This document shows, in pieces, positions 1 to 64,000 of a DNA stretch of 64,000 nt. Numbering within the stretch: position 1 is the first letter of the stretch; the number at the start of each line of letters is the position of its first letter. Both the position numbers and the translations under genes were made by a program. The notes below the pieces were generated by a model. The model ran no database searches and was not told the origin of the DNA. It was given only the letters and a program-made list of their open reading frames with translations. Source of the DNA: Sneathiella marina. GTDB lineage: Bacteria; Pseudomonadota; Alphaproteobacteria; Sneathiellales; Sneathiellaceae. The stretch covers positions 3,461,501-3,525,500 of the forward strand of contig NZ_CP098747.1 of NCBI RefSeq assembly GCF_023746535.1. The letters run 5' to 3'.

Positions 1-1360
1 CAAGGCCGCTTTCTTTCATGCCCCCAAAGGGCGCGGCAGCGGATGTCGGGTTGATGTCATTTATTCCGATGATACCAAATCTCAATCCTTCATACATCCG
101 CATGGCGCGCGAAATATCCCGTGTATAAACATATGCTGCCAGGCCATAAACTGTATCGTTTGCCATGTGCAGCACTTCTTCCTCGGATTCAAATTTCAGT
201 ATGGGTGCAACCGGACCAAACGTCTCTTCGCGATAAATCAGCATATCTGGGGTCACATTTGCAAGGACAGTCGGCGCGTAAAAATGACCCTTTTCAAGGC
301 CGTCTGATTGTAAAACGGTTCCGCCGGCGACAACTTCCGCCCCTTTCTCCAATGCGTCGGTTACTTGCCGGTCAACCTTGTCTATCGCTGCTTGATTTAC
401 CAACGGTCCTATGGCGACACCGTCCTCAAACCCACTTCCGGCTTTCATCTTAAGAACACGTTCCTTGAAGGTCGCGACGAACTGGTCATAGACAGAACTG
501 TGAACAAAAAACCGGTTGGGACTGATACAGGCTTGTCCTGTATTCAAGAACTTGACCAGTGATCCGCCTTTGGCGGCATGGGCAGGATCAACATCATCAA
601 AAACAATGAATGGCGCGTGCCCGCCAAGCTCAAGTGAAATCCGTTTCATCTGAGCCCCGGCCTCCCCGGCAAGCATTTTGCCAACATTTGTTGATCCGGT
701 GAAGGTCAATTTACGCACCGCTGGGTTGGTGGTAAATTCGGTACCAATGGGTTTAGGATCCAAAGCCGTGACAAGGTTAACGACGCCATTTGGAAGACCT
801 GCCGCTTCAAAAACCTCGAACATTGCGACGGCGCAAAGTGGCGTCGCTTCCGCCGGCTTCAACACAACAGTACATCCGGCGGCTAAGGCGGGACCCACTT
901 TACGTGTAATCATTGAAATTGGATAATTCCAGGGTGTTACTGCGGCGACAACGCCTACTGGTTGCCGAATGACCATAAACCGTTGATCTGCCCTGGCAGA
1001 TGGCAGGAGTTCCCCATTAACCCGTTTTGCTTCTTCCGCATACCAGAGGAGAAAATCAGCGCCATATTGAACTTCATTTCGCGCCGCCTTCAATGGCTTC
1101 CCCTGCTCTTCCGTCATCGTCCGGGCAAGATCTTCTTTTCGCTCAAGCATAATCTGGTACGCTTTGTAAAGAAAAGCAGAGCGTTGATATGCTGTCGTCT
1201 TAGACCAGTCGACAAAGGCTGCTTCTGCGGCAGCAATCGCCTTTTTTGCATCATCGGCGTTACCCGCAGGAACAGATTTTATCGTCTCGCCAGAAGCTGG
1301 ATTAAAAACGTCGAAAACCGCGCCATTTTCAGCGCCGCACCATTGACCGTCGATGTACAT
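1..1360 (-). CDS. NAD(P)-dependent succinate-semialdehyde dehydrogenase-like ALDH (3' end outside window)
   Basis: Aldehyde dehydrogenase that oxidises an aldehyde, most likely succinate semialdehyde, to the acid with NAD(P)+ in the cytoplasm. Translating the minus strand from the ATG at 1360 gives a protein starting MYIDGQWCGAE, with the cofactor-fold stretch TPWNYP, the Rossmann glycines FTGSTNVG, the general-base glutamate in LELGGHAPF and the catalytic cysteine in NTGQACISPNR. The segment TMTEEQGKPLKAARNEV is typical of the GabD subgroup. About 453 codons are present against a usual length near 480, so only the C-terminal tail is cut by the window edge. The family is certain; the substrate is inferred. 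No partner such as a GABA transaminase is visible here. Confidence 0.85.
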   Translation of the reverse strand, partial: MYIDGQWCGAENGAVFDVFNPASGETIKSVPAGNADDAKKAIAAAEAAFVDWSKTTAYQRSAFLYKAYQIMLERKEDLARTMTEEQGKPLKAARNEVQYGADFLLWYAEEAKRVNGELLPSARADQRFMVIRQPVGVVAAVTPWNYPISMITRKVGPALAAGCTVVLKPAEATPLCAVAMFEVFEAAGLPNGVVNLVTALDPKPIGTEFTTNPAVRKLTFTGSTNVGKMLAGEAGAQMKRISLELGGHAPFIVFDDVDPAHAAKGGSLVKFLNTGQACISPNRFFVHSSVYDQFVATFKERVLKMKAGSGFEDGVAIGPLVNQAAIDKVDRQVTDALEKGAEVVAGGTVLQSDGLEKGHFYAPTVLANVTPDMLIYREETFGPVAPILKFESEEEVLHMANDTVYGLAAYVYTRDISRAMRMYEGLRFGIIGINDINPTSAAAPFGGMKESGL

Positions 1361-1491
1361 TTAAGACCCTTCTCTCATGTGGTTGTCTGTCGACAGAACC
1401 TTTGTCAGCAGCACATTTATATTCTTTTTTTGAAAATGAGTTATGCCCGTATTTTTATCCTTAGGCAATATTAACAATGCAATCTTAGGAC

Positions 1492-2418
1492 TTAAGTATC
1501 GGGGAGTTGCGGCCGCTTTGATTTTCCCAGGCCCGCTTCACGGCGTACGATGTACAAGCTCGACGCAACAATGATGCAGGCGCCCAGCACCATCCAGATA
1601 TCGGGTATTTCCGCGAAAATCAAAAACCCGAGGATTCCTGAAAAAATCAACCGCATATAGTCGAAAGGCGCAACCGCCGTCGCCTCACCCACCGAGAAAG
1701 CCCGAATAGCACAGAAATTTGCGCCTGATCCGAAACAAGCCAAAACCGACAATACAGCAATGTCTTCCCAGGTAGGCGGTACCCAAACGGCCAGAGCAGG
1801 AAAGAACGAGAAAAGTGACGCCATTACGCCAAAATAAAACATCATGGTCGCTGGGCGTTCTGTGGCGCTCAATTTCTTGAGGAACACGGAAACCAAGGCG
1901 ACCATCAGCGCCCCGAACAACGCAACGAAAGCCGCAAACTCAATCTCAGCATGGGATTGAACCATGACGAGGACCCCGAGAAATCCAACGGCCGTCGCTG
2001 ACCACCGGCGCCATCTCACTTTTTCGCCCAATAGGAAAACCGCAAGGACAATCAGGAATAAGGGGCGGGTAAAGGTTAGGGCAACCGCATCTGCCAACGG
2101 TAAATGTGTAATCGCGTAAAAAATACACAACATACCCGTAACCCCAACCAGTGCTCGCAAGATATGAAGTTTCAACACTTTGGTTTTAAGCGGGGCGATA
2201 CCATGCCTGAAGGCAAACGGGAGAATAACCAGTAACCCGAATAGAGCCCGCAGAAATCCGATCTGGAAACTATCCATGCCTTCGCCGAGAAATTTTATCC
2301 CAATCCCCATAACCGAAAAACACAGTCCCCCCAGCAGCATCCAAAGGGCCCCCTGGCCATTGGCGGGAATATTCTTCCAAACACGGAGCCAACGGTGCCC
2401 CGAGGCAGGCATATTCAT
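1492..2418 (-). CDS. EamA/DMT-family transporter
   Basis: Inner-membrane drug/metabolite-type permease of 308 residues made of two EamA halves, about ten membrane helices in all. The helices are visible as hydrophobic runs, with the repeat hallmark around LPLADAVALTFTRPLF in the first half and FDYMRLIFSGILGFLIF in the second. Its ATG overlaps the stop of the upstream DMT gene by four bases (ATGA, 2415-2418), so the two are probably translationally coupled and made in similar amounts. The partner shares the same motifs, so the pair may be a local duplication or a two-gene exporter. The transported compound cannot be told from the sequence; EamA members often export amino acids or metabolites. 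Confidence 0.85.
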   Translation of the reverse strand: MNMPASGHRWLRVWKNIPANGQGALWMLLGGLCFSVMGIGIKFLGEGMDSFQIGFLRALFGLLVILPFAFRHGIAPLKTKVLKLHILRALVGVTGMLCIFYAITHLPLADAVALTFTRPLFLIVLAVFLLGEKVRWRRWSATAVGFLGVLVMVQSHAEIEFAAFVALFGALMVALVSVFLKKLSATERPATMMFYFGVMASLFSFFPALAVWVPPTWEDIAVLSVLACFGSGANFCAIRAFSVGEATAVAPFDYMRLIFSGILGFLIFAEIPDIWMVLGACIIVASSLYIVRREAGLGKSKRPQLPDT

Positions 2419-3410
2419 CGGCCAGATCCCGATGTTGTATCAGCGAGAGATTGTGCCAATGCCTCTTTTTCCCGTGCCGCTGCCGCGCTCACACGCGATT
2501 CCCGGATTGCAATATAGATGGAGGAGCTAAAAATTACCGCAGCACCGATATAGGTATAGATATCTGGCTCCTGCATAAAAAACAGGAAGCCGACAATCGC
2601 AGAAAAAATGAGACGGAAGAAATCGAAAGGCATTACAATCGACGCGTCGACTAGTGAAAATGCTTTTGTAAAACAAAGATGACCAATAGTGCCCAGGAAT
2701 CCGATTCCGAGAATTATCAGGACTTGATCCAAAGTTGGCATTTGCCAGACAAACAAGGCTGGAATACAAGACATGGGCAAGATGATAATCTGCGTCCAGG
2801 CGACAATCGCTGTGGTGCTTTCAGTTTTTGATAGAAGCTTCACGCAAGTGGCAGCGCAGGCCATGGTCATCGCGGAAAAAATTGCAGCATACGCGCCCAG
2901 GCTCATTTCTTCGAGGCCCGGCCGCAATATGATCATCGCACCTAAAAACCCAACAACCATAGCCATACCGCGCCGGATCCCGACGATTTCGCGCAAGACA
3001 AAAATTGCCAGTATTGTTCCAAAAATTGGCGAGGTAAAATTTAGGGCGACGGCATCGGCTAATGGCAGAACACTCACCGCATAGAACCACGTAAACATGG
3101 AGAGGAAACCGACGATACTCCTGAATCCATAAAGCCACGGCCGGTTGGTCTTTAAACTACTAAACCCATTTTTCATAAACCAGGGCAAAATGAAGATAAG
3201 ACCAGCAACATTTCGCAAAAAAACAATTTCGAAAACCGGAAGACCGCTATCGGCTACGGATCGGATTAGTCCGCCCATAATGGACAGGACGAAGCATGAT
3301 AAAATCATAAGACATGCGGCCTGAAGGACTAGAGGAGCAGCCAAAAATGGTTTGAAAAGTAAGCGAACAGACGACATGAGCTTCAGAATAGAATGCCCAT
3401 TTTTGAACAT
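2415..3410 (-). CDS. EamA/DMT-family transporter
   Basis: Second DMT permease, 331 residues, with the same architecture as its downstream neighbour: about ten helices in two EamA repeats, LPLADAVALNFTSPIF in the first and PFDFFRLIFSAIVGFLFF in the second. The C-terminal tail is rich in Ala, Glu and Ser and looks cytoplasmic. The first ATG (3410) has no clear ribosome-binding site. An internal Met at residue 12, just before SSVRLLFKPF, is an alternative start. The stop overlaps the next gene's start. Substrate unknown. Confidence 0.82.
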   Translation of the reverse strand: MFKNGHSILKLMSSVRLLFKPFLAAPLVLQAACLMILSCFVLSIMGGLIRSVADSGLPVFEIVFLRNVAGLIFILPWFMKNGFSSLKTNRPWLYGFRSIVGFLSMFTWFYAVSVLPLADAVALNFTSPIFGTILAIFVLREIVGIRRGMAMVVGFLGAMIILRPGLEEMSLGAYAAIFSAMTMACAATCVKLLSKTESTTAIVAWTQIIILPMSCIPALFVWQMPTLDQVLIILGIGFLGTIGHLCFTKAFSLVDASIVMPFDFFRLIFSAIVGFLFFMQEPDIYTYIGAAVIFSSSIYIAIRESRVSAAAAREKEALAQSLADTTSGSGR

Positions 3411-3467
3411 AAAGTACTATTTTTGCAATACAGCCCTGCGTGCCGGCCTGCCAGAACAAAGAGGGCG

Positions 3468-4712
3468 CTAGGAGGACCGTAACCAGAGCAGATTTAACCC
3501 GTTCAACAGGGTGTAGGTAGCGGCATACCGGTTTCGGAAATTCTGCCAGTTCAATGAAAAGTGGCTTTGTATTTCACTAAGGCTACGCTGCCCGTCAATC
3601 ACCGCAACGAATTCAGCAGCTCCTTCTGGCACATTGAACGAATGTGACTCTCCGTCAAAACCAACATTGAGTTTGGATTGTGCCGACAATGCCTTAACAA
3701 GCAGGTCAGGATTCTTGTCTTTTAAAATCGGTATCATTTCCGGATTAAATTTTGCAACGGTCTTAGCCGTATTGGACGATTTCTTTGCGTAAAAAGTATG
3801 TGTTTTAAGGGACCCGCATATATTTTCAGCCAAAGCCGCCTTGTCACCTTCGTCCATCCCCTTAACAGGTTTCAGCAACAAATCATTTTTCAAATAGGTT
3901 TCCGGGCGGTAGCGAATAGGCTCGATAAACCCAACGAGTTCTATTTGACAGTCAAGCAACATCGACAATAGCTCCGGTACAAGATAGCTGCGATCTCGCG
4001 GATGAAGCAATAAATCAAACAAGGCTGCGTCCTCACCAAGTTTATGGTCGCTCAAATATTTGTTTTTGTTAAGCCAGTTTGATTCCGGCAAAGAGTTTAT
4101 CAGTTCCTTGGCCATTTTTACCTGCTCAGATTGTGTTTTCTCGCCAATCATCAATTTCAGGGCATTTTGAACCGGGTATACGCCTGTTCGGCCTAATGTC
4201 GCGTAAACCATAAGGCCTAGCCCACCATTTTCGGCCAAACAGGAGTCCAGAGCTTGCAAGCCGCGCTCAGGCTCCTCGAGATGATGAAGCACGCCACAAC
4301 AATCAATATAGTCAAAGGGGGCATACCCCATATCCGGCAGGTCCAGCAGCGAACCGGTATGAAACTCCATATTGGTCAGGCCACGAGCCTTCGCTCTGCC
4401 TTCTGCAATCGTCCGGCTTGCCGATGACAGATCCAGATATGTCACCGTTCCTTGATCACTGCGATCACTTAGATGTTGTGCCAGCATGATGGCGGCATCA
4501 CCGGTTCCGCCGCCCGCAACTAACGCCCGAAAAGGTTTTGAAAAATCCCGGTTTCCGGAAAATAGATAATGGTTTAATTCATCAAGATGGCTGGGGCTTC
4601 CTTCAATGAGCCGAGAATGCTCATCTGCTGGATCACGTGGCGGGTAGGGGTATTCTTCATATTGGCGCCTTACTGCCTTGTCGCGCCGTCCCCTACCCTT
4701 AGCCATCGACAT
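3468..4712 (-). CDS. Class I SAM-dependent methyltransferase with C-terminal extension
   Basis: A 414-residue cytoplasmic protein. After a basic N-terminus and a QYEEYPYPPRDP motif comes a Rossmann methyltransferase domain. Motif I is VAGGGTGDAA and the acidic loop is YLDLSSAS. The post-motif IV stretch is FDYIDCCGVLHHLEEPERGL. The YPYPPR preface followed by such a domain recurs in a family of uncharacterised proteins. The last ~60 residues (FNVPEGAAEFVAVIDGQRSL onward) resemble a small winged or PqqD-like fold and may bind a peptide or protein; this is inference. The start overlaps the stop of the quinone oxidoreductase gene by one base (TGATG), so the two are co-expressed. Substrate unknown. 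Confidence 0.75.
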   Translation of the reverse strand: MSMAKGRGRRDKAVRRQYEEYPYPPRDPADEHSRLIEGSPSHLDELNHYLFSGNRDFSKPFRALVAGGGTGDAAIMLAQHLSDRSDQGTVTYLDLSSASRTIAEGRAKARGLTNMEFHTGSLLDLPDMGYAPFDYIDCCGVLHHLEEPERGLQALDSCLAENGGLGLMVYATLGRTGVYPVQNALKLMIGEKTQSEQVKMAKELINSLPESNWLNKNKYLSDHKLGEDAALFDLLLHPRDRSYLVPELLSMLLDCQIELVGFIEPIRYRPETYLKNDLLLKPVKGMDEGDKAALAENICGSLKTHTFYAKKSSNTAKTVAKFNPEMIPILKDKNPDLLVKALSAQSKLNVGFDGESHSFNVPEGAAEFVAVIDGQRSLSEIQSHFSLNWQNFRNRYAATYTLLNGLNLLWLRSS

Positions 4713-5692
4713 CAGTCCTTTACGGTGATGATAACCTTACCGGTGGATTTGCGTGATAGAAGCGCATGCATGGCCGCTGCCCCCTCTTCCAGTGGAAAAT
4801 GCATGGAAACATGAGGGTTGATCTTGCCGGTTTCAACCATATCAAGCATGGCTTGAAAATTGGCCCGATTCTGATCCGGATAACGACGCGCGAACTCTCC
4901 CCAGAAAACACCAACAACCGAGCATCCTTTGAGAAGCGCCAGGTTCGTTTTCAATTCTGCAATTCGACCTGAAGCAAAGCCTATCACCAGCAGCCGGCCA
5001 TTCCAGTTAATACAGCGCATTGACTGATCAAACGCATCCCCGCCTACCGGGTCATAAATGACATCGGCGCCTTTACCACCTGTCAGCTCTTTGACACGAT
5101 CACGAATGCTTTCAGTGGAATAATTAATAACGTGATCCGCACCATATTCCTTAACAATATCCATCTTCTCATCGGAGCCAACGGTCCCGATAACAGTAGC
5201 CCCCAAAGCCTTTCCAAGCTCTACCGCATTCAATCCAACTCCGCCTGCAGCTCCATGAACCAACAAGACTTCACCAGGTTGCAGGCTTCCCCGGTCTACC
5301 AGCGCATGATAGGTCGTCCCATATGTTACCGGGAAACCGGCCGCTTTATCAAACGGCATATTATCTGGGATCTTGTATGTGCCATCTTCCGGCGCCAAAA
5401 CATATTCAGCAAATCCACCCACACCGTGGTTCGCCATCACACGGTCACCAACAGCAACATTGGTCACACCCTCACCGATTTCAGCGACGATACCTGCACA
5501 TTCCATTCCGGGTGAAAACGGAAATGGTGGTTTGAATTGATACTTGCCAGCGATCATTAATGTGTCCGGAAAATTAAGCCCGACAGAATGCACCTCAATA
5601 ACGACCATACCCGGTGCGACAACAGGCTTTTCAACCTCGTCCATGACCAAGATATCTGGAGTGCCAAATTCCTTACAAACAAGCGCTTTCAT
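4712..5692 (-). CDS. NADPH:quinone oxidoreductase (zinc-independent MDR family)
   Basis: Medium-chain reductase/dehydrogenase of the quinone oxidoreductase type, 326 residues from the chosen ATG. The catalytic GroES-like half (MKALVCKEFGTPD, GLNFPDTLMIAGKYQ, FSPGMECAGIV) is followed by a Rossmann half with VHGAAGGVGLNAVELGKALGA, the NADPH-binding fingerprint. Zinc ligands of alcohol dehydrogenases are absent, as expected for this branch. A longer reading frame extends 14 codons upstream, but MKALV is the family-standard N-terminus. A weak GTGGAA lies upstream of it. The gene is translationally linked to the methyltransferase downstream. Likely reduces quinones or enones; the exact acceptor is unknown. 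Confidence 0.85.
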   Translation of the reverse strand: MKALVCKEFGTPDILVMDEVEKPVVAPGMVVIEVHSVGLNFPDTLMIAGKYQFKPPFPFSPGMECAGIVAEIGEGVTNVAVGDRVMANHGVGGFAEYVLAPEDGTYKIPDNMPFDKAAGFPVTYGTTYHALVDRGSLQPGEVLLVHGAAGGVGLNAVELGKALGATVIGTVGSDEKMDIVKEYGADHVINYSTESIRDRVKELTGGKGADVIYDPVGGDAFDQSMRCINWNGRLLVIGFASGRIAELKTNLALLKGCSVVGVFWGEFARRYPDQNRANFQAMLDMVETGKINPHVSMHFPLEEGAAAMHALLSRKSTGKVIITVKD

Positions 5693-5780
5693 ATTTTGTT
5701 CCACTTTTAATTCTTTTTCTTTATTGCAATGCACAAACTTAACCCTGAATAAAACCCAAGGTCAATTGTCGACAGGACGA

Positions 5781-6806
5781 TTAATCAAAAACAGCCTCTA
5801 ACCGGCCCACAACAATATCATTACGGTTGCGCAGTATTGGATGAAAATACGGATCTGCCGATTTATGGATATCTTCAGTCACAACCCCAAGATCTTCCAA
5901 CAATGCGCCTAGAGCAACTTCTGCGGCCCGGTCGGCACCATCCAAAGCCTTCAAGGCAATTCCCAGCCCTAACTCTGGTAGCGCGGCGAGATACACGGCT
6001 TCTGCACCGACTTTTGCAATCACTTTCCCATGAGCTGCGCCATCCAATGCGGTGCAAAGCCGGTCCGTTCCGGCAATCATATGAGGAAATTTGGCAACTG
6101 CGGTTTGAATGCGGTGACACGCGGAAGCCCGGCCCGCCTCTAACTTCGATGGATCTGCAAATCGGGCCATTGCCAATGCTGCCTTGTCCAGCGGTATTGC
6201 AATAGTCGGAATTGAGCAGCCGTCTGTCCCAATTGGTGCACGACTTAAGTCGAGATCCGTAAAATCCTCAAGAACTTTAACAATGCGCTGCTGAACCGGA
6301 TGATCAAGATGTATGTACCCTTGAGTATTTTCTTTCATATATACGGCAGTGCTCAGGAACCCACTATGTTTACCAGAGCAATTATTATGCGCTGCCGATG
6401 GGGCTAATCCAGCGCCTGCAAGCTCCAATGCCGCGGCCTCATATTTTGGCCAATGCGTTCCGCATTCGAGATCGTTAATGCCTAGGCCGATACGTTTCAA
6501 CCATTCCGACACAGCATCAACATGGGCGACTTCACCATTATGCGATGCACAAGCCAGTGAAAGTTCCTGTTCAGTGACATCCAGCGCATCAGCTGCACCC
6601 GTTTCAACTAACGGAATCGCTTGTAATGGTTTAATCGCTGAACGCAAATAAACAGCGTTCCTGACGTCTCCCCAACTCCGGACAAGCTTGCCTTTCGCAT
6701 CTGAAATAACGGCGATAACCTGATGGCGGCTTTCTATAATGGGACCACGGGATACGGTGACAGTAAAAGGATTACTTGCGAAATCCGAAGAGGAATGATT
6801 TATCAT
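5781..6806 (-). CDS. Asparaginase of the Rhizobium etli (ReAV, PF06089) type
   Basis: A 341-residue hydrolase of L-asparagine to aspartate and ammonia, structurally unrelated to the E. coli AnsA/AnsB enzymes. Residues known to be important in the R. etli enzyme are recognisable in order: the Ser-x-x-Lys pair in RSAIKPLQA, a serine in CASHNGE, the Cys plus Ser-Gly-Lys in NNCSGKHSGF, and the second cysteine in GTDGCSIP, where the two cysteines help bind zinc in that family. No signal peptide, so cytoplasmic. It stands alone, divergent from the TrmH-like gene with 74 bases between. Family assignment is strong; kinetics and substrate preference cannot be read. Confidence 0.85.
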   Translation of the reverse strand: MINHSSSDFASNPFTVTVSRGPIIESRHQVIAVISDAKGKLVRSWGDVRNAVYLRSAIKPLQAIPLVETGAADALDVTEQELSLACASHNGEVAHVDAVSEWLKRIGLGINDLECGTHWPKYEAAALELAGAGLAPSAAHNNCSGKHSGFLSTAVYMKENTQGYIHLDHPVQQRIVKVLEDFTDLDLSRAPIGTDGCSIPTIAIPLDKAALAMARFADPSKLEAGRASACHRIQTAVAKFPHMIAGTDRLCTALDGAAHGKVIAKVGAEAVYLAALPELGLGIALKALDGADRAAEVALGALLEDLGVVTEDIHKSADPYFHPILRNRNDIVVGRLEAVFD

Positions 6807-6880
6807 GTATGGGCCTGGATTTTTGGATATAATCGTGATCGGCTTTTAACAGGATTCGTAACCGCGGAATAGCAAAAAAA

Positions 6881-7420
6881 ATGACAGTATCTCGGGGATA
6901 TTTCGGCGTTGGTGTTGAAGGCATCAGCAAACCGATGAATGCAGGCAACCTATTTCGGACGGCAAACGCTTTCGGTGCAAGCTTCGTCTTTACAATAGGG
7001 GCGGAGTATTCCGTAAAAAAAGCACGTTCGGATACCAGCGTCGCGCCAAATAATATCCCCTGGTATGATTTTGAAGATCTAGACCATATGAAACTGCCCA
7101 AAGGCTGTAAAATTGTCGGTGTAGAGCTTCTTGACGAAGCCATAGAATTGCCAAGTTTTTTTCATCCTATCAGTGCAGTATATATCCTGGGCCGGGAGCG
7201 GGGGTCACTTTCACCGGAGCTGCAGGAAAAATGTGACTATTTTATCAAGATTCCGACAAAGTTCTGTTTGAATGTTGCAACAGCGGGCGCGATCGTTATG
7301 TATGATCGAATTGTAACACATGGAAGATACGCCAAACGCCCAACCGGCGAGCTTGGCAAGCCGGTTCCGCTGGAGGATCATGTTCAAGGGGCGCCTATCA
7401 AGCGCCGGACAGACGATTAG
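6881..7420 (+). CDS. TrmH/SpoU-family RNA 2'-O-methyltransferase
   Basis: A 179-residue SPOUT-class RNA methyltransferase. Motif 1 carries the catalytic asparagine/arginine pair (NAGNLFRTANAFGA), motif 2 is YILGRERGSLSPEL, and motif 3 is IPTKFCLNVATAGAIVMYDR, which forms the trefoil-knot SAM pocket. It lacks the long N- and C-terminal extensions of TrmH and RlmB, so it is a minimal SpoU domain acting on an unidentified tRNA or rRNA position. The C-terminus is basic (KRRTDD). It is first in a run of three plus-strand genes ending in rlmN, another RNA methylase. The ATG follows GGAATAGC and an A-tract, a modest ribosome-binding site. Confidence 0.85.
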   Translation: MTVSRGYFGVGVEGISKPMNAGNLFRTANAFGASFVFTIGAEYSVKKARSDTSVAPNNIPWYDFEDLDHMKLPKGCKIVGVELLDEAIELPSFFHPISAVYILGRERGSLSPELQEKCDYFIKIPTKFCLNVATAGAIVMYDRIVTHGRYAKRPTGELGKPVPLEDHVQGAPIKRRTDD

Positions 7421-7529
7421 AAGAGCCTATTAAATCTATTGAGTGGGATTAATTTGAATGAATTATGGTGACCGAAAATTGATCAACGAACAGCTGGCAA
7501 ATTTAAATTCGAGCCGTTATTCTGGCCTT

Positions 7530-8048
7530 ATGAATAAATTTATTTTGATATTTTCAGCCTTGCTCGTTTACATCTTCGTATCTTCCGGCGGTGCGGTTGC
7601 TCAGCAAAAAAGTCCCAAGCCACTGGGAACCTTTAAGGACTGGCAAGCTTACAGCTGGGTCGAAAATGGTAAAAAGTTATGTTACATGCTTTCCCGCCCG
7701 AATAAGTCAACGCCTAAAGGTGTAAATAGAGATGACATTTACCTGATGGTGACGTATCGCCCATCCTCTTCTTCAAAAGAGGAAGTGAGCCATATTACAG
7801 GATATCCCTATTTGGAAAAATCCACCGTTGATGTGTTGATCGGGAATCGGAAATTTATACTAGCAACCAATAACGATGTTGCCTGGGTTCCGGAAGGCGA
7901 AAGTGACGCCAAATTGATAAGCGCCATGCGAAGTGGATCAAAACTTGTTGTCAAAGGCAAGTCCACTCGCGGAACGCTAACGACTGACAGCTATTCTTTG
8001 CAGGGTTTTACAGCCGCACACAAGCAGATTAGAAAAAGCTGTACTTAG
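7530..8048 (+). CDS. Invasion-associated locus B (IalB)-like secreted protein
   Basis: A 172-residue protein from the chosen ATG. A clear Sec signal peptide (MNKFILIFSALLVYIFVSSG ending at AVAQ) precedes the mature domain. The mature part begins with GTFKDWQAYSW and carries CYMLSRPNK and IRKSC, cysteines that could form a disulphide. This matches the IalB/PF06776 pattern of alphaproteobacterial periplasmic proteins. An upstream in-frame ATG at 7458 would add 24 residues before the hydrophobic core and make an unusually long leader, so 7530 is preferred, although no strong ribosome-binding site precedes it. The name comes from Bartonella. Here a general envelope role is more likely than invasion. 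Confidence 0.72.
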   Translation: MNKFILIFSALLVYIFVSSGGAVAQQKSPKPLGTFKDWQAYSWVENGKKLCYMLSRPNKSTPKGVNRDDIYLMVTYRPSSSSKEEVSHITGYPYLEKSTVDVLIGNRKFILATNNDVAWVPEGESDAKLISAMRSGSKLVVKGKSTRGTLTTDSYSLQGFTAAHKQIRKSCT

Positions 8049-8079
8049 AGGCGCTGACGAGAGTATAAGCCTCTTTTTT
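8047..8079 (+). terminator. Intrinsic terminator after the IalB-like gene
   Basis: AGAGGC (8047-8052) can pair with GCCTCT (8069-8074) across a 16-base loop, and is followed by a T-run (8074-8079). The left arm overlaps the stop codon of the IalB-like gene. It would separate that gene from rlmN, which starts at 8100. Confidence 0.6.
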
Positions 8080-8099
8080 AGATTAAGAATGATTGCACT

Positions 8100-9260
8100 A
8101 TGAATCCCTTGATTCCAGATGTAGAGGCTGTGGATCGCCAACCTGAATTGCTGGCCATCAGAAAAAGCCTCATTGGACTGACGCGCGAAGAAATCGCTGC
8201 CGCACTTGTTGATGCCGGTGAAGATGCGAAACCTGCCAAAATGCGGGCCCGTCAACTTTTTCATTGGCTATATTATCGAGGTGCCAGCAATTTCGATGAC
8301 ATGACGTCCATTTCGAAGGAAATGCGCAGTCGGTTGCCGGATCAATTTACGGCAGATCGCCCGGATATTACCAGTTTACAGGAATCGACCGACGGCACTC
8401 GTAAATGGCTGGTTAAATTTCCTGATGGACAAGAAGTAGAATCTGTTCACATCCCTGAAGAGGATCGCGGTGCCCTCTGTGTTTCAAGTCAGGTCGGGTG
8501 CACGCTTACCTGTAGTTTTTGCCATACGGGAACCATGAAACTCGTGCGCAACCTCACTGCTGGCGAAATCATTGCGCAAATGCTCGTTGCCCGCGACACT
8601 ATTGGTGAATGGCCAAGTCCAAAGGGCGAACGGATGATTTCCAATATTGTCATGATGGGAATGGGAGAACCATTGCTGAACTATGACAATGTGGCAAAAG
8701 CTCTGAAGATTATTATGGATGGTGAAGGTATTTCACTTTCAAAAAGACGTATTACGCTTTCGACTTCCGGCGTTGTCCCTAAGATCCATCAATGTGGAGA
8801 GGAACTTGGTGTTAATCTCGCCATTTCCCTGCATGCAGTAACCAATGATATCCGGGACAAGCTGGTGCCAATCAACAAGCGCTACCCAATTAAGGAGTTG
8901 CTGCAAGCTTGCCGGGATTATCCTGCAAGCAACAATGCCCGGCGCATAACGTTTGAATATGTCATGCTGAAAGGCATTAATGACAGCCCAGCAGATGCCC
9001 GTGAACTTGTGCGTCTGCTCAAAGATATTCCGGCAAAAGTCAATTTGATACCTTTCAACCCTTGGCCCGGCACACAATATGAATGTTCCAGCAATAACGC
9101 GATCCATCGATTTGCCAAGATCGTCAACGATGCTGGTTATTCATCGCCGGTTCGGGTACCGCGGGGACGCGATATCATGGCGGCTTGCGGCCAGCTGAAA
9201 TCGGAAAGCACCAAAATGCGGGCGTCAACGCGACGTTCAACAGAACCGGCTGCCTTATAA
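8100..9260 (+). CDS. rlmN: Dual-specificity RNA methyltransferase RlmN
   Basis: Radical-SAM enzyme that methylates C2 of A2503 in 23S rRNA and A37 in some tRNAs. In the 386-residue protein the iron-sulphur ligands C-x3-C-x2-C are C134, C138 and C141 within [12 protein letters not shown]. Other family blocks are [35 protein letters not shown] and the C-terminal DIMAACGQL, which holds the second catalytic cysteine. The N-terminal substrate-binding region ([15 protein letters not shown]) is complete. The gene follows a terminator-like hairpin and its last six bases overlap the convergent GNAT gene. Length is typical. Confidence 0.97.
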
Positions 9261-9725
9261 TTCAAGCTGCATTGTAATGCTTGTGGGTCGGTTGTATCCT
9301 TCGTGCGCTGTTTCTGCAGTCTGAACAAAGCCAAATCGACGAAAAAAGGAATGGACCTCGGTTAGTTCGACACGGGATTCCAGCTCCAATACCGATTTTC
9401 CCGCGTTTTTACTTTTTTCGACAACAGCTTTGAGCAATTCCTCACCCACACCGGTACCCTGCAAATCCGGGTCAACCGCCATCTTCCCGAGATAGTTTTT
9501 CTCTCCCATCTCTTTTATAAAACAACAGCCAATCAGTTTCTGGTTTTTATATGCAATAAGCACGGTTTCTTGGGCCGCTTTTTCCGTAAGGGTGCCTTTA
9601 TCAAGTAAATGCACCGATGACGGCGGATCTATTCGATCATTCATATAGGAAAAAGCGTCATGGACCAGCGTGAGCAGCGCATCCCAATTGTCAAAAGCAT
9701 CATCCAGGGTTTTAATTGTCAGCAT
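9255..9725 (-). CDS. GNAT-family N-acetyltransferase
   Basis: Acetyl-CoA-dependent N-acyltransferase of about 156 residues. The acetyl-CoA loop is the run [19 protein letters not shown], and a late strand/helix [10 protein letters not shown] is typical of the fold. Several in-frame Met codons lie upstream (9758, 9737); the one at 9725 ([11 protein letters not shown]) gives the most compact domain and has AGAAAG a few bases before it. Its 3' end overlaps rlmN by six bases on the opposite strand. It may be co-transcribed from benE upstream (gap 39 bases), but a functional link is unclear. Substrate unknown. Confidence 0.8.
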
Positions 9726-9764
9726 CTTTCTGTCCATTGAATCGGCGAATAATCGCAATTATAC

Positions 9765-10931
9765 TCACCCTGATGTTGAAAACCGCCTTTTGAATAAATA
9801 GGCCGCCATTCCAACTACTAGCCCCCAAAACGGAGCCCCGATCGAAAGGAGCGTCACCCCTGACGCCGCGACGGCAAATGTCAGGATCGCTGCATCACGT
9901 TCAGAGTCTGTTCGCAAGGCAACTTCCAAGCTATTTGCAATAGTAGAGAGTAATGCGAGACCTGCAATCGCCATAATCAATGCGGCTGGAAAGGCAATAA
10001 ACAATCCAGTCAACGCAGCGCCGAATACCCCAGCCAAGGTATAAAATATTGATGCCCACAAAACAGCTGGATAACGCTTTTCTGGGTCAGGATGGACTTC
10101 TTTACCCATACACATGGCGGCCGTGATTGCGGCCAAATTAAAGGCGAAACCACCGAAAGGCCCCAATGCGAGGCCCGTCGCGCCTGACCAGGCAATAAGC
10201 GGAGAGGCTGGCGCCTGATATCCATGAGTTCTAAGAGCTGCCAAGCCCGGTACATTTTGCGATGCCATGGTAACGACAAACAAAGGAATTCCAACGCCAA
10301 TCAATGTGGCTAGATCAAATGACGGCATAACAAAAACTGGTGTGGTAAAAGTAAAATCCAGGGATATTCCCACTAAACTTCCCTGCAGAGCAGCAACAGC
10401 TATTCCGGAAAGAAAGGTTAGCGGAATGACGTACCTCGGGAGCAACTGCTTGGTCAGGAGGTAGACAACCAGCATAAGGCCGACAAGAGAAAAATCTGCT
10501 TCCAGGGCAACAAATGCGTCCAGACCAAATCTTAGCAAAACAGCTGCCAAAAGTGCTGCCGCCAAGGATTGTGGTACCACATTCATAATTTTCTCGAACC
10601 AGCCCGTCACACCACAAAGGGTCAAAAGAAAAGAGGAGAAAAGAAAAGCGCCTATGGCATCACTCATGGGCAATCCAGGCAGGCTTGTTACCAATAAAGC
10701 GGCTCCCGGTGTCGACCATGCGATAAGGATAGGCTGCCGATACCAAAGAGTTAAGCACGCCGAACTAACGCCCATCCCAACACCTAAGGCCCAGAGCCAG
10801 GAACTAATCTGCGCCGGGCTTGCGCCTGCGGCATTGGCTGCCTGAAAAATTATGGCGCCGGCACCGGCATATCCAACAAGAACTGCGACAAATCCCGTGG
10901 ATATGAAAGAAGGTGAAAAGAAACGGAGCAT
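9765..10931 (-). CDS. BenE-family benzoate/H+ symporter-like permease
   Basis: A 388-residue inner-membrane protein with about twelve hydrophobic segments. The BenE signature areas are visible: GYAGAGAIIFQAANAAGASP near the N-terminus, STPGAALLVTSLPGLP, VTMASQNVPGLAALRTHGYQ in the middle and PFGGFAFNLAAITAAMCMG. E. coli YdcO and Acinetobacter BenE have the same length and layout. The start has a good GAGGTAG ribosome-binding site. It is divergent from an XRE-cupin regulator, with two palindromes between, so expression is probably controlled by that regulator. No aromatic-degradation genes lie nearby, so benzoate as substrate is unproven. Confidence 0.88.
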   Translation of the reverse strand: MLRFFSPSFISTGFVAVLVGYAGAGAIIFQAANAAGASPAQISSWLWALGVGMGVSSACLTLWYRQPILIAWSTPGAALLVTSLPGLPMSDAIGAFLFSSFLLTLCGVTGWFEKIMNVVPQSLAAALLAAVLLRFGLDAFVALEADFSLVGLMLVVYLLTKQLLPRYVIPLTFLSGIAVAALQGSLVGISLDFTFTTPVFVMPSFDLATLIGVGIPLFVVTMASQNVPGLAALRTHGYQAPASPLIAWSGATGLALGPFGGFAFNLAAITAAMCMGKEVHPDPEKRYPAVLWASIFYTLAGVFGAALTGLFIAFPAALIMAIAGLALLSTIANSLEVALRTDSERDAAILTFAVAASGVTLLSIGAPFWGLVVGMAAYLFKRRFSTSG

Positions 10932-10951
10932 AGAACTACCTCACATTCCGA

Positions 10952-11008
10952 TTGTGCGTTATAACGTATATTTAAACCACCCTAGCATTTGTACGTTATA
11001 ACGCACAA
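10952..11008. promoter_or_regulatory. Paired palindromic operators between benE-like and XRE-cupin genes
   Basis: Two copies of the perfect 10-base palindrome CGTTATAACG lie at 10957-10966 and 10994-11003, with centres 37 bases apart. They are embedded in 17-base arms (10952-10968 TTGTGCGTTATAACGTA; 10992-11008 its exact reverse complement), so the whole element is also a dyad. It fills most of the 97-base gap between the divergent start codons. It is a very good candidate for binding two dimers of the adjacent XRE regulator, autorepressing it and controlling the permease. Confidence 0.75.
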
Positions 11009-11028
11009 GCCTAAAAAGAGAAGAGAAC

Positions 11029-11595
11029 ATGACGGATCCCAATGACCATGTTGCAAAAGCACTTAAGCATTTGCGAAAATCCCGAAATTGGAGTTTGGAT
11101 GTAACTGCTGGCCACACCGGCGTCAGTAAAGCCATGCTGGGGCAAATTGAACGGGGTGAATCCTATCCGACAACAGCAACTCTGTGGAAAATCGCAACAG
11201 GATTTGAAGTATCCATTTCATCTCTGATTGAGGCTGTGCCAGAAGAACCCACGGAAACATTACTCAGGGACGCTAAAAACATACGGCAAAATCGATCAGC
11301 AGATGGATTGGCTGTTGCCCCACTCTTTCCATTTGAACAGCGGCTTGGATTTGAATATATGGAACTGTCGTTTCGGGCTGGGTATGAAAGATTGTCAGAT
11401 CCGCATGAACCAGGTGTAATAGAATTCATTACCGTAATTTCTGGAAAATTAGAGATCCTGGCAGACGAGAACTGGCATGTATTGGAGGTCGGGCAATCCT
11501 TGCGATTTCGCGGAGATCACCCGCATGGCTACCGGAATAGAGGTCGGGAAACTGCTGTTGTCATGACCATCATTCACTATCCAAGACGGCCTTAA
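11029..11595 (+). CDS. XRE-family transcriptional regulator with C-terminal cupin
   Basis: A 188-residue DNA-binding regulator. Residues ~9-62 form a Cro/cI-type helix-turn-helix (LRKSRNWSLDVTAGHTGVSK, then GQIERGESYPTTATLWKIA), and residues ~105-180 a cupin sensor (LSFRAGYERLSDPHEPGVIEFI, WHVLEVGQSLRFRGDHPHGY). This is the common HTH_3-cupin_2 architecture, in which the cupin binds a small effector. It is divergent from the benE-like permease and sits beside the paired operator, so it probably represses or activates that gene and itself. It runs convergent with the SDR gene with one base between stops. Confidence 0.85.
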   Translation: MTDPNDHVAKALKHLRKSRNWSLDVTAGHTGVSKAMLGQIERGESYPTTATLWKIATGFEVSISSLIEAVPEEPTETLLRDAKNIRQNRSADGLAVAPLFPFEQRLGFEYMELSFRAGYERLSDPHEPGVIEFITVISGKLEILADENWHVLEVGQSLRFRGDHPHGYRNRGRETAVVMTIIHYPRRP

Positions 11596-11596
11596 A

Positions 11597-12379
11597 TCAA
11601 GCGATGGACTGTCGGGAAGAAATTCCGCCGTCAACCGTATAAATACTGCCCGTGGAATATCCTGCACGATGCGAAGCCAAGAAGACAATCAAACTTGTTA
11701 CTTCTCTCACATGTGCAGGCCTGCCTAGTGGAAAAGAATTTACTAGTTCAAGATATCTGCTTTCATCTCCAAGAACCGTTGACGCTCGTTTCTTCAACAT
11801 ATTGACAATCCGCTCTGTCTTTACGGGGCCCGGATTAACGCCCATGACACGAATACCGTCTTTCAAGCTGCTCCCGCCTAGTGCCCGCGTAAATGCCATA
11901 AGGCCCGCATTTCCTGCAGTGCCTGCAATATATTCCGAATCAAAGACCTCTCCGCCGCTTCCTATGTTATTGATAATGACACCTCCGGACTTAGCTTTCA
12001 TTTTGGAATAGAAAATACGGCACATGTTTATGTAGCCCATTACTTTCAGCTCCCAGCCTTGCCGCCATGTCGCCTCATCAATATCGAAAAGATTACCACT
12101 TGGGATTGCCCCTGCGTTATTCACTAAAATGTCGATATCTCCAACCTGTTCAGACAATTCTGAGCATGCTCCCGATTGAGTAATATCCAGCGGATGGAGT
12201 GTCACAGTGACGCTGGACGAGCTTTCTATTTCCATTTTTATACGTTCAAGGTTAGTTACATTTCGCGCTGTTAAATGCAGATTTACACCTTCAGCAGCAA
12301 ATTCTTTTGCAATTCCTTCCCCTATGCCCTGTGACGCGCCGGTTACAAGTGCTGTTTTACCATCAAGTTCCAACTGCAT
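11597..12379 (-). CDS. Short-chain dehydrogenase/reductase lacking the canonical active-site lysine
   Basis: A 260-residue SDR. The N-terminal NAD(P) fingerprint is intact (TGASQGIGEGIA), as are DILVNNAG and the C-terminal GYSTGSIYTVDGG. However, the region that should read Tyr-x-x-x-Lys reads SEYIAGTAGNAGL: the tyrosine is there and the lysine position is Thr. The preceding NNIGSGG supplies a serine. Without the lysine, normal SDR proton relay is doubtful, so it may act on an unusual substrate or be non-redox. The ATG at 12379 is preferred over one 21 codons upstream because AAGGGAT precedes it and MQLELDGKTALVTG is the standard N-terminus. Confidence 0.82.
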   Translation of the reverse strand: MQLELDGKTALVTGASQGIGEGIAKEFAAEGVNLHLTARNVTNLERIKMEIESSSSVTVTLHPLDITQSGACSELSEQVGDIDILVNNAGAIPSGNLFDIDEATWRQGWELKVMGYINMCRIFYSKMKAKSGGVIINNIGSGGEVFDSEYIAGTAGNAGLMAFTRALGGSSLKDGIRVMGVNPGPVKTERIVNMLKKRASTVLGDESRYLELVNSFPLGRPAHVREVTSLIVFLASHRAGYSTGSIYTVDGGISSRQSIA

Positions 12380-12603
12380 TTCTGATCCCTTTTCCGTCCG
12401 TTGAAACTCAACTGAACAAAATTTATGTATCGATTCAAACAAAGACTAACAGCGAAACCCAAAAAAAAGAAAAAATTGCTGTAACCGTCTTTTTTTGAAA
12501 GTGTCTAACCACGTATTCTGCCTCTTGCGGCAATCCCGCTTTTCCCTTAGGTTGCGCGCTGAAAAATTATGCACATTATAGATTCCCATTGAAGGTATGC
12601 GTC

Positions 12604-13812
12604 ATGTCTCAAGACATTAAAAAAGTCGTATTGGCTTACTCCGGCGGTTTGGACACTTCTGTGATCCTGAAATGGCTCCAAACTACGTATAACTGCGAAG
12701 TCGTGACTTTTACAGCCGATCTCGGCCAAGGCGAAGAGTTGGAGCCAGCACGTGCGAAAGCAGAGATGCTTGGCATCAAAGATATCTTTATTGAGGATTT
12801 GCGAGAAGAATTCGTCCGCGACTTCGTGTTTCCTATGTTTCGGGCAAATGCCGTATATGAGGGACAATATCTTTTAGGGACATCCATTGCCCGACCGCTT
12901 ATATCAAAACGTCAAATTGAAATCGCCCGTGAAGTCGGCGCGGATGCGGTTGCCCATGGCGCTACGGGTAAGGGAAACGACCAGGTTCGGTTCGAACTGG
13001 GATATTATGCGCTTAACCCTGATATCAAGGTTATTGCTCCTTGGCGCGAATGGGATTTGAATTCACGGACGAAACTTATTGATTTTGCCGAAAAGAACCA
13101 AATACCCATACCAAAAGATAAGCGTGGCGAAGCGCCGTTTTCTGTGGATGCGAACCTGCTTCACATTTCTGCGGAAGGTAAGGCTTTAGAAGACCCATGG
13201 GAAGAAGCTGGCGAGTATGTTTATACCCGCTCGGTAGCCCCGGAAGATGCGCCGAATACGCCAACTTACATCGAAATTGAATATGAAAAGGGTGACCCGG
13301 TCGCCCTTGACGGTAAACGGCTAAGCCCTGCAGACATGTTAACAGCACTCAATAAACTTGCAGGCGACAATGGCATCGGTCGTCTTGATCTGGTCGAGGG
13401 TCGGTTTGTCGGGATGAAATCCCGCGGTATTTACGAAACACCGGGTGGAACGATCATGCTTGAAGCCCATCGCGGTATTGAGCAAATTACACTGGATCGT
13501 GGTGCCATGCATCTCAAAGACGATATCATGCCACGTTATGCAGAGCTGATTTACAATGGCTTATGGTTCTCACCGGAACGGGATATGCTACAAGCCCTTA
13601 TCGATAAAAGTCAGGAAAAGGTTGCAGGGACGGTTCGGCTTAAATTGTATAAAGGTCGCGCCAGCGTCGTCGGACGGAAAAGTCCGTATTCTCTATACTC
13701 CATGGAGCATGTAACCTTTGAAGAAGATACCGTCTATGATCAGCGGGATGCAGAAGGTTTCATTAAGCTGAATGCATTGCGCCTGCGTCTGTTACATCGT
13801 CAGAAATCTTAA
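12604..13812 (+). CDS. argG: Argininosuccinate synthase
   Basis: Cytoplasmic enzyme of arginine biosynthesis that joins citrulline and aspartate with ATP. It has 402 residues, the usual length. The ATP pyrophosphatase P-loop is [15 protein letters not shown]. Further blocks are [55 protein letters not shown] and RKSPYSLYS near the C-terminus. An in-frame ATG five codons upstream exists, but [15 protein letters not shown] is the family start and has AAGG upstream. It is monocistronic, ending in a terminator shared with the convergent small membrane gene. Confidence 0.97.
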
Positions 13813-13816
13813 AACA

Positions 13817-13841
13817 GAGGGGCGCCGTCCCCTCGACTTTT
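13817..13841. terminator. Bidirectional intrinsic terminator after argG
   Basis: GAGGGG (13817-13822) pairs with CCCCTC (13829-13834) around the six-base loop CGCCGT, with GACTTTT after it on the plus strand. On the other side AAAACA precedes the stem, giving a T-containing tail on the minus strand. It lies between the convergent argG and small membrane-protein genes. Confidence 0.65.
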
Positions 13842-14151
13842 AGCGAAAATCGTCAAAATCCGGATCTTCGGCGTCAGCTTCGAAATCCGGAACTTCCTCG
13901 ACATACGGGCGGTATTGATCTTTGATGAATAATCCTGCTGCAAAAATTGCCCCACAAATGGCCCCCATTGCCATGATCATGCCCACGGAGGGTACCCAGC
14001 GCATATCCCAGTCCAATCCGAACGCATTCACCGCGAATAAAAGGCCGGCAGCAGGAAGCACCAAGAAAATGATGGAAAAAACGATTCCCGTCATCGCACC
14101 TATGGCTGCAAACTTAAAAAACCTTGCGATCTGTTGAGGTGGAAATCGCAC
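13840..14151 (-). CDS. Small two-helix membrane protein of unknown function, GTG start
   Basis: A 103-residue protein not recognised. It has two long hydrophobic segments (FAAIGAMTGIVFSIIFLVLP and MIMAMGAICGAIFAAGLFI) separated by a loop with Trp residues. The highly acidic C-terminal tail (VPDFEADAEDPDFDDFR) is probably cytoplasmic. An open frame extends back into folD from upstream ATGs, but GGAG six bases before the GTG at 14151 makes that GTG the likely start, 20 bases after the folD stop. It should be the last gene of the yggT-folD operon. It ends in the bidirectional terminator. Confidence 0.65.
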   Translation of the reverse strand: MRFPPQQIARFFKFAAIGAMTGIVFSIIFLVLPAAGLLFAVNAFGLDWDMRWVPSVGMIMAMGAICGAIFAAGLFIKDQYRPYVEEVPDFEADAEDPDFDDFR

Positions 14152-14171
14152 ATTCTGCTCCGATTTCTTTT

Positions 14172-15056
14172 TTAAGGATTGGGTTCTTCTATCCCGGCTT
14201 GCCGGCAGGCTGCTGTTACGGTGTTTGCCAGCAAACAAGCAATGGTCATCGGCCCAACACCGCCGGGAACTGGCGTGATAGCCCCAGCTATCTCTACAGC
14301 CTCTGAAAAGCAAACATCCCCAACCAGTTTGGTTTTCCCATCGTCTTTTTCAATCCGGTTGATACCAACGTCAATAACTGTTGCTCCCGGTTTGACCCAA
14401 TCGCCTCGTATCATTTCAGGTCTCCCAACAGCGGCGACGAGAATGTCCGCATTGCGGCATACGGAGGGCAAGTCCTTTGTGCGCGAATGAGCAATTGTTA
14501 CCGTACAGCTTTCCGCCAACAGCAAACTCGCCATCGGTTTTCCAACAATATTTGAACGGCCAACAACAACGGCATTTAACCCGGATAACTCACCCAGTTT
14601 ATCTTTTAGCATCATAATGCAGCCCAAGGGCGTACAAGGTACCATAGCTGGCAGACCGACTGCCTGACGCCCTGTATTTATTACGTGAAATCCGTCAACA
14701 TCCTTAGCCGGATCAATGGCGTCCAAAACGGCCATTTCGTCTACTTGCTTTGGAAGTGGCAATTGAACCAAAATACCATGAATAGAAGGGTCCTCATTTA
14801 ATCTGGTAACAACTTCAAGAACTTCTTCTTGTGTTGCAGAGGCTTCAAGACGGATCTCCTCCGACTTCATTCCCGCTTCTGCCGTTGATTTTCCTTTATT
14901 TCGAACGTAAACCTTGCTTGCCGGATCTTCGCCAACGAGGACAACCGCAAGACCGGGCGTCAATTTGCTTTCAGCCTTGAGAACGGCAACCTGTCGGCCT
15001 ACACGTTCACGAACTTGGGCGGCAAACGCTTTTCCATCAATAATATCTGCTGTCAT
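14172..15056 (-). CDS. folD: Bifunctional methylenetetrahydrofolate dehydrogenase/cyclohydrolase FolD
   Basis: Interconverts 5,10-methylene-, methenyl- and 10-formyl-tetrahydrofolate using NADP+ in the cytoplasm. It has 294 residues, normal length. The active-site lysine is in [11 protein letters not shown]; other blocks are [30 protein letters not shown], the NADP loop [17 protein letters not shown] and the C-terminal [19 protein letters not shown]. The start ATG overlaps, in ATGA, the last stop of the decayed DUF167 frame. This suggests it was once translationally coupled to that gene and through it to yggT. Confidence 0.97.
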
Positions 15057-15211
15057 TTAACTATTTTACCCCATGATATTAAGCTAACTCTTACCGAAGA
15101 CTTCCCCGCAGCATCGAAACCGGTTCCCTTGGCCGTGCTGTGTAGCGCACCCGGCGAAAGTCAAATATTTAATAACACTCAAATGTCGTCTCTACGGGCA
15201 AAGGGTGTCAT
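15053..15211 (-). pseudogene. Decayed DUF167 (YggU-like) gene between yggT and folD
   Basis: Reading the minus strand from the ATG at 15211, which overlaps the yggT stop in ATGA, gives MTPFARRDDI, a stop, VLLNI, a stop, then LSPGALHSTAKGTGFDAAGK and SSVRVSLIS. The frame ends in a TGA at 15055-15053 that overlaps the folD start. MTPF..R.DD followed by a basic/hydrophobic strand, L-S-P-G-A and DAAGK-S-V-V-S matches my knowledge of DUF167/YggU N-termini, and yggT-DUF167-folD is a recurrent alphaproteobacterial order. Two in-frame stops and about half the usual ~100 codons missing make it a relic. The 53-codon frame is preserved exactly from overlap to overlap. Recognition is by eye. Confidence 0.55.
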
Positions 15212-15495
15212 ACCATCGCCGGCAGATACTCGAACATTAAGTTTCTTATAAAAATCAAAAGCAGAATCAGAACGATGGGCGATATATCCAATCCGCCAAA
15301 GCTCGGTATGACTTTACGGATCGGTCGCAATGGAGGTTCCGTAATCCGGTATAGAAAATTGCCAACAGATGCAACGAACTGATTACGAGTATTCACGACA
15401 TTAAAAGCGACAAGCCAGCTGAGGATGGCATTCGCTATCAAAAGCCAAATAAAAATCGAAATAATGGAACTAACTAGAAAGAGGATTGAATTCAT
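15208..15495 (-). CDS. YggT-family integral membrane protein
   Basis: A 95-residue protein with two hydrophobic helices (SILFLVSSIISIFIWLLIAN, then PIVLILLLIFIRNLMF) flanking the conserved YggT stretch FLYRITEPPLRPIRKVIPS. YggT proteins occur widely near folD, DUF167 and proC genes. Roles in cytokinesis, nucleoid organisation or osmotic tolerance have been suggested, but no reaction is known. The ATG at 15495 is preferred to one nine codons upstream because the protein then begins directly with the first helix. It should be the first gene of the operon with the DUF167 relic, folD and the small membrane protein. Confidence 0.85.
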   Translation of the reverse strand: MNSILFLVSSIISIFIWLLIANAILSWLVAFNVVNTRNQFVASVGNFLYRITEPPLRPIRKVIPSFGGLDISPIVLILLLIFIRNLMFEYLPAMV

Positions 15496-15714
15496 GTGTG
15501 TACCTGTCCGATTGAAGTTCATCTACATTTAATGGCCGGACCTCAAGAGAGCAAGACAAGACTGCAGTTTATTAGTATCCTTGCGTGCCTTTGTACGAAG
15601 CTAAATATGACGACAGCGGCATGAGGCAAGAATTGGCCAGGTCAGAATTACCATGCAAATGTTCTAAGGCCGTACTAAGCTTATGCAAAAGCTTCTAAAT
15701 AAGGACGTTCCCGT

Positions 15715-16500
15715 ATGACTTCACACGGCGCAATAAAAAAAGCAAATATCGACGTCTTTGATATGGCGGAGACGGAATGGGTGAATGTCGGCAAGGAAGG
15801 GTTATTTTACAAACCGGCTCGCGTTGATCTCGATAGCGGAAAATTTTTAGGTCTGTTCCGCTTTGACCCCTATGCTGAAAGTGGCCTGCATCAACATGAG
15901 GACGTTGGTGCCAGCTATATTTTAAGCGGATCTGTGACTGATTATGGAGGTACCTTCACGCAAGGCTGTGTCGGTATTAATCCGCCGGGCGATACACATG
16001 ATGCATATTCTTACGAAGGTGTTTTGATTGTTTCCCGTCTTGAAGGATCGAGTAGATACCCGATGAAAGACGAACAGTTGTCAGCTATTCATCCTGGTGC
16101 ACATCGAGATCAGTTTCCAGAAGTTGCCGCAACAAGGGATCCCATAGTCGTGCCTTACAAGCTGCTCGATATCGCCCCTTCACCTGATATGCCAGAAGGC
16201 GTTACTCTACGGATATTGTATGATTACGCGCATACGGATCACGATTTTCGTATGACATCCCTGCATCTCGACCCCGGCGCCAAAATCCCAAGCTATTCAA
16301 CGGTTGAAAAACAAGATATTTTTATCATCGCAGGGGATTTAACGACAGGCGGTGTCCCTGCAAAATCCAATCAGTTCTTAACTCTGGAGCCTGGAACAGA
16401 AGCTGAGCTTACGAGTAATTTTGGTTGTCATATCCTTGTTTGGAGCGACGCTCCCGTATCCTTCAGCACGTACCACGGATCAGATCCTTTCGGATTTTGA
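15715..16500 (+). CDS. Double-cupin protein (ChrR/dihydroxyacetophenone-dioxygenase-like)
   Basis: A 261-residue cytoplasmic protein with two cupin halves. The first (~residues 45-115) carries the metal-binding pattern LHQHEDVGASYILSG and a second-motif GDTHD, so it can bind iron, zinc or manganese. The second (~residues 160-250) repeats the fold (TSLHLDPGAKIPSYSTVEKQ, LEPGTEAEL) but lacks the histidines and is probably structural. Relatives include anti-sigma ChrR cupins and 2,4'-dihydroxyacetophenone dioxygenase. The enzyme activity here is unknown. It has its own promoter region (192 bases upstream are gene-free) and ends before a strong hairpin. Confidence 0.7.
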   Translation: MTSHGAIKKANIDVFDMAETEWVNVGKEGLFYKPARVDLDSGKFLGLFRFDPYAESGLHQHEDVGASYILSGSVTDYGGTFTQGCVGINPPGDTHDAYSYEGVLIVSRLEGSSRYPMKDEQLSAIHPGAHRDQFPEVAATRDPIVVPYKLLDIAPSPDMPEGVTLRILYDYAHTDHDFRMTSLHLDPGAKIPSYSTVEKQDIFIIAGDLTTGGVPAKSNQFLTLEPGTEAELTSNFGCHILVWSDAPVSFSTYHGSDPFGF

Positions 16501-16509
16501 TCAGCGAAT

Positions 16510-16535
16510 CGCTTTCACCGCAAGCGGTGAAAGCG
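16510..16535. terminator. Perfect 12-bp hairpin between convergent genes
   Basis: CGCTTTCACCGC (16510-16521) and GCGGTGAAAGCG (16524-16535) pair perfectly around AA. It sits between the cupin gene stop and the crotonase stop. It lacks a T-run on the plus strand (TCCCCTT follows), so it may halt RNA polymerase weakly or protect 3' ends rather than act as a classic terminator. Confidence 0.5.
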
Positions 16536-16557
16536 TCCCCTTACGATCCAATGAAGA

Positions 16558-17418
16558 TCATTCGAATTTACGCTCTTCCCACCATGGATAGTAGTCAGGC
16601 ATATCCACTGAGGGTTTCATGGTAAACTCGGCCGGCCTTTTCTCGAGAAACGAACTGACACCTTCTGCAACATCTGGGCTTTGCCCCATGTAAGCTATGC
16701 CGCGACTATCCACTTTATGTGCTTCCATAGGATGGTCCGCACCTGTCATACGCCAAAGCATTTGGCGGCACAAAGCAACCGAAACCGGTGCCGTGTCCGT
16801 TATAAAATCTTTTGCGATTGCCCTCGCTGCATCCAGCAAATCTTCTGGCGCGTGAAGGGATTTTACGAGCTTACCTTCCAGCGCTTCCTGTGCAGAAAAG
16901 ACACGTCCCGAATATACCCATTGTAGGGCTTGGGAGATTCCAACAAGACGCGGCAAAAACCAGCTGCTGCACGCTTCCGGCACGATACCGCGTCGCGAAA
17001 AGACAAATCCAATTTTTGCATTTTCTGAGGCCAATCGAACATCCATTGGCAGGGTCATCGTAATCCCGATGCCAACCGCAGGCCCGTTAATCGCTCCGAT
17101 TATTGGTTTTTTGCTTTCATACATTCTCAATGTGACACGGCCACCACCATCACGATGCAATCCGGAATCATCCATCCTGCCTTGCGCCTTATAATTGAAC
17201 GTTTCCTTACCCTTACCCAAGTCGGCACCTGCACAAAAAGCACGTCCCGCTCCGGTGATGATTATGGCTCGAATATCATCGTCTTCGTCAGCCCGGTCGA
17301 ACGCGTCGATCAATTCATCCCTCATTACTGTCGTAAAAGCATTGAGTTTGTCAGGGCGGTTTAATGTAATTGTCAGGATTTGATCATCAACTTCGTATAA
17401 AATTTCGTCGTAAGACAC
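16558..17418 (-). CDS. Enoyl-CoA hydratase/isomerase (crotonase) family, GTG start
   Basis: A 286-residue crotonase-fold acyl-CoA enzyme. Visible blocks are the substrate-binding LNRPDKLNAFT, the first oxyanion-hole strand GRAFCAGADLG and the second AINGPAVGIGI. The catalytic-glutamate region is RRGIVPEACSSWFLPRLVG. A longer frame exists upstream, but GGAGG sits five bases before the GTG at 17418 and VSYDEILYEVDDQ is where homologues begin, so GTG is the start. The C-terminal ~35 residues (FTMKPSVDMPDYYPWWEERKF) form an aromatic tail. It probably hydrates or isomerises a fatty or aromatic CoA intermediate. Divergent from the DOPA-dioxygenase-like gene. Confidence 0.85.
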   Translation of the reverse strand: MSYDEILYEVDDQILTITLNRPDKLNAFTTVMRDELIDAFDRADEDDDIRAIIITGAGRAFCAGADLGKGKETFNYKAQGRMDDSGLHRDGGGRVTLRMYESKKPIIGAINGPAVGIGITMTLPMDVRLASENAKIGFVFSRRGIVPEACSSWFLPRLVGISQALQWVYSGRVFSAQEALEGKLVKSLHAPEDLLDAARAIAKDFITDTAPVSVALCRQMLWRMTGADHPMEAHKVDSRGIAYMGQSPDVAEGVSSFLEKRPAEFTMKPSVDMPDYYPWWEERKFE

Positions 17419-17574
17419 GGTTACCTCCGGTTTATTATTAGGGTCGTCATCGACCTCATTTTTTTCGAGTTCCAAATACGCTAATTTAAATTGATTATTG
17501 TAACTTCGCCTCGAGAAATTATGTTAACAAGTATATGCCGGAAATGGCCAGCAGATTCTCGAGGAATAAAAGTA

Positions 17575-17925
17575 ATGCCAAGAAATGCAGAGCAAACAAT
17601 CAACGGCTATCACGCTCATATTTACTATAATACGCAAAACAGAGAAAAAGCTGCTGTATTACGCGAGCAGCTTGATGAAAAATTCAACATAAATTTGGGA
17701 CGTTGGCGGGAGGAACCCGTAGGGCCTCATCCAACGTCGATGTATCAGGTGGCATTTAACGCAACTGAATTTTCAAAGATTGTCCCCTGGCTCATGATCA
17801 ATCGGCAGGAACTTGATATTCTCGTTCACCCGGAAACAGGTAATGATCTGGAAGATCACAGAGACAATGCTTTATGGCTGGGCGAAAAACTATCCTTGAA
17901 TCTCGAGATGTTTATGCAAGCTTAG
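17575..17925 (+). CDS. DOPA 4,5-dioxygenase-family protein
   Basis: A 116-residue protein of the PF08883 family, small single-domain proteins related to fungal extradiol DOPA dioxygenase. The probable metal ligands are the histidines in GYHAHIYYN and LVHPETGN, and GRWREEPVGPHPTSMYQV is the other conserved block. The start at 17575 follows GAGGAATAAAA and gives the usual length; upstream in-frame codons are not supported. In bacteria these proteins are mostly uncharacterised, and a true ring-cleaving activity is not assured. It is divergent from the crotonase and convergent with gcrA, with seven bases between stops. Confidence 0.82.
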   Translation: MPRNAEQTINGYHAHIYYNTQNREKAAVLREQLDEKFNINLGRWREEPVGPHPTSMYQVAFNATEFSKIVPWLMINRQELDILVHPETGNDLEDHRDNALWLGEKLSLNLEMFMQA

Positions 17926-17932
17926 CCAAATC

Positions 17933-18256
17933 CTAGCTATTGTCCTTGTTCTGATAAGCCATATTACAATGTTTTAGGCAATAGGGTTTGCTTGGAACAG
18001 CCTCATCGCTGCAAAAATGAAAATTGGCTTCACCAGGGTGACCGATTGGCCATTGGCAGGCCCGATGAGGGGGCAGCGCCTTTTTCTTCGGCTTTTGAAC
18101 CGCTGGTGTCGCTTTCGCAGACAGTCCAAGACGATTAGCCTTACCAATAACTGCATTGCGGGTAACGTCACCCAATTCTTCCGCAATTTCAGCCGCGGTT
18201 TTCCCGGAACCCCAGAGTTTATTTAATTTTTCAATACGTTCTTCAGTCCAACTCAT
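17933..18256 (-). CDS. gcrA: GcrA-type cell-cycle regulator
   Basis: A 107-residue GcrA. In Caulobacter GcrA binds sigma-70 and stimulates promoters carrying CcrM-methylated GANTC sites. The N-terminal DNA-binding helices are MSWTEERIEKLNKLWGSGKT and TRNAVIGKANRLGLS. The C-terminal sigma-binding domain has the Cys/His-rich CQWPIGHPGEANFHFC and PYCLKHCNMAYQN. It is shorter than Caulobacter GcrA (~173 residues), mainly through a shorter linker. The 134-base upstream gap holds one GANTC site (GAGTC, 18361-18365) beside a small dyad (18347-18363), which would allow methylation-dependent control. This is inference. The gene places the organism in Alphaproteobacteria. Confidence 0.93.
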   Translation of the reverse strand: MSWTEERIEKLNKLWGSGKTAAEIAEELGDVTRNAVIGKANRLGLSAKATPAVQKPKKKALPPHRACQWPIGHPGEANFHFCSDEAVPSKPYCLKHCNMAYQNKDNS

Positions 18257-18390
18257 GCCTAGATCTCTTCACTCACTGTTCCTGATATTTGCCGACTTCC
18301 TCTTCAGTCAATTTGAAGATCATCCACAAAGTTCCTTTGATATATCCTCAGGTGAGGCCTGAGTCTATAGATATCCGTGATCATCGACTT

Positions 18391-19650
18391 CTATTCAGCA
18401 TAACTGATGCGCCATACGGTTTGACTAACATCGTCGGCAACAAGCAATGCCCCATCCGTCGCGATAGCAAGCCCGACAGGGCGTCCCCATACTTTTGCCG
18501 CGCCGTCGTCCGTCGCATTTGTTCTGAACCCGGTGGCGAAATTTTCATAAGATCCAGCTGGCTTTCCATTTTCAAACGGTACGCGGACAATTTTATAGCC
18601 GGTTGGCACTGAAGCGTTCCAAGAACCATGAAAGGCGACAAACGCGTCATTCAGATATTCTTTTGGAAATTGGTCACTATTATAAAATATCAATCCCAGC
18701 GGCGCCGAATGAGATCGAAAGAGTACATCTGGCAGCAAAGATTTCGAAACCATTTCAGGCGCGTCGTCGGCATAATCTGGGTCGGGAATAGTGCCGGAAT
18801 AGGCATAAGGCCAACCATAAAAACCGTCCTGTATTACGTGAGTTAAATAGTCTGGAACCAATCCATCTCCATAACCATCTCGCTCGTTAACAACCGTATA
18901 GAGCTTTCCAGTGACAGGATCAAAATCAATACCAACAGGATTACGCAAACCGGACGCCACGGTTTCCAATTTGTTTGTTGATAGATCGAGTTTTTGAATT
19001 GTCGCACGGGGAGAAGGCTCTATGTCCATATTCGCCGCACTTCCAATGGAAATATACAGGGCATGATCGCCTTCGTCGTATAGAAGATTGCGGGTCCAGT
19101 GACCCCCGCCATCTCCTAGAGATCCCTGTTCTGTGACATTTTCTATCCGTCCAGTAGCTTTGGTATCGCCGACACTGAACCTAACCCGTCTTATTTGTTT
19201 GGGTTCCCCGATGTAAAGCCAGTCGCCAACGACAGCCATCCCATGGGGTCGATCAAGATTAGAAACCAATTCTGTTTTCATGTCTGCAACACCGTCGCCG
19301 TTTGTATCGCGCAGCAGCGTAATCTCTCCGGCTCTCGGTTCCGCCACCAGCACATCACCATTCTTCAAGACTTCTAACCATCTCGCGTGGGTAAGCTCCG
19401 ATCGATATGCTTTGACTTTAAAATTCGGAGGGAGATTTAAGTCACCTTCTTCATTACTATTCCAAATTCGAGGCGGGAGCGCCTCAACCGGTGTTGCGTA
19501 GGGTTTCGGCAAGTCGCCCGCTTTAATGGTAAATTCCTCTCCGACAATATCACTATCTGACGGTAGGCCGGATTGCGCAAACGCTGCTGAGGACCAAATG
19601 GAACTCACAGAAATGCAGATAAGAATCAATAGCTTACTTAAAATACTCAT
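18391..19650 (-). CDS. Periplasmic sorbosone-dehydrogenase-like (PQQ sugar dehydrogenase family) protein
   Basis: A 419-residue exported protein. The signal peptide MSILSKLLILICISVSSIWS ends near AAFAQ. The mature part is a six-bladed beta-propeller of the soluble glucose/L-sorbosone dehydrogenase type. Recognisable pieces are RWLEVLKNGDVLVAEPRAG, DTNGDGVAD, RPHGMAVVGDWLYIG, GGHWTRNLLYD, GLRNPVGIDFDPVTGKLYTV, NERDGYGDGLVPDY and FVAFHGSWN. Family members oxidise aldoses or aldose derivatives with PQQ and calcium, passing electrons to the respiratory chain. No PQQ synthesis genes are in the window and the substrate is unknown. A CRP-like dyad lies about 100 bases upstream. Confidence 0.82.
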   Translation of the reverse strand: MSILSKLLILICISVSSIWSSAAFAQSGLPSDSDIVGEEFTIKAGDLPKPYATPVEALPPRIWNSNEEGDLNLPPNFKVKAYRSELTHARWLEVLKNGDVLVAEPRAGEITLLRDTNGDGVADMKTELVSNLDRPHGMAVVGDWLYIGEPKQIRRVRFSVGDTKATGRIENVTEQGSLGDGGGHWTRNLLYDEGDHALYISIGSAANMDIEPSPRATIQKLDLSTNKLETVASGLRNPVGIDFDPVTGKLYTVVNERDGYGDGLVPDYLTHVIQDGFYGWPYAYSGTIPDPDYADDAPEMVSKSLLPDVLFRSHSAPLGLIFYNSDQFPKEYLNDAFVAFHGSWNASVPTGYKIVRVPFENGKPAGSYENFATGFRTNATDDGAAKVWGRPVGLAIATDGALLVADDVSQTVWRISYAE

Positions 19651-19744
19651 CTCAACTCCTCTTGAAAAGGAAACACATCATTTCGAATATCAGTTAATAT
19701 ATTTACGCTATATGGGCTTGCCACAGTCGCAAAGAAAGATAAAC

Positions 19745-19760
19745 TGTGAAAAATTTCACA
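19745..19760. promoter_or_regulatory. CRP/FNR-type dyad TGTGA-N6-TCACA
   Basis: The sequence TGTGAAAAATTTCACA contains both perfect half-sites of the cAMP-receptor-protein consensus with the correct six-base spacer. It lies in the 191-base gap between the sorbosone-dehydrogenase-like gene (start 19650, minus) and the amidotransferase gene (19842, plus), and its centre is ~102 bases from the former's ATG. It may control either. The window also encodes an adenylate cyclase (50111-51154), so a CRP-like regulator is plausible but not seen here. Confidence 0.45.
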
Positions 19761-19841
19761 ACAGATTTGACGAAAACACTAATCTAAAATTTAAAGTCAG
19801 CGGAAAAAATTATTAAACTCCAAAATCCATCAAACACAATC

Positions 19842-20516
19842 TTGCTCGTAATGCATCAGGCCTCGTCCGACCCTGGCCGGGTTGGCGAAGCAATCCGAAC
19901 TCGTGGTTATGAACTGGATATGCGCATTCCGGCTATTGGGGACCCATTACCAACAACTATGGATGATCACGCGGCAGCCGTGATTTTTGGCGGCCCCATG
20001 AGCGCCAATGATGACCACGAAGACTATATTCGTGAAGAGACGAAGATAATTGACTTGTTTTTAAAAACAGAAACACCTTATCTCGGCATCTGCCTCGGCG
20101 CGCAAATTATGGCGCGGGCCTTAGGGGCAAAGGTTAGCGAACATCCAGAGGGAGTTCGTGAAATTGGGTACTATTGTGTTAGTCCAACGGACGAAGGGAA
20201 TGATTTATTCGATGCACCACTCAATGCCTATCAGTGGCACAGAGAGGGTTTCGAAATTCCTGCAGATGCAACTTTATTGGCAACAGGAGATTACTTTCCT
20301 AATCAGGCTTATCGGGTAGGAAAAAATGCTTACGGTATTCAGTTTCACCCAGAAGTGACCGAAGCCATGAATAAACGGTGGGCGACCAAAGCAGCCCATA
20401 TGCTAAGCGACCCGGGGGCGCAATCGAAGGAAATTCAGCTCAGAAGCAGGCGAAAGTACGACCCGGAAGTCAAAATCTGGCTGGATAAATTCCTGGATCA
20501 TTGGTTGCCAGTGTAA
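19842..20516 (+). CDS. Class I glutamine amidotransferase domain protein
   Basis: A 224-residue triad-type glutaminase. The nucleophile elbow is YLGICLGAQIMARAL (cysteine), and the His-Glu pair is in GIQFHPEVTEAM. The oxyanion strand is AAVIFGGPMSANDD. It resembles GMP-synthase-like stand-alone amidotransferases (YfeJ/GuaA-N group). The start is unclear: TTG at 19842 and ATG at 19851 are candidates without a visible ribosome-binding site, and coding-like residues (SNTILLVMHQ) continue upstream of both. A non-standard start or a start a few codons upstream is therefore possible. The acceptor of the ammonia is unknown. A 9-bp hairpin spans its stop codon. Confidence 0.82.
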   Translation: MLVMHQASSDPGRVGEAIRTRGYELDMRIPAIGDPLPTTMDDHAAAVIFGGPMSANDDHEDYIREETKIIDLFLKTETPYLGICLGAQIMARALGAKVSEHPEGVREIGYYCVSPTDEGNDLFDAPLNAYQWHREGFEIPADATLLATGDYFPNQAYRVGKNAYGIQFHPEVTEAMNKRWATKAAHMLSDPGAQSKEIQLRSRRKYDPEVKIWLDKFLDHWLPV

Positions 20517-20530
20517 CCCGACAACCAATG
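20499..20530. terminator. Hairpin spanning the amidotransferase stop codon
   Basis: CATTGGTTG (20499-20507) pairs exactly with CAACCAATG (20522-20530) across a 14-base loop that contains the TAA. It lies between convergent genes. No T-run follows, so termination would be inefficient or factor-assisted. Confidence 0.35.
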
Positions 20531-20542
20531 ACTAATACAGAT

Positions 20543-21733
20543 TTAAACTACTCTTTTAGATTTCAAATCAGCAATTTCCTCAGCTGAATAGCCAAGACTT
20601 TCCATTATACTGTCTGTATGTTCCCCGAGTGTCGGAGCCCGGTGCTTGAGCTTTGTATCGGTTTTTGACATTTTTATTGGAAGCTCTGTAACAGGTACGC
20701 CATCTTCAAAGCCAGGATAAGGAACATTTTTCAATAGACCCATTGCGGCAAGATGAGGATCGTCCAAAGTTTCCTGTGGCGTCATGACAGGACCACATGG
20801 CAGGCGAACAGCATCCATTTCCGCAATTGCGTCTTTCGTCGTCCGTTCGAGACACCATTCAGACATCCGTTCAGACAGGATGTGATTATTGTCTCCGCGG
20901 TCCTGGTCAGTTTTAAATCTGGGATCCGTCAGCCAATGTTCTTCGCCAATTAATTTTGTCCAGCGCTCGAACAAAGGCAAGCCAATGGATTGAACCAGAA
21001 CCCACCCATCTTTTGTCTTGAATGTATCGGCAGGGCCAGCATTTTGACCGCGATTTGCGGTTCCAACCCGATTAATATTGAGCATCGCCTGCTCCATCAG
21101 CGTGACACTCGAAATTAAAACCGCTGATCCAAATAAAGACGTCCCGACCAGTTGGCCTTCGCCAGTCTGATCCCGATGTTTCAACGCGGCCATCGTACCA
21201 ACAGCGCCCATCATCGCCGTTGTAAAATCCACCCAGGGCCCATATAGTTTTCGAGGCTCCCCATTTTCACCGGACATATACATGGCACCGGACATGGCCT
21301 GGCCGAGACCGTCAAATCCCACCCGGTTTTTGTAGGGACCGTCATCGCCAAATACCGAGGCATGGGTCAATATTATGTCTTCCTTGACGGCCTTAAGGCT
21401 TTCATAATCAAGTCCCATTGCTTCAAGGGTTTCGATTGGTAAATTCGCAACGACAACATCAGCGGTCTTCACGAGACGTTGTACGACTTCCCGGCCTTCC
21501 GGCTTCATGGGATTAAGAGTCATCCCCTGCTTATTCTGGCCGATTTGCAGAAATAACGCGCCGTCTCCGGTCTGGTCTTCCGTAAGCGGCGTGAGATAAC
21601 GATCTTCACTCCCGTCAATTTTTTCAATCCTGATAACTTCCGCTCCCAGGTCCGCCAATACAGTTGCGCAATAAGGCCCAGCGATATATCGCCCAAAATC
21701 GAGCACCCTGATACCTGATAAAACGTTCGACAC
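20543..21733 (-). CDS. CaiB/BaiF-family (class III) CoA-transferase
   Basis: A 396-residue CoA-transferase that moves CoA between carboxylic acids via an aspartyl-CoA intermediate. The N-terminus is LSGIRVLDFGRYIAGPYCAT, followed by LADLGAEVIRIEK. The likely catalytic aspartate lies in VGFDGLGQAMSG. Further blocks are GPWVDFTTAMMGAVGTMAAL and PCGPVMTPQETLDDPHLAAM. Class III members include formyl-CoA, carnitine and alpha-methylacyl-CoA enzymes; the substrate pair cannot be assigned. It is monocistronic with ~220 bases of upstream DNA, which contains an imperfect 17-base inverted repeat. Confidence 0.88.
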   Translation of the reverse strand: MSNVLSGIRVLDFGRYIAGPYCATVLADLGAEVIRIEKIDGSEDRYLTPLTEDQTGDGALFLQIGQNKQGMTLNPMKPEGREVVQRLVKTADVVVANLPIETLEAMGLDYESLKAVKEDIILTHASVFGDDGPYKNRVGFDGLGQAMSGAMYMSGENGEPRKLYGPWVDFTTAMMGAVGTMAALKHRDQTGEGQLVGTSLFGSAVLISSVTLMEQAMLNINRVGTANRGQNAGPADTFKTKDGWVLVQSIGLPLFERWTKLIGEEHWLTDPRFKTDQDRGDNNHILSERMSEWCLERTTKDAIAEMDAVRLPCGPVMTPQETLDDPHLAAMGLLKNVPYPGFEDGVPVTELPIKMSKTDTKLKHRAPTLGEHTDSIMESLGYSAEEIADLKSKRVV

Positions 21734-21805
21734 GAGATTTCCTCCTGATTCTTATTATTAATTATTTCAGGTTGATATGATTCCTGATTCACGGACAAGA
21801 TTGCC

Positions 21806-21864
21806 CGTTCTCAAGACAATTGGCAACGTTTTAGAGCTGGATATTGTCAATTATCTTGGGAACG
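21806..21864. promoter_or_regulatory. Imperfect inverted repeat upstream of the CoA-transferase gene
   Basis: CGTTCTCAAGACAATTG (21806-21822) and CAATTATCTTGGGAACG (21848-21864) are reverse complements at 15 of 17 positions, with 25 bases between. The element lies 73-131 bases upstream of the CoA-transferase start on its promoter side. It could be a two-half-site operator, for example for a LysR- or GntR-type regulator not in this window, or an RNA stem in the leader. Confidence 0.35.
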
Positions 21865-21953
21865 GACCGCTTTAAGCGTATGGCATCAGCCATTTCTTAA
21901 TCTAGCGAAAACTCAAAATTTCACTATGCCTTGCGCGATCTACTGGACATTGT

Positions 21954-22481
21954 TTACGAATTCTCATAGCCCCCATCGATAAGCTCTACGGCTTCAGCTG
22001 AGGGACCTTTATCTTTTGTCTCCTCATCTTGTTCAGAAAGAAAGAGCCGAACCCTTTGATCCTTTTCAAGCAGAGCCAAGCCAGACTTCTCAAGTATTTT
22101 CATATGGACAAACACATCGAGGGAGCCATCATCGGGCATCACAAATCCAAATCCCTTTTGCGAATTAAAAAACTTCACGGTACCGGCAATAAATTTACGA
22201 TTGGGATCCTGCTTTGCCATCAATGGTGCTGGTCCAAGATAACGAATCTTCGATACTTGTTTCCCGCGATCTCCTGTAAAAAGATCACATGTAATCGAGG
22301 CACCCTCTGGGAGGCCTTGCAGACTCATCTCTTGTAAAACCGAGATATGTATGAACGCATCCCCCGATCCATCTTCAGGTTGAACAAAACCAAATCCTTT
22401 AGCCGTATTAAACCACTTTACCTTGCACGCGACATTCTCATAAGTTCCATTCTCTGACCTTACAATATTCTCTTCTCGCAT
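21954..22481 (-). CDS. Double cold-shock-domain protein
   Basis: A 175-residue RNA/ssDNA-binding protein with two cold-shock domains. The first (~residues 14-75) contains CKVKWFNTAKGFGFVQPEDG and DAFIHISVLQ. The second (~95-160) contains GTVKFFNSQKGFGFVMPDDG and DVFVHMKILE. Both keep RNP1 (KGFGFV) and RNP2 (FIH/FVH), so both should bind nucleic acid. Two-domain Csp proteins of this length are common in Alphaproteobacteria and often respond to growth phase rather than cold. Start chosen at MREENIV because GGGAATAAG precedes it; an in-frame ATG five codons upstream (MGIRS) is possible. A long gene-free region upstream could hold a leader. Confidence 0.9.
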   Translation of the reverse strand: MREENIVRSENGTYENVACKVKWFNTAKGFGFVQPEDGSGDAFIHISVLQEMSLQGLPEGASITCDLFTGDRGKQVSKIRYLGPAPLMAKQDPNRKFIAGTVKFFNSQKGFGFVMPDDGSLDVFVHMKILEKSGLALLEKDQRVRLFLSEQDEETKDKGPSAEAVELIDGGYENS

Positions 22482-22943
22482 CGATCTTATTCCCATAATC
22501 TTCAGTATCGTCAAACAGAAACCACAGCTTACGCCAGATCACCTCTACAAGTTACTTCTGTCTCAGCAAAGTTTCTATTTTTAATTGTTTACGGGTGCAT
22601 GGCAGGCGATCGAGTTAACCAATATTTTGCTACCAGTCAGGCATTGAAAAATGAACCAGAAATGGCAACTTCAGAATCTGAAAATTTACCTCGGCAATCC
22701 CCGTATTTGCCCGTCGGGCGACCGTAATACGGAAGCTGCTAGCAGGTCGTTGATTCTGATCAACAGATTATCGACAATATCGCTAATTCCCCATATCTTT
22801 CGATTTTAACTCGTGCCCGAAATAGCATCACTCGGACAACTACTCTCAATATGGGTATATTTGTTATTAATTGCAACTATAAAAAGTGGAAATTGCGGAA
22901 AGGCTGATTGTAATAAATCTGCCTTTCCTATGATTAGCTTAAC
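22482..22943. other. 462-base gene-free region upstream of the cold-shock gene
   Basis: No convincing gene in any frame. The part next to 22481 should carry the promoter and any 5' leader of the cold-shock gene on the minus strand. A nested stem sits at 22701-22732: CCGTATT (22701-22707) pairs with AATACGG (22726-22732) and encloses GCCCG/CGGGC (22709-22719). The remainder is AT-rich without repeats I could recognise. Confidence 0.5.
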
Positions 22944-23471
22944 TCAATGCCTCCCGCGAATTGGATACCCTTTTTCCCGGATAAACGTGATACCTTTTAA
23001 AATAGAATTCAAATCAGGTCTTGCAAAGGGCGCATTGGAGATATCAATGATCTGAATTTGGCCATCAGGACGGATGACAAATAGTCCAGGTTCAGGGAAG
23101 GGCTGATCTGTTTCTTCCGGAGACCGTGGATCAGAAATATACAGGCCGAGCGTCTCCATCTGCTCGGGTTTAAGGTCGTAACCAACCGGAAATTTTATGC
23201 CGCCCTCTTCAACCTGTGCTTTCGCTTTTGCAATCCCGTCGCCGGAAACTGCGACGATTTCTACATTCTGTTCGGCAAAGCTGCTTTCGAGTTCCCCTAG
23301 AGTTGTCAAGTATCGCATGCAAATCGGGCAATGCTTACCTCGATAGACAACAACCAATTGCCAACTTTCATTCTCAGTCCCGGTTTTACCGAGAGTGACC
23401 TGACCGCCCGCAACCGTAGGCACAATAATCTCTGGAAAAATTGATCCTGGTGCAAGTTTTTCTGTATTCAT
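22944..23471 (-). CDS. Peroxiredoxin-like (AhpC/TSA, thioredoxin-fold) protein
   Basis: A 175-residue thioredoxin-fold peroxiredoxin. LAPGSIFPEIIVPTVAGGQV opens the fold, and the active-site loop is VVYRGKHCPICMRYL, giving a C-x-x-C with the first cysteine as probable peroxidatic residue. IQIIDISNAPFARPDL is near the end. It should reduce hydroperoxides using a thiol donor, and the subgroup with CPxC is often annotated simply as AhpC/TSA. A much longer frame extends upstream, but AAAGGA eight bases before the ATG at 23471 and the family N-terminus support this start. A TTGGAA-N6-TTCCAA dyad lies 72-89 bases upstream. Confidence 0.85.
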   Translation of the reverse strand: MNTEKLAPGSIFPEIIVPTVAGGQVTLGKTGTENESWQLVVVYRGKHCPICMRYLTTLGELESSFAEQNVEIVAVSGDGIAKAKAQVEEGGIKFPVGYDLKPEQMETLGLYISDPRSPEETDQPFPEPGLFVIRPDGQIQIIDISNAPFARPDLNSILKGITFIREKGYPIRGRH

Positions 23472-23542
23472 TTGCAATTCCTTTCTGAAATTCGCAGTTT
23501 GTATTATATGAAGAACACTTTTTTGAATAGACATCACTATTA

Positions 23543-23560
23543 TTGGAACGTTCATTCCAA
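23543..23560. promoter_or_regulatory. Operator-like dyad upstream of peroxiredoxin
   Basis: TTGGAA (23543-23548) and TTCCAA (23555-23560) are perfect reverse complements, and the spacer creates the inner palindrome GAACGTTC (23547-23554 less one offset mismatch). The site lies in the divergent gap between the peroxiredoxin gene and cobT, nearer the former. A TetR- or LysR-size binding site is plausible. No regulator gene is adjacent. Confidence 0.3.
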
Positions 23561-23708
23561 ATAAATATATGCTTCTCGAAATTTGACAAGCGTTAATGTT
23601 TTTTTGCCCTTTATAATCCCCTTGAAACATTTGCTTTCCAGAAACAAGGGCCTAATATGGAAGCGTAATTTCCCGATAACATGTTACCTTTGAGACGGAT
23701 CAATTTGA

Positions 23709-24728
23709 ATGCCTTCCGACACACTTGACAAATTTCGTCGCCTTTATTCTGAGCTCCCACTTATCGATAAATCTTCGGCGGGCGCTGCTGCTGCGAGGGA
23801 TGCTGTTTTAACGAAACCAGCTGGCGCTCTCGGCCGGTTAGAAGATCTGGCTGTTTGGATGTCTGGATGGCAGAGAAAACATCCACCGACTTATACTTCC
23901 CCGCAAGTCGTAGTCTTTGCTGGCAATCACGGTGTATGTGACCAGGGCATCTCAGCATTCCCCAGAGACGTAACGATGCAAATGGTCTCAAACTTTCGAA
24001 ATGGTGGGGCTGCAATAAATCAACTTGCTGACGCTTATGGCGCCTCTTTTTCAGTTCTTCCGCTCGCTCTTGAAACACCAACGCTGGACTTTACGAAAGG
24101 TCCGGCTATGAGCGAAGAAGAATGCTGCACGGCCTTGCAGGCAGGGTGGAATTCCTTATCGCAGGATACAGATCTATTGGTCGTCGGTGAAATGGGGATT
24201 GGCAACACAACAGTTGCCGCCGCCATCTCCGCCGCTCTATTCGGAGGAACCGGCGCGGATTGGGCCGGCCCTGGTACAGGCTTAACAATGGAGGGAGTTC
24301 GGAAGAAAGCCACTGTTATTGATGCAGGCCTGTCACTTCACGCTGAAATTCTGGACGACCCACTTCTCGTTCTTCAACATCTCGGAGGCCGTGAAATCGC
24401 GGCGATGGCAGGCGCAATTCTAGCGGCACGGCACAATAAAACTCCTGTCATCCTGGACGGGTTTGTTGTGGGCGCCGCTGCCGCTATATTGAAGAAAGCT
24501 AATCCGGCCGCCCTTGATCATTGCGTCGCAGGACATATGTCCGCGGAACCCGGGCATGAACTATTGCTACGCCATTTGGAAAAAGAACCGCTGCTCACGC
24601 TACGGATGCGCCTAGGGGAGGGTTCCGGCGCCGCTCTGGCACTTGGTATACTCAAAGGAGCGATAGCAGCGCATAACGGCATGGCAAGTTTTGCCGATGC
24701 CGGTGTTAGTGGTGAAACATCGTCCTGA
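23709..24728 (+). CDS. cobT: Nicotinate-nucleotide--dimethylbenzimidazole phosphoribosyltransferase
   Basis: Makes alpha-ribazole phosphate for the lower ligand of cobalamin from nicotinate mononucleotide and DMB. A 339-residue protein, typical length. Recognisable CobT blocks are KPAGALGRLEDLAVWM, VVFAGNHGVCDQGISAFP, FRNGGAAINQLA, GEMGIGNTTVAAAI, LGGREIAAMAGAILAAR, DGFVVGAAA and RLGEGSGAALAL with the catalytic glutamate. It is convergent with a histidine-phosphatase gene 14 bases away, which may act in the next step (CobC-like dephosphorylation). No other cobalamin genes are in the window. Confidence 0.95.
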   Translation: MPSDTLDKFRRLYSELPLIDKSSAGAAAARDAVLTKPAGALGRLEDLAVWMSGWQRKHPPTYTSPQVVVFAGNHGVCDQGISAFPRDVTMQMVSNFRNGGAAINQLADAYGASFSVLPLALETPTLDFTKGPAMSEEECCTALQAGWNSLSQDTDLLVVGEMGIGNTTVAAAISAALFGGTGADWAGPGTGLTMEGVRKKATVIDAGLSLHAEILDDPLLVLQHLGGREIAAMAGAILAARHNKTPVILDGFVVGAAAAILKKANPAALDHCVAGHMSAEPGHELLLRHLEKEPLLTLRMRLGEGSGAALALGILKGAIAAHNGMASFADAGVSGETSS

Positions 24729-24742
24729 ATATATAGAGCTAC

Positions 24743-25378
24743 TTACTGTTTACGAAGGCTGCCCTGGTCATTGATACATTCAATTCGCCAAATTGTATCC
24801 GCGTCGCGAGTAAACGATATTAGTCGGGTGACAGATAGCGGCGCAACTGACAAAGCGAGCATCTTTTGCGGTGTCAGGCCGAGCGCATATCCTATCATTA
24901 CTCGAATGGGACCGGCGTGAGCACTAACAACGACGTTTCGTTCAGCATCTTCCGTGATCCATTTTTCCAGCAAGATCGTCACTCTTTTCGACATAGTCAT
25001 AAAACTCTCGCCGTCACCGGGGGTGTTTCCGACCGGATCCTGCCAAAAACTTTCATATGCTTTCGCATCATTTTTTTCGATTTCTGAGTAAGAGAGCCCT
25101 TCCCACGCTCCAAAACTCTGCTCTCTCAGTTGAGTAAACTGCTCGATGGAGGACTGGGGTTCTGAATGTCCGGACAAAAGCCGGGCAGCCGTTTGAACAC
25201 AACGCTGCAAATCGCTGGAATAATATGTAGCGCCATCCGGCAAATTTTTTGCAATCTCTTCTATCCTCGCAGAGTTGGAGAAATCGGCACTGACATCCAT
25301 TTGTCCGTATATTTTATCAGTCAATACCGGCGCGTGGCGGATCAACCACCAATTTTTCTGTTGATAAGACTGATCCAT
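24743..25378 (-). CDS. Histidine phosphatase family protein, possibly alpha-ribazole phosphatase (CobC-like)
   Basis: A 211-residue phosphoglycerate-mutase-type phosphatase. The phosphorylated histidine is in WLIRHAPV, the second histidine in VVSAHAGPIR, and the substrate-loop arginine in YSSDLQRCVQTA; the acid is in REQSFGAWEGL. CobC enzymes remove the 5'-phosphate from alpha-ribazole phosphate or adenosylcobalamin phosphate, and the position next to cobT makes this role attractive. The genes face each other, so they are not one operon. The alternative is a general sugar-phosphate phosphatase. Confidence 0.8.
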   Translation of the reverse strand: MDQSYQQKNWWLIRHAPVLTDKIYGQMDVSADFSNSARIEEIAKNLPDGATYYSSDLQRCVQTAARLLSGHSEPQSSIEQFTQLREQSFGAWEGLSYSEIEKNDAKAYESFWQDPVGNTPGDGESFMTMSKRVTILLEKWITEDAERNVVVSAHAGPIRVMIGYALGLTPQKMLALSVAPLSVTRLISFTRDADTIWRIECINDQGSLRKQ

Positions 25379-25429
25379 TCTAAATGTGAAACATCCTCAA
25401 CATCATTTTCGTCGAACAATAATAGTCAG

Positions 25430-26005
25430 TTATTCAACGACAAGTTTGGTGAGCTGCCAAATTGATCGCGCGTGGTATTTCTCCTGCGCTAATGTCTCAT
25501 CGCTGTCATATGGATAAATAATCCAAAAGGGGCCATACACATCCTCTTCCAGCGCGACACCGTTCAATCGATAGGCGATGATCATATCAAATTTTTCCGC
25601 ATCCGATATTGGTATTTCAACCGTATAGCCATCCACAGCGCTTGCTTTAAGCACAGTTCCCTGAGCATCGACCGATTTTAATATATCCCGAAGCAAAACT
25701 CCCCGGAATACAGTTTTACCGCTTGTCCACGGACTGGTGGTTACGATATCAGTCGGTGTAGATGCCGCCATGTCGCCTGGGCTAAAATAAATTGCACCAT
25801 TTTCAGACTGGATATTCCCTGTAATTGTAAGCTGTAACTCCTCTGTTTCATTCGAAGAGGCCACATGAGCTGTCAACAGTGAAATCGCAAAAACCGCTCC
25901 CACTATTTGTAAATAATATTTAAATGACGGTAATTTCGCTATGTTAGTCAACGATTTATCTCCCGTAAAATGTCGCACCGGCCTGACATGATTCATTTTT
26001 TCCAC
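25430..26005 (-). CDS. Exported protein with oxidoreductase molybdopterin-binding-like fold
   Basis: A 191-residue protein with a hydrophobic signal/anchor (YYLQIVGAVFAISLLTAHVA). The mature domain resembles stand-alone sulphite-oxidase-type (Oxidored_molyb) domains: FSPGDMAASTPTDIVTTSPW, FRGVLLRDILKSV, YTVEIPISDA and YGPFWIIYPYD. The cofactor-ligand cysteine of true sulphite oxidases is absent from what I can see, so it probably binds something other than Moco. In many marine alphaproteobacteria similar genes sit next to signal-transduction kinases, but here the neighbour is the histidine phosphatase (51-base gap). Function unknown. Confidence 0.6.
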   Translation of the reverse strand: MEKMNHVRPVRHFTGDKSLTNIAKLPSFKYYLQIVGAVFAISLLTAHVASSNETEELQLTITGNIQSENGAIYFSPGDMAASTPTDIVTTSPWTSGKTVFRGVLLRDILKSVDAQGTVLKASAVDGYTVEIPISDAEKFDMIIAYRLNGVALEEDVYGPFWIIYPYDSDETLAQEKYHARSIWQLTKLVVE

Positions 26006-26123
26006 TTATACCATAAACACCGCTTCCTTAATGGGCAATTGCTCGACAGCCGAATATTTATGGTGATATGCCATTTTATCGTATAAATACGCTAATTCTT
26101 TTTTGCTTTGGAAGGCGCCGGTA

Positions 26124-27086
26124 ATGAAGCGTACTTTGTTTGTTGCGTCAAATAGATTGGGCGATGCCGTCTTAACCACAGGCGTACTTCACCACCTGCT
26201 TGAGCTGGAACCCGAAGTCCCCATAACAGTTGTTTGCGGCGAAATACCAAAAGATATATTTGAAGCAGTTCCAGGTGTGGAAAGAGTCATAGCGGTTAAA
26301 AAACGCCGTTACAGCATGCACTGGCCCGAAGTTGCCATCGACCTTGGTTTTGTTTACTGGCATCGGATCGTCGATTTTCGTTCCTGCCTGCTCGGCTTTT
26401 TACCAGCAAAGCAACGCAGCATATGGAAAGGCGGCAACAATTCGCTCCACAAGGTCATTGCCAATGCAAACCTTATTGGCCTTGACGGCCCCTTGCCTGC
26501 AAAAATCATCCCGACCGAATTTCAGATTTCTGAAAGTAGAAAATGGCTCGAAGAAGCGGCGGCTCAAGGGAAAATACTCGCAATTGCTCCAACGGCAAAT
26601 TTTTACCAAAAACAATGGCACTACGAAAACTACATTGCCCTCGCAAAAGCTCTGACTAAAGATGGGGGAATACTGAACGGTGCAAAAATCGTAGTACTCG
26701 GCGCCCCTGGCGAGGAAGATCAGGCTCTTCCGGTCGTAAATGCATTTGATGACAGCCAAGTCATTAATCTTATTGGCAAAACAACACCCATGCAAGCCGC
26801 AACAATTCTTTCCCAATGCACCTTATTTGTTGGCAATGATTCAGGCCTCATGCATACGGCAACAGCGGTCAATATTCCAACTGTCGGTCTATTTGGTATC
26901 GGTATGCCGAAAGTATATGGTCCGTGGGGTGAGCGTTCCCTCTGTCTCACAAGCACACCATCAGGTGTCCCGATTACTCGTGAAAACACGGAAGATGATG
27001 TGATTGAATCACTTCCTGTCGAAACCGTTATAAGAGAAACGGAAGCTTTTTATAGACGCCTGTCTAGAAATCTGAGTGACATCTAG
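26124..27086 (+). CDS. Glycosyltransferase family 9 (heptosyltransferase-like)
   Basis: A 320-residue GT-B glycosyltransferase of the ADP-heptose:LPS heptosyltransferase family, acting at the cytoplasmic face of the inner membrane on LPS core or another envelope glycan. Features seen: SNRLGDAVLTTGVLHHLLEL at the N-terminus, LAIAPTANFYQKQWHYENYI at the start of the second domain and the nucleotide-sugar signature FVGNDSGLMHTATAVNIPTVGLFG. MKRTLF at 26124 has GGAAGG upstream and is preferred to an ATG seven codons earlier. Its 3' end overlaps the MsbA-like gene by four bases (CTAG) in convergent orientation. The exact sugar is unknown. Confidence 0.87.
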   Translation: MKRTLFVASNRLGDAVLTTGVLHHLLELEPEVPITVVCGEIPKDIFEAVPGVERVIAVKKRRYSMHWPEVAIDLGFVYWHRIVDFRSCLLGFLPAKQRSIWKGGNNSLHKVIANANLIGLDGPLPAKIIPTEFQISESRKWLEEAAAQGKILAIAPTANFYQKQWHYENYIALAKALTKDGGILNGAKIVVLGAPGEEDQALPVVNAFDDSQVINLIGKTTPMQAATILSQCTLFVGNDSGLMHTATAVNIPTVGLFGIGMPKVYGPWGERSLCLTSTPSGVPITRENTEDDVIESLPVETVIRETEAFYRRLSRNLSDI

Positions 27087-28897
27087 CTCCTAATTTGCGG
27101 AAATGGCGTAACAGAATCGTCAAGCGCAAATTGATTATTGTACAGATCGGCGTAAACACCGCCATGGACCAACAATTCATCATGTGTACCTGTTTCCACG
27201 ACTTCACCCGCAACGATGACATTAATCATGTCAGCATCCAAAATTGTCGACAGTCTATGCGCAATTACCAGCGACGTTCTGCCTTTCATCAATTCCTTCA
27301 GTGCAATCTGGATTTTTCTCTCAGAATCCGTATCCAGCGCAGATGTAGCCTCATCCAAAAGCAAAATCGGAGCATCTTTCAACATTGCTCTGGCGATGGC
27401 AATACGCTGTTTCTGCCCGCCGGACAATCTCACACCATCACTGCCAACTAACGTTTCATAGCCGTCCGGTAAACTTGAAACAAAGTCATGAACGGCAGCT
27501 GACCGCGCGGCCGCTAGTATTTCCTCGTCACTAACTTCGTCCCGGCCATACGCGATATTTGCCTTAATTGACGCATCAAATAGAAAAACATCCTGGCTTA
27601 CCAAAGCAATTTTGTCTCGGACCGATGCCATCGTCACGTCCCGAACATCCTGCCCGTCCAACAATATGCGCCCGTCGTTAACGTTATAAAATCTTGGGAT
27701 GAGATTCAATATTGTCGACTTGCCCCCGCCAGAGGGACCCACCAGAGCAATACGCTTACCGGCATTCAATTGTAGAGAAATATTCTTTAGAACAGGTTCA
27801 TTCTCATTATAAGAAAAACTGACGCCCTCGAATTCAATTTTTCCTTTATGGAATTCCAGCGGGACAGCATCTGGCTTATCAACAACTTTATATACGATGT
27901 CCAACAAATCAAAAATACGGTGTGCAGCAACCATACCATTTTGCATCTGAGGAAATATCTTGGCGACGCTCTTAACTGGCTGATAAGTCAGCATTACCGC
28001 TGTTATAAAAGCAAAGAATGTTCCCGGAGTTGTATGCCCGTCGACAACATTCGAGGCACCATAAAAAATCACGCCTGCAATAATCAGCCCTGAAAGTGTT
28101 TCCACAATGGGGCTGCTGGATGCTTGAATACGAAGCGCTTTGAATTGGTATCTAAAGCGTTCATCAATTACTTCTCTTCCTCGTTGCTCCGCTTCTTTTT
28201 CACGCCCATAAGCCTTAACGACACGGATACCCTGAAAATGCTCGTCTAGAAAAATACTAAAATCTGCGGTCTGTTCCATCACTTTGTGAAACGCTTTTCG
28301 GGAGCGTTTTACCAGCTGTCTGATTGCCAATGCTCCGGGAGGAAGCGCAATGAGAATGACAAGCGCCATACGCCAGTCATAATAAAACAGCGACGCAATC
28401 AAAAAGACCGCCGTCAAGCTATCTTTCGTCAAAGCAACTAACGTTTGCGTCGCTGCTGCTTTGAGTTGATTGGTTTCAAAAACAAAGCGGGAGATTAAAT
28501 TTCCTGTAGGGTTACTATGAAACCAGGCGAGGTCCGCCGATACAATTTTCTTAAAGAGTGCCAACTGAATATCGGAGACAACTCGTGTGCCGACCCAATC
28601 CATCAGTACGGTTTGGCCATATGCCGAAAAACCGCGCAGTGCAAATATGACTGCTACAGCAGCTGTTGTATAGTAAATGTAAATAGGATTCTGTTCGAAG
28701 AACACCTCATCAACTATTGGCTTCATGACGAAAGCAGTTGCCGCTGCAGTTGCAGCACTGACCATCATGAACAACATAGCGAGTATGACCCGTCCTTTGT
28801 ACGGTGCTACATATTCCTTTAGTAACCGGCCATAGATGACGGTCACTGTTGAATTGTCAATTTTCTCACGCGTTGCTTCGGTCACCAGATATTCCAA
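27083..28897 (-). CDS. MsbA-like ABC exporter (fused permease and ATPase)
   Basis: A 604-residue half-transporter that would dimerise. The N-terminal ~330 residues have six hydrophobic helices (VILAMLFMMVSAATAAATAF, IYYTTAAVAVIFALRGFSAY and others). The C-terminal ATPase has Walker A GPSGGGKST, Q-loop VSQDVFLFDASIKANIAYG, signature LSGGQKQRIAIARAM, Walker B ILLLDEATSALD and the switch histidine in VIAHRLSTI. Closest in layout to lipid A flippase MsbA. The convergent neighbour is an LPS-type glycosyltransferase, which suits an envelope-lipid role. Drug or lipid export more broadly cannot be excluded. Confidence 0.88.
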   Translation of the reverse strand: MEYLVTEATREKIDNSTVTVIYGRLLKEYVAPYKGRVILAMLFMMVSAATAAATAFVMKPIVDEVFFEQNPIYIYYTTAAVAVIFALRGFSAYGQTVLMDWVGTRVVSDIQLALFKKIVSADLAWFHSNPTGNLISRFVFETNQLKAAATQTLVALTKDSLTAVFLIASLFYYDWRMALVILIALPPGALAIRQLVKRSRKAFHKVMEQTADFSIFLDEHFQGIRVVKAYGREKEAEQRGREVIDERFRYQFKALRIQASSSPIVETLSGLIIAGVIFYGASNVVDGHTTPGTFFAFITAVMLTYQPVKSVAKIFPQMQNGMVAAHRIFDLLDIVYKVVDKPDAVPLEFHKGKIEFEGVSFSYNENEPVLKNISLQLNAGKRIALVGPSGGGKSTILNLIPRFYNVNDGRILLDGQDVRDVTMASVRDKIALVSQDVFLFDASIKANIAYGRDEVSDEEILAAARSAAVHDFVSSLPDGYETLVGSDGVRLSGGQKQRIAIARAMLKDAPILLLDEATSALDTDSERKIQIALKELMKGRTSLVIAHRLSTILDADMINVIVAGEVVETGTHDELLVHGGVYADLYNNQFALDDSVTPFPQIRS

Positions 28898-29058
28898 TTA
28901 CGGTCACGATATTTTATATAAACACTTTTTTCGCTGTATCTTTGGCGTAGCACGATGAAATTGCGCTGAATAGATTAATCACCTCCCAAAAGTTCTCGTT
29001 CTCGACAATTCTGGCGCAGATACAACAGTTTCCTATATCAAGATTTCGAAATATAAAT

Positions 29059-29077
29059 GCTAATAATAATCATTATC
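29059..29077 (+). promoter_or_regulatory. Fur-box-like site
   Basis: The 19 bases match the classical Fur consensus GATAATGATAATCATTATC at 17 positions; the exact right half AATCATTATC is at 29068-29077. It lies 126-144 bases before the first gene of the imelysin operon and is the main reason to regard that operon as iron-repressed. Which alphaproteobacterial regulator (Fur, Mur or Irr) binds it is not known. Confidence 0.75.
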
Positions 29078-29086
29078 ATTTATAAG

Positions 29087-29103
29087 TTGCAAATGATTTG
29101 CAA
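29087..29103 (+). promoter_or_regulatory. Second perfect palindrome TTGCAAAT-G-ATTTGCAA
   Basis: A perfect 17-base palindrome with a single central base, starting ten bases after the Fur-like site. Its form resembles Fur/Mur-family operators of Alphaproteobacteria more than the E. coli-type box. The two sites together could bind one regulator cooperatively or two different metal sensors. Confidence 0.6.
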
Positions 29104-29202
29104 TAGCGATATCAATTTGCTGATACAAAATCGACTTTCTCTGGTCATCGTTCTGGTCAAATTCCTTGTCGATTAAGTTTTTCACATAAATGAGAGAAGA
29201 AA

Positions 29203-30255
29203 ATGAAACACTTTTTTATTGCCCTGTCGGCAACGGCCGGAATCTGTTCAGCAGTACAGGCCGAGGAACAATCTTATCCACGAATTTCCGGAGAACTTTC
29301 CGTCGAAGTGGAAAATGATTGGACCTATAGTTCCGATGATTCCTCGGCGGAGATAAATGATTTATATCCAACTGTTATATTAGGCACCTCTGTTGAGTTT
29401 ACGGAAAGTTTTTCCCTTAACTTTGAAGCAACTCTGGAACCAGTAGAAGATGCGACCGAAGATCGTGCCTTTGAAGATTTGGGTGGATATCTAAACATTG
29501 TCACTGCCAACTATGAAACAGATCGTTTTTCTGTTTATGGCGGTAAATTCACACCAAACTTTGGTACCGCATGGGACCTGGCTCCCGGTTTATACGGTAC
29601 TGATCTGAACGAAGACTACGAACTCGCGGAAATGATTGGTTTCGGTGGTGGCGTCAATATTGAAGCCGCCGGATTGCACACAATATCAGCAAGTACATTT
29701 TTCCAGGACACCAGTGTCCTTAGTAAATCAATAGGAAAACAGCGTGGACCCTTGCGTAAATCTGATGGTGGTCCGGCGAATACGGAAAGCCTCTCTTCTT
29801 TTGCCGTAGCCCTGGATGGTGAATTCGAAAAAATTGCGGGGTTCAGGTATCACGCAGGATTTTCATCCCTGGCAGCAGGCGACGATGGTGATGACAGGCA
29901 GCTTGGTTACGTCTTTGGCTTGGAATACGCCGTTGATATCGGGGAAGAAATCGCCGTTTCACCACTTGTTGAATACGCTTATTTTGACAATGCAGGAGGC
30001 GTGAAAAACGACACTGCAAAATATTTCACTGCGGGCGTCGCTGTAAACTATGAAAACTGGGTCGCTTCCACAACCTATCAACGCCGTGACACAGAAACTG
30101 CCGGTGTGGATACAGACGATGATGTCATCGATTTAACAGTGGGTTACGTATTCGATATGGGCCTCGGCGTTGCAGCTGCATGGCGGGTCGCTGAGGAAGA
30201 AGATGTTAATTCAAAAGGCCTCGGCGTCCTCGTCTCCTATGCCCTTGATTTTTAA
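29203..30255 (+). CDS. Outer-membrane beta-barrel (porin-like) protein of the imelysin operon
   Basis: A 350-residue exported protein. A short signal peptide (MKHFFIALSATAGICSAVQA) is followed by alternating polar/hydrophobic strands rich in aromatic residues, ending in LVSYALDF; a C-terminal Phe is the typical BAM recognition signal. Motifs such as ISGELSVEVENDW, YGGKFTPNFG and FTAGVAVNYENWVASTTYQR indicate about sixteen strands of a general porin fold. It is very acidic. It is the first gene after the Fur-like boxes and 13 bases upstream of the first imelysin, so it probably brings a ligand (iron or an iron chelate) across the outer membrane. That role is inference. Confidence 0.75.
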   Translation: MKHFFIALSATAGICSAVQAEEQSYPRISGELSVEVENDWTYSSDDSSAEINDLYPTVILGTSVEFTESFSLNFEATLEPVEDATEDRAFEDLGGYLNIVTANYETDRFSVYGGKFTPNFGTAWDLAPGLYGTDLNEDYELAEMIGFGGGVNIEAAGLHTISASTFFQDTSVLSKSIGKQRGPLRKSDGGPANTESLSSFAVALDGEFEKIAGFRYHAGFSSLAAGDDGDDRQLGYVFGLEYAVDIGEEIAVSPLVEYAYFDNAGGVKNDTAKYFTAGVAVNYENWVASTTYQRRDTETAGVDTDDDVIDLTVGYVFDMGLGVAAAWRVAEEEDVNSKGLGVLVSYALDF

Positions 30256-30268
30256 AGGAACCGCAATA

Positions 30269-31558
30269 ATGACTTACAAGAACTATTTTAAAACCCCGAT
30301 TTGCGTGATGGCCGTTTCCAGCGCAATTCTTTGGTCAAGCAGTGTTCAGGCTGACACCGAAATTTCCAAAACCTCGGTTGTAACAACATATTCAGATATT
30401 GCTGAAGCAATATTTGAAGATTCTCTATCTTCAGCCCAGGCTTTATCAGTCGCAGTGCAAACTCTGATACAATCACCATCCAAGGCGTCACTGGACTTAG
30501 CACGCGCCGCTTGGATCGCCGCGCGGGTACCCTATCAGCAAAGCGAAACATATCGTTTTGGCAATGCCATGGTCGATGACTGGGAAGGTCGTGTAAACGC
30601 TTGGCCTCTGGATGAGGGTCTTATTGACTATGTAAGCAATTCCTATGGTGCTGTCTCAGATGAAAACGCTCTATACACAGTCAATGTTATCGCCAATAAA
30701 TCTCTCACGGTAAATGGAAAGACCGTTGATGCTGCCGAAATAACCCCAGATCTATTGTCGACAACACTGCATGAGGCAGAAGGTGTTGAAGCGAATGTCG
30801 CGACAGGATATCACGCTATTGAATTCTTGCTGTGGGGGCAGGACCTAAACGGTACAAATGCTGGCGCCGGCAATCGGCCCTATACTGATTTTGACACACA
30901 GAATTGCACCGGCGGCAATTGTGATCGACGCTCACAATATCTTGCTTCGGCCACCAATCTGCTAATTACAGATCTGAAAGAAATGCTCGCACTTTGGCGA
31001 AAAGACGGCGCTGCCCGTACAGAACTCACGGACAATCTGTCACAAGGTGTCATTACCATTCTTACAGGCATGGGCTCGCTTTCTTATGGTGAATTAGCCG
31101 GTGAGCGCATGAAACTTGGCTTGCTACTCAAGGACCCGGAGGAAGAGCATGATTGTTTTTCCGACAATACGCATAATTCCCACTATTTTGACCAAATTGG
31201 AATCCGGAATGTCTATCTTGGTCACTATCGTCGTACCAACGGTGATATCGTAAGTGGTCCTTCAGTTTCAGATTTGGTTAAAAATACGGATCCAAATCTT
31301 GATGTAGAACTCAGAACCGATTTGGATACGACGGTTGCGGCAATGGCAGCCCTGAAGTCAAGAGCTGAAACTATTGAGGCATATGACCAGATGATTGGTG
31401 AGGATAACCCTACCGGCAACGCTGTTGTGCAAACAGCTATCGATAAACTCGTCGTTCAAACCCGCTCTATTGAACGGGCTGTGAAAGCCCTTGGTTACGA
31501 CAGAATTGAGATCGAAGGATCCGATAGTTTGGACAATGTGAATGCTGTTTTCAAATAA
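30269..31558 (+). CDS. Imelysin-family periplasmic protein (IrpA/M75-like), copy 1
   Basis: A 429-residue exported protein from the ATG at 30269, which has AAAGGA upstream; a frame reaching back into the barrel gene is not used. The signal peptide ends near SSVQADT. The imelysin motif G-x-H-x-x-E is GYHAIEFLLWGQDLNG with H182 and E185, matching the presumed metal site of IrpA and EfeO-like proteins. RAAWIAARVPYQQSETYRFG and GERMKLGLLLKDPEEEHDCF are also family-like. Members are iron-regulated periplasmic or surface proteins thought to bind iron. The 3' end overlaps the di-heme gene by 17 bases. Confidence 0.9.
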   Translation: MTYKNYFKTPICVMAVSSAILWSSSVQADTEISKTSVVTTYSDIAEAIFEDSLSSAQALSVAVQTLIQSPSKASLDLARAAWIAARVPYQQSETYRFGNAMVDDWEGRVNAWPLDEGLIDYVSNSYGAVSDENALYTVNVIANKSLTVNGKTVDAAEITPDLLSTTLHEAEGVEANVATGYHAIEFLLWGQDLNGTNAGAGNRPYTDFDTQNCTGGNCDRRSQYLASATNLLITDLKEMLALWRKDGAARTELTDNLSQGVITILTGMGSLSYGELAGERMKLGLLLKDPEEEHDCFSDNTHNSHYFDQIGIRNVYLGHYRRTNGDIVSGPSVSDLVKNTDPNLDVELRTDLDTTVAAMAALKSRAETIEAYDQMIGEDNPTGNAVVQTAIDKLVVQTRSIERAVKALGYDRIEIEGSDSLDNVNAVFK

Positions 31559-33080
31559 TCAAAAGCAAAAAAGAGCAATTGCTCTTTTAGTCGCAGGCGG
31601 ATTTCTTACTCTCCCATCAATGGTGTTGGGAGAAGAAATCCGCCGTGATGATCTAACCGGTTCAGATCTTTCTCGTGTACGGGAAATCGTCAAACCCACG
31701 GCCAGTTTTGACAAAGCAGAGCGGTTCGAACGCATGTCTGCAGGGGCGGCAACGACAACAATTAATCCATCGAAAGACGCCTTTTCCCAGCATTTAAAAA
31801 ACCTTGATTTCTCTGGCCAGGAACGATTTAAACTAGGGAATGGTTTGTTTCGCAAACTGTGGGTTTCCTCCCCGTCTTCGACACAAGCTTCAGACGGCTT
31901 GGGGCCCCTGTTTAATGCGCGGTCTTGCCAAAGGTGCCATCTAAAAGATGGGCGGGGACATCCTCCCCAACATTCGGCAGATACTGCGACTTCAATGTTC
32001 CTGCGACTTTCCATCCCACCCAGAAATACCGCTGAGAGACAAGCGATACTAAAGGGAGAACTGGACGTTATTACTGAGCCTACCTACGGAAAGCAATTAC
32101 AGGATTTTTCGATTCCTGAACTTGCAGCTGAGGGGAGAATGGTTATCAGTTACGAGGAAATCGAGGCTTTCCTAAATGGAGGAGAACGAGTATCTCTTCG
32201 CAAGCCGTCTTATGATATTGCTGACCTGTCATACGGCCCATTAGCCGATGATGTCATGCTTTCACCTCGTGTTGCGCCTCAAATGATCGGACTGGGATTA
32301 ATAGAAGCAATCCATCCAGCGGATATTATTGAAAATGCGAAAACACAGCAAAGATCAGATGATGCTGTTAAGGGCAAGGTAAGCTGGGTCGGCCCAAAAT
32401 CAGAAGGCAAGCGAGCCATAGGGCGTTTCGGCTGGAAAGCGTCCACGCCAACCGTGCTTCAGCAATCAGCTGGCGCCTTTGAAGGCGATATAGGAATCTC
32501 CAATGACATCGCCCCCCGGCACTCGGGTGATTGTACTGAAAATCAACAAGCCTGTTTAACGCAAGCTACCGGCGTTCAAAAGAGATTGGGGGAGACAGAA
32601 GCCCCCTCTCCTGTTCTTGAACTTGTCACCTTTTATTCAAGAAATCTGGCAGTCCCCGCTCGTCGAAATATTAACAATCCCGAAGTTCTCAAAGGAAAAG
32701 AAATATTTTATAATATCGGATGCGTAACCTGCCACCGGCCGAAATATGTTACGAGCAGGGAAGGAGACCAAGAGGAGTTGAAGTTCCAACTCATTTGGCC
32801 CTACACGGACCTGCTTCTCCATGATATGGGAGCCGGGCTCGCGGACAACCGGCCGGTTGGAACAGCAACAGGCACCCAGTGGCGGACACCACCACTTTGG
32901 GGGATTGGCCTGACAAAGGAAGTCAGCGGCCATACCTATTTTCTTCATGATGGCCGCGCCCGAAATCTAACGGAAGCAATTTTATGGCATGGTGGTGAAG
33001 CAGAAGCTGCGCAACAAGCGTTCGTAAATCTGCCAAAGAATGAAAGACAGAATCTAATCAAGTTTCTGGAATCATTATAG
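31542..33080 (+). CDS. Di-heme DUF1111 (thiol-oxidoreductase-like) cytochrome c
   Basis: A 512-residue periplasmic c-type cytochrome. A signal peptide (IALLVAGGFLTLPSMVLGEE) precedes two CxxCH heme sites: C129-QR-C132-H133 and C394-VT-C397-H398. The C-terminus holds FLHDGRARNLTEAILWHGGEAE, as in di-heme peroxidase/MauG relatives. DUF1111 proteins are conserved beside imelysins. By analogy with EfeUOB, where a heme protein partners an imelysin-like EfeO, it may change the redox state of iron; this is inference. The start lies inside the end of the imelysin gene and the stop directly abuts the next ATG, so translation is probably coupled. Confidence 0.88.
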   Translation: MLFSNNQKQKRAIALLVAGGFLTLPSMVLGEEIRRDDLTGSDLSRVREIVKPTASFDKAERFERMSAGAATTTINPSKDAFSQHLKNLDFSGQERFKLGNGLFRKLWVSSPSSTQASDGLGPLFNARSCQRCHLKDGRGHPPQHSADTATSMFLRLSIPPRNTAERQAILKGELDVITEPTYGKQLQDFSIPELAAEGRMVISYEEIEAFLNGGERVSLRKPSYDIADLSYGPLADDVMLSPRVAPQMIGLGLIEAIHPADIIENAKTQQRSDDAVKGKVSWVGPKSEGKRAIGRFGWKASTPTVLQQSAGAFEGDIGISNDIAPRHSGDCTENQQACLTQATGVQKRLGETEAPSPVLELVTFYSRNLAVPARRNINNPEVLKGKEIFYNIGCVTCHRPKYVTSREGDQEELKFQLIWPYTDLLLHDMGAGLADNRPVGTATGTQWRTPPLWGIGLTKEVSGHTYFLHDGRARNLTEAILWHGGEAEAAQQAFVNLPKNERQNLIKFLESL

Positions 33081-34187
33081 ATGATTATTCGATCTACATT
33101 GGGCGCTTTAGCTACAATCATCGGCTTTTCAGCAGGTTTATCCTCCGTTGCTCATGCCGACGACAATCAAGAAAGGCTGTTTACCGCAACAATTGAGCAT
33201 TTTGTCAATGATTTTGCCATTCCAACTTATTTTGATTTTATGACGAGCACCATCAAGCTTGATCAAGCGGTTGATAATCTATGCGAAAAACCGACGGCTG
33301 CTACGCTTACTTCTGCCAAAGCGGCATTCCGCTCAACTGTGCTTAGCTGGTCAGCCGCAGAAGTAATCCGCTTTGGGCCAATCCGGCAGGAAAATCGACT
33401 GGAAAGAGTTTTTTACTGGCCAGATACCCGCTCACGCGGGCTTAAAAAAGTCCAATCAATATTGGCGGGAGGGAGTATACTTAAGGACACGAAATTGGAA
33501 AGCAAGTCGGTTGCCATTCAAGGGCTACCGGCTTTGGAATATTTGTTATTTGGCGCGAACAGCGAAGGATTGACCGACGCTGGAAGCAGCGCGGCTCGAT
33601 GTAATTTCTCAAAAGCCATCACGAGCAATTTAATGGGTATATCACAAAGCTTGTATACGGAATGGGAGAGCCCAAATGGATACCAAGTTACCCTGACGTC
33701 ACCAAAGACAACAAACGGCGTTTTTCGGTCAAATGGAGAAGTAATTCAGGAAATCCTGAAATCTGCTGCTGAGCTAATTGAACTGGTTTCAAAAGCAAAA
33801 CTGCAATCACCACTTGGCAAATCGATGGAGGAGGTGAAACCGAAGCGCGCTGCATTTTGGCGATCGGAATTGACTCTCGAGAACATCCAGACAAACGTAG
33901 CCTCGGTCGTCAATTTACAAAATCTCGCAGAATTTGCTGAAATGCTACCGGCAAGTGAAAGAGGATACAGCACCAATTTGATTTTCGATGCCAAGCAGAT
34001 AAATGCCGCGCTTAGCAAGCTTATCCAAAGCAAGGTCTCCTGGAATAGTATTACAATAGATGCAAAAATGAGGGAGTTACTGCTTTATATAGTCAGCCCT
34101 CTTCAAGGCATTAAAGATATTTTGTCGATATATTATCCTGAGATTTTGGGATTGCAACTGGGGTTTAATTCTCTCGATGGTGATTAA
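33081..34187 (+). CDS. Imelysin-family periplasmic protein, copy 2
   Basis: A 368-residue exported protein whose ATG directly follows the TAG of the di-heme gene. The signal peptide ends near SSVAHADDN. It shares the imelysin architecture with copy 1 (TLTSAKAAFRSTVLSWSAAE; VIRFGPIRQENRLERVFYWPD). The motif region reads IQGLPALEYLLFG: the glutamate remains but the histidine of GxHxxE is replaced by a proline-containing sequence. It therefore belongs to the second, variant imelysin type usually found in these operons and may have another ligand or act as a structural partner. Overlaps the DUF1513 gene by 11 bases. Confidence 0.85.
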   Translation: MIIRSTLGALATIIGFSAGLSSVAHADDNQERLFTATIEHFVNDFAIPTYFDFMTSTIKLDQAVDNLCEKPTAATLTSAKAAFRSTVLSWSAAEVIRFGPIRQENRLERVFYWPDTRSRGLKKVQSILAGGSILKDTKLESKSVAIQGLPALEYLLFGANSEGLTDAGSSAARCNFSKAITSNLMGISQSLYTEWESPNGYQVTLTSPKTTNGVFRSNGEVIQEILKSAAELIELVSKAKLQSPLGKSMEEVKPKRAAFWRSELTLENIQTNVASVVNLQNLAEFAEMLPASERGYSTNLIFDAKQINAALSKLIQSKVSWNSITIDAKMRELLLYIVSPLQGIKDILSIYYPEILGLQLGFNSLDGD

Positions 34188-35256
34188 CCGAAGGCAGTTT
34201 ATTGCAATGTCCTTAGTTTCCGGCATTATTGAACCGCAGGCTGCAAACTCTCAATCAACATCTAGCGATTTTATATCCTGTTTAAAGGGGACGGATGGTT
34301 TCGCCGCAGCACGGTTGGATCATCAGGGCGCTATAAAACATCTTTTTCCCCTGCCCGCTAGAGGGCATGATATCGCGCTTTCTCCTCAGAAAAATAAAGC
34401 CGTGATTTTTTCTCGTCGTCCCGGCCGTATAGCCATCCTCCTGGATTTGACTGAAAACCGAATTGTCGCAAAGATATCATCGCATGAAAATCGCCATTTT
34501 TATGGCCATGGATTCTTTTCACCTGATGGAAATTTATTGTACGCTGCGGAGAATAATTTCGAATTTGAGCAGGGATGTATTGGTATTTATGACGCGCAGC
34601 AAAATTACCGCCGAATTGGCGAGTATGATTGCCATGGCATCGGTCCACATGAAACAGTACTTCTAGCAGACAAGAACACAATCGCCTGTGCTATTGGTGG
34701 TATTGCGACGCACCCAGAATACCCTAGGCAAAAACTCAATATAGCAAATATGGCACCATCCCTAAATTATCTCGATAGGGATACCGGAAGCCTTATCGAG
34801 AAAGTTCCAGTCCCTGCGAATATGCATAAACTGTCTCTTCGGCATATAGTGGAGGGGCCCGATAAGACGGTATGGTTCTGCGGACAATATGAAGGCCCAG
34901 CCTCGGATAAAGTTAGTATTGTCGGCTACCATATATCTGGGCAACCACTCAATTTTGTAGAATTGCCAAAAGCTCTAATTGCCCGCACGAAGCAGTATGC
35001 CGGCTCAATTGCAATTAATTCAGATTTGACACAAGTTGGAGTGACATTTCCGAGAGGAAATATTCTGGCGCTATTCAGCACAGAATCGAAACAACTCACA
35101 AAAATAGTCCATAGTCAGGACGTATGTGGAATAGCCGGCGTTGGACATAAATTCTTTGCGAGCAACGGTAAGGGTGAGTTTTTCGACTTGGAGGGCGTAA
35201 CTTCAAAAAATCACGGAGTGTTATGGGACAACCACTTGCAAGTTATATCGAATTAA
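34177..35256 (+). CDS. DUF1513 periplasmic beta-propeller-like protein
   Basis: A 359-residue protein with a twin-arginine-like N-terminus (INRRQFIAMSLVSG) and the DUF1513 blocks ARGHDIALSPQKNKAVIFSR, RPGRIAILLDL, FYGHGFFSPDGNLLYAAEN, IGIYD, YDCHGIGPHE and NIANMAPSLNYLD. The repetitive strand pattern suggests a beta-propeller. DUF1513 genes regularly close imelysin/DUF1111 clusters. No activity is known. The signal and heme partner suggest a folded, perhaps cofactor-bearing periplasmic protein. The stop codon shares TTAA with the convergent MFS gene. Confidence 0.85.
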   Translation: MVINRRQFIAMSLVSGIIEPQAANSQSTSSDFISCLKGTDGFAAARLDHQGAIKHLFPLPARGHDIALSPQKNKAVIFSRRPGRIAILLDLTENRIVAKISSHENRHFYGHGFFSPDGNLLYAAENNFEFEQGCIGIYDAQQNYRRIGEYDCHGIGPHETVLLADKNTIACAIGGIATHPEYPRQKLNIANMAPSLNYLDRDTGSLIEKVPVPANMHKLSLRHIVEGPDKTVWFCGQYEGPASDKVSIVGYHISGQPLNFVELPKALIARTKQYAGSIAINSDLTQVGVTFPRGNILALFSTESKQLTKIVHSQDVCGIAGVGHKFFASNGKGEFFDLEGVTSKNHGVLWDNHLQVISN

Positions 35257-36425
35257 TTCGGAATTTGCCGCTCATGCGCCCGAACTCTCCTTAGCAAAAT
35301 ACAGGCGAGTACTAACCCGATGGCCGACAATATGGCCATAAAATAAAAGCTGTAGGCCCCCTCAATCTGATAAAGCCAGCCAGCAGCTATTGTGAATATG
35401 CCAAAGAAAATACCCATCGCCAGAGTATCATAAAGTCCTTGCGCAGAAGCCGAAATCGACGGCGGTACGCGCTTTGCTATATACCCGATAAACGCCATAT
35501 AGAGGAGAGTAAAAGTCAGCGCATGCAGTATTTGCGCGAGAACCAATATAATTGCTGAAGATGCCAGACCTAAGAGTATCCATCGCACAACGCCGCCAAC
35601 TGCAGCAATAATAATCATCGGTATCGCACCATACCTTGAGATTAAACGGCCGGAAATTGCAAACATGCCGATTTCTGCTGCAACTCCAATAACCCAAAAT
35701 ACTGTTATTTCCGTATTGCTAAATCCTAACCGGTTCCAATGGATCGATCCAAATCCGTAAAGACCGGCATGAGTCGATAAAAGAAGCGCGACGGTAACAA
35801 TAAATAGCGGAAAATTCGGAAGAGAAAGTGGTGCGAAAAATGAAACCTTACCTGGATCAGGTACTGTGTGAATTGCCGGCAATAAGATTGTAGCGACCAG
35901 CAAGAACACTGCGGTCAAGATCATCGCTATGTAGATTGCTTCAATGCCAAACACATCCGTCGTCCATCCGACCAGCAATGAAAAAGTGATAAAGCTCAAT
36001 GAACCCCACAGCCTTGCCCGACCAAAATCTATGCCCAATGTTTGTTGAGCCCGTAAGGTAAGGCCATCCGAAAGTGGTATCGCAGAAGAAAGTGCGGCGC
36101 CAGCTGCTCCCCAGATGACGGCGTAAATGACCCAACCACTCACATAAGGTAGCAGGATCAAGCCACAGATAAGGATAACGGACAATGCTAACAAGATCGC
36201 TTTTCGGTTTCCCGTGCTGTCAGCCATCCAAGATGTTGCAGGAACAAATATAAGCTTGGCCCAATATGAAACCCCCATTACCAGACCGACATATTCCAAA
36301 GTTATGTGATGCTCCAGCCATCGTGGCCAAAGAGGCAGCGCAATTCCAAATACTGAGAAAAATGCGACATAATATAAGGAAAGTCTACTATAGGCAGACT
36401 GCTTGGAAATTACCGATTCTGGCAT
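35253..36425 (-). CDS. MFS transporter (HcaT/MFS_1-like)
   Basis: A 390-residue permease with about twelve helices. The family block DFGRARLWGSLSFITFSLLV and the N-terminal FGIALPLWPRWLEHH match the HcaT (3-phenylpropionate) / MFS_1_like group; YWAKLIFVPATSWMADSTGN replaces the usual loop 2-3 signature. The substrate is unknown, and HcaT-type proteins take up aromatic acids or sugars in some bacteria. It is convergent with the imelysin operon and divergent from the nitroreductase gene, so it shares a 159-base control region with the latter. Confidence 0.85.
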   Translation of the reverse strand: MPESVISKQSAYSRLSLYYVAFFSVFGIALPLWPRWLEHHITLEYVGLVMGVSYWAKLIFVPATSWMADSTGNRKAILLALSVILICGLILLPYVSGWVIYAVIWGAAGAALSSAIPLSDGLTLRAQQTLGIDFGRARLWGSLSFITFSLLVGWTTDVFGIEAIYIAMILTAVFLLVATILLPAIHTVPDPGKVSFFAPLSLPNFPLFIVTVALLLSTHAGLYGFGSIHWNRLGFSNTEITVFWVIGVAAEIGMFAISGRLISRYGAIPMIIIAAVGGVVRWILLGLASSAIILVLAQILHALTFTLLYMAFIGYIAKRVPPSISASAQGLYDTLAMGIFFGIFTIAAGWLYQIEGAYSFYFMAILSAIGLVLACILLRRVRAHERQIPN

Positions 36426-36526
36426 AGAAAAACCATTTGTTGGACAGGGGCAAATTCTAGTCAGTTCGAGGCACAGTTGAAAGAGCTAACTTCAAATATC
36501 AGGGTATGTGATCTCCATCACTTTAT

Positions 36527-36561
36527 ATTCCTAGGAATTTATATATTATATTCTTAGGAAT
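36527..36561. promoter_or_regulatory. Two MarR-type operator palindromes
   Basis: The perfect palindrome ATTCCTAGGAAT (36527-36538) and the near copy ATTCTTAGGAAT (36550-36561) have centres 23 bases apart, each within similar AT flanks (TATATTC.TAGGAAT.TATA). They sit 24-58 bases before the nitroreductase ATG, where they would cover the promoter. The co-transcribed MarR gene downstream is the natural candidate to bind them. Confidence 0.65.
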
Positions 36562-36584
36562 ATATAATTGACTGGAGAAAGAAT

Positions 36585-37739
36585 ATGAATAGACGCAGTT
36601 TTATCAGGACAATTGGCGGAAGTGGTTTGGTACTGGCAGCAGGCGGGTTTGGACTTACGGGCTGTGACCAAATGCCTGATAGTGCAATCGCGCCCTGGAA
36701 GGGTCCTGCGGCGGATCTCAGCGACAGAGAATGGATGCTAAGCTATGCAATGCTGGCACCAAATCCGCATAACATGCAGCCTTGGCTTGTCGATCTATCC
36801 AGGGAAAATGAAATTACACTGTTTGTAGATCCGACGCGGTTGTTACCGGAAACAGACCCATATGGCAGACAAATACTCATTGGTCAGGGCACATTTTTAG
36901 AACTTCTAAGTATCGCCGCGCGTCAAAAAAGCTATCGAGCGGACATCTCCATCTTTCCGCAAGGGGAACCCGCCGATGGGACACTTGATATTGCAAAAGC
37001 GCCAGTGGCTCAAATCAAGATTTTCAAAGAGGCCGCAATTGCGCCTGACCCTCTGTTCACCCAAATCACCAAACGGCGCTCGAATAAAGAAGGATATGAG
37101 GAGAAATATCTTTCGCACGAAGATCTTACCGCCTTATCCGCCCTGCCGCTTAATGGCGGTGAGCGAGTTGGATTCGCAACAACCTCAGACACCATTGTTC
37201 CACTTCGGGAATTCGCACGACAGGCTATTTTAACGGAAATGACCACCCCTCGTACCTTGCTTGAAAGCATCGAAAGAACACGGATTGGCGCGGAAGAGAT
37301 AGCAAAAAACCCGGATGGTATCGATCTAAATGGTCCTCTTTTTTGGTGGCTTAAACGCCTCGACCTTATGACCCCGGAAAAAGCGATGACCCCCGGGACC
37401 ATGGCATATCAAGGCGGCATCGACTACGCCATGGGCTGGGTTGAAGGAACATATAACATGGGCTGGCTGACGACAGCGGACAATAGTCGAACCGCAGAGG
37501 TTAACGTCGGTCGCACATATGTTCGGCTGAACCTTATGGCCACGGCGACAGGTGTTGCCATGCACCCTGTTAGTCAGGTTCTCCAGGAGTATCCAGAAAT
37601 GCAGGACATCCAAACCGCGTTCCTAGAACATTTGCAGATAAGTGGCCAAGAAACCGTCCAAATGTTTTATCGTTTAGGTTATCAGGAGCCCGTTTCCCCC
37701 TCCCCACGCAGAAAATTGCCTGATATAGTTATGGGATGA
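36585..37739 (+). CDS. Acg-like nitroreductase-family protein with Tat/lipoprotein-type leader
   Basis: A 384-residue member of the Acg group of flavin nitroreductase-fold proteins. The N-terminus has a twin arginine (NRRSFIRTIGGSG), a hydrophobic core and LTGC, resembling a Tat-exported lipoprotein. The fold is recognised from MLAPNPHNMQPWLVDL, TKRRSNKEGYEEKYLS, GLNLMATATGVAMHPVSQ-type residues (RLNLMATATGVAMHPVSQVL) and QMFYRLGYQEPV. Mycobacterial Acg has lost activity and is thought to bind FMN. The MarR gene overlaps its stop in ATGA and two palindromes lie upstream, so it is an inducible, probably stress- or quinone-responsive pair. Reaction unknown. Confidence 0.82.
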   Translation: MNRRSFIRTIGGSGLVLAAGGFGLTGCDQMPDSAIAPWKGPAADLSDREWMLSYAMLAPNPHNMQPWLVDLSRENEITLFVDPTRLLPETDPYGRQILIGQGTFLELLSIAARQKSYRADISIFPQGEPADGTLDIAKAPVAQIKIFKEAAIAPDPLFTQITKRRSNKEGYEEKYLSHEDLTALSALPLNGGERVGFATTSDTIVPLREFARQAILTEMTTPRTLLESIERTRIGAEEIAKNPDGIDLNGPLFWWLKRLDLMTPEKAMTPGTMAYQGGIDYAMGWVEGTYNMGWLTTADNSRTAEVNVGRTYVRLNLMATATGVAMHPVSQVLQEYPEMQDIQTAFLEHLQISGQETVQMFYRLGYQEPVSPSPRRKLPDIVMG

Positions 37740-38218
37740 ACGAGATAAAGAAAAAGCCTTCAAATGATCAGAAAGCGGATATCCCTTCCACGGACTTCCG
37801 GATTATCAACTGGATCGGCATCATTCAGCAGTTGACGGAAACCAAAATGCGTCAACTGCTAGAGGATACTGACGTGCCACCACCGCAGTTTATTCTGCTG
37901 AACCACTTTAGCCATCGGCCAGATGAAGGCAAAACGGTATCGGGCATAGCAGCGGCCATGCAACAACCGCAGCCAGGTATCACAAAAACAATTGCAAAAA
38001 TGCTGTCGAAGGATTTTCTGCGTACGGAGGAAAACCCGAAAGATGGCCGCTCCAAAACACTGTTTTTAACTGAAACGGGCAAGGCGGCTCACTTTGAGGC
38101 CAAAAACCGACTTGAGCATGGCATGCAAAATACGTTTGACGGATGGCATGAATGGGAAAAACGGGATTTTTTCGGATTTTTGGATCGGTTGAAGATTTTC
38201 CTGGATGATAATCGCTAG
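37736..38218 (+). CDS. MarR-family transcriptional regulator
   Basis: A 160-residue winged-helix repressor. The recognition helix and wing are seen in SGIAAAMQQPQPGITKTIAK and DFLRTEENPKDGRSKTLFLT, where the last part (R/K-E-N-P-K-D-G-R-S) is the MarR wing. The N- and C-terminal helices would form the dimer interface. It is translationally coupled to the nitroreductase-like gene (ATGA overlap) and probably represses the pair at the palindromes at 36527-36561, responding to an aromatic or oxidised ligand. Confidence 0.9.
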   Translation: MNEIKKKPSNDQKADIPSTDFRIINWIGIIQQLTETKMRQLLEDTDVPPPQFILLNHFSHRPDEGKTVSGIAAAMQQPQPGITKTIAKMLSKDFLRTEENPKDGRSKTLFLTETGKAAHFEAKNRLEHGMQNTFDGWHEWEKRDFFGFLDRLKIFLDDNR

Positions 38219-38228
38219 ATTACCTCTC

Positions 38229-39113
38229 TCAAAATTCGGGCTCTTGACTTAAAATCTTGTTCTTTCCGGCATTTCTCATATTGATGATGGCAACACCAAC
38301 CAAGGTAATTGATGCACCCAAAACGAATTTTACAGAAATTGGTTCGGAAAAGAATATCACGCCAAATACCACACCAAAAATCGGCGCGAGCAATCCGAAC
38401 GGCGTCAGCACAGCAATCGGGTAGCGCTGCAATAGATAATACCAGCTACCATGTGAAATAATGGTGGTTATGACGACGATAAAGGCGATGGCACCAGCAG
38501 CTTCCCAATCTGTCGCCAAAATTGAAGCCCATTGACCTGTTTCTGTTCCCAATGACAATAAAAGTAAAGGCGGCCCGGATATTGTGGCAATCCAAGCCTG
38601 CATATTCATCGTGCCAACATTCTTTATCTGTCGCATCAGGACAAGACCGACAGACATAAACAAAGCGGCAATAGTCACGAGGATTACCCCTTCGATCTGG
38701 CTAAATATGACCGGGTCAAACCCAAGTACCATAACGCCGGTAAAAGCCAAAACAATTCCTAGAATACGACGCCAGCCAATAGTTTCTTTCAAAAAGATAA
38801 CTGCGAGCAATAGAGAAAACGGGGCAATCATTTGACTGGCAATCGCAACAGCCGTAACACCACCCGCGGCCTCAATTCCGAGATACATGAAACTAAAGTG
38901 GAAAATTCCAACTGTGACGGCAATCCAGAGAACCGATTTCATGCTTCCTTTTACAACCCGCAGGAATGGAAGCAAAAGGCCAGCAACAAGCAAAAATCGT
39001 AAAGACGTAAAAAATAAAGGAGAGTAATGATCCAATCCTATTTTCGATGCAACAAAGGTAAGTCCCCATATAACACTGATCGCAAGGGCAAGCGCGATAT
39101 GAGGTAATGTCAT
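38229..39113 (-). CDS. EamA/DMT-family transporter
   Basis: A 294-residue permease with about ten helices in two EamA repeats: SVIWGLTFVASKIGLDHYSP and FLLVAGLLLPFL in the first, LLAPIFGVVFGVIFFSEPIS in the second, all typical of YedA/RhtA-like exporters. The C-terminus is short and basic. It is convergent with the MarR gene with ten bases between. Not closely similar in key loops to the tandem pair at 1.5-3.4 kb. Substrate unknown, with amino-acid or metabolite export likely. Confidence 0.85.
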   Translation of the reverse strand: MTLPHIALALAISVIWGLTFVASKIGLDHYSPLFFTSLRFLLVAGLLLPFLRVVKGSMKSVLWIAVTVGIFHFSFMYLGIEAAGGVTAVAIASQMIAPFSLLLAVIFLKETIGWRRILGIVLAFTGVMVLGFDPVIFSQIEGVILVTIAALFMSVGLVLMRQIKNVGTMNMQAWIATISGPPLLLLSLGTETGQWASILATDWEAAGAIAFIVVITTIISHGSWYYLLQRYPIAVLTPFGLLAPIFGVVFGVIFFSEPISVKFVLGASITLVGVAIINMRNAGKNKILSQEPEF

Positions 39114-39297
39114 TTAGATACTTTCGTTAATCAGGTGGATGGCGCAATTTGGCAGGTCATTCGTTTTTTGTTGGCCGAAACAGCGTCCACACCCTATTTG
39201 TAGGATTGCGGGAAACATACTGGTACATTGTTATCTCAGGTTCCCAGCCAAAATTCAATTCTGTTGTGAACGCGAATGCAGCAAAAGAAAGTAGTTC

Positions 39298-40329
39298 ATG
39301 GATTCAGTTACGCAGTTCGTTCTTGGCGCAAGTATTTCTGGCGCCCTTTTGGGCCCGCGAATTGGCGCAAAATCGCTCCTTATTGGCGGGCTTGTCGCCA
39401 CATTACCTGATCTCGACAGCTTTATTCCTTTAGGGAATGCCATTGATGATATGACACATCATCGAGGGTTTAGCCATTCCATTCTAGTCCAGACAGCTTT
39501 TACACCGGTCATTGCTTTTATCATCGGCAAAATTGCTCCCTCGACATGGATACACAAGAAGATGCTCTTCTTCACAGTGTGGCTGACATTGATAACTCAT
39601 AGTTTACTCGATTCACTGACAACCTATGGCACGCAAATTTTATGGCCCTTGAATGCCGGACCTCCCATTGCACATCCGTCGATTTTTATCATTGATCCGG
39701 TTTACACTCTTCTATTGCTCGCTGGTGTTCTAACGATGTTTTTCGCTCGAAAAACCAGCGGTGGCGGATTTAGAGTAAACCAAATTTTGCTGGCCGCTAG
39801 CAGCGCTTATCTGGCGATTGGCTTTGCTGGTAACGCGGTTGTGGCATCACGGGCTGCAGCCGATCCTGTATTCCAGAATATGCGCATTCATGTTCAACCC
39901 ACACCCTTTAATATTTTACTCTGGCAGGTGTCAGGAATTTCCGATGATAGGTTTTCCACAGGTCTTGTAAGTTTAATCGGTAATTGTGGCGTTGAAAATG
40001 TCATCTCAACGTCTCGTCAAAAATCTGCAACTCGAATGTTAAATGTCCCAGCTTCCGTCAAAAGGTTAGAGTGGTTTACAGATGGATTTTACACTTATGC
40101 GGAACAAGACGGAAAACTGAGTATCACTGACCTCAGGATTGGCCTCTATCCAAGCTTTCCGTTTTCATTCGAATTTGCGCAGGAGAAAAACGGACTAATG
40201 GTTGCAAAGCCGCCGGAAAAGATAGCTTTATCATATCAAGATAGAGCGTCAGACATTTTCGGACTGATGGGAGACAAACTGACAGGTTGCTCAACCGTTA
40301 TCGAAAAGGATACTGCAGATGGAAATTGA
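39298..40329 (+). CDS. Membrane-bound metal-dependent hydrolase (YdjM/DUF457 family)
   Basis: A 343-residue inner-membrane protein. The N-terminal domain carries the family signature: DSVTQFVLGASISGALLG, GGLVATLPDLDSFIPLG and the histidine/aspartate-rich HHRGFSHSILVQTAF, followed by ITHSLLDSLTTYGTQILWPL. These His and Asp residues are the presumed metal ligands. About four or five helices follow, then a soluble C-terminal region (~residues 200-343) present in longer members. The reaction is unknown. It overlaps the CYTH gene by 11 bases, so the two form an operon. Confidence 0.82.
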   Translation: MDSVTQFVLGASISGALLGPRIGAKSLLIGGLVATLPDLDSFIPLGNAIDDMTHHRGFSHSILVQTAFTPVIAFIIGKIAPSTWIHKKMLFFTVWLTLITHSLLDSLTTYGTQILWPLNAGPPIAHPSIFIIDPVYTLLLLAGVLTMFFARKTSGGGFRVNQILLAASSAYLAIGFAGNAVVASRAAADPVFQNMRIHVQPTPFNILLWQVSGISDDRFSTGLVSLIGNCGVENVISTSRQKSATRMLNVPASVKRLEWFTDGFYTYAEQDGKLSITDLRIGLYPSFPFSFEFAQEKNGLMVAKPPEKIALSYQDRASDIFGLMGDKLTGCSTVIEKDTADGN

Positions 40330-40783
40330 GCGTAAATTTTTCGTCAAAAACGACTCCTGGAAATCGAAAACACTGTCATCAACCGAAATTACTCAATTTT
40401 ATCTAACGGGCCAAGGTCAATTCCCCTCTGTTCGCCTCCGAATAGCAGGCGACAAGGGTTTTCTGACCATTAAATATGCGTCCGTTTCCGACAAAATTCT
40501 CGCACGCGACGAATATGAGTACGCTGTACCTGTACAGGATGTTGAAGCACAAATAGATCACGCGACCGGATCCATTATTCAAAAGACGAGATATATCGTA
40601 CAGGGGGCAGATGAAAGGATTTGGGAGATTGATGTATTCCATAACCCTTCCAATATTCCTGTCATCGCTGAAATTGAACTGGCATCACTTGATGCGCAGG
40701 TCTCTCTGCCTGACTGGGTTGGAAAAGAGGTCACGTCGGACCATACATACAGTAACCTGGCAATGTCCTTCCGCTCAAAATAG
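40319..40783 (+). CDS. CYTH-domain protein (triphosphate tunnel metalloenzyme)
   Basis: A 154-residue stand-alone CYTH domain, starting with the hallmark MEIERKFFVKN (E-x-E-x-K). Further charged strands line the tunnel (VRLRIAGDKGFLTIKY, YEYAVPVQD, KTRYIV, WEIDVFHN and IAEIELAS). Members hydrolyse inorganic triphosphate or organic triphosphates. Class IV adenylate cyclase and thiamine triphosphatase belong to the superfamily, but small bacterial proteins of this length are usually tripolyphosphatases. It overlaps the membrane hydrolase gene upstream. Confidence 0.88.
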   Translation: MEIERKFFVKNDSWKSKTLSSTEITQFYLTGQGQFPSVRLRIAGDKGFLTIKYASVSDKILARDEYEYAVPVQDVEAQIDHATGSIIQKTRYIVQGADERIWEIDVFHNPSNIPVIAEIELASLDAQVSLPDWVGKEVTSDHTYSNLAMSFRSK

Positions 40784-40884
40784 AAATTTCCAAGAGCAAT
40801 TTTGACGTCCGCACGGCCCCTTCATCATGTCATTTGACTCAATCCGGCTGGCATTTCGAAAATTAGTGGCAGTTATCGAAAATA

Positions 40885-40936
40885 CTGCTGGCGGGTGCCG
40901 GACGGTGATCTATACTAATCAATACATCACCAGCAG
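40885..40936 (+). promoter_or_regulatory. Three-way-junction-like leader structure before the Ni/Co transporter gene
   Basis: CTGCT (40885-40889) can pair with AGCAG (40932-40936) and GGTGAT (40904-40909) with ATCACC (40926-40931). Between the left arms lies a GGC-GGGT-GCC hairpin (40890-40899). It ends 64 bases before the start at 41000. A further CTCGC-TT-GCGAG hairpin is at 40967-40978. It may be a metal-responsive RNA leader or an operator; I could not match it to a known riboswitch. Confidence 0.35.
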
Positions 40937-40999
40937 ATATACAAGCATCCTCTACAATGAACCTACCTCGCTTGCGAGTGTAAAAATACGGACTATTCG

Positions 41000-41698
41000 A
41001 TGATTTCAATTCTAGCGATCGGCTTTCTCATCGGCCTACAACATGCATTGGAGGCAGATCATGTCGCCGCTGTTGCAAGTATGGCGTCTCGCAATCAGTC
41101 CATGATCCGAACAATCCGACGAGGGGCGCTTTGGGGTGTCGGACACACGGTTGCGTTACTCGCGGTTGGCTTGATCATTATATTAATGGACAAAGCGGTT
41201 CCAAATACGCTGGCTCATTGGCTGGAGTTTGCTGTTGGAGTTATGCTTGTTCTTCTGGGTGCCGATGTTATTCGGCGCCTAATAAAGGAACGCGTTCATT
41301 TTCACCTTCATCAGCATGAAGATTCTGAAGTTCACATACATGCACATTCCCATCGCGGAGAAGGTGCTCATCAACAATCTTCCCATCACCATAATCATGA
41401 GCAAAACTTTTCCACTCGGGTATTCGCCGTCGGTATTATGCATGGCTTGGCAGGATCTGCAGCATTGATCCTTTTGATCGCCGGAACGATAGAAAGCCCG
41501 ATCATTGGATTGTTATATATTGCATTATTTGGCTTTGGATCGATTGTTGGCATGGCGACACTTTCATTCGTAATCGCCATTCCTCTACGTTATTCCGCAC
41601 ATGCCATGACCTGGGCTTACAATGGGTTGCAAATGACAATTGGCATCGCAACTATGGGTCTAGGTACCTACACAATGTACTCGCTTGGTATTGCATAG
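41000..41698 (+). CDS. NicO/UreH-type nickel or cobalt transporter
   Basis: A 232-residue inner-membrane protein with about six helices. FLIGLQHALEADHVAAVASM in the first helix is the family signature of nickel/cobalt permeases and UreH (H-A-x-x-x-D-H). IMHGLAGSAALILLIAGTI and GFGSIVGMATLSFVIAIPL are the second-half motifs. Between them is a cytoplasmic or periplasmic loop very rich in histidine (residues ~98-135), a likely metal-collecting segment. No urease or hydrogenase genes are near; cobT suggests a cobalt demand elsewhere on the chromosome. The downstream DMT gene starts 13 bases after the stop. Confidence 0.87.
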   Translation: MISILAIGFLIGLQHALEADHVAAVASMASRNQSMIRTIRRGALWGVGHTVALLAVGLIIILMDKAVPNTLAHWLEFAVGVMLVLLGADVIRRLIKERVHFHLHQHEDSEVHIHAHSHRGEGAHQQSSHHHNHEQNFSTRVFAVGIMHGLAGSAALILLIAGTIESPIIGLLYIALFGFGSIVGMATLSFVIAIPLRYSAHAMTWAYNGLQMTIGIATMGLGTYTMYSLGIA

Positions 41699-41710
41699 GA
41701 AGAATACAAT

Positions 41711-42613
41711 GTGATGAGTACCGCGCCTTCCCCGTCTCTCTATTTACGACATTTGGCATTGCTCGTATCCGTCGTGATGCTCGGACTTTCTTTTGTTGGT
41801 GTGCGCTCAATTATGATGACAAATGAAAGCCCAGCGACGCTGGGTTTCATAAGATATGGATTTGCCGTACTTCTCCTACTTCCTTTTTTGTGGCGATTGA
41901 AACCACCGAAACTTCCGCCGCAAATAATTCTGATCGTAATTCTCCTGGGGTTCTTGCAATTCGGACTGTTTCATATTTTTGTCAATACGGCATTACAGGA
42001 TATTTCGGCTTCTCGCGGAGCCGTCATATTCGCGCTTATACCCATCGTGACCATGTTGATCGCAACGGTTTCCGGGCGGGACACGCTCAGTATACTCAAA
42101 GTATTCGCGGCTCTTCTCTCTTTTGCCGGTGTATCGCTTGCCATCGGTGAGAAAGCTTTTGAGGAAGGAGAGTCAGGCGGAAGCTGGCTTGGCGAAATCT
42201 TGTTCTTTCTCGCCATTTGCTGCGGCGCCACTTACAATGCGTTCTCTGCCCGCCTCCTCAGGAATTATCCTGTTCTTCTATTAACCGTGATCGGTATGAC
42301 GGCGGGTAGCGCATTGGTTTTTCCCTTTGCGCTATATGAGGGATTTCCGAATAACATATTTGCTTACTCGACTCATGATTGGCTGTGGCTTCTGTATCTA
42401 GCTGGTCCCGCAGCAGCATTTAGTTTGTTTCTTTTTAACTGGGGTCTTGAAATGCTCTCCCCCAGTCAAGCCGCAATTTACGTGCCCATTGCACCCGTTA
42501 TGGCGGCAGCTTTCAGTGCCATTATCTTAGATGAAAATCTTTCAAGCCTGTTTCTGGTTGGCCTAGCCTGCGCCATTGCTGGACCAGTTCTTATGTACTG
42601 GCGTAAGACCTAA
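41711..42613 (+). CDS. EamA/DMT-family transporter
   Basis: A 300-residue permease with about ten helices (LALLVSVVMLGLSFVGVRSI, FLQFGLFHIFVNTALQDIS, LFLVGLACAIAGPVLMYW). The two EamA repeats are clear. GTG at 41711 and ATG at 41714 are both possible starts; AGGAAGA lies ~10 bases before the first. It is closely spaced after the Ni/Co transporter and probably co-transcribed. Substrate unknown. It is the fourth DMT permease of the window. Confidence 0.85.
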   Translation: MMSTAPSPSLYLRHLALLVSVVMLGLSFVGVRSIMMTNESPATLGFIRYGFAVLLLLPFLWRLKPPKLPPQIILIVILLGFLQFGLFHIFVNTALQDISASRGAVIFALIPIVTMLIATVSGRDTLSILKVFAALLSFAGVSLAIGEKAFEEGESGGSWLGEILFFLAICCGATYNAFSARLLRNYPVLLLTVIGMTAGSALVFPFALYEGFPNNIFAYSTHDWLWLLYLAGPAAAFSLFLFNWGLEMLSPSQAAIYVPIAPVMAAAFSAIILDENLSSLFLVGLACAIAGPVLMYWRKT

Positions 42614-42709
42614 ATATAGGGCAATTATTCAAGCTGTCGTAAAAGTGATACCTCGCCACAGCAATTTCGTTCTAAGCTTAATTTGTTGCTCATGCAGAAG
42701 GAAAATTAA

Positions 42710-43966
42710 ATGCCCCTCACCCGTACAGGAGTATTGCTGTCCACACTTCTTGGATGCCTGGTTGTTCTGTCTCAAACCGGATATCTGACCGAAGTAAATG
42801 CAGCTGAAGAACCTGTTCATTTAGGCCCTCGTCCCCTTTACCTGATCGACGACATGGATCCAAGCCCACTCAAAGAGCAGCTTTTGCAGTGCAAGACCGG
42901 GCCATTTTTCACATCGGATTTCTCTATCGGCCATCGCGGCGCTGCCCTTCAGTTTCCTGAACATACTAAAGAATCATACTTGGCGGCCGCCCGAATGGGT
43001 GCCGGTATAATCGAATGTGACGCTACTTTTACGAAAGACAAGGAACTTGTCTGCCGCCATTCCCAATGTGACCTGCATCTCACAACAGATATCCTCAGTA
43101 AGCCGGAGCTGGCAGCAAAATGCAGCCAACCCTTTAGCCCCGCAGATGGCAACGGCGTAAAAGCTTCCGCTAAATGTTGCACATCAGACATCTCGCTTGC
43201 CGAATTTAGGACTCTCCGAGGAAAGATGGACGGTGCCAACGCACAGGCGGCGACCGTTGATGAGTATCTGAAAGGAACAGCCAACTGGCGGACGGACTTG
43301 TATGCGCCCAAGGGAACATTGATGACGCATAAGGAAAGTATCAAGCTAATTAACGAACTTGGATTGAAATTTACACCAGAGCTAAAATCCGCCTCTGTTG
43401 CCATGCCTTACAATGGCAATTTCAGCCAACAGGACTATGCCCAATCTCTGGTAAATGAATACAAGGCTGCAAAAATCGACCCCTCCCGAGTATTCTTGCA
43501 GTCGTTCGATTTGAACGATGTCCTTTACTGGATTGAAAATGAGCCGGAATTTGGCAAACAAGCTGTATTTCTTGACAGTCGCTACAGAGGAAATGCCATA
43601 AATCCCAGGGATCCAAGCACATTTCAGCCAACGATGGCAGAGCTCCGTGACAAAGGTGTGAAAATAATTGCCCCTCCATTATGGATGCTACTAGATTTGT
43701 CAGACGACGGTGCCATTATCCCGTCCGCTTACGCACTCGAAGCAAAGAAAGCCGGGCTGAATATTATTACTTGGACATTAGAGCGATCTGGCCCTCTTGA
43801 AAATGGTGGTGGCTGGTACTTCAACACAGTTAAAGAAGCCATCAATAACGACGGGGATATGATGGTTGTCCTACATATCTTGGCGCAAGAGGTTGGTGTA
43901 ATGGGCGTTTTTTCCGACTGGCCCGCCACAACAACATATTACGCAAATTGCATGAAGTTGAATTAG
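42710..43966 (+). CDS. Secreted glycerophosphodiester phosphodiesterase
   Basis: A 418-residue GDPD-family enzyme that cleaves glycerophosphodiesters to glycerol-3-phosphate and an alcohol, giving phosphate and carbon from phospholipid headgroups. A signal peptide ([20 protein letters not shown]...VNAAEE) directs it to the periplasm or outside. Metal and catalytic residues are in [40 protein letters not shown] and [12 protein letters not shown], and a GDPD-specific insertion with four cysteines follows the first metal site. The ribosome-binding site GAAGGAAA is good. Length ~420 is typical of GlpQ-like enzymes. It is convergent with putA. Confidence 0.9.
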
Positions 43967-43976
43967 GCTTATGAAT

Positions 43977-46900
43977 TCAGCCTTCCGTTGCTGCCAATAA
44001 AGCTGTATTCCCACCGGAGGCAGTTGTATCAATGCAAATGGCTCGCTCAATCACATAATCTTGCCATATGTCACAATCTTGGATCAGCGGAAGGAGCGCA
44101 CCAGGTCGCCTGGATAAAGCAATCCGGATGTCACGTATTTCAGAGCCGTTTTCTGAAAGCGCTATTCCTGCAAGAGGGGACATGCATTCTACTAACTCGG
44201 GCGTAAGGTCTGCATCCAAAATCTGTACTAAATTGTCCGGCACCTCTAATGCCAGCAATGCCTCTTTATACGTCACAGCTTCTTCTGACATTTCCAGCAA
44301 TATGACAGCATTTCCTGTAAGCAACGCCACCGAAGCATGGGCCAATGCGTTGTCACCGCAACAAAGAATATTTCCACGTCCGTACAAAGATAGCCTGTTA
44401 CTCTCACCAGTCGGTCCCGTAAGGTTTTTTGGAGACGGATCATAGTCTTTCGACGTGACCAGAACTTTTTGCATGATCTGCCCTATCTCACTTTGCGGAG
44501 TCAGTGCTATTTCTTCCAAAACCTGTCGACGATCTAACCGGTTTTGCCACTCCAGTTGAGCCCGTGCCGATTTTTCAAACATGTTCCAGACATATTCTCT
44601 ATTTGGAGAAACTGCCTTAGAGGAATTGAACGGGTTCGACAATGCAATGGGTGGCTTTCCAGTCATAAACCGGCGTAAATAATGTGGCCCGCCTGCCTTT
44701 GGCCCTGTCCCCGACAACCCTTCGCCGCCAAAAGGCTGTACACCGACAACTGCCCCAATTTGATTGCGATTTACATAAAGGTTACCCACATGTGCGGCAT
44801 CACAAACCTCCTGAACACGCGTATCGACACGGGTATGAATGCCTAAAGTCAACCCGTAGCCTGTCGCGTTAATCTGATCCACGACTTTCGAAACATTGTC
44901 GGCGGCAAATGTTATGACATGCAGGACCGGTCCAAATATTTCTTGCTTTAATGCATCAATGCCATCAATTCGATAAACGGCGGGCCCAACAAATGTGCCG
45001 TCAGTTAGATCTTCCGGAATCTCGAGTTTTTTGATAAGCCGCCCTTCCTCCTCCAATTTTTGGCAATGCGCATCAATCACTGCTTTGGCATCAGTATCAA
45101 TAACCGGGCCCACATCAACGGCAATATCCCATGGGTTCCCTATAACTAATTCGTCCATGGCCCCTTTTAACATTTCAATCAATTTGTCGGCGATATCCTC
45201 CTGAAGATACAAAACACGCAAGGCAGAACATCTTTGACCCGCACTTTGAAAGGCAGACGCGATGATATCTCGCACCGCTTGTTCAGGTAGTGCGCTGGAA
45301 TCGATAATCATCGCATTCAAGCCACCTGTCTCAGCGATAAGAGGTGACTCCGGCGCCGCATTATCGGCCATCGCGCGATTAATAATCTGGGCGGTCGCGG
45401 TGGAGCCGGTAAAACAAGTCCCCTTGAGGTCAGGATGCGAAACCAATTGAGCTCCAACGGTGGCACCATCGCCGGGCAGGAACTGTAGAACCTGGGTCGG
45501 TATACCTGCTTCATACATTAACTGCACGGCCCGGGCTGCAATCAAAGGCGTCTGTTCTGCCGGCTTCGCCAGTACTGGATTTCCTGCAACCAAGGCCGCG
45601 ACAACTTGACCCGTGAAAATCGCCAGGGGGAAATTCCAAGGAGATATGCACGCAAAGACACCCCGGCCCCGATGATTTCCTTGATCGATTTGCTTGCGTG
45701 CACGCATCGCGTAGTAGCGACAAAAATCGGCCGCTTCGCGGACTTCTGAAATACCATCGAATACAGACTTCCCTGCTTCACGGGCAAGTAAAGCCATAAG
45801 TTCAACACGATTTTCTTCGTAAAGATCCGCGATTTTTTCAAGAATATTGGCTCTTTCCTGAACCGGTGTTTCACTCCAATTTTTCTCAACGCTTAACGCG
45901 CAGGCCATCGCATCTTCAACTTGTGTAACGGTTGCCCCCTGACAACGGCCAACAATATCGGACCGTAACGCAGGGTTAGATATGTCGTAAGTATTCCCCG
46001 CCAGCTTTTCACAATCAATAGACGGATATGCTTCCCATTGATGATTTTCAAAGGTGTTTTTAAGCGTCTCCAGATCGTGTAGCACAGAAGAATCTGCGAA
46101 ATTGATACCTAGTGAATTTCGTCGATTATCGCCATATAGGCTGGCCGGTACAGGGATGGCTGAATTTGGTATATAGGGATAATCAAAGACTGCGGACACC
46201 GGATCTCGGACAACCTCTCGAGCCGGAACATCCGTGTCCAGAACTTGGTTTACAAAAGAACTGTTTGCACCATTTTCAAGCAAGCGCCTGACCAGATACG
46301 CCAGCAGGTCTTCATGAATACCGACAGGTGCATAAATCCTGCAACGCGTTTTACGCTGCCTCATAACGAGATCATGCAACCCTTCCCCCATCCCGTGCAG
46401 GCGTTGAAATTCATAGGACCCTTCTTCCGCTGCCATCGATAAAATAGCACTGACAGAATGCGCATTATGGGTCGCAAACTGAGGGTAAATATGGTCCGTC
46501 ATACCGAGGAGTTTTTTAGCGCAAGCAAGATAACTAACATCTGTAGAAGCCTTGCGGGTGAATACAGGATACCGCTCAAATCCATTTACTTGGGCGAGTT
46601 TTATTTCCGTATCCCAATAGGCTCCTTTTACCAGCCGAACCATTATTCGGCGATCGAGATCCATCGCCAACTTATATAACCAATCGAGGACGTAACTGGC
46701 TCGTGGACCGTATGCCTGTACGACAACTCCAAAGCCGTCCCAACCGGCCAAATCCGGATTGGAAAGAACGGCTTCTATCACATCAAGAGATAAATCAAGA
46801 CGGTCTGCTTCTTCGGCATCAATATTAAATCCCATGTTGGCGTTCTTTGCCTGAAAAACCAGACTGGAAAGGCGCGGAACGAGCTCACTCATTACCCGAT

Positions 46901-47690
46901 TTTTCTGGGTATATTCATACCTCGGATGGAGTGCAGATAGTTTAACTGAAATTCCCGGATTGCTTCGAATATCAGAGCTTGTACATCCTGCTGACAAGCT
47001 TGAAATCGCTGTTGAATATGCCATAAAATATTTTTGGGCATCAGCAGCAGTTCGAGCCGCTTCCCCCAGCATATCATAGGAGTAGGTATAGCCCTTATCT
47101 TCCATCCCCCGCGCCCGCGCCCTCGCTTCGTCAATATTTCGTCCCAGAACGAATTGGTGGCCCAAAACTTTCATCGACTGGCTTACAGCCTTACGGATGA
47201 CGGGTTCACCTACACGCTTGATCACACGACGGAGCTGAATACCAATATCCCGATCACTATTCGCGATGGGGTGAATTACCTTTCCCGTTAGCATGAGCCC
47301 CCAGGTAGATGCGTTGACAAGAGGTGAGGCGGAATTACCGAGATGTTTACTCCAATCCGCCGGCGCAATTTTATCACTGATCAAAGCATCTATGGTGATG
47401 TCGTCCGGAACACGTAACAATGCTTCGGCCAGGCACATCAAGGCGACCCCTTCCTCGGAGGTCAAGCCGTACTCACTCAAAAAGGTTTCCATTACCCCGG
47501 GATTGTTGGCACGGCGCAATTCCTCAACAAGATCGGCTGCATCCTCCACAATTGCTGCTCGGGCGGCAGCATCCAAACCCAACCCTTTGGCCAATTTCAA
47601 AACTGTATCCGTTTCGTCTGCAAGGTAGGCGCGACAAATTTTATTGCGGAGGGATTTGGTACCCGATTGAGCCATAAGAACTGCTTTCAT
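43977..47690 (-). CDS. putA: Bifunctional proline dehydrogenase/L-glutamate gamma-semialdehyde dehydrogenase PutA
   Basis: Oxidises proline to glutamate by channelling P5C between two active sites, with FAD passing electrons to quinone at the membrane. In the ~1237-residue protein the PRODH barrel (about residues 130-490) has RLVKGAYWDTEIKLAQV and YEFQRLHGMGEGLHD. The aldehyde dehydrogenase (about 560-1010) has ISPWNFPLAIFTGQV, ETGGLNAMI and the catalytic cysteine in AFQSAGQRCSALRV. A further C-terminal domain (to 1237) is the long-PutA type. There is no ribbon-helix-helix domain at the N-terminus, so unlike E. coli PutA it should not repress its own gene. ATG at 47675 is an alternative start. 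Confidence 0.95.
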   Translation of the reverse strand: MKAVLMAQSGTKSLRNKICRAYLADETDTVLKLAKGLGLDAAARAAIVEDAADLVEELRRANNPGVMETFLSEYGLTSEEGVALMCLAEALLRVPDDITIDALISDKIAPADWSKHLGNSASPLVNASTWGLMLTGKVIHPIANSDRDIGIQLRRVIKRVGEPVIRKAVSQSMKVLGHQFVLGRNIDEARARARGMEDKGYTYSYDMLGEAARTAADAQKYFMAYSTAISSLSAGCTSSDIRSNPGISVKLSALHPRYEYTQKNRVMSELVPRLSSLVFQAKNANMGFNIDAEEADRLDLSLDVIEAVLSNPDLAGWDGFGVVVQAYGPRASYVLDWLYKLAMDLDRRIMVRLVKGAYWDTEIKLAQVNGFERYPVFTRKASTDVSYLACAKKLLGMTDHIYPQFATHNAHSVSAILSMAAEEGSYEFQRLHGMGEGLHDLVMRQRKTRCRIYAPVGIHEDLLAYLVRRLLENGANSSFVNQVLDTDVPAREVVRDPVSAVFDYPYIPNSAIPVPASLYGDNRRNSLGINFADSSVLHDLETLKNTFENHQWEAYPSIDCEKLAGNTYDISNPALRSDIVGRCQGATVTQVEDAMACALSVEKNWSETPVQERANILEKIADLYEENRVELMALLAREAGKSVFDGISEVREAADFCRYYAMRARKQIDQGNHRGRGVFACISPWNFPLAIFTGQVVAALVAGNPVLAKPAEQTPLIAARAVQLMYEAGIPTQVLQFLPGDGATVGAQLVSHPDLKGTCFTGSTATAQIINRAMADNAAPESPLIAETGGLNAMIIDSSALPEQAVRDIIASAFQSAGQRCSALRVLYLQEDIADKLIEMLKGAMDELVIGNPWDIAVDVGPVIDTDAKAVIDAHCQKLEEEGRLIKKLEIPEDLTDGTFVGPAVYRIDGIDALKQEIFGPVLHVITFAADNVSKVVDQINATGYGLTLGIHTRVDTRVQEVCDAAHVGNLYVNRNQIGAVVGVQPFGGEGLSGTGPKAGGPHYLRRFMTGKPPIALSNPFNSSKAVSPNREYVWNMFEKSARAQLEWQNRLDRRQVLEEIALTPQSEIGQIMQKVLVTSKDYDPSPKNLTGPTGESNRLSLYGRGNILCCGDNALAHASVALLTGNAVILLEMSEEAVTYKEALLALEVPDNLVQILDADLTPELVECMSPLAGIALSENGSEIRDIRIALSRRPGALLPLIQDCDIWQDYVIERAICIDTTASGGNTALLAATEG

Positions 47691-47862
47691 CAACAAGAAA
47701 GAGAATAGGGCTATTATACTGGAAAGATATCAGTCTTAGTTCCTTATTTTTTCAATTAATATAGTTTTGTATCTCTATATATACTTAAAAACAGAACTTA
47801 TTCCTAGTTTGTCGTGTTTTTTCAGGAAAATTGATTAATCTACCGGACTGCCAATTACTTTC

Positions 47863-48345
47863 TTAAATTTCGTCAATAAATTCGCATGTGACAAATAGCA
47901 TATTAACAACTTTCCCATCTTCAGAAAGCGGCATAATGATATCTTCTGTGGCTTTGAATTCGGAGTTTTTTCCAATGTAGGGCGTTTGTCCAGCTAGCGG
48001 TTGATGAGATTCCACGACCTTGACGCAATTGTTAAAAATCTTGCTTGTGGGACCTTGACCTTTAAAATCAAGCTCACGCATTGTTTTCCCTGTGTTATCT
48101 GTATGTAGCATCTGCAATGTCACCTTCGTGCCGACAAGACGATACCTGAAATCTAAGGGCTCCGTTAGCACGTCCAACAGAATAATGTTCGGAAGAAATG
48201 ATAACATATCTGCAGGCGACATATCTGCACGGGACGGCATGGCACGCGCACCACGCTGCCGCTCCCAGTACGCGAGGGATGAAATGTTAATCGGACTTCT
48301 TAGGCAAGCATCCGAATATAACGAGCCAGCCAGGGCCTTATTCAA
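47863..48345 (-). CDS. PAS_5-family (DUF1457) protein
   Basis: A 160-residue protein consisting of one PAS-like domain of the PF07310 type, found mostly in Alphaproteobacteria. Seen are LAYWERQRGARAMPSRADMS, FLPNIILLDVLTEPLDFRYR, LVGTKVTLQ, FNNCVKVVESHQPL and EDIIMPLSEDGKVVNMLFV. There is no output domain, so it may act as a stand-alone sensor or ligand-binding protein. It stands between putA and the carboxyltransferase gene in the same direction, but gaps of 136 and 172 bases argue for separate transcription. Confidence 0.8.
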   Translation of the reverse strand: MNKALAGSLYSDACLRSPINISSLAYWERQRGARAMPSRADMSPADMLSFLPNIILLDVLTEPLDFRYRLVGTKVTLQMLHTDNTGKTMRELDFKGQGPTSKIFNNCVKVVESHQPLAGQTPYIGKNSEFKATEDIIMPLSEDGKVVNMLFVTCEFIDEI

Positions 48346-48481
48346 TTTGGGCCCGGCCGCCGCTATTTTTGCGCGTAAATTTCCATGTCATACAACCTGA
48401 TTTACGCGTGATTTCCTAATAACTACTTAAATCTATTAAAGGAAACACTCATAATAACGAGAATTCGCCCAAAACAGTTGA

Positions 48482-50029
48482 TTAGGGGCGGATTCCGAAG
48501 GAAGAAACGCCTGTTTTACGTAGGGGAGCCGCCATTTCGGCAAAATCACAGAGAATCTTTCGCGTATCCCTTGGGTCGATTATTTCATCTATCAAGAACC
48601 GCTCCGCCGATCTGAATGGGGAACGCAGTCGGTTCAGCCGCTCTTCAATTTCTTCCAATTTCTTTTTTGGATCGTCAGAAGCAGCCAAATCAGCTTTATA
48701 AGCGGCTTCAAGACCACCGGCGATAGGTAGCGAACCCCAATCACCTGATGGCCAGGCATAACGCAAGTTGAAGCGGCCGGAGTTCATGTGCGCCGCGCCG
48801 GCAACACCATAGGTTTTCCGGACAATCATTGCGCACCAGGGAACAGTTGCCTGGAATATTGCAGTCATCGCTCTTACACCATGACGGATGGTTGCCTGGT
48901 CTTCAGCTTGGCGGCCCACCAGAAACCCCGGGATATCAACCAAGTGTACGACCGGCAGGTGAAATGTTTGAACAAGATCTACAAACCGTGTCACTTTCTG
49001 TGACGCATCTGCGGTCCAAGCCCCGCCATAGTGATAAGGGTCGCTGGCGATGATTGCCACAGGCCAACCGTCGAGGCGTACAAACCCAGTGATAATTGAC
49101 CGGCCCCACCGCTTTCCAATCTCGAAAAAGCTTCCTTCGTCGACAACGGATTCAATAATTTTCCGCATTTTATACACTTTACGTGGATCCCGCGGGATTG
49201 CCTCTATGAGGCTTTCATCCCGGCGGTTTGGATCATCGGTGCATTCCGTTCTTGGCGGAAGGTCGTACACAGACGAAGGCAAATACGAAAGAAATCGCCG
49301 GGCGCGCTCAAAAGCCTCTTCTTCAGTTTTTGCTTCGTCATCTACCGCACCATTGCGCGTATGGATATCCGAGCCGCCAAGTTCGTTTTTTGTAAGCGTT
49401 TCACCGGTACGGGCAACTACCGGTGGGCCTGCAACAAACATCTGTGAGGTTTCCTTGACCATGACTGAATAATGACTGGCGGCAACACGCGCGGCGCCCA
49501 AACCGGCCGTGGATCCCAAGGCAAGAGCAACCACCGGAACCTTTGCCAGATTATCAACCATAACTTCCCAGCCACTAACAGCAGGAACATAAGTCCGCCC
49601 CTCTGTTTCAATGGTTTTAACCGATCCGCCGCCACCGGTTCCATCGACAAGCCTGATCAACGGCAATTGCAAACTGTTTGCCATATCTTCGACATGTATC
49701 AATTTTTCGCGTATTCCGGCATCATTCGCACCGCCCCGAACTGTAAAATCATCTCCTGCAACGACGACCCGTTTTCCATTTACGCGCCCACGGCCAGTGA
49801 TCAGGTTCGCCGGCTGTAAATCCAGAAGATTTCCGTCCGCATCATATTCCGCTTTACCGGTGACGGATCCAACCTCTTCGAAGGAGTCTGGGTCCAGCAT
49901 TTTGTCAATTCTGTCGCGAACCGTCAGCTTTCCAGCATTCACATGACGAGCAATCTTTTCCTCGCCACCCATTTGTTTCGCGAGTTCTTGACGACGCTTA
50001 AGTTCTTCAACTTCTTTTACCCAGCTCAT
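48482..50029 (-). CDS. Acyl-CoA carboxylase carboxyltransferase (beta) subunit
   Basis: A 515-residue carboxyltransferase that moves CO2 from carboxybiotin to an acyl-CoA. N-terminal half: GKLTVRDRIDKMLDPDSFEE, VVVAGDDFTVRGGANDAG, STAGLGAARVAASHYSVMVK and FVAGPPVV. C-terminal half: VHLVDIPGFLVGRQAE, YGVAGAAHMN and DPRDTRKILCDF. The layout matches PccB/MccB/GCC-beta enzymes. Substrate (propionyl, methylcrotonyl, geranyl or other) cannot be decided from what is seen. No biotin carboxylase/carrier (alpha) gene lies in the window, which is unusual because it is normally adjacent. The nearest upstream gene is the cyclase. Confidence 0.9.
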   Translation of the reverse strand: MSWVKEVEELKRRQELAKQMGGEEKIARHVNAGKLTVRDRIDKMLDPDSFEEVGSVTGKAEYDADGNLLDLQPANLITGRGRVNGKRVVVAGDDFTVRGGANDAGIREKLIHVEDMANSLQLPLIRLVDGTGGGGSVKTIETEGRTYVPAVSGWEVMVDNLAKVPVVALALGSTAGLGAARVAASHYSVMVKETSQMFVAGPPVVARTGETLTKNELGGSDIHTRNGAVDDEAKTEEEAFERARRFLSYLPSSVYDLPPRTECTDDPNRRDESLIEAIPRDPRKVYKMRKIIESVVDEGSFFEIGKRWGRSIITGFVRLDGWPVAIIASDPYHYGGAWTADASQKVTRFVDLVQTFHLPVVHLVDIPGFLVGRQAEDQATIRHGVRAMTAIFQATVPWCAMIVRKTYGVAGAAHMNSGRFNLRYAWPSGDWGSLPIAGGLEAAYKADLAASDDPKKKLEEIEERLNRLRSPFRSAERFLIDEIIDPRDTRKILCDFAEMAAPLRKTGVSSFGIRP

Positions 50030-50110
50030 GAAATTCCCTTTTTGTTTTTATTATTTGGAAGAGTGGTCATATCTACATTAATCCGATCTACACAGGTTGA
50101 TCGATCAAAT

Positions 50111-51154
50111 CTACAAGACCCCTTTACGACTGTCTCTGATTTTATAAATATCCTGATCGTCAAAGCCTCGAATCTTGCGCGTTCCGCCGGATTCGATAAG
50201 AAATTGCTCGTTCAGGGCGTCTTTTACCGGACCATTGATCGTAATTTCCATAGCCTCTGAACATTCTTGTAGGCGCGATGCCAGATTAACCGCCGGCCCA
50301 AAGATGTCATATACGTATTTTTGAATTCCAACGACTGACCCGACAACCGATCCGGACGCAATTCCGATCCGACATCGCCATTGGTTTGGATGCCCCTGGT
50401 TACGGCGATCCAGATATCTTATGAACCTCAATGCCGTATTTGCAACGGCACGGGAATGATCGGGTGTGGGATCTGGTAACCCGGCCACGGTAATATACGC
50501 ATCCCCAATAGTCTTGATACGCTCACAGCCAAACTGCTCGCCAATTCGATCAAAGGCACTGTAAATATCATTGAGTTCGCTGACCGTAACACTTGGGTCT
50601 GCTGACGCAGCCATTTCCGTAAAGCCGACGAAATCCAGCATAAGGACAGAAACCGGGTCATAGAGTTTCGGTGTAACAACTCCGAAAGTTTTAAACTCCT
50701 CATAAACAGACCGCGGCATCATGTTCAACAAAAGTTTCTCTACCTGCTCCTTTTCCCGCTTGATCTCACGTGTGTTGCGCTCAACCATCATGGAATAGGA
50801 ATCAATCATGGATTCCATTTCGCGGATACGAGATATATTTTGGCACACAAGGACGATAAAGGCCCCCTCAGCTTCTGTTGTCAGCGTAAAATCCGCTGCA
50901 AAAATCATCGTCCTGCGTTTTTTTCGAAAATTCAATTCTGCGGTAAAGCGCTTTTTGGCGAGGAGTTGCTCGCGAAGCTCCTTCGCATCAAATTCGGGGA
51001 GCAATTTCGGTAGCGTATCCTGCTCGGGTTGGGGTGCGAACCAATCAACAAAGGTGTCATTTTGAAAACGAAAGCTGAAATCATCCGCATCCAGAAGCGC
51101 AACACCTACGCCAATGGCCCTTAGCAGTTGCTCATTAATTGCTGCAATAGACAT
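50111..51154 (-). CDS. PAS-domain class III adenylate cyclase, downstream of a globin gene
   Basis: A 347-residue soluble cyclase. Residues ~1-120 are a PAS-like domain (GVGVALLDADDFSFRFQNDT, VDWFAPQPE). A coiled-coil linker follows with EKLLLNMMPRSVYEEFKTFG, reminiscent of the signalling helix and LLxxxLP motif of haem-associated cyclases. The catalytic domain (~160-330) has the metal aspartates in LMLDFVGFT and TIGDAYI, the purine-specifying Lys of ERIKTIGD and Asp of YDIFGPAVNLASRLQ (an ATP-type pattern), and the transition-state Arg in the last segment. It begins three bases after the truncated-globin stop with AGGA as ribosome-binding site, so it is translationally coupled to it. Product cAMP is inferred. 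Confidence 0.87.
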   Translation of the reverse strand: MSIAAINEQLLRAIGVGVALLDADDFSFRFQNDTFVDWFAPQPEQDTLPKLLPEFDAKELREQLLAKKRFTAELNFRKKRRTMIFAADFTLTTEAEGAFIVLVCQNISRIREMESMIDSYSMMVERNTREIKREKEQVEKLLLNMMPRSVYEEFKTFGVVTPKLYDPVSVLMLDFVGFTEMAASADPSVTVSELNDIYSAFDRIGEQFGCERIKTIGDAYITVAGLPDPTPDHSRAVANTALRFIRYLDRRNQGHPNQWRCRIGIASGSVVGSVVGIQKYVYDIFGPAVNLASRLQECSEAMEITINGPVKDALNEQFLIESGGTRKIRGFDDQDIYKIRDSRKGVL

Positions 51155-51157
51155 GTT

Positions 51158-51517
51158 TTATCCTACTATAATCCCACGCCTGGCTTCCAATTCACCCATA
51201 ACGGTTTCTGTATCATCTTCAGCAAAACCGTGATCCAAGAGTGTCTTTGCCAAAACGGCTTTCATTTCATCCAAATGTTCATTTTTGATATCAAGATGCG
51301 TATGGAGCTGTTTTAAATGGTCGTCCGAATATGAGGAAGGGCCACCCAACAATGATGCAATGAATTTCGTTTGATGGTCCACAAGCTTACTCATTTCTGT
51401 ATCATCAAAAAACGGCCCGATTTCATCGCTATCGAGCAAACGATCATAGAAATCCAAGACAACTCGGCTTACAGCTGAAAACCCGCCATATTTTTCAAAA
51501 AGTGTTTGATCAGCCAT
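51158..51517 (-). CDS. Group I truncated haemoglobin-like protein
   Basis: A 119-residue 2-on-2 globin of the TrHbN type. LFEKYGGFSAVSRVVLDFYD spans helices A-B with the B10 tyrosine. GPFFDDTEMSKLVDHQTKFI spans C-E. LHTHLDIKNEHLDEM contains the likely proximal (F8) histidine. Such globins bind O2 or NO and act in NO detoxification or sensing. Here it is the first gene of a two-gene unit with an adenylate cyclase, which suggests that it supplies a haem-gas signal to the cyclase or protects it. A direct interaction is inference. There is no signal peptide. Confidence 0.88.
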   Translation of the reverse strand: MADQTLFEKYGGFSAVSRVVLDFYDRLLDSDEIGPFFDDTEMSKLVDHQTKFIASLLGGPSSYSDDHLKQLHTHLDIKNEHLDEMKAVLAKTLLDHGFAEDDTETVMGELEARRGIIVG

Positions 51518-51709
51518 CGTACTAAGTTCCTTGTTTGTTGCAGCTATGTTTTTCTTAACGGGAGATCACAAAAGAAAGGATAATATCCCATTATTACTAT
51601 GTCGAGTGTTTCCTATATTTCTCAACAAACCATTGTTCGGTCGACTTCTTACTACAAATTCTCCAACATTATGTAGACAACGCTTCTTACGCGTCATTAT
51701 CTAATGTTT

Positions 51710-52645
51710 TTACGCTACTCGTATCTTGGTTTTATCAGACATAATTCCATTTACCTGCTCTGCAGGCGTGAGCGTTTCCGCACGAACAATATCAAGCCAG
51801 TTCGAGTAGAAAGTCTGTCCCTGATGTTCCCAGGGTGATGGCGACACTTTATCCGTGTTTGTTTTCAAATATTGATAATCAGGTTTTACAGGTGACAAAC
51901 CCTTTGCCAAATCGCGTTGGAATTCGACGTTCAAGCTATCCGCCTCATATTCAAAGTGATTCAGAATGAACGTCTGCTTCGCAAGCGGATCTTCCAGTAT
52001 CGCCGGCCCGGCTGTTGCCGACCCCGCGACAATTTTAACCGAAGGCAAGCGAAACAGGTCGCTATAATCCACTGCCGAATGACGGGAGATCGGCATTAAA
52101 AGCGTATCCGTCAAACCGCGAAGCAAATCCGATGCCGTCTCGAATACATCTTGAATTTCAATGCCAAAGGCTTTTTGCGGGAGGTCTATCTTTGCCACAT
52201 TGTGAAAATGAAACAAAGCGGCATGAGCGGCCCAGCAAACAAAAACTGCCGGTACTTTATTTTTGGAGATTATACTCAAGACATCTGCCATTTCAGTCCA
52301 GTAATCAACATCTTCAAAACGAAGTTTTTCAACCGGCGCGCCCGTTACAATAATACCGTCCAATCCAATGATTTGCTGTTCATCGATAAGGTCGTAATGT
52401 CGGCGCAAATGATACTGACCGCTTGTCCGGCAAACCTGATCGTTCATCCGAAATAGTTTGAGCGACACATTAAGGTCATCCCGGCCTAACCGTCGGGCAA
52501 ATTGCCGTTCTGCAACTTTTTTGTCGGGCATTAGGTTTAGGAGCCCGATAACCAAGTCCGACTTTACAGGCCCCTCAAAAACCACCTGGCCTTCCTCACG
52601 GAGCTGATGGGCGCAAGGCAATCCTTTATTTACACAAATTGGCAT
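51710..52645 (-). CDS. metA: Homoserine O-acetyltransferase of the MetA family
   Basis: Activates homoserine for methionine synthesis; 311 residues. The nucleophile cysteine is in AVFVCWAAHAALFHF, the catalytic His and Glu in LNHFEYEADSL, and the substrate loop is IIVTGAPVEKLRFEDVDYW. In characterised MetA enzymes a Glu at the position after TGAP-x (as here) marks acetyl-CoA specificity, whereas succinyl enzymes such as E. coli have Gly. This fits the neighbouring MetY, which uses O-acetylhomoserine. It is the last gene of the alpha/beta hydrolase-metY-metA run, 38 bases after metY. Confidence 0.92.
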   Translation of the reverse strand: MPICVNKGLPCAHQLREEGQVVFEGPVKSDLVIGLLNLMPDKKVAERQFARRLGRDDLNVSLKLFRMNDQVCRTSGQYHLRRHYDLIDEQQIIGLDGIIVTGAPVEKLRFEDVDYWTEMADVLSIISKNKVPAVFVCWAAHAALFHFHNVAKIDLPQKAFGIEIQDVFETASDLLRGLTDTLLMPISRHSAVDYSDLFRLPSVKIVAGSATAGPAILEDPLAKQTFILNHFEYEADSLNVEFQRDLAKGLSPVKPDYQYLKTNTDKVSPSPWEHQGQTFYSNWLDIVRAETLTPAEQVNGIMSDKTKIRVA

Positions 52646-52683
52646 GTTTCTGCTCCTACAGATATGAAGTGATCAACAACAAT

Positions 52684-53979
52684 CTAGGCACTCGTTTTTT
52701 CAAGCGCCTGTGAGACATCCGCAAGAATGTCATCAATATGCTCGATACCGACAGAAAGGCGGATGTAACCCGGTGTAACACCTGCAGCCAGTTGCTGGTC
52801 TGGCGTCAATTGCTGGTGTGTTGAGGTGGCGGGATGAAGCGCAAGTGTTCTGGTATCGCCGATATTGGCGACGTGATACACCATCTCAAGTGCATCGATA
52901 AAACGCAAACCCGCATCCCGTCCGCCTTTAATTTCGAAGCCGACCAATCCACCAAAGCCTTTTGGCATATGCTGATCAGCCCATCTCTTCTTCACACCTT
53001 CCATTTGGGAGGGATGTATGACAGTTTCCACTTTGTCATTCTGTGACAAATAATCAGCGACAGCCTGGGCATTCTTTGTATGCTCTCGCATGCGAAGTGG
53101 TAGTGTTTCCAATCCTTGAATGAACTGAAATGCATTAAACGGGCTCATGCAGGGCCCCAGATCACGAAGCATCGTTACCCGCGCTTTGATAATATAGGCA
53201 ACTGGGCCCATTGGCTTGGTGGCTTCGGTCCATATGGCACCATGGTAACTTGGATCTGGCATGGTCAACATGGGAAATCTGTCAGCATGCTTTTCCCAGT
53301 CAAATTGGCCGCCATCAATGATCATTCCGCCGATGGAGGTGCCATGCCCACCAATAAATTTCGTTGTTGAGTAGACAACAATATGCGCTCCAAAATCAAA
53401 AGGGCGGCATAATATGGGCGCCGCTGTATTATCCATAATGAGCGGAACACCAATTTCTTCAGCTATGGCTGCCACATCAGATATTGGGAAAACCTGCAGT
53501 TTCGGATTTGGCAATGTTTCCGCATAATACGCTCTTGTCCGTTCATCAGTCGCTCGCCGAAAGTTCTCAGGATCCGTTGGATCAACAAAACGAACTTCAA
53601 TACCCATCGTCTTGAATGTGTTGGCAAACAGGTTCCAACTCCCGCCATATAAATCAGTCGAGCTGACAATATTGTCGCCGGTCGCTGCAATATTCTGGAT
53701 GGAAAGCGCTGTCGCAGCCTGACCGGAACTCACCGCCAATGACGCAACGCCCCCTTCCATAACGGCCATGCGCTGTTCGAGTACATCTGTGGTGGGGTTT
53801 CCAATCCGGCTGTAAATCGGGCCAAGTTCTTGCAGGGCGAAACGGGCGCAAGCCGTTTCCACATCAGGAAACTGGAAAGACGTCGTCTGATGCATTGGGA
53901 CTGCAACAGAGCCTGTTGATGGATCTCCTCTAAAGGAAGCATGCAGTGCAATGGTTTCCGGATTTGTATAATTTGTCAT
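52684..53979 (-). CDS. metY: O-acetylhomoserine sulfhydrylase (MetY), PLP-dependent
   Basis: Cys/Met-metabolism PLP enzyme of 431 residues that condenses O-acetylhomoserine with sulphide to homocysteine. The N-terminus ETIALHASFRGDPSTGSVAV and PIYSRIGNPTTDVLEQRMA are MetY-type. The cofactor lysine is in VVYSTTKFIGGHGTSIGGM, the PLP-phosphate loop is AVSSGQAATALSI, and the C-terminal VGIEHIDDILADVSQALE is standard. It is longer than cystathionine synthases (~380), as expected for MetY. With metA 38 bases downstream it forms a direct-sulphhydrylation methionine pathway. Cytoplasmic. Confidence 0.94.
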   Translation of the reverse strand: MTNYTNPETIALHASFRGDPSTGSVAVPMHQTTSFQFPDVETACARFALQELGPIYSRIGNPTTDVLEQRMAVMEGGVASLAVSSGQAATALSIQNIAATGDNIVSSTDLYGGSWNLFANTFKTMGIEVRFVDPTDPENFRRATDERTRAYYAETLPNPKLQVFPISDVAAIAEEIGVPLIMDNTAAPILCRPFDFGAHIVVYSTTKFIGGHGTSIGGMIIDGGQFDWEKHADRFPMLTMPDPSYHGAIWTEATKPMGPVAYIIKARVTMLRDLGPCMSPFNAFQFIQGLETLPLRMREHTKNAQAVADYLSQNDKVETVIHPSQMEGVKKRWADQHMPKGFGGLVGFEIKGGRDAGLRFIDALEMVYHVANIGDTRTLALHPATSTHQQLTPDQQLAAGVTPGYIRLSVGIEHIDDILADVSQALEKTSA

Positions 53980-54018
53980 CTCAAGTCCTCGCTTCTGAAA
54001 TTATGGTGATTATGTCCG

Positions 54019-54840
54019 CTATGCGACCCAACGCAGGGCTTCGACGCCGGTTACCCGGTATTGCTCGACTTCCAGCATATGATGGAAAATTCTAGGATTG
54101 ACCCATTCGCTGGCATCCACAGGTGCCATATGATCAAGACCGGGCATCAAGGCCAGCTTGGCATTCGGTATCACTTGCGCAATCATGCTGCTGATCTGTT
54201 GGGTCACCTCGCGCGATTCCAAGCCAACCATCATCATGGTGGGAACATCTATTATAGCCAAATCTTGCAGGGTTACTGTTTCTTCAAAGCTCCGCACAAA
54301 ATTCTGTGCAACTGCGTCTATTTTCGAAACGAATTTTTCCCGCGCAGTAGTTGGCAACTGCTGCCAAGTACCTTCGCCGTTCCAGTAGTCGATGAATGTC
54401 GCCATCCCGGACTCGGGTGTGTTCATGGCAATGGCGTTCTGTAGGCTTTTTGCAACCGCCTCCATTTCACTAACGAACTTCTGGTTTTGATCTGTCGTGT
54501 TACGTAACAGGCAAAAAAGTACAGGCTCATACACCGTCAAACTGACAAGCAGGTCAGGGCGTAAGATCGCAACTTTCATGGCAACCGCTCCACCATAAGA
54601 ATGACCAACCAGATGTACAGGCTGACCCAGCTCTTCGATTTCCTGGATGATCGGATCCGCATCCGCGGCGAAACCCTTTTGCGATCCGGTGGCCGGCCTG
54701 TCCCCATATCCTGGAAGATCAGGTGTGATGACATGAAAGCGATCCTCAAGAATTTCACAGAGAGACTGCCATTGCTTTGAAGAAGAGGCAGAACCATGCA
54801 GGGCCATTACGGGTGCAGTTGTAAAATCTGTGTAGGTCAT
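54019..54840 (-). CDS. Alpha/beta hydrolase
   Basis: A 273-residue alpha/beta-hydrolase. The oxyanion strand is MALHGSASSSKQW, the nucleophile elbow VGHSYGGAVAMK (serine), and the distal histidine is in MPGLDHMAPVDASEW; the acid is probably an aspartate or glutamate late in the fold. PDLPGYGDRP is the usual second loop. It is much shorter than MetX homoserine acetyltransferase, so it does not replace metA. It starts the metY-metA run, 39 bases before metY, but a methionine role is not evident. Substrate, an ester or epoxide, unknown. Confidence 0.8.
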   Translation of the reverse strand: MTYTDFTTAPVMALHGSASSSKQWQSLCEILEDRFHVITPDLPGYGDRPATGSQKGFAADADPIIQEIEELGQPVHLVGHSYGGAVAMKVAILRPDLLVSLTVYEPVLFCLLRNTTDQNQKFVSEMEAVAKSLQNAIAMNTPESGMATFIDYWNGEGTWQQLPTTAREKFVSKIDAVAQNFVRSFEETVTLQDLAIIDVPTMMMVGLESREVTQQISSMIAQVIPNAKLALMPGLDHMAPVDASEWVNPRIFHHMLEVEQYRVTGVEALRWVA

Positions 54841-54950
54841 CTTGTCGCTCCATGCGGTTAAGTGCTTGTGATCCTAGTTTTCCTCTTTTCTTGTTTCAGT
54901 TCTTTGTCTGAAAAACAGGTTTAATGCTTCAATTGTTATTTTCCAAAAAA

Positions 54951-55014
54951 CACATAAAAACACATAAAATCACTTTATTTCTGTGATTTTGTGGGTTTTA
55001 TGTGGTTTTATGTT
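54951..55014. repeat. AT-rich dyad of decamer repeats
   Basis: Left side: tandem decamers CACATAAAAA (54951-54960) and CACATAAAAT (54961-54970). Right side: GTTTTATGTG (54995-55004) and GTTTTATGTT (55005-55014), the same decamer inverted. Between them AAAATCAC (54966-54973) and GTGATTTT (54983-54990) form an 8-bp stem. The element lies in the 252-base divergent gap of the alpha/beta hydrolase and the hybrid-kinase gene. The 10-base helical phasing suits cooperative protein binding, or a DNA cruciform. Confidence 0.5.
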
Positions 55015-55092
55015 GGCTATTTCTGAAACAATTGAAACAAAACTGCTTCTATTAGATAATCGATTGAAACAGAGTTGCGCTAAATTGAAATC

Positions 55093-58000
55093 ATGAATGG
55101 TATCGAACAAATGTTAATGTCCACCGCAAGTCAACAGACGCCAACCACCTCTTTTGCGTCATTTACGGCTGAAGGGGTGATTATTGCTGCAGCTCATGAT
55201 TTCGACCAGTTGTTGCTGAACGGATCAAAAGCAGATACGCGCGCTGCTGTCCTGGAAGCCTATTTAAAACAGCTCGATCACTTCGATCAGGAAGAATTTA
55301 CCCCAACAGCAGCAACCCTTAAATCAGCTTCGGAAAAATGGAGTGACGAACATTCTGCAGCAATCGAAGCACGGTTGGCGAACGGCGAATGGCGGCTTCT
55401 TTCCAGTTATTCCACACCTGATGGCGGCAGTGTTCTATTGAGCGTTGATATAAACAAGCAGAAATGGGAGAGTGAATTTTCAGAGTTCATGCTGCAAAAC
55501 AGCCCCTTGCCTGTTTGGGCGAATGATGCGGAAACCGGGGCGTTACTTTACGCGAATACGGCAACCCATACCCTTTACAGGAAGGCAACCGCGGATGACA
55601 GCGAAAAGGGCTTTAAGAAGTTTTTCGCCAAAAGTAACGAAGACCCCTCTTTCAGGACCCTGATGAAAACCGGATATGACGACAATTACACCTTTGTTAC
55701 AAAGAATGCCGGTGGTGAAGAACTTTGGTTCAGCGGCGCCGCGCGTATTCTTCAATCCGGTGAAAAGGATATTATTGTCACAACAACACAAGACGTTACG
55801 GACAAGAAACGTCAGGAAGAAGAAATCAACAAAGCAAAGGAAATTCTGTCCGACGCGATTGAAAGCTTGAGCGAAGGCTTCGCTCTTTACGATGAGGATA
55901 GCATCCTTGTTATGTTCAACGACAAATATCGCGAAATGAACTATGGGGTGAGTGATCTTCTTGAGCCGGGATTGAACTGGGAAATACTGGTGCGAGAAAC
56001 GGCTAGAAGAGGCATATATGCCGATGCCATCGGCAGGGAGAATGAATGGGTTAACGAGCGGCTGGAAAATGGTGCCGAATTTATTCAGAATTTCGAGCTT
56101 TGGCACGCCGATGGAAATTGTTATACGGTCTCGGTACATCCAACCAAGCTTGGCGGCTTTGTCGTGACACGCACGGACATAACCGCTGAGAAACAGGCCG
56201 ATGAAATGCAGCGCGAGGCAGATGTTCTTTTGCATAAAGTGCTGGAAGCATGCCCAGCGAATGTTCTTATGGCTCGGATAGGCGACGGCAAAATAATCTA
56301 TCGATCGCCCGCCGCCCGGGAACTTTTCGGCAGCACAGAATCCACAAAAGATCATTATGTATATCCCGAAGACAATGCAGATTACCTGACCGATTTGCTT
56401 CCAACCGGCAGAATTGATGATTTTGAAACATTGTGTATTCGCCCGGATGGCACGCACTTCCCCGCAGCTATTTCTGCGCAGGTAATTGATTATCGCGGCG
56501 AAGACGTGATTGTTTCCAGCACCATTGATTTGACAGAGCAGCTTGAAGCACGCCAGGAAATATCTTCGGCGGCCAAACGCCTGACCGATGCCATCGAATC
56601 TCTGGATGAAGCTTTCGCGTTGTTTGATTCAAACCATGCATTGGTTACTTATAACGCGCTCTATCTTGATTCTAATAAGCCGTTAAAGGATATTCTCAAA
56701 CCCGGCGTGAATTTTGAAGAAATCCTTTATGCAGCCGAGAACCAGGGCCGTCAGGAAGATATTGAACCCTTTATCCGCGCCTACGAAGACAGTAAGGAAA
56801 CCGGGCAAGTACGCGCGGAACGGCGGGATATAGAGGAAGAAGACGGACGAATTTATTCGACATCCATCAATCCAACGTCAGAAGGCGGATTTGTCGTAAC
56901 GCGCCTGGATGTAACGATGCAAAAGGAGATGGAGGCAGAACGACGCGCAGCAGATGAAGTTGTCCGCCTGGTTCTCGAGGCCTGCCCGGTTCCGCTTCAG
57001 ATGATCAAATTTGACGATGGCGAATTATTGTTCCGTAGCCCTGAAACAAGATCTTTGCTTGGCGATCCCTCTTCCTCCCGATCCTATTTTGTCGACCTCA
57101 ATGCCTTTGATTCCTACCGTGAGGAGCTTCAAAAGAAAAAATTTGTGAACAACTATCGGATCGAATTGTACAACGCCAAGGGAGAGCCGTTCTGGGGAGC
57201 AATTTCCTGCCGCCTCATCGACTTCAGAGGAGAAGAGGTCATCGTCGCAAATACCCGCGACCTGACGGAAGAACTATCCTTACAAGAGGAATTGGCGAGA
57301 CAGCGGGAAATCTTGTTCCAAAGCGAAAAAATGTCGGCATTGGGCGAGCTCCTTGCGGGCGTTGCCCATGAACTGAACAATCCTCTGTCTATCATTGTCG
57401 GGCATTCCTTGATGATGCAGGAAGAAGTAACCACACCCGGAACGGAGCGGCGTGTCGATATTATCAGTAATGCGGCACAGAGATGCGCGAAGATTATCAA
57501 AACTTTCCTTGCAATGGCCCGGCAAAAGCCAGCTGAAATGCAGGATATCGATATGAATATGGTCATCGCCAGCGCCCTGGATGTTACTGATTTTGCCTCT
57601 GGTAACGGTAGCATGGACCTTGAACGTGATTTGATGGAAAATTTGCCACTGGTCAATGCCGATGCGGACCAAATAACGCAAGTGGTTGTTAATCTCGTCA
57701 TCAACGCGGAGCAGGCCATTACCGCCAGCGGCAAGCCGGGTCAAGTAACACTCAAAACTTCCTATAATCCAGGAACTTCTGAAGTGATTATCCGTGTTGC
57801 TGACAATGGCCCCGGTATTCCGGAAGCCATATCCGCACGCATTTTTGAACCGTTTTTTACGACCAAGGAAATCGGCCAGGGAACGGGGATTGGGCTAGCT
57901 TTCTGCCATAGGATATTGGAATCCCATGGCGGTAGTATCACCGTTAAATCAACTGAAGGACTTGGAACGGAATTTACTCTACGTTTGCCCGCAAAATCAG

Positions 58001-58446
58001 GGCTCGTAAGTGCATTGTCAGAGTCACTGGAAGTTAATCGATCTGCGTCAACCTGTTCCATTCTGGTTGTAGATGACGAAGCAGACGTCGCCGAACTCAT
58101 GCAGGAGATATTGGCTAAGGAGGGGTTCGAGGTTCACACTGCTGAAGATGGGAATGATGCATTGGAGAAATTATCCAAGGAAACATACGATCTGGTTTTG
58201 AGTGATTTGAACATGCCCGGCCTCGACGGCAAGGGTTTGTATGAACAAATCAATTCCCAATATCCTATCCTTGTGGACCGGGTCGGGTTTATTACAGGGG
58301 ATACAATGAGCGAGGACGCGCAGCGCTTCTTGAAGCACGCACAAAGACCAAGCATGGAAAAACCCATCAACCCTCGTGAGCTGAGAAACCTCGTTTACGA
58401 TATGCTAGAGGAGATCGGGGAACCGGTGAAGAAACATGACAATTGA
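55093..58446 (+). CDS. Multi-PAS hybrid histidine kinase
   Basis: A 1117-residue soluble sensor kinase without clear membrane helices. Several PAS-type domains fill residues ~1-730. Units starting near 253 (AIESLSEGFALYDEDS) and 383 (VLEACPANVLMARIGD) are repeated near 497 (AIESLDEAFALFDSN) and 627 (VLEACPVPLQMIKFDD), a tandem duplication of a two-PAS block with equal 130-residue spacing. The dimerisation/phosphoacceptor helix is MSALGELLAGVAHELNNPLS with H759. The ATPase domain has NLVINAEQAI, VADNGPGIPEA and GTGIGLAFCHRI. The C-terminal receiver has D1038 (VLSDLNMPGLDG). It overlaps the response-regulator gene by 11 bases. The signal is unknown. Confidence 0.9.
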   Translation: MNGIEQMLMSTASQQTPTTSFASFTAEGVIIAAAHDFDQLLLNGSKADTRAAVLEAYLKQLDHFDQEEFTPTAATLKSASEKWSDEHSAAIEARLANGEWRLLSSYSTPDGGSVLLSVDINKQKWESEFSEFMLQNSPLPVWANDAETGALLYANTATHTLYRKATADDSEKGFKKFFAKSNEDPSFRTLMKTGYDDNYTFVTKNAGGEELWFSGAARILQSGEKDIIVTTTQDVTDKKRQEEEINKAKEILSDAIESLSEGFALYDEDSILVMFNDKYREMNYGVSDLLEPGLNWEILVRETARRGIYADAIGRENEWVNERLENGAEFIQNFELWHADGNCYTVSVHPTKLGGFVVTRTDITAEKQADEMQREADVLLHKVLEACPANVLMARIGDGKIIYRSPAARELFGSTESTKDHYVYPEDNADYLTDLLPTGRIDDFETLCIRPDGTHFPAAISAQVIDYRGEDVIVSSTIDLTEQLEARQEISSAAKRLTDAIESLDEAFALFDSNHALVTYNALYLDSNKPLKDILKPGVNFEEILYAAENQGRQEDIEPFIRAYEDSKETGQVRAERRDIEEEDGRIYSTSINPTSEGGFVVTRLDVTMQKEMEAERRAADEVVRLVLEACPVPLQMIKFDDGELLFRSPETRSLLGDPSSSRSYFVDLNAFDSYREELQKKKFVNNYRIELYNAKGEPFWGAISCRLIDFRGEEVIVANTRDLTEELSLQEELARQREILFQSEKMSALGELLAGVAHELNNPLSIIVGHSLMMQEEVTTPGTERRVDIISNAAQRCAKIIKTFLAMARQKPAEMQDIDMNMVIASALDVTDFASGNGSMDLERDLMENLPLVNADADQITQVVVNLVINAEQAITASGKPGQVTLKTSYNPGTSEVIIRVADNGPGIPEAISARIFEPFFTTKEIGQGTGIGLAFCHRILESHGGSITVKSTEGLGTEFTLRLPAKSGLVSALSESLEVNRSASTCSILVVDDEADVAELMQEILAKEGFEVHTAEDGNDALEKLSKETYDLVLSDLNMPGLDGKGLYEQINSQYPILVDRVGFITGDTMSEDAQRFLKHAQRPSMEKPINPRELRNLVYDMLEEIGEPVKKHDN

Positions 58447-59155
58447 AAATGCCCATATTCTCGTCTGCGACGACGAAATCGATGTCCGGGAAATGCTCAA
58501 GGAGTATCTCGAAAAACGCGGCTTTAAAGTGAGTGAGGCGGGTAATGGGATTGAATTGCGAGAAGTTCTTGAGAAAGAAGAAATCGATCTGATATTGCTG
58601 GATATCAATATGCCTGGCGAAGATGGTCTTTCAATCTTGCGATCTATCAGGGCCGAAAAGGATATTTGTGTCGTCATGCTAACCGCCGCAGGAGAAGTGG
58701 TTGACAGAATAATCGGCTTGGAAATGGGAGCAGATGATTATTTAGGGAAACCCGTTGATTTAAGGGAGCTCGAAGCACGAGTTAAAGCGGTTCTACGCCG
58801 CCGCGAAAGCAACGAAACTTCGTCCGCCAAGTCGCCAACCAGCAAAACGGCAGCCTTTGGAGAGTGCCGTCTCGATCTGGAAGCCGCAAAACTCTTTGGC
58901 GGTGATGGCCTGGAAATTGCGATTACAGCCATGGAGTTCAGTTTGCTAAAGGTATTCGCAGAAAACCCAAAACGTGTCCTCAACCGCGATCAAATTCTGG
59001 AGCAAGCCCATGATCGGGGCTGGGATCCTTTTGATCGCAGTGTTGATATCCGGATTTCCCGTATCCGCCGAAAAATTGAGCCGATTCCGGAAAAACCTCA
59101 AATCATCAAAACCATCCGGGGCATTGGTTATCTCTACGATCCAGAAGCTGCCTGA
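58436..59155 (+). CDS. OmpR-family response regulator
   Basis: A 239-residue DNA-binding regulator. The receiver has the acidic pair ILVCDDEIDV, phospho-Asp D56 in LILLDINMPGEDG, the switch Thr in VVMLTAAGEV and Lys in LGKPVDLREL. The C-terminal winged-helix (FGECRLDLEAAKL, TAMEFSLLKVFAENPKRVLN, VDIRISRIRRKIEPIPEK, IIKTIRGIGYLYDPE) is the OmpR type. Its start lies inside the kinase gene, so the pair is translationally coupled and probably one signalling route. The kinase also owns a receiver, so phosphotransfer may be branched or need a separate HPt protein. Confidence 0.93.
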   Translation: MTIENAHILVCDDEIDVREMLKEYLEKRGFKVSEAGNGIELREVLEKEEIDLILLDINMPGEDGLSILRSIRAEKDICVVMLTAAGEVVDRIIGLEMGADDYLGKPVDLRELEARVKAVLRRRESNETSSAKSPTSKTAAFGECRLDLEAAKLFGGDGLEIAITAMEFSLLKVFAENPKRVLNRDQILEQAHDRGWDPFDRSVDIRISRIRRKIEPIPEKPQIIKTIRGIGYLYDPEAA

Positions 59156-59181
59156 AAATATTGTACCTGCTGAAGTGAAAT

Positions 59182-60054
59182 CTACTCCGGGAGAGGCACG
59201 AAATCTGTTTCCCCGGGGACCCTATCATATTGCTGATCTCGCCACTCTTTTTTTGCCTGCTCAATGCGAGATTGGCTTGTCGAAACAAAGTTCCAATACA
59301 TAATTCTTGGTTCATGCAGGGCATCTCCGCCCAGGACCGCAATGACGCTCGATTTTCGAGCCAGCAGCTCAATCTTCGGCTTATTATTAAGAACGGCAAG
59401 TTCACCTGCGGCCACAAGTTGGGAATCAATCTCGACCTCACCCAAAACAACGTAAACAGCAGCCTCATCATAATTCGGCTGCAGGCGCAAACTGCTCGCA
59501 GCATTTAATGAAATGTCTGCGAAGAAAAGCCGCGTAAAAGTAGATACCGGTGATTGCTGACCAAAGAGTTCCCCGGCAATAAGCCGTCCTGTCCATCCTT
59601 CACCCGCGATCACCGGCAAAGCCTGTTTGGGTGTATGAACAAATGCAGGTGCCGTTTCTTCACGGTCTTTGGGAAGCGCAACCCACAACTGCAACCCGTT
59701 CAACTCCTGATGAGAGCTTCGTGCTAGCTCGCCGCTACGTTCTGAATGAACGATGCCTCTGCCAGCCGTCATCCAGTTCACATCGCCTGGTAAAATCTCT
59801 TGTAACGACCCCAAACTATCGCGATGCAGGATTGACCCCTCATATAAATATGTCACCGTTGCAAGCCCGATATGAGGATGCGGCGGAACATCCAGTCCCT
59901 GCCCGGCAGCAAGGATGGTTGGCCCCATATGATCCAGAAAGACGAATGCTCCGACCGAACGTCGCTTTGCCACTGGCAGCAGGCGTCGGACGGTCAAACC
60001 ACCCAGCTCCTTTTGTTTTCCAGAAATTATCCGTTCAACGCTTCCTTCGGTCAT
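59182..60054 (-). CDS. Pirin family protein
   Basis: A 290-residue bicupin. The N-terminal half carries the metal-binding residues of pirins: FLDHMGPTIL, VPPHPHIGLATVTYLYEG and GRGIVHSERSGE. The C-terminal half begins near SLRLQPNYDEAAVYVVLGEV and shows the pirin_C pattern. Some bacterial pirins have quercetinase activity and others bind metabolic enzymes; which applies here is unknown. It is 14 bases downstream of the 3-hydroxybutyrate-dehydrogenase-like gene in the same direction, so both are probably one transcript. Confidence 0.9.
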   Translation of the reverse strand: MTEGSVERIISGKQKELGGLTVRRLLPVAKRRSVGAFVFLDHMGPTILAAGQGLDVPPHPHIGLATVTYLYEGSILHRDSLGSLQEILPGDVNWMTAGRGIVHSERSGELARSSHQELNGLQLWVALPKDREETAPAFVHTPKQALPVIAGEGWTGRLIAGELFGQQSPVSTFTRLFFADISLNAASSLRLQPNYDEAAVYVVLGEVEIDSQLVAAGELAVLNNKPKIELLARKSSVIAVLGGDALHEPRIMYWNFVSTSQSRIEQAKKEWRDQQYDRVPGETDFVPLPE

Positions 60055-60068
60055 GGGATCTCTTCGGG

Positions 60069-60851
60069 CTATTGGGCCGTCCAGCCACCATCGATAGACT
60101 GCAGGCTACCTGTTATATTTTCAGCCGCATCACTACAAAGAAACATCGCCAATGCGGCCACCTGCTCAATTGTTGCAAACTTTTTGGTCGCCGCCGCTGC
60201 CAGCATGACATCGTTAATCACTTCTTCTTCCGTCATTCCCCGGCTTTTGGCGGTATCAGGAATCTGCGCTTCGACCAAGGGTGTCCAAACATATCCGGGG
60301 CAAATGGCGTTTACCGTGATATTGTCTCGGGCAACTTCCAGTGCCGCCGTTTTTGTCAGCCCAGCAACTCCGTGCTTTGCCGCCACATAGGCTCCCTTGT
60401 TAGGCGACGCGACAATGGCATGTGCAGAGGCAGTGTTTACAATTCTACCCCATCCCCGTTTTTTCATTAGCGGGATCGAAAACCGCATGCTGTGAAAAAC
60501 AGAGGATAGGTTAATTGCAATAATGGCATCCCATGTTTGCGGTGGATATTCTTCTATGGGGGCAACAAATTGTATACCAGCGTTATTCATGAGAATATCA
60601 ACACCGCCGAATTCAGCATCAGCGGTATTGATCAAGTCTTCAATTTGATCCGGTTTCGTCATATCGGCATTGTGATAGAGGCAGGTTATACCGTTTTCTT
60701 CCGCCAATGATTGGCGAAGCGTTTCAATCTCCGCTGCATCGCCAAAACCGTTAATCACCAGATTACAACCTTTCGCTGCCAGGGCACGGGCATAGCCCTC
60801 GCCAATCCCGGAAGTCGAACCTGTGATTACTGCCACTTTATCTTTCAACAT
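60069..60851 (-). CDS. 3-hydroxybutyrate dehydrogenase-like SDR
   Basis: A 260-residue classical SDR closest to BdhA/HbdH, which oxidises (R)-3-hydroxybutyrate to acetoacetate with NAD+. NAD site TGSTSGIGEGYA, NNAGIQFVAPIEE, catalytic S/Y/K in NTASAHAIVASPNKGAYVAA (then KHGVAG), CPGYVWTPLVEAQIPD and GSLQSIDGGWTAQ. The motifs GIQFVAPIE and TPLVE-x-QIPD are particularly like 3-hydroxybutyrate dehydrogenases, including a lid with MTEEEV. It probably serves polyhydroxybutyrate or ketone-body use. Upstream of pirin with a short gap. A related sugar- or acid-SDR cannot be excluded. Confidence 0.85.
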   Translation of the reverse strand: MLKDKVAVITGSTSGIGEGYARALAAKGCNLVINGFGDAAEIETLRQSLAEENGITCLYHNADMTKPDQIEDLINTADAEFGGVDILMNNAGIQFVAPIEEYPPQTWDAIIAINLSSVFHSMRFSIPLMKKRGWGRIVNTASAHAIVASPNKGAYVAAKHGVAGLTKTAALEVARDNITVNAICPGYVWTPLVEAQIPDTAKSRGMTEEEVINDVMLAAAATKKFATIEQVAALAMFLCSDAAENITGSLQSIDGGWTAQ

Positions 60852-60886
60852 AACGTCTCTTTTCTCAATATTTTAAGTTCAGGCGC

Positions 60887-62662
60887 CTAGAGGGGCCAGA
60901 AAAACAAGATGGCAGGAACCGCCACTGCGATAACCAGTATCTCCAGAGGGAGGCCCATACGCCAATAGTCGCCAAATTTGTATCCACCTGGCCCCATGAT
61001 CAATGTATTATTTTTATGGCCAATTGGTGTCAGGAAAGCGCAAGACGCCGCAACAGCAACGGCCATGAGGAACGGATCGGCACTAACACCCAGCCGATTT
61101 GCAATATCAAGGGCAATGGGGGCTCCGATCACCGCTGTCGCTGTATTATTGAGAACATCCGACAACGTCATCACAACAAGCATCAAAACAAACAAAACCG
61201 CCATGGTCGACAGACCAGATGTTAAGTCAACAATACCTCCTGCGATCAACGCGGTTCCGCCAGACGCCTCCAGCGCCGCACCCAGCGGTATCATGGAGCC
61301 CAGCAAAACAATCACCGGCCATTCCACCTGATGATAAACTTCCTGTATGGGGACAATATCGAGCGCGACATAGGCGACCACGACAATCGCCAAAGCAACC
61401 GCCAGATATAACCCCCCAAAACTTGCAACGGCAATCGCCGCTGCAAATATTCCGGTAGCGAGCCAAGCCCGCCGATATTGCGTAACAGACAAGCCCCGTT
61501 CGGCTAGCGGCAACGTACCAAGCCACTGCGCGACCGCCGGAACCCGATCACTTGGTCCCAACAGCAGTAAAATATCCCCCGCTTCTATATCGAGATGCCG
61601 GACACGGTCTCGGAATTTCTTTCCTTGCCGCGAAACACCCAGCAGGGTCACGCCATGACGAGATAAAAGTCGCAGAGAAATTGCCGACCGCCCTTCAATA
61701 CGGGAGTCTTTTGGCACAACGACTTCACTGAGGACCATACCCCCAGAGGCTGTTTTCTCGTGGCGTTTTTCACCGTCAAATTCCAGCTTCAATGCACCAC
61801 GAAACTGGTCAATGGCTTTCGGGCTGGCGTCGACAACCAACAAGTCTCCAGCACGAATTTCCACGTTTCGGGCCTGTCCGGCCAATCGTTTATGACGACG
61901 GACTAGTCCAACAACCGCCACATCATTATCATCGGCTGTCCCATCAAGATCCCGAACCAGCATTCCAATAGCTGGGGATTCCTCAGGCACAACCAGTTCT
62001 GCCAAATATCCTTCCAAATCCAGCAACTCGCCGGTCGGACTCTTTGCATCCCGAATACCAGGTATCAGCCGCCATCCGATGATGGCAACAAAAAGAATGC
62101 CAACAATTGCACAGACAAGACCCACAGGGGCGAAATCAAACATTCCAAAAGGCTCGCCCAAAGCCTCTTCACGGTAAGAGGCGATAATGATATTGGGCGG
62201 TGTGCCGATCAATGTAATCAAGCCGCCAAGAATAGTGGCGAAGGCGAGAGGCATAAGCGTCAGGCGCGGCGCCCGCTTTGCTTTGGCGGCCGCCTGCAAA
62301 TCCACGGGCATCAACAACGCCAGCGCGGCAACATTATTCATAAAAGCAGAAAATATTGCGCCAAGTCCGCTCATGGCTGCAATATGACCGGACAGTTTTA
62401 AATCAAGGGCCGTCAATTTTCGGGTGATAAGATCAACAGCACCGGAATTCACCAGCCCCCGGGAGACGATCAATACCAGTGCAATAATCACAGTGGCCGG
62501 GTGCCCAAATCCCGAAAACGCCAGATTAGTCGGCACCAACCCGAGAACCAGCGCAATAATCAGGGCGACGAACGCTACCAAATCGTATCGCCAACGCCCC
62601 CAGATCAACATTGCAAAGACGATACCGAAAAGCGAGAAGAGTAATATTTGATCCGTTGTCAT
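60887..62662 (-). CDS. SLC13-family permease with two RCK_C (TrkA-C) domains
   Basis: A 591-residue inner-membrane transporter of the anion/sulphate permease type. N-terminal helices (LFSLFGIVFAMLIWGRWRYD, VAFVALIIALVLGLVPTNL) lead to the NxxT-like substrate sites in FMNNVAALALLMPV and LIGTPPNIIIASYREE. Two RCK_C ligand-binding domains (about residues 215-300 and 310-390) follow, and a second transporter half (NNTATAVIGAPIALDIANRL, PIGHKNNTLIMGPGGYKFGD) ends the chain. This arrangement is the YfbS/sulphate-carboxylate subgroup, with RCK domains probably sensing a ligand. It overlaps the NTF2-like gene by four bases. Confidence 0.88.
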   Translation of the reverse strand: MTTDQILLFSLFGIVFAMLIWGRWRYDLVAFVALIIALVLGLVPTNLAFSGFGHPATVIIALVLIVSRGLVNSGAVDLITRKLTALDLKLSGHIAAMSGLGAIFSAFMNNVAALALLMPVDLQAAAKAKRAPRLTLMPLAFATILGGLITLIGTPPNIIIASYREEALGEPFGMFDFAPVGLVCAIVGILFVAIIGWRLIPGIRDAKSPTGELLDLEGYLAELVVPEESPAIGMLVRDLDGTADDNDVAVVGLVRRHKRLAGQARNVEIRAGDLLVVDASPKAIDQFRGALKLEFDGEKRHEKTASGGMVLSEVVVPKDSRIEGRSAISLRLLSRHGVTLLGVSRQGKKFRDRVRHLDIEAGDILLLLGPSDRVPAVAQWLGTLPLAERGLSVTQYRRAWLATGIFAAAIAVASFGGLYLAVALAIVVVAYVALDIVPIQEVYHQVEWPVIVLLGSMIPLGAALEASGGTALIAGGIVDLTSGLSTMAVLFVLMLVVMTLSDVLNNTATAVIGAPIALDIANRLGVSADPFLMAVAVAASCAFLTPIGHKNNTLIMGPGGYKFGDYWRMGLPLEILVIAVAVPAILFFWPL

Positions 62663-63048
62663 GCAGGTTTCTTCAGCATAGCAGCCATCATCTGATGGAT
62701 TAAATTGACCGCTTTCAAAGGCCTGACCATCACCTTGAATTCCGTAATTCTTCCGTCCTCACCCCAGGTGATTATATCAACGCCGTTCAATGTAATACCG
62801 TCAATAACCGTCGTGAATTCGAGGACGGCTTCCCGCTCACCAACAACTTCACGAACATAGGAAAATTCATCCGAAAAAAGAACATGAAACGCTGCAGTCA
62901 GATACATTTGTGTAATCTGCTTGCCCCGTTGCGGCGTATGGACGACAGGGGAATGAAAGACAACATCATCGTGAAGTAAGTCGTCCAGGCCCGCCGGATT
63001 ATGGGACCTGACCAGGTCGTGCCAGGTTTTAAGAGTATTTTCGATCAT
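62659..63048 (-). CDS. NTF2-like (SnoaL-type) protein
   Basis: A 129-residue alpha+beta cone-fold protein. LKTWHDLVRSHNPAGLDDLL with HDDVVFHSPVVHTPQRGKQI, then FSYVREVVGEREAVLEFTTV and GVDIITWGEDGRITEFKVMV, fit the SnoaL/NTF2 pattern of short proteins that bind or isomerise small molecules. The residues TWGEDGRI are a common feature of this group. Its stop overlaps the SLC13 permease start (ATGA), so the two are co-expressed and perhaps share a ligand. Function unknown. Confidence 0.8.
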   Translation of the reverse strand: MIENTLKTWHDLVRSHNPAGLDDLLHDDVVFHSPVVHTPQRGKQITQMYLTAAFHVLFSDEFSYVREVVGEREAVLEFTTVIDGITLNGVDIITWGEDGRITEFKVMVRPLKAVNLIHQMMAAMLKKPA

Positions 63049-63068
63049 TTAGTATACTTTCGTCCCCG

Positions 63069-64000
63069 TTAAGAATGCGATGGATCTTGATTAACCATTT
63101 CCACCCGTACGTCACGCTGCGGAAAGGGTATACCCACACCGGCCTCTTTAAATGCTTGCCACAGTTTCACCAAAACTTCGCTGGAAACATTTCGGCAGCC
63201 AGATTCCGGGTCGGCAATCCAGAACCTTAATTCAAGATCAATAGCACTGTCTCCAAACCCACGCATCAAACATTTCGGAGCTGGATCTTTCAGCACTCTG
63301 GAAACCTCGGCGGCAGTCGCTTCAATAAGCGCAATGGTCTTGGGTATATCGGCGTCATAGGCGACCCCTATGGGAACCCGCAAACGTACATTCTTCGAGC
63401 TATAGGACCAGTTGATAACCTGTTGCGTAATTAAATCTTCATTGGGGATCAGGTATTCCATGGAATCCCGTGTGATTACGGACGCGTATCGTGCTCCCAT
63501 GGTATGAACACGACCATATGTGGCGCCAACTTCAATCACATCACCCGGTTTTATGCTGCGATCGAGCAACAAAATAATTCCGCTGATGATATTGGATACG
63601 ATTTTTTGCAGGCCAAAACCAATGCCGACACCAAGCGCACCACTAAAAACCGCAAAGGCCGTAATATTGATACCGGAATTGGATAATATGATCAGGATTG
63701 CAGCTGAAACCAATCCAACTCGGATTAATTTCGACGTCAGTACCTGAACCGAAGGTGTGAGCGCTTTGGATTTATTTACGCGTGCTTCCAAAAATCGGGA
63801 GAGGCCAAAGGTTATCCAGAAAACAACGATACCAGCAACAATTGCTTTTGCTATTCCAAGCATGGAAATTCTGGTTTCACCCAGATTGAAGGCAAGTCCA
63901 TTTAAGAAAACCAGAGTTGGTTCGAGGAGTTCAAGAATACTAAGAGCTGTGATTATCCAAATACAAATGGCAACTAACCTTGCCCAAACCTTATTCTCAG
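63069..64000 (-). CDS. MscS-family mechanosensitive channel-like protein (5' end outside window)
   Basis: The open frame runs to the window edge without a stop, so the start lies beyond 64000; an internal Met at 63863 is not taken as the start because coding-like sequence with a helix (VAICIWIITALSILELLEP) continues above it. The pore-lining TM3 is FAVFSGALGVGIGFGLQKIV, followed by the MscS beta domain (SIKPGDVIEVGATYGRVHTM, RYASVITRDSMEYLIPNEDL, VINWSYSSKNVRLRVPIGV) and the C-terminal alpha/beta domain. It releases solutes upon hypo-osmotic shock. It is the upstream neighbour of the NTF2-like gene with a 20-base gap. Confidence 0.87.
   Translation of the reverse strand, partial: ENKVWARLVAICIWIITALSILELLEPTLVFLNGLAFNLGETRISMLGIAKAIVAGIVVFWITFGLSRFLEARVNKSKALTPSVQVLTSKLIRVGLVSAAILIILSNSGINITAFAVFSGALGVGIGFGLQKIVSNIISGIILLLDRSIKPGDVIEVGATYGRVHTMGARYASVITRDSMEYLIPNEDLITQQVINWSYSSKNVRLRVPIGVAYDADIPKTIALIEATAAEVSRVLKDPAPKCLMRGFGDSAIDLELRFWIADPESGCRNVSSEVLVKLWQAFKEAGVGIPFPQRDVRVEMVNQDPSHS

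Follow-up and report, generated by a model that had tools for sequence, protein, structure and literature searches.

A truncated haemoglobin gene paired with a PAS-linked class III cyclase gene in Alphaproteobacteria: a putative split haem-sensor adenylate cyclase

In the window, i.e. the whole stretch of 64,000 nucleotides of Sneathiella marina DNA that was analysed, a truncated haemoglobin gene lies directly upstream of a gene for a class III nucleotide cyclase with a PAS domain. The pairing of these two genes recurs across many alphaproteobacteria and is well supported by the genome surveys described below. We propose, at a probability of about 60%, that the pair is a split haem-sensor adenylate cyclase in which the globin forms a separate sensor subunit, probably a two-protein sensor whose cAMP signal reports on oxygen, nitric oxide or redox state. 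We infer for it a complex of both chains, a ligand and a sign of its effect, along the following route. The haem would be held by His-F8, with His-E10 available as an internal sixth ligand, and would switch upon binding of O2, NO or CO or upon a redox change. The changed globin would then affect the cyclase dimer through its PAS domain, the signalling helix would relay this change to the catalytic domain, and the catalytic domain would make cAMP. The two genes and the parts of their products are:

51158..51517, minus strand: group 1 truncated haemoglobin, 119 aa (ORF list, Pfam, solved-structure relatives)
51158..51517 (within the globin), minus strand: predicted haem-site residues Tyr24 (B10), Phe37, Leu45 (E7), His48 (E10), Gln49 (E11) and His72 (F8) (HbN alignment and HbN numbering)
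51152..51164, minus strand: junction with AGGA (ribosome-binding-like), globin TAA, AAC and cyclase ATG (read in the sequence)
50111..51154, minus strand: PAS-signalling-helix-class III nucleotide cyclase, 347 aa (ORF list, Pfam)
50825..51154, minus strand: PAS domain, cyclase residues 1-110 (structure model, PAS/LOV fold matches, weak Pfam PAS_8)
50720..50836, minus strand: signalling helix, cyclase residues ~107-145, with a C-terminal LLLNMMP (model helix, HNOBA-end matches)
50138..50671, minus strand: catalytic domain, cyclase residues 162-339 (Pfam, residue conservation)
within 50138..50671, minus strand: catalytic residues, metal Asp174 and Asp218, purine-site Lys214 and Asp283, Asn290 and Arg294 (conservation; roles as known from class III cyclases)

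The initial annotation, made from the letters alone, had placed the globin stop three bases ahead of the cyclase ATG, and both the coordinates and the junction itself agree with this. Read directly on the minus strand, the junction is TAA-AAC-ATG with 3 bases between stop and start, and the AGGA stands just 5' of it within the last codons of the globin gene. Profile searches of the bacterium's own genome (4.07 Mb, one contig) gave a single Bac_globin match and 21 cyclase-domain matches, at least two of which are pieces of one place.

Scanning 84,980 species genomes for the cyclase yielded 387 relatives, and the analysis was done on the best 80 of these 387 (the named loci). In all 80 the globin gene lies directly upstream on the same strand, at spacings from -11 to +9 bases, a geometry of translational coupling. 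Often the two reading frames overlap (33 loci at -4, 13 at -11 and one at -8); in the others of these best 80 of 387 the spacing is +3 (23 loci), +4 (8 loci), +7 or +9 (one each). The hosts among them include Sneathiella, Ruegeria, Leisingera, Roseobacter, Tateyamaria, Hoeflea, Nitratireductor, Stappia, Pelagibius and Denitrobaculum. In Novosphingobium pentaromativorans the pair is borne by plasmid pLA3, with 4 bases between the genes, and the annotation of this plasmid names a group 1 truncated hemoglobin and a cyclase and draws no link between them. Among 142 relatives, 15 genomes have a cyclase above 300 bits, each with a globin just upstream. Ruegeria sp. R14_0 possesses two diverged cyclases (L115, L136), which represent two subfamilies and are each accompanied by a globin of its own, and no fusion of globin and cyclase was found among the surveyed loci.

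The same picture emerges from a sample of 385 alphaproteobacterial genomes, in which cyclase matches were considered down to 1e-48. The scores of the matches listed to this value are bimodal, 17 being at 382 bits or above and the rest at 194 bits or below, and all 17 of these family cyclases, which come from 12 families, have the globin; in one pair (genome G051) both genes are frameshifted. Seen from the globin side, 18 matches above 115 bits and the broken G051 copy make 19 family globins in the 385 genomes, 17 of them with the cyclase (17 of 20 if a borderline second copy is counted). Two unpaired family globins lie beside a Rieske oxygenase gene (G063) and beside a 146-aa ORF (G331), and a cyclase profile search of these two genomes gave no match at all. 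The third is the borderline copy of G116 (96.8 bits), a genome which also has a normal pair elsewhere. The G063 globin (L164/L274) has His-E10, and its Rieske-type neighbour was read from the sequence. The 146-aa ORF of G331 was considered as a PAS-only partner; its similarity to the PAS profile is below significance (probability 1.7%), and it has no Pfam match. Beside other truncated globins a class III cyclase was found in none of 74 rows, 7 of which have fewer than 1,200 downstream bases. These 74 unpaired rows correspond to 73 distinct ones (L238 duplicates L176), include L031, L037 and L038 from the search of relatives, and were obtained after removing L239, L182 and L030 as duplicates. 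Eleven further rows were left out: G110, two of G148, the second of G064, G105, G379 C13 and C11, G311 C36, G244, the second of G219 and G118 C11. Because the 80 named loci overlap the genome sets (L070-L076 and L133 are contigs of some of these genomes), the counts were not summed.

The initial annotation had called for conserved pairs across the Alphaproteobacteria and had reckoned the link coincidental should the pair be confined to this one genome. Such pairs were indeed found, at 80 of 80 named loci (best 80 of 387), in 17 of 17 cases in the 385 genomes and in 12 families. That the operon linkage is coincidental and was merely inherited by descent is a reading to which we give very little credence. 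It would fit the restriction of all members found to Alphaproteobacteria: a search of 398 phylum genomes gave globins above 100 bits in this class alone (G000, G640 and G177, of which G640 has the pair), and outside the class none exceeds 79 bits. Against it stand the spread over 12 families with changing neighbours, the overlap of reading frames, the presence of the globin with all 17 family cyclases and joint loss within a genus. Within Sneathiella both genes are present in 9 of 24 genomes, neither in 15 (6 of these 15 are less than 90% complete) and one alone in none; gain and loss are common to both genes. The distances in the two partner trees correlate at 0.89 (n=86 pairs), compared with 0.13 as the highest of 1000 label permutations, a permutation of trees which leaves common species history in the correlation. 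The partner trees have 34 of 83 splits in common and one pair of supported splits conflicts; the globin tree does not reproduce as such a 33-member subfamily clade which the cyclase tree supports at 0.985.

Sequence comparison places the globin in group 1 of the truncated haemoglobins (TrHbN), the name given initially. It matches Pfam Bac_globin above the cut-off (2.2e-16), and its closest solved relatives are group 1 globins, with HbN at 3.5e-15. The alignment with HbN is ungapped and sets globin residue 72 opposite HbN residue 81; the helix numbering of the globin residues (B10, E7, E10, E11, F8) is taken over from HbN numbering. Position 81 of the globin was considered as proximal histidine and rejected, as it is variable and the HbN alignment places F8 at the invariant His72. 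The TrHbN marks H72, Y24, Q49, G11-G12 and G58-G59 are kept in all 86 sequences, and so is the stretch DHQTKF (47-52). Tyr-B10, Phe37, His-E10, Gln-E11 and His-F8 are invariant in the 80 named globins (best 80 of 387), in which E7 is Leu, Met or Ile; Gln also occurs there in more divergent pairs of the class sample. The haem site is therefore intact, and haem binding is predicted from its conservation. The Tyr-B10, Gln-E11 and His-F8 set bears out the TrHbN naming; to this the comparison adds the His-E10 of the family, which had gone unmentioned. His or Lys at E10 is reported to be able to coordinate haem (PMC4720485).

His-E10 occurs in 17 of 17 paired rows versus 7 of 74 others, and three of those seven rows are unpaired globins of this very family. 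Compared with 40 other globins that have the same Tyr/Gln pocket, the paired family is set apart at seven positions: F13, S30, D47, H48, K51, E84 and D102. Among these, Lys51 is found in 16 of 16 paired rows and in none of the 40 other TrHbN-type rows (39 distinct), and removal of the duplicate row L238 changes neither this count nor that of His-E10. None of the three unpaired relatives has F13 or K51, and two of them have also lost D47; with these three negatives as the only comparison, F13, K51 and D47 are candidate contact positions for the cyclase. D47, K51 and E84 are invariant and are predicted to look outward beside the pocket. These outward residues would also suit a globin which belongs to the cyclase as a constitutive structural subunit and whose haem pocket is a relic, which we regard as quite improbable: a relic pocket would drift, and the haem-pocket residues are invariant in 80 of 80 globins (best 80 of 387).

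The cyclase partner matches Pfam Guanylate_cyc at 2.5e-42. Its PAS domain is weak by sequence (PAS_8 at E 0.044 in the window protein, and at E of 0.01 or below in 6 of 14 orthologues), and it is the model of residues 1-125, with a pLDDT of 85.8 and a pTM of 0.75, which establishes the PAS fold and upholds the PAS-like N-terminus described initially. This model matches solved LOV/PAS structures with Z up to 12.5, the best being short LOV domains, and FixL with Z up to 10.9. Likewise the absence of an own haem domain was confirmed: Pfam finds none in the cyclase, and direct reading of residues 1-110 of the window protein finds no histidine. The cysteine motif of LOV domains is missing from the PAS domain too. 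With neither His in residues 1-110 nor the LOV cysteine motif, the PAS domain is more likely to receive a signal than to act as a second sensor. The globin might instead donate haem or electrons to the PAS domain and thereby turn the cyclase itself into the sensor. The likeness of the model to the haem PAS of FixL, among others, speaks for such a role, and we hold it to be very improbable, as the window PAS has no His in residues 1-110 and its best fold matches are flavin LOV domains whose cysteine motif it does not contain.

The LLLNMMP helix had been put forward as a sign of haem-regulated cyclases. The helix is present and matches the end of HNOBA, in 14 of 14 orthologues at E of 0.01 or below, and this part of the claim holds; the special tie to haem regulation does not. 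In the window protein the match covers the last ~50 of 216 positions and reaches 20.4 bits, below the cut-off of 23.4 for HNOBA membership, and a GAF-domain cyclase of Sneathiella scores higher on the same stretch (28.5 bits). LLLNMMP as a mark of haem regulation was consequently dropped: it is common to the GAF cyclase and aligns with mammalian adenylate cyclases.

In class III cyclases two aspartates bind metal, a Lys/Asp pair forms the purine site, and an Asn and an Arg complete the set. The metal residues D174 and D218 and the purine-site residues K214 and D283 are conserved in 86 of 86 sequences, N290 in 82 and R294 in 84 of 86. The catalytic site is thus intact, and the purine-site Lys and Asp of ATP type, which the initial annotation had singled out, are kept throughout. 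The residues are those expected of an ATP-using adenylate cyclase, which makes cAMP the predicted product.

Apart from the cyclase, which is the sole constant partner of the globin, the neighbouring genes vary. Genes found nearby in one subfamily encode a PAS histidine kinase in divergent orientation (36 of 80 loci), an alpha/beta hydrolase (28 of 80) and a methyltransferase (27 of 80), all counted in the best 80 of 387; in the other subfamily TetR and polyphosphate-kinase-like genes adjoin (by reading), and elsewhere none of these neighbours is found. The window itself encodes at 55093-58446 a multi-PAS hybrid histidine kinase, homologues of which are those lying divergently upstream of the pair in the 36 loci. 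At 51710-53979 it encodes a MetA-like homoserine acyltransferase and MetY. A MetA-like gene also adjoins the pair in 27 of 80 loci (in the range L116-L149; best 80 of 387). In one subfamily it lies upstream, in the other it lies downstream in convergent orientation, and the methyltransferase takes the upstream place in 27 loci of the same set. A link to methionine or SAM is conceivable. A small protein with a PAS_5 domain (Pfam, 1.2e-09) is encoded at 47863-48345, downstream of a carboxyltransferase gene. No FNR, NnrR or CRP box stands out in the 81 regions upstream of the globins: an FNR/NnrR box with one mismatch occurs in 2 of 81 versus 0.35 in single-base shuffles, and other regulatory motifs are at or under the shuffled counts.

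These neighbourhoods bear on the possibility that the globin is an enzyme, e.g. a NO dioxygenase or a nitrite- or peroxide-handling protein, which serves the same response as a cyclase sensing otherwise via its PAS domain, operon membership alone being common. Tyr-B10 and Gln-E11 form the pocket of HbN, and NAD(P)/FAD oxidoreductases occur near some pairs, two of them upstream on the Novosphingobium plasmid; a few Rhizobiaceae loci have one of similar kind. PMC3820574 describes an NsrR operon of Legionella which joins a truncated globin and a ferredoxin reductase, a two-gene arrangement like ours with a reductase instead of a cyclase. However, no reductase is a constant neighbour of the pair in the surveyed loci, and His-E10 and the paired-only Lys51 should be dispensable for dioxygenase chemistry. 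We therefore regard an enzymatic globin as rather unlikely.

Other arrangements of truncated globins were met in the survey. Five Sneathiella genomes contain a truncated globin of divergent sequence, with Val, Ser and Ala in the distal pocket and His-F8 kept, which lies 47-57 bases before a GAF-domain class III cyclase (L037:1492-3182, L268-L271, L210). Among 28 loci with that globin type this pairing was found in Sneathiella only, and the contig of L289 (G242) ends too soon. At L238:396-3326 (G146) a truncated globin domain lies inside a CheA kinase, between Hpt and dimerisation domain (Pfam, L238 only); by reading, L171 (G114), L173 (G249), L174 (G218) and L178 (G082, with two globin domains) are similar, so that a fused gas-sensing CheA is predicted in Alphaproteobacteria. 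Family f188, outside the class, has 2-3 tandem truncated globin genes in many genomes (e.g. L243, L248).

Returning to the split haem-sensor cyclase, its layout as first described, i.e. sensor chain, PAS, signalling helix and cyclase in this order, is supported by the anatomy of the two proteins. The joined AlphaFold model of both has a pTM of 0.42, a score at which no interface is readable. Its top Foldseek match is human soluble guanylate cyclase (8hbf_A, E 1.7e-19, TM only 0.38), which mirrors the PAS-helix-cyclase order and no common sensor. A more detailed version, for which we see somewhat less than even odds, is that of a two-chain bacterial counterpart of soluble guanylate cyclase. The His-E10/His-F8 truncated haemoglobin would be the exchangeable gas or redox receptor of the PAS-linked adenylate cyclase, docked through D47 and K51 of its E helix and through the region around E84, and opening of its hexacoordinate haem by NO, O2 or CO would switch cAMP.

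The role of most bacterial truncated globins is disputed, and a strictly conserved partner with a measurable output offers a direct test of a signalling role for them. If the proposal is true, the pair would provide the first known case of a truncated globin acting as receptor subunit of a nucleotide cyclase, and a gas-sensing cyclase could be built from separate sensor and enzyme chains. The pair could usefully be compared with soluble guanylate cyclase and be turned into cAMP reporters of gases, and roseobacters and Sneathiella are genetically accessible or culturable hosts. No description of a truncated-globin-cyclase gene pair was found in the open-licence PMC literature; an account in a subscription journal is possible.

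Soluble guanylate cyclase has sensor, PAS, signalling helix and class III cyclase in the same order as the pair, but its sensor is an H-NOX domain, whereas the pair has a globin on a separate chain, ATP-type residues and a bacterial host. HemAC-Lm of Leishmania, a fused protein, resembles our proposal in that a globin controls an adenylate cyclase in response to O2; in the pair the globin is a 2/2 truncated one encoded as a separate chain, and a PAS domain lies in between. In globin-coupled sensors a longer sensor globin is fused to the transmitter. Synechocystis GlbN and the Chlamydomonas THB1-type globins are not known to be paired with a cyclase gene. The latter two share the group 1 fold and have a ligating E10 residue, a position at which His or Lys can be a sixth ligand (PMC4720485). 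HemAC-Lm is named as a globin-coupled adenylate cyclase in PMC12755159, and bacterial globin-coupled sensors, in which the globin is the input to a signalling enzyme as we propose for the pair, are treated in PMC3820574 and PMC4720485. Because the cyclase begins with the PAS domain and has no H-NOX match in Pfam, stays below the HNOBA cut-off and has its globin as a separate ORF with a stop codon, the pair stands outside both families. It would work like soluble guanylate cyclase or like a globin-coupled cyclase, yet it belongs to neither.
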